A stretch of DNA of 10,492 nucleotides from Chloroflexota bacterium. Its GTDB lineage: Bacteria > Chloroflexota > Anaerolineae > Promineifilales > Promineifilaceae. The notes beneath the pieces were generated by a model. That model saw only the letters and a program-made list of their open reading frames with translations. It was not told the DNA's origin and ran no database searches. Location of the stretch: positions 1-10,492 of the forward strand of contig QQUD01000509.1 of assembly GCA_008501785.1 (NCBI GenBank), read 5' to 3'. The translations under genes and the position numbers were made by a program. Positions 1 to 10,492 of the stretch are shown piece by piece (within the stretch, counting starts at the first letter, position 1; the number at the start of each line of letters is the position of its first letter).

Positions 1-268
1 CTGACTGTGGCCCATTGTAAGCAGCACCTGTCACATATTCGATGCTGTTTGCCCCAGGCACCCCTGGAAACAGTGGTGGTATGGCAGGCCCTTCACTTGC
101 TTCCAAATTGAGCACTTTCGTGTAAAGCGTAGCAAAAATTTCTGCCGACGAGAGCGCTTGGCTCAAATAACAACCATTGCGTTCAATCGTCAAATCCAAG
201 ACACGACAGCGGATGCCCTGCGCCACACGCTTGGCTTGTAGCTGCCAATCAGTATCCTCGTTTATCAT
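1..268 (-). CDS. Transketolase, N-terminal (TPP-binding) part, truncated by window edge
   Basis: The first 89 codons of a minus-strand gene are visible, starting at the ATG at 268-266. An AAGGAG ribosome binding site (280-275) sits six bases upstream. The protein begins MINEDTDWQLQAKRVAQGIR and continues with RVLDLTIERNGCYLSQALSS and AEIFATLYTKVLNL. This matches the first helices of transketolase N-terminal domains, where the family usually has a SGHPGGSLSAAEIL-like segment; here the SGH is replaced by NGCYLSQ. A Pro-rich stretch (PPLFPGVPG) and VTGAAYNGPQS follow, a variant I associate with bacterial transketolase-like subfamilies. A transketolase would move two-carbon units from xylulose 5-phosphate, the expected product of the upstream catabolic genes. 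It is the last visible gene of the operon, 68 bases after the permease stop. Whether it is a full-length enzyme or a split N-terminal subunit cannot be seen. A different TPP enzyme of the same superfamily is the main alternative. Confidence 0.75.
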   Translation of the reverse strand, partial: MINEDTDWQLQAKRVAQGIRCRVLDLTIERNGCYLSQALSSAEIFATLYTKVLNLEASEGPAIPPLFPGVPGANSIEYVTGAAYNGPQS

Positions 269-280
269 TTGATTCTCCTT

Positions 281-329
281 TGTAGATCGAATTTGTAATT
301 CGATACGCGATTTGCAAAATCGCGCTACA
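281..329. repeat. Compact three-way-junction fold-back element
   Basis: The 49 bases form a nearly fully paired structure. An outer 5-bp stem (TGTAG 281-285 with CTACA 325-329) encloses two perfect 8-bp hairpins. The first is ATCGAATT 286-293 with AATTCGAT 297-304, and the second is CGCGATTT 306-313 with AAATCGCG 317-324. Each has a 3-base loop. Only A305 is unpaired at the junction. It lies between the permease stop and the transketolase start, and its last base directly abuts the transketolase AAGGAG. There is no T-run, so it is not a typical intrinsic terminator. It may be a dispersed REP-like element or an RNA structure affecting translation or mRNA decay; its role is inferred from position only. 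Confidence 0.7.
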
Positions 330-336
330 TTTGTTG

Positions 337-1203
337 TTACTTAACCGCCCCCATCGTCATCCCTTCCACAAAGTAGCGGCGAATGCCATATGCCATAATG
401 AGCATCGGTATCATCACAATCAAACCAGCCGCCGACATTTGCTCCCAGGGAACATCCCGCTCACCAACCACATTGACCAGCCCGACAATCACGGTACGTG
501 TATCTTTTGTTGTTAAGAGAAATGCATAGAGGAATTCGTTCCAGGCCAGTAAAAACGAGAAAACGCCAGCAGTAATGATCCCCGGCAAGGCCAGTGGAAA
601 TGTCACATAGCGCAAAATACCCCATTCGGTGCATCCATCGACCATCGCGGCTTCTTCAATCTGGCTGGGCAACGTGTCAATAAAACCAAACAATAACCAC
701 ATTGCAAAAGGGATTGTGCGAGTGAGGTTTACAATCACTAGAGCAGTATAGGTGTCTAACAGTTGCAGCGTCCGAAATATGTTGAAATAAGGTAAAACCA
801 TGACAACGGGCGGGAAAAACTGTGTTGCTAACACGAGCACTAACAACAGGCGCTTAAACGGCAGCTTAAAACGAGACAATGCATAAGCGCCAGAAGTTGC
901 CAGAGGCAGCGTAATCACCACAACGGCAATACAAACAATCAAGCTGTTGATGATCAAGTTCTGAAAATCAAAAAGCTCAAATAAAATTTTGAAATTATCA
1001 AATGTTGGTTGAAATATGATCGTTGGTTTTGTCACATCTTTGGGTAGTTTAAATGCAGAGATAGATATCCAAAAGATGGGAAATGCAACAAATATAAAAA
1101 TGGCTAACAGCGAAAGAATATATCCGCCATTCCGATAAATGTCATTAAACGTAGCTTTATTTTTGGTCACTCTTTTTGTGGGCGTGCTTATTGCTGTTGT
1201 CAT
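337..1203 (-). CDS. Carbohydrate ABC transporter permease, MalG-type (CUT1)
   Basis: This is a 288-residue inner-membrane permease with about six hydrophobic segments. The first is near residues 28-50, after a Lys/Thr-rich cytoplasmic N-terminus. The ATPase-docking EAA loop is clear at about 183-207 (EEAAMVDGCTEWGILRYVTF followed by PLALPG). The end, RRYFVEGMTMGAVK, is the usual MalG-type C-terminus (FVEGLTAGAVKG-like). I chose the ATG at 1203, four bases after the preceding permease stop. The frame stays open upstream to a TTG at 1242, but that would add 13 residues and overlap the previous gene by 35 bases. Neither start has a strong ribosome binding site, so translational coupling is likely. 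With the other permease it forms the channel for the sugar delivered by the lipoprotein. No ATPase gene is present, so a shared MsmX/UgpC-like ATPase encoded elsewhere is expected. Confidence 0.93.
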   Translation of the reverse strand: MTTAISTPTKRVTKNKATFNDIYRNGGYILSLLAIFIFVAFPIFWISISAFKLPKDVTKPTIIFQPTFDNFKILFELFDFQNLIINSLIVCIAVVVITLPLATSGAYALSRFKLPFKRLLLVLVLATQFFPPVVMVLPYFNIFRTLQLLDTYTALVIVNLTRTIPFAMWLLFGFIDTLPSQIEEAAMVDGCTEWGILRYVTFPLALPGIITAGVFSFLLAWNEFLYAFLLTTKDTRTVIVGLVNVVGERDVPWEQMSAAGLIVMIPMLIMAYGIRRYFVEGMTMGAVK

Positions 1204-1207
1204 AAGA

Positions 1208-2080
1208 TTAATCGATGAGGATTCTTGAATAGAAATAGGCAAGAACCATCAAAATTATGGTTAAAATGATTGAAAGGGCAGAAGCATAGCCCATATCAAA
1301 AATTTGGAACCCTACTCGGAAAATGTAGTAATTTAAAATTTCAGTTGCGCGACCTGGCCCGCCTGCTGTCATGGTATGCACCACATCAAACACGCGAATG
1401 CTAAACAAGGTCACAAGCAAGACCATCACCAAAATCATGGGGCGTAACAAGGGAAATGTGATGCTCCAAAAGATTCGGACCGGTTTAGCGCCATCTACAC
1501 GGGCTGCCTCGAATATTTCGGGTGAAATATTGTTCAATGCGCCCAAAATCATCAGCCCACACAGCGGCCCCCACGACCAAAAAATTGGAACCGAAATCCA
1601 AAATAGCGCCGTACCAGGATTTGCCAACCACAACGTTTCTTGCACGGCTGGAATTGGAATGAGGAAGTCAATAATGGTGTCTAAAATGCCTTGCCCTTCA
1701 AGCAGCATGAAACGGAATGAATACCCTCTTAACACCAGGCTGATGGCAAAAGGAAAAATGAGCAATGATTTGATGATGCCGCTGGCCCAATTTGTCTTTT
1801 GTAAGACGATGGCACAAAAAAGACCAATGGCGACGGAGAAAAATACAGTGATGACAGTGTACCAAAAAGTGACGAGTACTGAATTCCAAAAGTCAACATC
1901 TTTAAATGCACGAATGTAGTTTTCGAGACCGATATAACCTAATGGTTCCTTTGACCGGGTAATCTGCCATTCTTGAAAACTTAAATTAATGACTGAAAAA
2001 ACAGGCAGAATTGTGGTGAGAATAATCGCAAAAAAACCCGGGAAAAGGAACAGGTATGCGGCCGAATTTGCACGCCTCAT
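1208..2080 (-). CDS. Carbohydrate ABC transporter permease, MalF-type (CUT1)
   Basis: This is a 290-residue integral membrane protein. It starts with a short basic N-terminus (MRRANSAAYLFLFPGFFAII), the usual beginning of MalF-type CUT1 permeases. About six hydrophobic segments follow. The EAA loop is at residues 191-210 (EAARVDGAKPVRIFWSITFP). The conserved TAGGPGRATEILNYYIF near 238-254 is typical of MalF/UgpA-type subunits. The ATG at 2080 is preceded by a near-perfect AAGGAGG, so the start is secure. The stop is four bases before the chosen start of the second permease. The gene follows the binding-protein gene after a 194-base gap holding two fold-back repeats, the usual place where expression of binding protein and membrane subunits is set apart. 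The imported substrate cannot be read from the sequence; the neighbours suggest a sugar acid or lactone. Confidence 0.93.
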   Translation of the reverse strand: MRRANSAAYLFLFPGFFAIILTTILPVFSVINLSFQEWQITRSKEPLGYIGLENYIRAFKDVDFWNSVLVTFWYTVITVFFSVAIGLFCAIVLQKTNWASGIIKSLLIFPFAISLVLRGYSFRFMLLEGQGILDTIIDFLIPIPAVQETLWLANPGTALFWISVPIFWSWGPLCGLMILGALNNISPEIFEAARVDGAKPVRIFWSITFPLLRPMILVMVLLVTLFSIRVFDVVHTMTAGGPGRATEILNYYIFRVGFQIFDMGYASALSIILTIILMVLAYFYSRILID

Positions 2081-2101
2081 ATGTCCTCCTTGTAACTTAG
2101 G

Positions 2102-2197
2102 AACCGTCTAAAAATTACTTCCTGTTTTGGAGTGGAGGCTTTAGCCGGGTCTGCTCCGGCTAAAGCCTCCACTCCGGGAACTTGATTTTGGACGATT
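2102..2197. repeat. Long fold-back intergenic repeat with perfect 20-bp stem
   Basis: A perfect 20-bp inverted repeat (2129-2148 with 2156-2175, starting GGAGTGGAGGCTTTAGCCGG) has a 7-base loop, GTCTGCT. An outer arm, CGTCTAAAA (2105-2113), pairs with TTTTGGACG (2186-2194) with one G-T wobble. The whole unit therefore folds into one hairpin with a large internal loop. It lies in the 194-base gap after the binding-protein gene and has no open frame or T-run. It looks like a MITE/REP-type dispersed element. In the mRNA it could protect the upstream binding-protein message from 3' decay, which is an inference. Confidence 0.75.
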
Positions 2198-2221
2198 ACT
2201 TATACGTTTAGTAGGCCTAAC

Positions 2222-2248
2222 CTGCCGGAGGTGCTGCACCTCCGGCAG
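2222..2248. repeat. GC-rich hairpin, 12-bp stem, downstream of binding-protein gene
   Basis: CTGCCGGAGGTG (2222-2233) pairs perfectly with CACCTCCGGCAG (2237-2248) around the 3-base loop CTG. It sits 27 bases past the lipoprotein stop on the minus strand. No T-run follows in the direction of transcription, so it is better read as a REP-like mRNA-stabilising hairpin or attenuator than as a complete terminator. It is unrelated in sequence to the larger fold-back next to it. Confidence 0.65.
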
Positions 2249-2274
2249 ATTAAAGTTGTTTACGAACAATTCAC

Positions 2275-3789
2275 CTAGTTGTCATACCGACCAGAGCGTT
2301 CCATGATCGCTTCTACATCAGCGGCTGCTTTGTTGAGAATGGCCGTAACATCACCGCCGGTAGCGATTTCAGTCATTGCCGCTTCAAGCACGACGCTCAC
2401 TTCGGGGAACTCGATGTAAACGAGTTCAGGAGTCGCACTTGAATAGGCGTCACCCATTGCTTGGCTAAATCCATTGTTTGCGTCTGGCCCATTGGCTTCT
2501 GCACTAAACAATGATGACAAACGATTGGCCACAACTGTATTGCGGGTTGGGTCATCTTTGGCCGTAATGACTTGTAAATCAAGGTCTGGATTTGTCATCC
2601 ATTTGATCCATTCAAGTGAGGCTTCTTTGTTGTTGGAGCTAGCAGAAATGCCCATTGGCCATGCCATGGAGATGGGGGAGCCACCTTTGCTTGGGCCTGG
2701 GATAGCGGATGTGAACCCAACATTTTCGCGCACAATGGCTTCCGACGTGTCTTCACGGGTAAAGATATTGTATGACCAGGACCATCCAATCGCCATTGCC
2801 GCTTCACCGGATGCAAATGAATTGCGCATATCGGCTTCGTTGTAGGTTGGCGCACCGGCAGGGGCATATTCTAAAAGCCCTTGATAAAATTCAGTTGCTT
2901 CAATACCGGCTGCATTGTTGAAGATTGGACGCCAATTATCATCAAACAGGTCCGTACCGTTTGTGCGTAAGAAATTTGTCCACACCATTAAGTTGATACC
3001 ACCACCTTGATTGGCCCAGTTCATGGTGATGCCATTTGTGCTATTGTCGGCTTCATTGATAATGCGTGCGGCATCTTCTAATTCAGCCCATGTGGTCGGC
3101 ACGTCTAACCCCAATTCTTCAAAAATGTCTTCACGATAGTACATCATCATGACGTGTGATCGAACGGGAATGCCGTATGTGACACCGTCGATTGTGGCAA
3201 TTTGACGGGATGAGTTTGGATAATCTAAGAGGTTGGTGTCGATTTGATCGCTGTATGTTTCGATGGGTTCGAGGAATTGAGCGAGTGATGGTCCCCAGGT
3301 TCCGAAGTAAATTGTTGTGTCCCAACTGCCAGGGTTGCCAACACTTTCGGTAACAATTTTTTCACGTAATCCACCCAGAGGATCGTTGGTGAATGTGACA
3401 TCGATGCCGGTGAGTTCTTTAAATTCGGCTGTGCTGTCTGCCCACGCTGCAAATTGGGCGGCGGCGGGACAGCAAATCAAGAATGTCAGTTCGGTGCCGT
3501 CATATGGCTTGCCGGGGAGCAATCCGTATGGCAGTTCTTCTTCCATGGCTGCTTCTACTTCGACAACGCGAGTCACTTCAACTTCAACCATTTCGCCTTC
3601 AACTTCTTCAATGACGGTTTCGACAACGGTTTCCACAACGGTCTCTGTGACAACCCGTGTCACTTCTACTTCTTGGACAATTGTTTCTGGTGTTCCCCCA
3701 CAGGCAACCACCACCAATGTGAGAAATAGTAAAGCGGTCAACAAAAATGGCAGATTGAAATTTTTTCTAAATAACCAATTCTTCTTCAT
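2275..3789 (-). CDS. Sugar ABC transporter substrate-binding lipoprotein (CUT1, SBP_bac_1-like)
   Basis: This 504-residue extracytoplasmic lipoprotein captures the sugar for the two permeases. A basic start (MKKNWLFRKN) and a hydrophobic core lead to the lipobox LVVVAC with the lipid-carrying Cys at residue 30. Residues about 36-86 are a low-complexity Val/Glu/Thr linker containing VEVTRVV twice (41-47 and 70-76), probably a tether lifting the binding domain off the membrane. The rest is a type I binding-protein fold. Recognisable parts are EFKELTGIDVTFTNDP, DGVTYGIPVRSHVMMMYYRE, FEELGLDVPTTWAELEDAAR and FASGEAAMAIGWSW. It is longer than many CUT1 binding proteins mainly because of the linker. 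The ATG at 3789 follows an AGGAG about nine bases upstream. It is 67 bases after the ulaE-like gene and followed by two hairpins. The ligand is unknown; the operon suggests a sugar acid or lactone. Confidence 0.93.
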   Translation of the reverse strand: MKKNWLFRKNFNLPFLLTALLFLTLVVVACGGTPETIVQEVEVTRVVTETVVETVVETVIEEVEGEMVEVEVTRVVEVEAAMEEELPYGLLPGKPYDGTELTFLICCPAAAQFAAWADSTAEFKELTGIDVTFTNDPLGGLREKIVTESVGNPGSWDTTIYFGTWGPSLAQFLEPIETYSDQIDTNLLDYPNSSRQIATIDGVTYGIPVRSHVMMMYYREDIFEELGLDVPTTWAELEDAARIINEADNSTNGITMNWANQGGGINLMVWTNFLRTNGTDLFDDNWRPIFNNAAGIEATEFYQGLLEYAPAGAPTYNEADMRNSFASGEAAMAIGWSWSYNIFTREDTSEAIVRENVGFTSAIPGPSKGGSPISMAWPMGISASSNNKEASLEWIKWMTNPDLDLQVITAKDDPTRNTVVANRLSSLFSAEANGPDANNGFSQAMGDAYSSATPELVYIEFPEVSVVLEAAMTEIATGGDVTAILNKAAADVEAIMERSGRYDN

Positions 3790-3822
3790 GTTTTCTCTCC
3801 TAACAATTGACTTCTATGGATT

Positions 3823-3843
3823 TGATAAAAATGTGTGATAAAA
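3823..3843. repeat. Direct repeat TGATAAAA before the binding-protein gene
   Basis: Two exact copies of TGATAAAA (3823-3830 and 3836-3843) lie 13 bases apart in the short gap between the epimerase-like gene and the lipoprotein gene. Read along the operon they are TTTTATCA repeats, 34 bases or more upstream of the lipoprotein start. They might mark an internal promoter or a protein site, but no convincing -35/-10 pair is visible, and chance in an AT-rich gap is possible. Confidence 0.3.
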
Positions 3844-3856
3844 TGGTCCATGTGGT

Positions 3857-4729
3857 TCATGTCATGGGCATCCCTCCTTCCTCTTCCACGTTTATTAAAC
3901 TGCCAGCCTTCATTTTGTTTAGAATCCAATCTTTTGAGGTGGCAACGATTTGGATAGCATCAGGTGCGTTGTCATTCCACATCTCGAGTGTGAATGGGCC
4001 GCTGTAATTCATGTTTGCCAGTGTTTGAAATGCGTCTGCAAATGGGACGGTTCCGTTTCCGAATTGTACTCTGCGAAATGAACCGGGGGTGGTGTCTTTT
4101 AGATGGATGCCAATGATGTGATTTTTGCTAAGTTGGAGTTGTGTGCAAACGTCGAGATGGTTGGCTGAAAGGTTTCCGATATCAGGGTAAAGTTTCAGCC
4201 AGGGTGATTGGGCGGCTCGGATGAATTCCATTGCCGTGTCAAGTGAGAGGATGTCTTCTCCATCCATATTTTCCAGGCCAAGCATGACACCAGCTTGACT
4301 TGCCCAATACACGCCCTGCTGTAAGCCTTTACAAAAGCGTTCACGCGTTTGTGGATGATGTGGCTCATCAAAAACATAGTATCCGGCTAGTTGAATGACG
4401 CGAATGCCGATATCAACAGCGAAGTCGATGGCTTTTTTGAGGATGTTGCGGGCTTGACGCCGGATTGTGGGGGAAGCGCTGCCAAGTGGGTAGGTGCGAT
4501 GAGCGCTGAGGACGATGTTGTAGATGGGGATGCCAGTGTTGTTGATGGCTTTGCGCAGGCTGGCGCGTTGTGTTGGTGACCAATCTAGACGGCTTAATCT
4601 TTCGGGAGTAGCGTCGATGGCAATTTCCATGAAGTCGAAGTGGAGGGAAACGGCCGTTTCCAACCGCTCCTCCCAGCCCAACGCAGAAGAAAACGCTTTT
4701 TCGTAAATACCAATCTTTGGGACCGTCAT
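3857..4729 (-). CDS. ulaE: L-ribulose-5-phosphate (L-xylulose-5-phosphate) 3-epimerase, UlaE/SgbU-like
   Basis: This is a 290-residue cytoplasmic TIM-barrel (xylose isomerase-like) enzyme expected to convert L-xylulose 5-phosphate to L-ribulose 5-phosphate. It aligns from end to end with E. coli UlaE (284 residues) as I recall that sequence: GIYEKA near the start, RLSRLDWSPTQR at 44-55, LSAHRTYPLGS at 74-84, DIGIRVIQLAGY at 106-117 and KLYPDIGNLSA at 179-189. The four metal-binding residues of the family fall in place as E153, D183, H209 (HLKDT) and E249 (LEMW). Its ATG overlaps the stop of the upstream ulaD-like gene as ATGA (4729-4726), so the two are probably translationally coupled, as expected for consecutive pathway steps. 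The C-terminal tail is slightly long and ends EEEGGMPMT. The fold and family are firm. The exact substrate depends on what the altered UlaD homologue makes. Confidence 0.9.
   Translation of the reverse strand: MTVPKIGIYEKAFSSALGWEERLETAVSLHFDFMEIAIDATPERLSRLDWSPTQRASLRKAINNTGIPIYNIVLSAHRTYPLGSASPTIRRQARNILKKAIDFAVDIGIRVIQLAGYYVFDEPHHPQTRERFCKGLQQGVYWASQAGVMLGLENMDGEDILSLDTAMEFIRAAQSPWLKLYPDIGNLSANHLDVCTQLQLSKNHIIGIHLKDTTPGSFRRVQFGNGTVPFADAFQTLANMNYSGPFTLEMWNDNAPDAIQIVATSKDWILNKMKAGSLINVEEEGGMPMT
4646..4661. repeat. 16-bp palindrome centred on ACGGCCGT, inside ulaE
   Basis: GGAAACGGCCGTTTCC is a perfect 16-bp palindrome and the longest of six ACGGCCGT sites in the window. It encodes the E-T-A-V-S stretch near residue 25 of the epimerase. 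Confidence 0.7.
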
Positions 4730-5370
4730 GATCGTATCGCTTCGCTAAATTGGCGAGCTGCTGACAGTGGGTCAGGGGCATTGCGAATGGCGCGGCCAGC
4801 AATAATGACAAAAATGGGATGCTGCTTGAGTATGGCTATATCTTCTAATGTGATGCCTCCGGTTACGGTCACTTTGAAGCCCATGTCGGCTAACGTGTGA
4901 ATCGTGTCAAAATCTGATTGCTGCCACCTTTTGCTGACGCTGTTGGCTTCTTGGGAGTGGTGCAGCACAACTTGAGTAATGCCGAGTTCTCGCCATTGGC
5001 GAGCTTGTGCGAGTGTCCAGTTGTTGTTGAGTTCGATTTGGACGTCGCCGTTGTGGAGGTGGGATTGGTGAGTAACGGCCGTTATCGTCTCCAACGACGC
5101 ATCACTCACCACACTCACCCAATTCGCGCCCGCTTCAAAACAGAGTAGCGCAATCAGTCCCCCCGCCTTGATAATGCGTACATCAGCCAAAATGATGTGG
5201 TCTGGGTACAAAGTACGCATCATGCGTACTGCATTCATGCCTTCTGCCAGACACAACACAGTGCCAACCTCAATCACATCAATGTAAGGAAATGTTAATT
5301 GGGTGATATGGAGTGCAGATTGTAAATCTACATTATCCAATGCCAATTGCAGTTTAGGCAGATTTTCCAT
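4726..5370 (-). CDS. ulaD: 3-keto-L-gulonate-6-phosphate decarboxylase homologue (UlaD-like, OMPDC superfamily) with altered catalytic motif
   Basis: This 214-residue protein matches the length and layout of E. coli UlaD (216 residues), the Mg-dependent enzyme that decarboxylates 3-keto-L-gulonate 6-phosphate to L-xylulose 5-phosphate. Conserved parts are LQLALDN (7-13), IEVGT (33-37), FEAGANWVSVV (78-88), GDVQIEL (108-114), DMGFKVTVTGG (162-172) and IIAGRAIR (189-196). The positions matching UlaD E33, D62, E112, H136, T169 and R192 are kept as E34, D63, E113, H137, T170 and R193. However, the superfamily DxKxxD motif reads D63-V-R65-I-I-K68, so both the Lys and the second Asp are replaced. 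The position matching UlaD R139 is Gln140. The gene starts five bases after the lactonase-like stop, has only a weak ribosome binding site, and overlaps ulaE by four bases. Family assignment is firm. Activity as a true KGP decarboxylase is in doubt; a hexulose-phosphate-synthase-like or other reaction is possible. Confidence 0.85.
   Translation of the reverse strand: MENLPKLQLALDNVDLQSALHITQLTFPYIDVIEVGTVLCLAEGMNAVRMMRTLYPDHIILADVRIIKAGGLIALLCFEAGANWVSVVSDASLETITAVTHQSHLHNGDVQIELNNNWTLAQARQWRELGITQVVLHHSQEANSVSKRWQQSDFDTIHTLADMGFKVTVTGGITLEDIAILKQHPIFVIIAGRAIRNAPDPLSAARQFSEAIRS
5073..5084. repeat. 12-bp palindrome TAACGGCCGTTA inside ulaD
   Basis: This copy of the palindrome encodes I-T-A-V-T at residues 96-100 of the decarboxylase-like protein, in the same codon phase (ACG GCC GTT) as the other coding copies. 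Confidence 0.7.
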
Positions 5371-5375
5371 GTGGG

Positions 5376-6305
5376 TTACTTCACCATTGAATAAATTCTG
5401 GCCGGATTATTGAGCATAAAGTTGTCGAGTGTTTCTTCAGAAAAACCTTCCTCAATCAGGCGAGGTAAGAAGCGCTGCTTAATCCAGTTGAAGCCCGGTC
5501 CATATCCATAAACCTTATGGTGTGAACGTCGCCCCATATCATTTGACAGCATAATCTTTTTCTCAAACCCATCTGCCACAAGCTGCCGCAGCAAGTCAAC
5601 ACGCATACTGTCCGGATAATATTTTGCCTTTCCTGGCCCGTCGTAAATGATGTAAACACCCTTTTCCAGCATCTTGCGGTGATACCAGAGGTCAGGAAGG
5701 CGGTCTACATGGGCAATAATCATGCGCTCCATGTTAAAATTTTCGCTTTCAACAATCTCTGTTTGCTCAATGCCCATCGTGCCAGATGTGGTGTGCGTGT
5801 GCATACAAACGCCCGTTTCGGTGGCAGCACGGGCCGCTGCACGCAGCACCTTTTCTTCATTCGGCGTGATGTGCAAGTAAGCTGTGCCAGCTTTTACCCA
5901 GCCAGCCTTTACGTCAGTGCCATCCATGCCTATTGTAATTTCGTGAATCATGCGCTCGGCGATTTGGTCAATGGTTAAGTCGCTCACTTCTTCCGTCATT
6001 AAGCCATGTTCTTCACAAATATAGCCAGTGCAAGCGACGACATGCACGCCAGATTTTTGAGAAGCTTCGACCATACCTGGGGTGTTGCGCCCCCATGATT
6101 GTGGGGTGGTTTCGATAATGCAGCCACCATCAATGACTTTAAATTCTTGCAGCATTTGGATCGCTTTTTCAACGCTGTCTAGGTGATGACCTGCTTCAGC
6201 TTTGGATCCTTTTCCTTTGGGATTGGTCAAAATATGTTCGTGGGCCATGGTGAAGCCCAATTCAGACGCGTCAATATCTCCAAGGACAGTTCGTACTTTT
6301 GGCAT
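5376..6305 (-). CDS. Phosphotriesterase-family (COG1735) metal-dependent hydrolase, putative sugar-lactone(-phosphate) lactonase
   Basis: This 309-residue amidohydrolase-superfamily protein carries the binuclear metal centre of the phosphotriesterase (PTE) family. Numbered from the chosen start, it has the H-x-H pair H22 and H24 in MAHEHILTN, the bridging, probably carboxylated K138 in KAGWVKAGT, H171 in MHTHTTSGT, H199 in IIAHVDRLPD and D256 in MLSNDMGRRS. I chose the ATG at 6305 because AAGGA lies eight bases upstream; an in-frame ATG at 6311 would leave only two bases. PTE-family lactonases acting on phosphorylated five-carbon aldono-lactones are known from mycoplasmas. As the first gene of an ula-like operon it probably opens a lactone, replacing the metallo-beta-lactamase-type UlaG, which is absent here. 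The promoter about 80-100 bases upstream and a candidate operator should control it. Paraoxon-type activity is not implied; the precise substrate is unknown. Confidence 0.87.
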   Translation of the reverse strand: MPKVRTVLGDIDASELGFTMAHEHILTNPKGKGSKAEAGHHLDSVEKAIQMLQEFKVIDGGCIIETTPQSWGRNTPGMVEASQKSGVHVVACTGYICEEHGLMTEEVSDLTIDQIAERMIHEITIGMDGTDVKAGWVKAGTAYLHITPNEEKVLRAAARAATETGVCMHTHTTSGTMGIEQTEIVESENFNMERMIIAHVDRLPDLWYHRKMLEKGVYIIYDGPGKAKYYPDSMRVDLLRQLVADGFEKKIMLSNDMGRRSHHKVYGYGPGFNWIKQRFLPRLIEEGFSEETLDNFMLNNPARIYSMVK

Positions 6306-6340
6306 TTCCATCTTCCTTATTCGTTATTGATGAGAACGGG

Positions 6341-6378
6341 ATTGAACAGTTGTGCATAAATGTGAAATTGCGTTCAAT
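6341..6378. promoter_or_regulatory. Candidate operator: ATTGAAC ... GTTCAAT inverted repeat
   Basis: ATTGAAC (6341-6347) and GTTCAAT (6372-6378) are perfect 7-base inverted arms with centres 31 bases apart, about three helical turns. They lie just downstream of the operon -10 and reach the expected transcription start, a natural place for a repressor. The half-site resembles the ATTGAA/TTCAAT arms I recall for the operator of B. subtilis DeoR, a SorC-family protein like the neighbouring regulator. Binding is inferred. Confidence 0.5.
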
Positions 6379-6384
6379 GGTAGC

Positions 6385-6412
6385 ATTTTACATGTTTGTT
6401 GCTATTTGTCAA
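6385..6412 (-). promoter_or_regulatory. Sigma-70-like promoter of the sugar operon
   Basis: On the minus strand a perfect -35 TTGACA (6412-6407) is followed after 16 bases by TAAAAT (6390-6385), five of six matches to the -10 consensus. Transcription would start near 6378, leaving a leader of about 70 bases before the lactonase-like gene. It is the best promoter in the divergent region and the only strong one seen for the seven-gene operon. Confidence 0.65.
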
Positions 6413-6427
6413 CCTTTTTTGGCCGAA

Positions 6428-6446
6428 ATTGCAATATGTTGCACAA
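6428..6446. promoter_or_regulatory. Second candidate regulator site: ATTGCAAT and paired TTGCA repeats
   Basis: ATTGCAAT (6428-6435) is an 8-base palindrome. TTGCA occurs at 6429-6433 and again at 6439-6443, one helical turn apart. TGCACAA (6440-6446) is the inverse of TTGTGCA at 6350-6356, 90 bases away beside the first candidate operator, so the pair brackets the operon promoter. GAAATTGC also occurs twice (6364-6371 and 6425-6432). The arrangement would suit a tetrameric SorC-type regulator binding two sites, which is an inference. Confidence 0.35.
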
Positions 6447-6467
6447 TTGGTCAATATTTTATAAGAT
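6439..6467 (+). promoter_or_regulatory. Possible promoter of the regulator gene
   Basis: TTGCAC (6439-6444) could serve as a -35. A -10 would be TAAGAT (6462-6467, 17-base spacer) or TATAAG (6460-6465, 15-base spacer). It overlaps the TTGCA repeats and the AT-rich palindrome, which would allow autoregulation. The match is modest. Confidence 0.3.
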
Positions 6468-6474
6468 AAAATAT
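6454..6474. promoter_or_regulatory. AT-rich perfect inverted repeat in the divergent region
   Basis: ATATTTTAT (6454-6462) and ATAAAATAT (6466-6474) are perfect 9-base arms around AAG. The site lies upstream of the operon promoter and about 70 bases before the regulator start. It could be a binding site for a second regulator or simply an AT-rich promoter element of the regulator gene. Confidence 0.4.
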
Positions 6475-6512
6475 GCTAGTGAGTGAACTGAAAAAAAGAT
6501 TGTGTTAGACTT

Positions 6513-6529
6513 GCTTGAAAATTTGAAGC
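6513..6529. promoter_or_regulatory. Imperfect dyad just upstream of the regulator start
   Basis: GCTTGAAAATTTGAAGC is a near-palindrome with mismatches only at its centre and two symmetrical positions. It holds two TTGAA-type half-sites, similar to those in the ATTGAAC/GTTCAAT repeat. Sitting 16 bases before the ATG, it could mediate autorepression. The support is weak. Confidence 0.25.
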
Positions 6530-6544
6530 AAATTTTTCATATAA

Positions 6545-7504
6545 ATGGGGCAAATTATGCGACCAAAAATGTCTAGGCTCATCAGAGCGGCAGAACTTTA
6601 TTATGAAAGAAATTTAAGTCAGCGCGAGATCGCCAATATTTTAGGCACATCGCGGTCTAAGGTATCTCGATTGCTGGCCGAAGCACGAGAAGTCGGAATT
6701 GTTGAAATTACGATTAATCGGCCCATTGAAAAAATGCCAGAGCTTTCAGAAGAAATACGAAAAGCATTCAATTTGAGGGATGTGGTTGTGGTTGCCGCAG
6801 GTGAAACGTATTTAGACTCGTTGCGCAATGTTGCAAAGGCCGCTTCAGAACTATTGTTGAGCATTATTGAGCGGGACATCACCATTGGTATTACGTTTGG
6901 ACAGACACTTTACCATACTGTACAGGCGTTAGATGAGACGCCTGTTGAAGGGGTGGAGATTGTGCAGATGGTGGGGGCTTTGGGTGAAGGTGATTCACAG
7001 ATTGACGGGCCGGAAATTGCGCTACGCATGGCGGAACGGCTGCATGGCACTTACCGATATGTGCATGCGCCAGCAGTTGTCGAAAGTCAAGAAATACGCG
7101 ATGTATTGATGCAGCTCCCACAAATTCAGGAGACGATGAATCGGGCAGCTAATGCTGATATTATGATTCAGGGAATTGGTTCACTTGCCGAGGAAATGTC
7201 TAGCCTTGAAAGAGCCGGTTACATCTCATCAGAAGAGAGATTGATGTATCAGGAGCAAGGAGCTGTTGGTCACTTGGTTGCGAAATTAATTGATGGACAA
7301 GGCAACGAAATCAGTTCTTTTAATAATCGGGTGGTAGCTATGCCATTTGAATACATGCGTATAGCAAAATGGTCGATTGGCGTCAGTGCTTCACCTTTGA
7401 AAGCTTCTGCTGTGTTGGCTGCTATTCGCGGCAGTTATTTCAATACGTTAGTCATTGACGATAAGTCTGCGCATGAGGTTTTGCACTTAATCGATTCAGA
7501 ATAG
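6545..7504 (+). CDS. SorC/DeoR-type sugar-binding transcriptional regulator
   Basis: This is a 319-residue DNA-binding regulator, the usual length of the SorC family. An N-terminal helix-turn-helix spans about residues 12-50 (AAELYYERNLSQREIANILG then TSRSKVSRLLAEAREVGIV). The rest, about 60-317, is the phosphosugar-isomerase-like effector domain, with GITFGQTL at 115-122 in the position of the family GISWGRTL motif, followed by VQMVGALGEG and DIMIQGIGSL. The effector is probably a phosphorylated sugar made by the divergent operon. The ATG at 6545 has no clear ribosome binding site. The in-frame ATG at 6557 follows GGGG by six bases and is a reasonable alternative that leaves the HTH intact. 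It is transcribed away from the sugar operon across a 233-base region rich in inverted repeats, the classic layout for a local regulator. Whether it represses or activates cannot be decided from the sequence. Confidence 0.9.
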   Translation: MGQIMRPKMSRLIRAAELYYERNLSQREIANILGTSRSKVSRLLAEAREVGIVEITINRPIEKMPELSEEIRKAFNLRDVVVVAAGETYLDSLRNVAKAASELLLSIIERDITIGITFGQTLYHTVQALDETPVEGVEIVQMVGALGEGDSQIDGPEIALRMAERLHGTYRYVHAPAVVESQEIRDVLMQLPQIQETMNRAANADIMIQGIGSLAEEMSSLERAGYISSEERLMYQEQGAVGHLVAKLIDGQGNEISSFNNRVVAMPFEYMRIAKWSIGVSASPLKASAVLAAIRGSYFNTLVIDDKSAHEVLHLIDSE

Positions 7505-7546
7505 AGTCTACCTCAGTTTCGTGTAGACAAATATCAATGAGGCACT

Positions 7547-7556
7547 AACGGCCGTT
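7547..7556. repeat. Palindrome AACGGCCGTT, the only intergenic copy
   Basis: This is the one ACGGCCGT site of the window that lies outside a gene. It is followed by TTCGATCCCTCC, loosely similar to the sequence after the copies in ulaD and in the sensor gene. Confidence 0.65.
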
Positions 7557-7652
7557 TTCGATCCCTCCAAGCAATCGGGAGCCTAATTTAACCTAAATCA
7601 GCACAAGATGGTTACTAAAGTTATAGGGTGTAGATGGTCCCTGGTACTTACG

Positions 7653-7658
7653 TATAAT
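7653..7658 (+). promoter_or_regulatory. Possible -10 box (TATAAT) of the sensor gene
   Basis: A perfect TATAAT lies 86 bases before the sensor ATG. No good -35 is present 16-18 bases upstream, so an activator or an extended contact would be needed if it is used. Confidence 0.3.
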
Positions 7659-7744
7659 CGTTTTTTGTCGCATCTAAATGTTAAAATAAATTTATACTTA
7701 TTGATTATGAAGTCCCTATTTGCTTTTAACAAAGTTGGATGAGT

Positions 7745-10492
7745 ATGACAAAAAATATTGAGTTAAATCCCACACGACTAAACAGGAATAATGGAGATGT
7801 TGAACAGTTTGATGAAGATGAAACGGCCGTTATCAACAACCTCCTCACCAATAGTCAAAACAAATACCAAGGTTTGTTTGAAGCTACTCCAGTTTCTCTC
7901 TGGGAAGAAGATTTCTCTGAAGTTAAAAAGGTTATCGAACAGTTGAGAGAGGATGGAGTCACCGATTTTCTATCCTATTTTAGTGCCCATCCAGAAATTG
8001 TTAGCCACTGCATTAGCCTCGTTCGTGTCATTGATGTTAATCAGGCTACTTTGAAAATGTACAATGCCAAAAGCAAGCAAGAGTTGCTAGATAATCTCGA
8101 TAAGATTTTTGGCACGGAAGCCTTTGAAATTTTTAAACAAGAGCTAATTGTAATTAGTCAAGGCGGTACTGTATTTGAGAGTGAAGGGGTAAACTACACC
8201 CTTGATGGAGATGCAAAAGATGTTGCTATTCGTTGGTCAGTTTCTCCTGGATACGAAAAGTCACTTTCTCAAATAATTGTGTCTAGTATTGACATAACTG
8301 AAGCAAAACGAGCCTCAAAGCAGCTAAAATTACAAGCAGCTGCTTTGGAATCAGCAGCCAATGCAATTGTGATTTCTGATGATAAAGGCGATATTTTGTG
8401 GGTGAATCCAGCTTTTACTAAGCTAACGGGTTATTCTTACAATGAAGTATTGGGGAGAAACTCACGTATCTTAAAATCTGGAAATAATAATGAAAAAATT
8501 TACCAGGATTTATGGTCAACAATTAGAGCTGGAAATGTTTGGCATGGAGAAGAGCTGATTAATTGCCGCAAAGATGGCACTTTATACCATGAACAGATGA
8601 CAATTGCGCCGGTGGAGGATGAAAACGGCAAAATTTCAAGATTTGTAGCCATTAAAGAAAACATTACAGAACGCAAGCAGTTAGAAATGAAGCTGCGACG
8701 GCAATTAAAAGAAGAAGAAGTTCTTCGTCAAATTGTTTCACTTACCACCTCAAAAAACGAGTTTTCAGAGATTGTAGCAACCATCTGCGAAACATTGACC
8801 CATTTTTTTAATATGCCTATTTGTGCTTTTGCATTGCTTAATGAAGAAAGTATGTATATGGACGTGATTGCTGATTATGTTAACTCAACAGCCGTTGATT
8901 CTGAGCATAATCTAATTTCAATTTTGAATGTTGCGCCAAAAGATTTTTTAATGGCTCAAAAGACAGCATTAATCATTACAGATGTAAACAATGCAGACAT
9001 TTTGGAACCTGTACAAGATATTCTTCAAGAATCTGACAATGCATCAGCCTTTTTGATTCCAGTTGATATTGATGAGCAAATTAAAGGCGTTTTTGAATTT
9101 GCCACTCAAAATTCTCAAGAATTTACGCAAGCTGATATTTCATTTGTCGAACAAATTGCGACCCAAATTAGTCAAGCATTTCAGCGTATTCGGGCTGAGG
9201 AAGAATTAGAAACACAACGAGATTTTGCTCGTCAGATTATGAACAATATGGGGCAGGGTCTCGTTGTCGCTAATACGAACTGGTTTATTGAATATAGCAA
9301 TCCAACTTTTGCCAGAATGCTTGGTTATCACCCTGAAGAGCTTGTTGGAAAATCAGTACTTGATTTAGTTTTTAGGTTGAACAAGAAAAAGGTTGATAAA
9401 GTTTATCGGCGTTGGTTGGATGGTGATGTACAAAAGATTGAATTACCGTTAGTGCATGTGAACGGTTCAACGCTTTATGTTTTGATGACGGCCGTTCCCC
9501 GTTATGTTGATGGAGAAATTAGTGGCGCCATTGCTGTTATTGCAGACTTGACTGAGCGTAAGCAGATGGAAACGCGGCTACGGCGCAATTTACAAGAAGA
9601 AGAGTTGTTGCGGCGTGTGGCCTCATTGACAACCTCCAAAAATGATTTTATGGATACCCTGACAAGTGCTTGTGTTGAATTATCCCAGTTTTTTCAAGTG
9701 CCAAAAGGTGCATTTGCTTTAATAAACGAAGAGCGAACGCATGCAGAAGTGATTGCTGAATATTGCGAACCAGGTCAACGGAGTTCTTTAGGTCATCCCA
9801 TTCCGCTTGCCAATAATGCATCAATGGAATTTCTATTAAACGAAAAGAAGGCATTGGCAATCACAGATGCCCAACACGATCCTCTCATGGCTCCAGTTCA
9901 TGCGATGATGGCAGAGTTTGGGATTGCTTCAATATTGCTCATCCCTATTTTGATTGATGATAAGGTTGTGGGTACGATGGGGTTTGATTCACTAGAAATG
10001 AGAGAATTTAGTGATGAAGATATTGCGCTTAGTCAAAGAGTCGCCAATCAACTCGGGTTGGTATTAGAGCGGCAACAAGCAGAAACTGCATTGCAAAGAG
10101 AGCGAGATTTCGCACACCAGATTATGGGAAATATGGGGCAAGGCTTGCTGGTGTTGACTAAAGACCAAAAGATTCGATACTGTAATCCCGCATTTGGAAA
10201 TATTCTTGGATATAACAATGATGAATTGATTGATAAATCAATGGTGTCGTTGTTAAGTAATGCAGATATTTATGAATCTATTCAACCGGCCTCTAAAGAC
10301 TTGCAAGCTAATAAATTGGTGCGAGAGTTGGCGCTGAGGCATATAACTGGTAAGGATGTACATGTCTTGTTAACGGCCGTTCCCCGCCAAAACAACATCA
10401 ACGAAGGGGGCGCTATTGTTGTTGTCACCGATTTGTCCAAACAAAAAAAGATAGAGCAAGCTCTTTCAGATGCCCGTGACCAGGCGATTGAA
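7745..10492 (+). CDS. Multi-PAS/GAF signalling protein, probably a sensor kinase; 3' end outside window
   Basis: An uninterrupted frame of 916 codons runs from the ATG at 7745 to the window end. The domains, in order, are: PAS-like (about 40-188; ATPVSLWEEDF, LVRVIDVNQATLKMYNA, ending SSIDITEAKR); PAS (about 197-312; AIVISDDKGDILWVNPAFTK, ending ENITERKQ); GAF (about 318-486); PAS (492-607; NPTFARMLGYHPEELVGKS, ending TERKQ); GAF (613-781); PAS (787-902); and the start of a helical stretch, KIEQALSDARDQAIE. Such a helix commonly leads into a histidine kinase dimerisation domain, but GGDEF or another output cannot be excluded. No membrane segment or signal peptide is seen, so the sensor is probably cytoplasmic, reading small ligands, redox state or light; no cofactor-binding residue can be named. 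A weak GGATGAG precedes the ATG. It lies downstream of the regulator with its own leader, and a link to the sugar operon is not shown. Confidence 0.88.
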   Translation, partial: MTKNIELNPTRLNRNNGDVEQFDEDETAVINNLLTNSQNKYQGLFEATPVSLWEEDFSEVKKVIEQLREDGVTDFLSYFSAHPEIVSHCISLVRVIDVNQATLKMYNAKSKQELLDNLDKIFGTEAFEIFKQELIVISQGGTVFESEGVNYTLDGDAKDVAIRWSVSPGYEKSLSQIIVSSIDITEAKRASKQLKLQAAALESAANAIVISDDKGDILWVNPAFTKLTGYSYNEVLGRNSRILKSGNNNEKIYQDLWSTIRAGNVWHGEELINCRKDGTLYHEQMTIAPVEDENGKISRFVAIKENITERKQLEMKLRRQLKEEEVLRQIVSLTTSKNEFSEIVATICETLTHFFNMPICAFALLNEESMYMDVIADYVNSTAVDSEHNLISILNVAPKDFLMAQKTALIITDVNNADILEPVQDILQESDNASAFLIPVDIDEQIKGVFEFATQNSQEFTQADISFVEQIATQISQAFQRIRAEEELETQRDFARQIMNNMGQGLVVANTNWFIEYSNPTFARMLGYHPEELVGKSVLDLVFRLNKKKVDKVYRRWLDGDVQKIELPLVHVNGSTLYVLMTAVPRYVDGEISGAIAVIADLTERKQMETRLRRNLQEEELLRRVASLTTSKNDFMDTLTSACVELSQFFQVPKGAFALINEERTHAEVIAEYCEPGQRSSLGHPIPLANNASMEFLLNEKKALAITDAQHDPLMAPVHAMMAEFGIASILLIPILIDDKVVGTMGFDSLEMREFSDEDIALSQRVANQLGLVLERQQAETALQRERDFAHQIMGNMGQGLLVLTKDQKIRYCNPAFGNILGYNNDELIDKSMVSLLSNADIYESIQPASKDLQANKLVRELALRHITGKDVHVLLTAVPRQNNINEGGAIVVVTDLSKQKKIEQALSDARDQAIE
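7822..7831. repeat. Palindrome AACGGCCGTT near the sensor N-terminus
   Basis: It encodes T-A-V at residues 27-29, in the poorly conserved segment before the first PAS domain, where sequence constraint should be low. Confidence 0.65.
8687..9571 (+). repeat. GAF-PAS module, copy 1 (295 codons)
   Basis: Residues 315-609 begin with MKLRRQLKEEEVLRQIVSLT and end at the next TERKQMET-like linker. Matching landmarks are LRRQLKEEE, SLTTSKNEF, RDFARQIMNNMGQGLVV and LMTAVPR. All lie exactly 885 bases before their counterparts in copy 2, without any net insertion or deletion. Confidence 0.85.
9488..9495. repeat. ACGGCCGT palindrome in GAF-PAS copy 1
   Basis: It encodes the T-A-V of LMTAVPR (residues 582-584). 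It lies exactly 885 bases before the copy at 10373, so these two are related by the module duplication and are not independent. Confidence 0.65.
9572..10456 (+). repeat. GAF-PAS module, copy 2 (295 codons)
   Basis: Residues 610-904 repeat copy 1: LRRNLQEEE, SLTTSKNDF, RDFAHQIMGNMGQGLLV and LLTAVPR. Nucleotide identity is patchy, with long matches around the NMGQG codons, so the duplication is not recent although the spacing is perfectly kept. Confidence 0.85.
10372..10381. repeat. Palindrome AACGGCCGTT in GAF-PAS copy 2
   Basis: It encodes the T-A-V of LLTAVPR (residues 877-879). It is a better palindrome than its partner in copy 1, where the flanking A is G. Confidence 0.65.

Follow-up and report, generated by a model that had tools for sequence, protein, structure and literature searches.

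Joint exchange of several charged active-site residues in the branch of an UlaD-like protein from a Chloroflexota locus

The locus and its UlaD-like gene

The window (the whole stretch of DNA analysed, 10,492 nt of a Chloroflexota contig) carries on its minus strand a row of genes for, in the order of transcription, a phosphotriesterase-family (PTE) protein, an UlaD-like protein, an UlaE-like protein, a solute-binding protein, two permeases and the start of a transketolase-like protein. A regulator gene is divergent from this row.

6545..7504, plus strand: SorC/DeoR-type regulator, divergent (Pfam Sugar-bind)
5376..6311, minus strand: PTE-family lactonase-like protein (Pfam PTE), directly upstream of the UlaD-like gene
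4726..5370, minus strand: UlaD/KGPDC-like protein of the DxRxx[KR] branch, 214 aa, open reading frame
5167..5184, minus strand: D63-V-R65-I-I-K68, aligned to UlaD D62-K64-D67
5101..5103, minus strand: D90
4948..4953, minus strand: Q140-E141, aligned to UlaD R139-D140
3857..4729, minus strand: UlaE-type pentulose-5-phosphate 3-epimerase (NF009688, TIGR00542), its gene sharing 4 bases with the end of the UlaD-like one
2275..3789, minus strand: ABC sugar-type solute-binding protein (Pfam SBP_bac_1)
1208..2080, minus strand: ABC permease (Pfam BPD_transp_1)
337..1242, minus strand: ABC permease (Pfam BPD_transp_1)
2..268, minus strand: first part of a protein resembling the N-terminal half of a transketolase, running off the window edge; over 81 aa it is 65% identical to the product of 6998-7924 in L016, a gammaproteobacterial locus treated below

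The 89-aa piece at 2..268 has no Pfam match. Past the divergent regulator, a gene for a multi-PAS/GAF protein (7739-10492, plus strand, 918 aa in view) runs off the right end of the window.

The first-pass annotation had described the UlaD-like protein as an UlaD homologue with a kept scaffold in which D63-V-R65-I-I-K68 stands in place of DxKxxD and Gln140 at the position of UlaD R139, and these points are borne out. The protein passes the gathering score of Pfam PF00215 (99.6 bits, cut-off 27), and phmmer aligns its residues 3-212 with E. coli UlaD (PDB 1kv8; E = 2.4e-64). In this alignment R65, K68 and Q140 fall opposite UlaD K64, D67 and R139, while E34, E113, H137, T170 and R193 are kept. 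The minus-strand codons are GAT for D63 (5182-5184), CGC for R65 (5176-5178) and AAG for K68 (5167-5169); that of E141 is at 4948-4950. An AlphaFold2 model calculated from 17 aligned sequences has a mean pLDDT of 90.7, with values below 50 in the loop 141-145, and its best Foldseek matches in the PDB are UlaD entries (TM 0.92, about 50% identity), as expected of a protein with the UlaD scaffold. There are no branch members among the close PDB sequence matches of the window protein.

Family models and residue signatures place the protein near KGPDC (UlaD, SgbH; E. coli 1kv8, S. mutans 3exr), with which it shares about 50% identity over 210 residues. The KGPDC residue signature in Table 1 of PMC5980557 is D11, E33, D62, K64, D67, E112, H136, R139, T169 and R192. 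Seven of these ten are kept in the window protein, as D12, E34, D63, E113, H137, T170 and R193, and K64, D67 and R139 are replaced; in UlaD numbering the differences are K64 to R, D67 to K, R139 to Q, D140 to E and C89 to D. The NCBIfam model of the KGPDC subfamily, NF009832, is narrowly missed (242.1 bits, cut-off 250); it is passed by 4 of 16 scanned branch proteins as against 12 of 12 scanned DxRxxE proteins. The UlaD equivalog model NF009831 is missed as well (211.3 bits, cut-off 294), and none of the 28 proteins scanned (window protein, branch, DxRxxE) reaches its cut-off. The DxKxxD test of the OMP-decarboxylase/HUMPS suprafamily is failed both by the window protein and by the 149 DxRxxE homologues listed. 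Since several charged active-site residues are exchanged together in the branch, the automatic label of the protein is uncertain.

Two other members of the suprafamily offer a comparison. HPS (3ajx) resembles the window protein in fold (TM about 0.85) and also lacks Arg at the 139 position, but according to PMC5980557 it retains DxKxxD, and its residues at UlaD positions 112, 169 and 192 are Asp, Ala and Gly, where the window protein, which is without DxKxxD, has Glu, Thr and Arg. HPS identity is ruled out by this residue signature (the window protein has R65, K68, E113, T170 and R193) and by the cut-off of TIGR03128 (141.1 bits, cut-off 200). OMP decarboxylase shares the fold and the origin of the DxKxxD motif; it differs in that the window protein is without the Lys and the second Asp of the motif, at about 20% identity.

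Co-changing positions 68, 90, 140 and 141

Three protein searches with branch queries, from which the best 120 of 443, of 692 and of 888 matches were taken, gave 224 distinct homologues. As these are the top ranks for branch queries, the proportions of motif classes among them (149 DxRxxE, 52 DxRxxR, 21 DxRxxK and 2 DxKxxD) are uninformative on natural abundance. The count of homologues, which the first-pass annotation had proposed, thus gives K/R68 in 73 of the 224 listed. That annotation had taken DxKxxD for the defining motif, which proves not to be universal nearby. K64 to R is common to all 149 listed DxRxxE homologues and is therefore no peculiarity of the window protein but ordinary when taken alone. 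Sequencing error or a lone mutation is ruled out, the same kind of change being present in 73 of the 224.

What had been described as a charge swap at two residues extends instead to four positions that change together. Among the matches listed, all 73 K/R68 proteins have Glu141, all have an acid at position 90 (Glu in 62, Asp in 11), and none has Arg140, the residue there being Ser in 26, Ala in 24, Val in 12, His in 4, Gln and Asn in 2 each, and Asp, Pro and Thr in 1 each. The DxRxxE proteins listed have R140 and D141 in 149 of 149 cases, with residue 90 Gly in 147, Pro in 1 and Ala in 1; the two DxKxxD proteins have R140, D141 and Cys90. Residue 90 is accordingly an acid in 0 of the 151 listed homologues outside the branch (Gly, Ala, Pro or Cys throughout), residue 141 is Asp in all of them, and there is no exception to the association of 68, 90, 140 and 141 among the 224. 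The distinctive change is this relocation of charge over four positions, and not K64 to R. R68 is paired with E90 in 52 of 52 listed proteins, and K68 with Asp in 11 and with Glu in 10; because of shared descent, we do not take these pairings as evidence of contact.

The other active-site residues, said earlier to be intact, are so in the window protein but not throughout the branch. D12, E34, D63 and R193 are invariant in the 73 listed members and E113 and H137 are kept in 72, with Asp at 113 in one and Arg at 137 in one; T170 is replaced by Ala in 16, which speaks against one uniform enzyme throughout the branch.

Among 80 genome loci compared, the DxRxx[KR] type occurs in two, with Val140 in both. 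Five of the 80 are HPS-like DxKxxD loci with a residue other than Arg at 140, so a missing Arg140 does not by itself set the branch apart. A group of Anaerolineae loci (L115-L123; about 37-41% identity) has DxKxxD with Trp at the R139 position (HRGWD/HREWD), a non-standard UlaD signature; a SorC-type regulator match is found in L115, L116 and L121.

Trees were built with columns 65, 68, 90, 140 and 141 removed. The branch falls on one side both in a tree of 29 branch proteins and 54 others (99/93) and in a tree of 73 branch rows and 31 others (97/91). In the first tree the DxRxxE proteins and the branch jointly form one side (100/96), so that most simply the change from Lys to Arg came first and the four-position change arose later, once. 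The DxRxxE type itself needs two changes in the first tree and lies on one side in the second (96/98). Convergent acquisition of K/R68 in unrelated lineages is unneeded, as the tree gives one change. The co-change may thus go back to one ancient event. Having arisen a single time on the tree, it speaks strongly for a linked state but not for repeated coevolution.

Named branch members come from Chloroflexota/Anaerolineae MAGs, a Deinococcota MAG (P0128), a Rhodospirillales MAG (P0179) and gammaproteobacterial Spongiibacteraceae and Porticoccaceae MAGs (loci L016 and L036); those nearest to the window are Chloroflexota. In 1,989 genome look-ups, which covered several groups and included some genomes repeatedly, there were no branch loci beyond the L016 and L036 genomes, the motif-checked matches being of other motif types. 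A scan of viral contigs gave no relative, and plasmid searches gave no match of at least 60% identity. No publication on a DxRxxK or DxRxxE KGPDC was found by titles and abstract openings, in a coverage outside which most subscription journals lie.

The view that the frame is open and the gene not decayed is upheld by the 214-aa reading frame, by the 73-member branch and by selection between two of its members. The UlaD-like proteins of L016 and L036 are 71% identical, with a dN/dS of 0.11 (NG86) or 0.22 (YN00), values that are rough because dS, at 1.0-1.7, is near or at saturation. In both genomes with context (G004 and G005) the gene is single-copy, with one match each. Gene decay is ruled out by the open frame, the purifying selection in the L016 and L036 relatives and the conserved operon, which suggests that the UlaD-like protein is functional.

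Neighbourhood of the branch and of related loci

A divergent SorC gene and the order PTE, UlaD-like, UlaE-like are found in all three branch loci with visible context, namely the window, L016 and L036, which come from unlike phyla (Chloroflexota as against two gammaproteobacterial MAGs). The divergent regulator of the window is 49-50% identical to those of the other two. Between the window and L016/L036 the PTE proteins are 60-62% identical and the UlaD-like proteins less so (44-47%).

The UlaE-like neighbour passes TIGR00542 (302.8 bits, cut-off 272.15) and NF009688 (333.3 bits, cut-off 317). The PTE neighbour passes Pfam PTE (206.3 bits, cut-off 22.4) and fails NF045706, the NCBIfam model of phospho-furanose lactonase (170.7 bits, cut-off 630). 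H24, H26, K140, H173, H201 and D258, which we take to be the PTE metal-ligand pattern, are invariant in 22 aligned PTEs. In a tree of these proteins the PTEs of the window, L016 and L036 form a branch of their own (100/100, stem 1.13), apart from 19 PTEs of other ula-type loci.

Unlike a standard ula locus, the window has neither UlaG nor a PTS in view and has a PTE-family lactonase instead. UlaG was not found in the three branch loci with context, and a search of the L016 and L036 genomes with an UlaG model was negative in both and positive in the E. coli control. No kinase or dehydrogenase is seen in the part of the gene row inside the window. L016 also has a split transketolase, a PfkB-type kinase, a CobW-type GTPase, TctC and TctA (by Pfam, a tripartite tricarboxylate transporter), a short-chain dehydrogenase and a ribulose-phosphate 4-epimerase-like protein (251.9 bits, NF005123 cut-off 251). 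The kinase, CobW, TctC, TctA and dehydrogenase, whose equivalog scores are lower or unchecked, have counterparts in L036 at 72-85%. The CobW-type GTPase gene lies inside both gammaproteobacterial operons (L016 12473-13483; L036 4311-5396) and possibly serves metal supply for the PTE-type lactonase.

For a comparison of motif classes, the 80 loci, which are of unequal length, were searched by tblastn (E <= 1e-8); the letter after the stroke is residue 140.

DxKxxD/R (n=51): UlaG 31, PTE 15, neither 5, PfkB 0
DxRxxE/R (n=21): UlaG 14, PTE 3, neither 4 (contig loci of 6-12.5 kb), PfkB 21
DxRxxR/V (n=2): UlaG 0, PTE 2, PfkB 2
Remaining 6 loci (5 HPS-like, 1 cut off): without UlaG, without PTE

For two of the UlaG matches the curated model gave confirmation, with 618 and 652 bits (cut-off 306). 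UlaG and PTE matches occur together in none of the 80 loci, as a replacement of UlaG by PTE would predict; most simply, PTE proteins have repeatedly taken the place of UlaG. A PTE gene in the apparent place of UlaG, beside a standard or DxRxxE UlaD gene, is seen in 18 of 72 loci (among them L041, L055, L057, L005 and the Mycoplasma-type L052-L074). We therefore reject the PTE neighbour as a sign of a new substrate, since PTE matches also lie beside standard UlaD genes and weaken any case built on it.

The nearest larger group, the DxRxxE homologues annotated as 3-dehydro-L-gulonate-6-phosphate decarboxylase, has Arg65 in common with the window protein and comes from Chloroflexota, Acidobacteriota, Spirochaetota, Deinococcota and Actinomycetota. 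Their loci resemble those of the branch in matches to a SorC regulator, UlaE and a PfkB-type kinase, and in 16 of 21 to ABC permeases; they differ in UlaG (14 of 21 loci) and the proteins in Glu68, Arg140, Asp141 and no acid at 90 (149 of 149 listed). Because UlaG is found in 14 of the 21 loci, the DxRxxE proteins look like ascorbate enzymes, and with 149 such homologues listed, the UlaD reaction probably tolerates Arg in place of the UlaD Lys. In L001-L004, L007, L011, L013-L015, L017, L022, L047, L056 and L059, DxRxxE genes lie beside UlaG, UlaE, a PfkB-type kinase and, mostly, ABC permeases, with no PTS among the genes examined; such a locus seems to encode a route for L-ascorbate that does without a PTS and has a kinase of its own.

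Reaction, substrate and wiring of the active site

The first-pass annotation had suggested a changed reaction or a new substrate for the window protein, either of which is possible, although the findings do not demand a new reaction. We consider it probable that within the OMP-decarboxylase suprafamily it stands on the KGPDC (UlaD) side, as a functional but divergent protein, a 3-keto-hexonate 6-phosphate decarboxylase with a rewired active site. In the pathway that we infer, the PTE-family lactonase encoded next door would supply the acid substrate, the UlaD-like protein would remove CO2 from a 3-keto-hexonate 6-phosphate and so form a pentulose 5-phosphate, probably L-xylulose 5-phosphate, and through the UlaE-type 3-epimerase this product would enter the pentose phosphate pathway. 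In the ula route of E. coli, as described in PMC3219644, UlaD, UlaE and UlaF work in sequence. By analogy, the cut-offs passed by the UlaE-like 3-epimerase and the 4-epimerase-like gene of L016 make pentulose 5-phosphate the likely product. By our own reasoning, the 3-keto acids of L-gulonate, L-galactonate and L-idonate would all give the same product, as the configuration at C2 and C3 is lost on the route, so that a new substrate would be possible without any change downstream.

UlaD active-site positions in Table 1 of PMC5980557 include D62, K64, D67, C88, E112, H136, R139, T169 and R192, and position 90 of the window protein, equivalent to UlaD 89, adjoins the listed C88. In the branch the acid at UlaD 67 has given way to a positively charged K/R68, the Arg of UlaD 139 is gone, the Asp next to it has become Glu141, and a new acid has appeared at 90. 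The second Asp of DxKxxD in OMPDC, written D96', comes from the partner subunit and is networked with the Lys (PMC12874384). By analogy, K/R68 may reach the active site of the neighbouring subunit and take over the positive charge of R139, with D/E90 and the longer E141 as the acidic partners formerly given by D67 and D140. Against this explanation count the absence of R140, which is part of the KGPDC signature in PMC5980557, and the Ala at T170 in 16 of the 73 listed branch members, which is the HPS residue in the same table.

A further reading, which we put forward tentatively, takes the branch for a separate family whose substrate would be one that UlaD does not use, in a hitherto undescribed pathway for a lactone or sugar acid made up of PTE lactonase, decarboxylase, 3-epimerase and split transketolase; the active-site cation would have moved from the R139 loop to K/R68 of the partner subunit, with two new acids balancing it. 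The separate branch formed by the PTEs of these operons counts for this reading, and the repeated replacement of UlaG by PTE proteins counts against it.

Within the probable reading of a 3-keto-hexonate 6-phosphate decarboxylase, and as a sub-case of it, the enzyme could be the same as UlaD in other wiring: a 3-keto-L-gulonate 6-phosphate decarboxylase of a PTE-dependent ascorbate-type or L-gulono/L-galactono-lactone-type pathway, altered by compensating drift. The UlaE-like gene is conserved, and the PTE neighbour alone does not mean another substrate, given that PTE replaces UlaG in 15 of 51 DxKxxD/R and 3 of 21 DxRxxE loci. By stereochemistry, in our own reasoning, 3-keto-L-gulonate equals 3-keto-L-galactonate, so several lactones would lead to UlaD's own substrate. 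Nevertheless the lactonase of these operons branches apart from other ula-linked PTEs, and four positions at or beside published active-site columns have co-changed, with E141 and D/E90 then held in 73 of 73 listed members, so we regard this narrower version as somewhat unlikely.

An altered reaction, in which the metal-bound enediolate would not simply take up a proton but would enter an aldol-type or other step, as in HPS, or the protein would be a sugar-acid phosphate epimerase or isomerase, would fit the Ala170 and the single Asp113 of listed branch members. E112D/R139V/T169A mutants of UlaD reportedly have raised HPS activity. Such mutants have been made and solved (PDB titles), the title of ref. 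37 in PMC5980557 agrees with the raised activity, and the HPS signature in Table 1 of that paper is also without R139 and has Ala at T169. Yet R193 in 73 and E113 in 72 of the 73 listed members are kept, unlike in HPS (Gly, Asp), HPS keeps DxKxxD (PMC5980557), and the annotated genes of L016 include no phosphohexuloisomerase-like neighbour; we consider such a reaction improbable. That the protein is a catalytically weakened or moonlighting homologue with a structural or regulatory role, as replacement of textbook catalytic residues might suggest, is most improbable in view of its single copy in G004 and G005, its operon place between two enzyme genes, the purifying selection and the D12, E34, D63 and R193 invariant in the 73 listed.

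The OMP-decarboxylase suprafamily is a standard case of one barrel giving several reactions, and PMC12874384, writing on OMPDC, takes DxKxxD for its fixed core. In the branch, a natural example, two of the motif's three residues have other side chains, one of them charge-reversed, with matching changes at three more positions, and this makes it testable which active-site charges an enzyme needs and which it can place elsewhere. For database entries such as P0004, P0005, P0010 and P0011, the NCBI name 3-dehydro-L-gulonate-6-phosphate decarboxylase rests on similarity over a changed active site.
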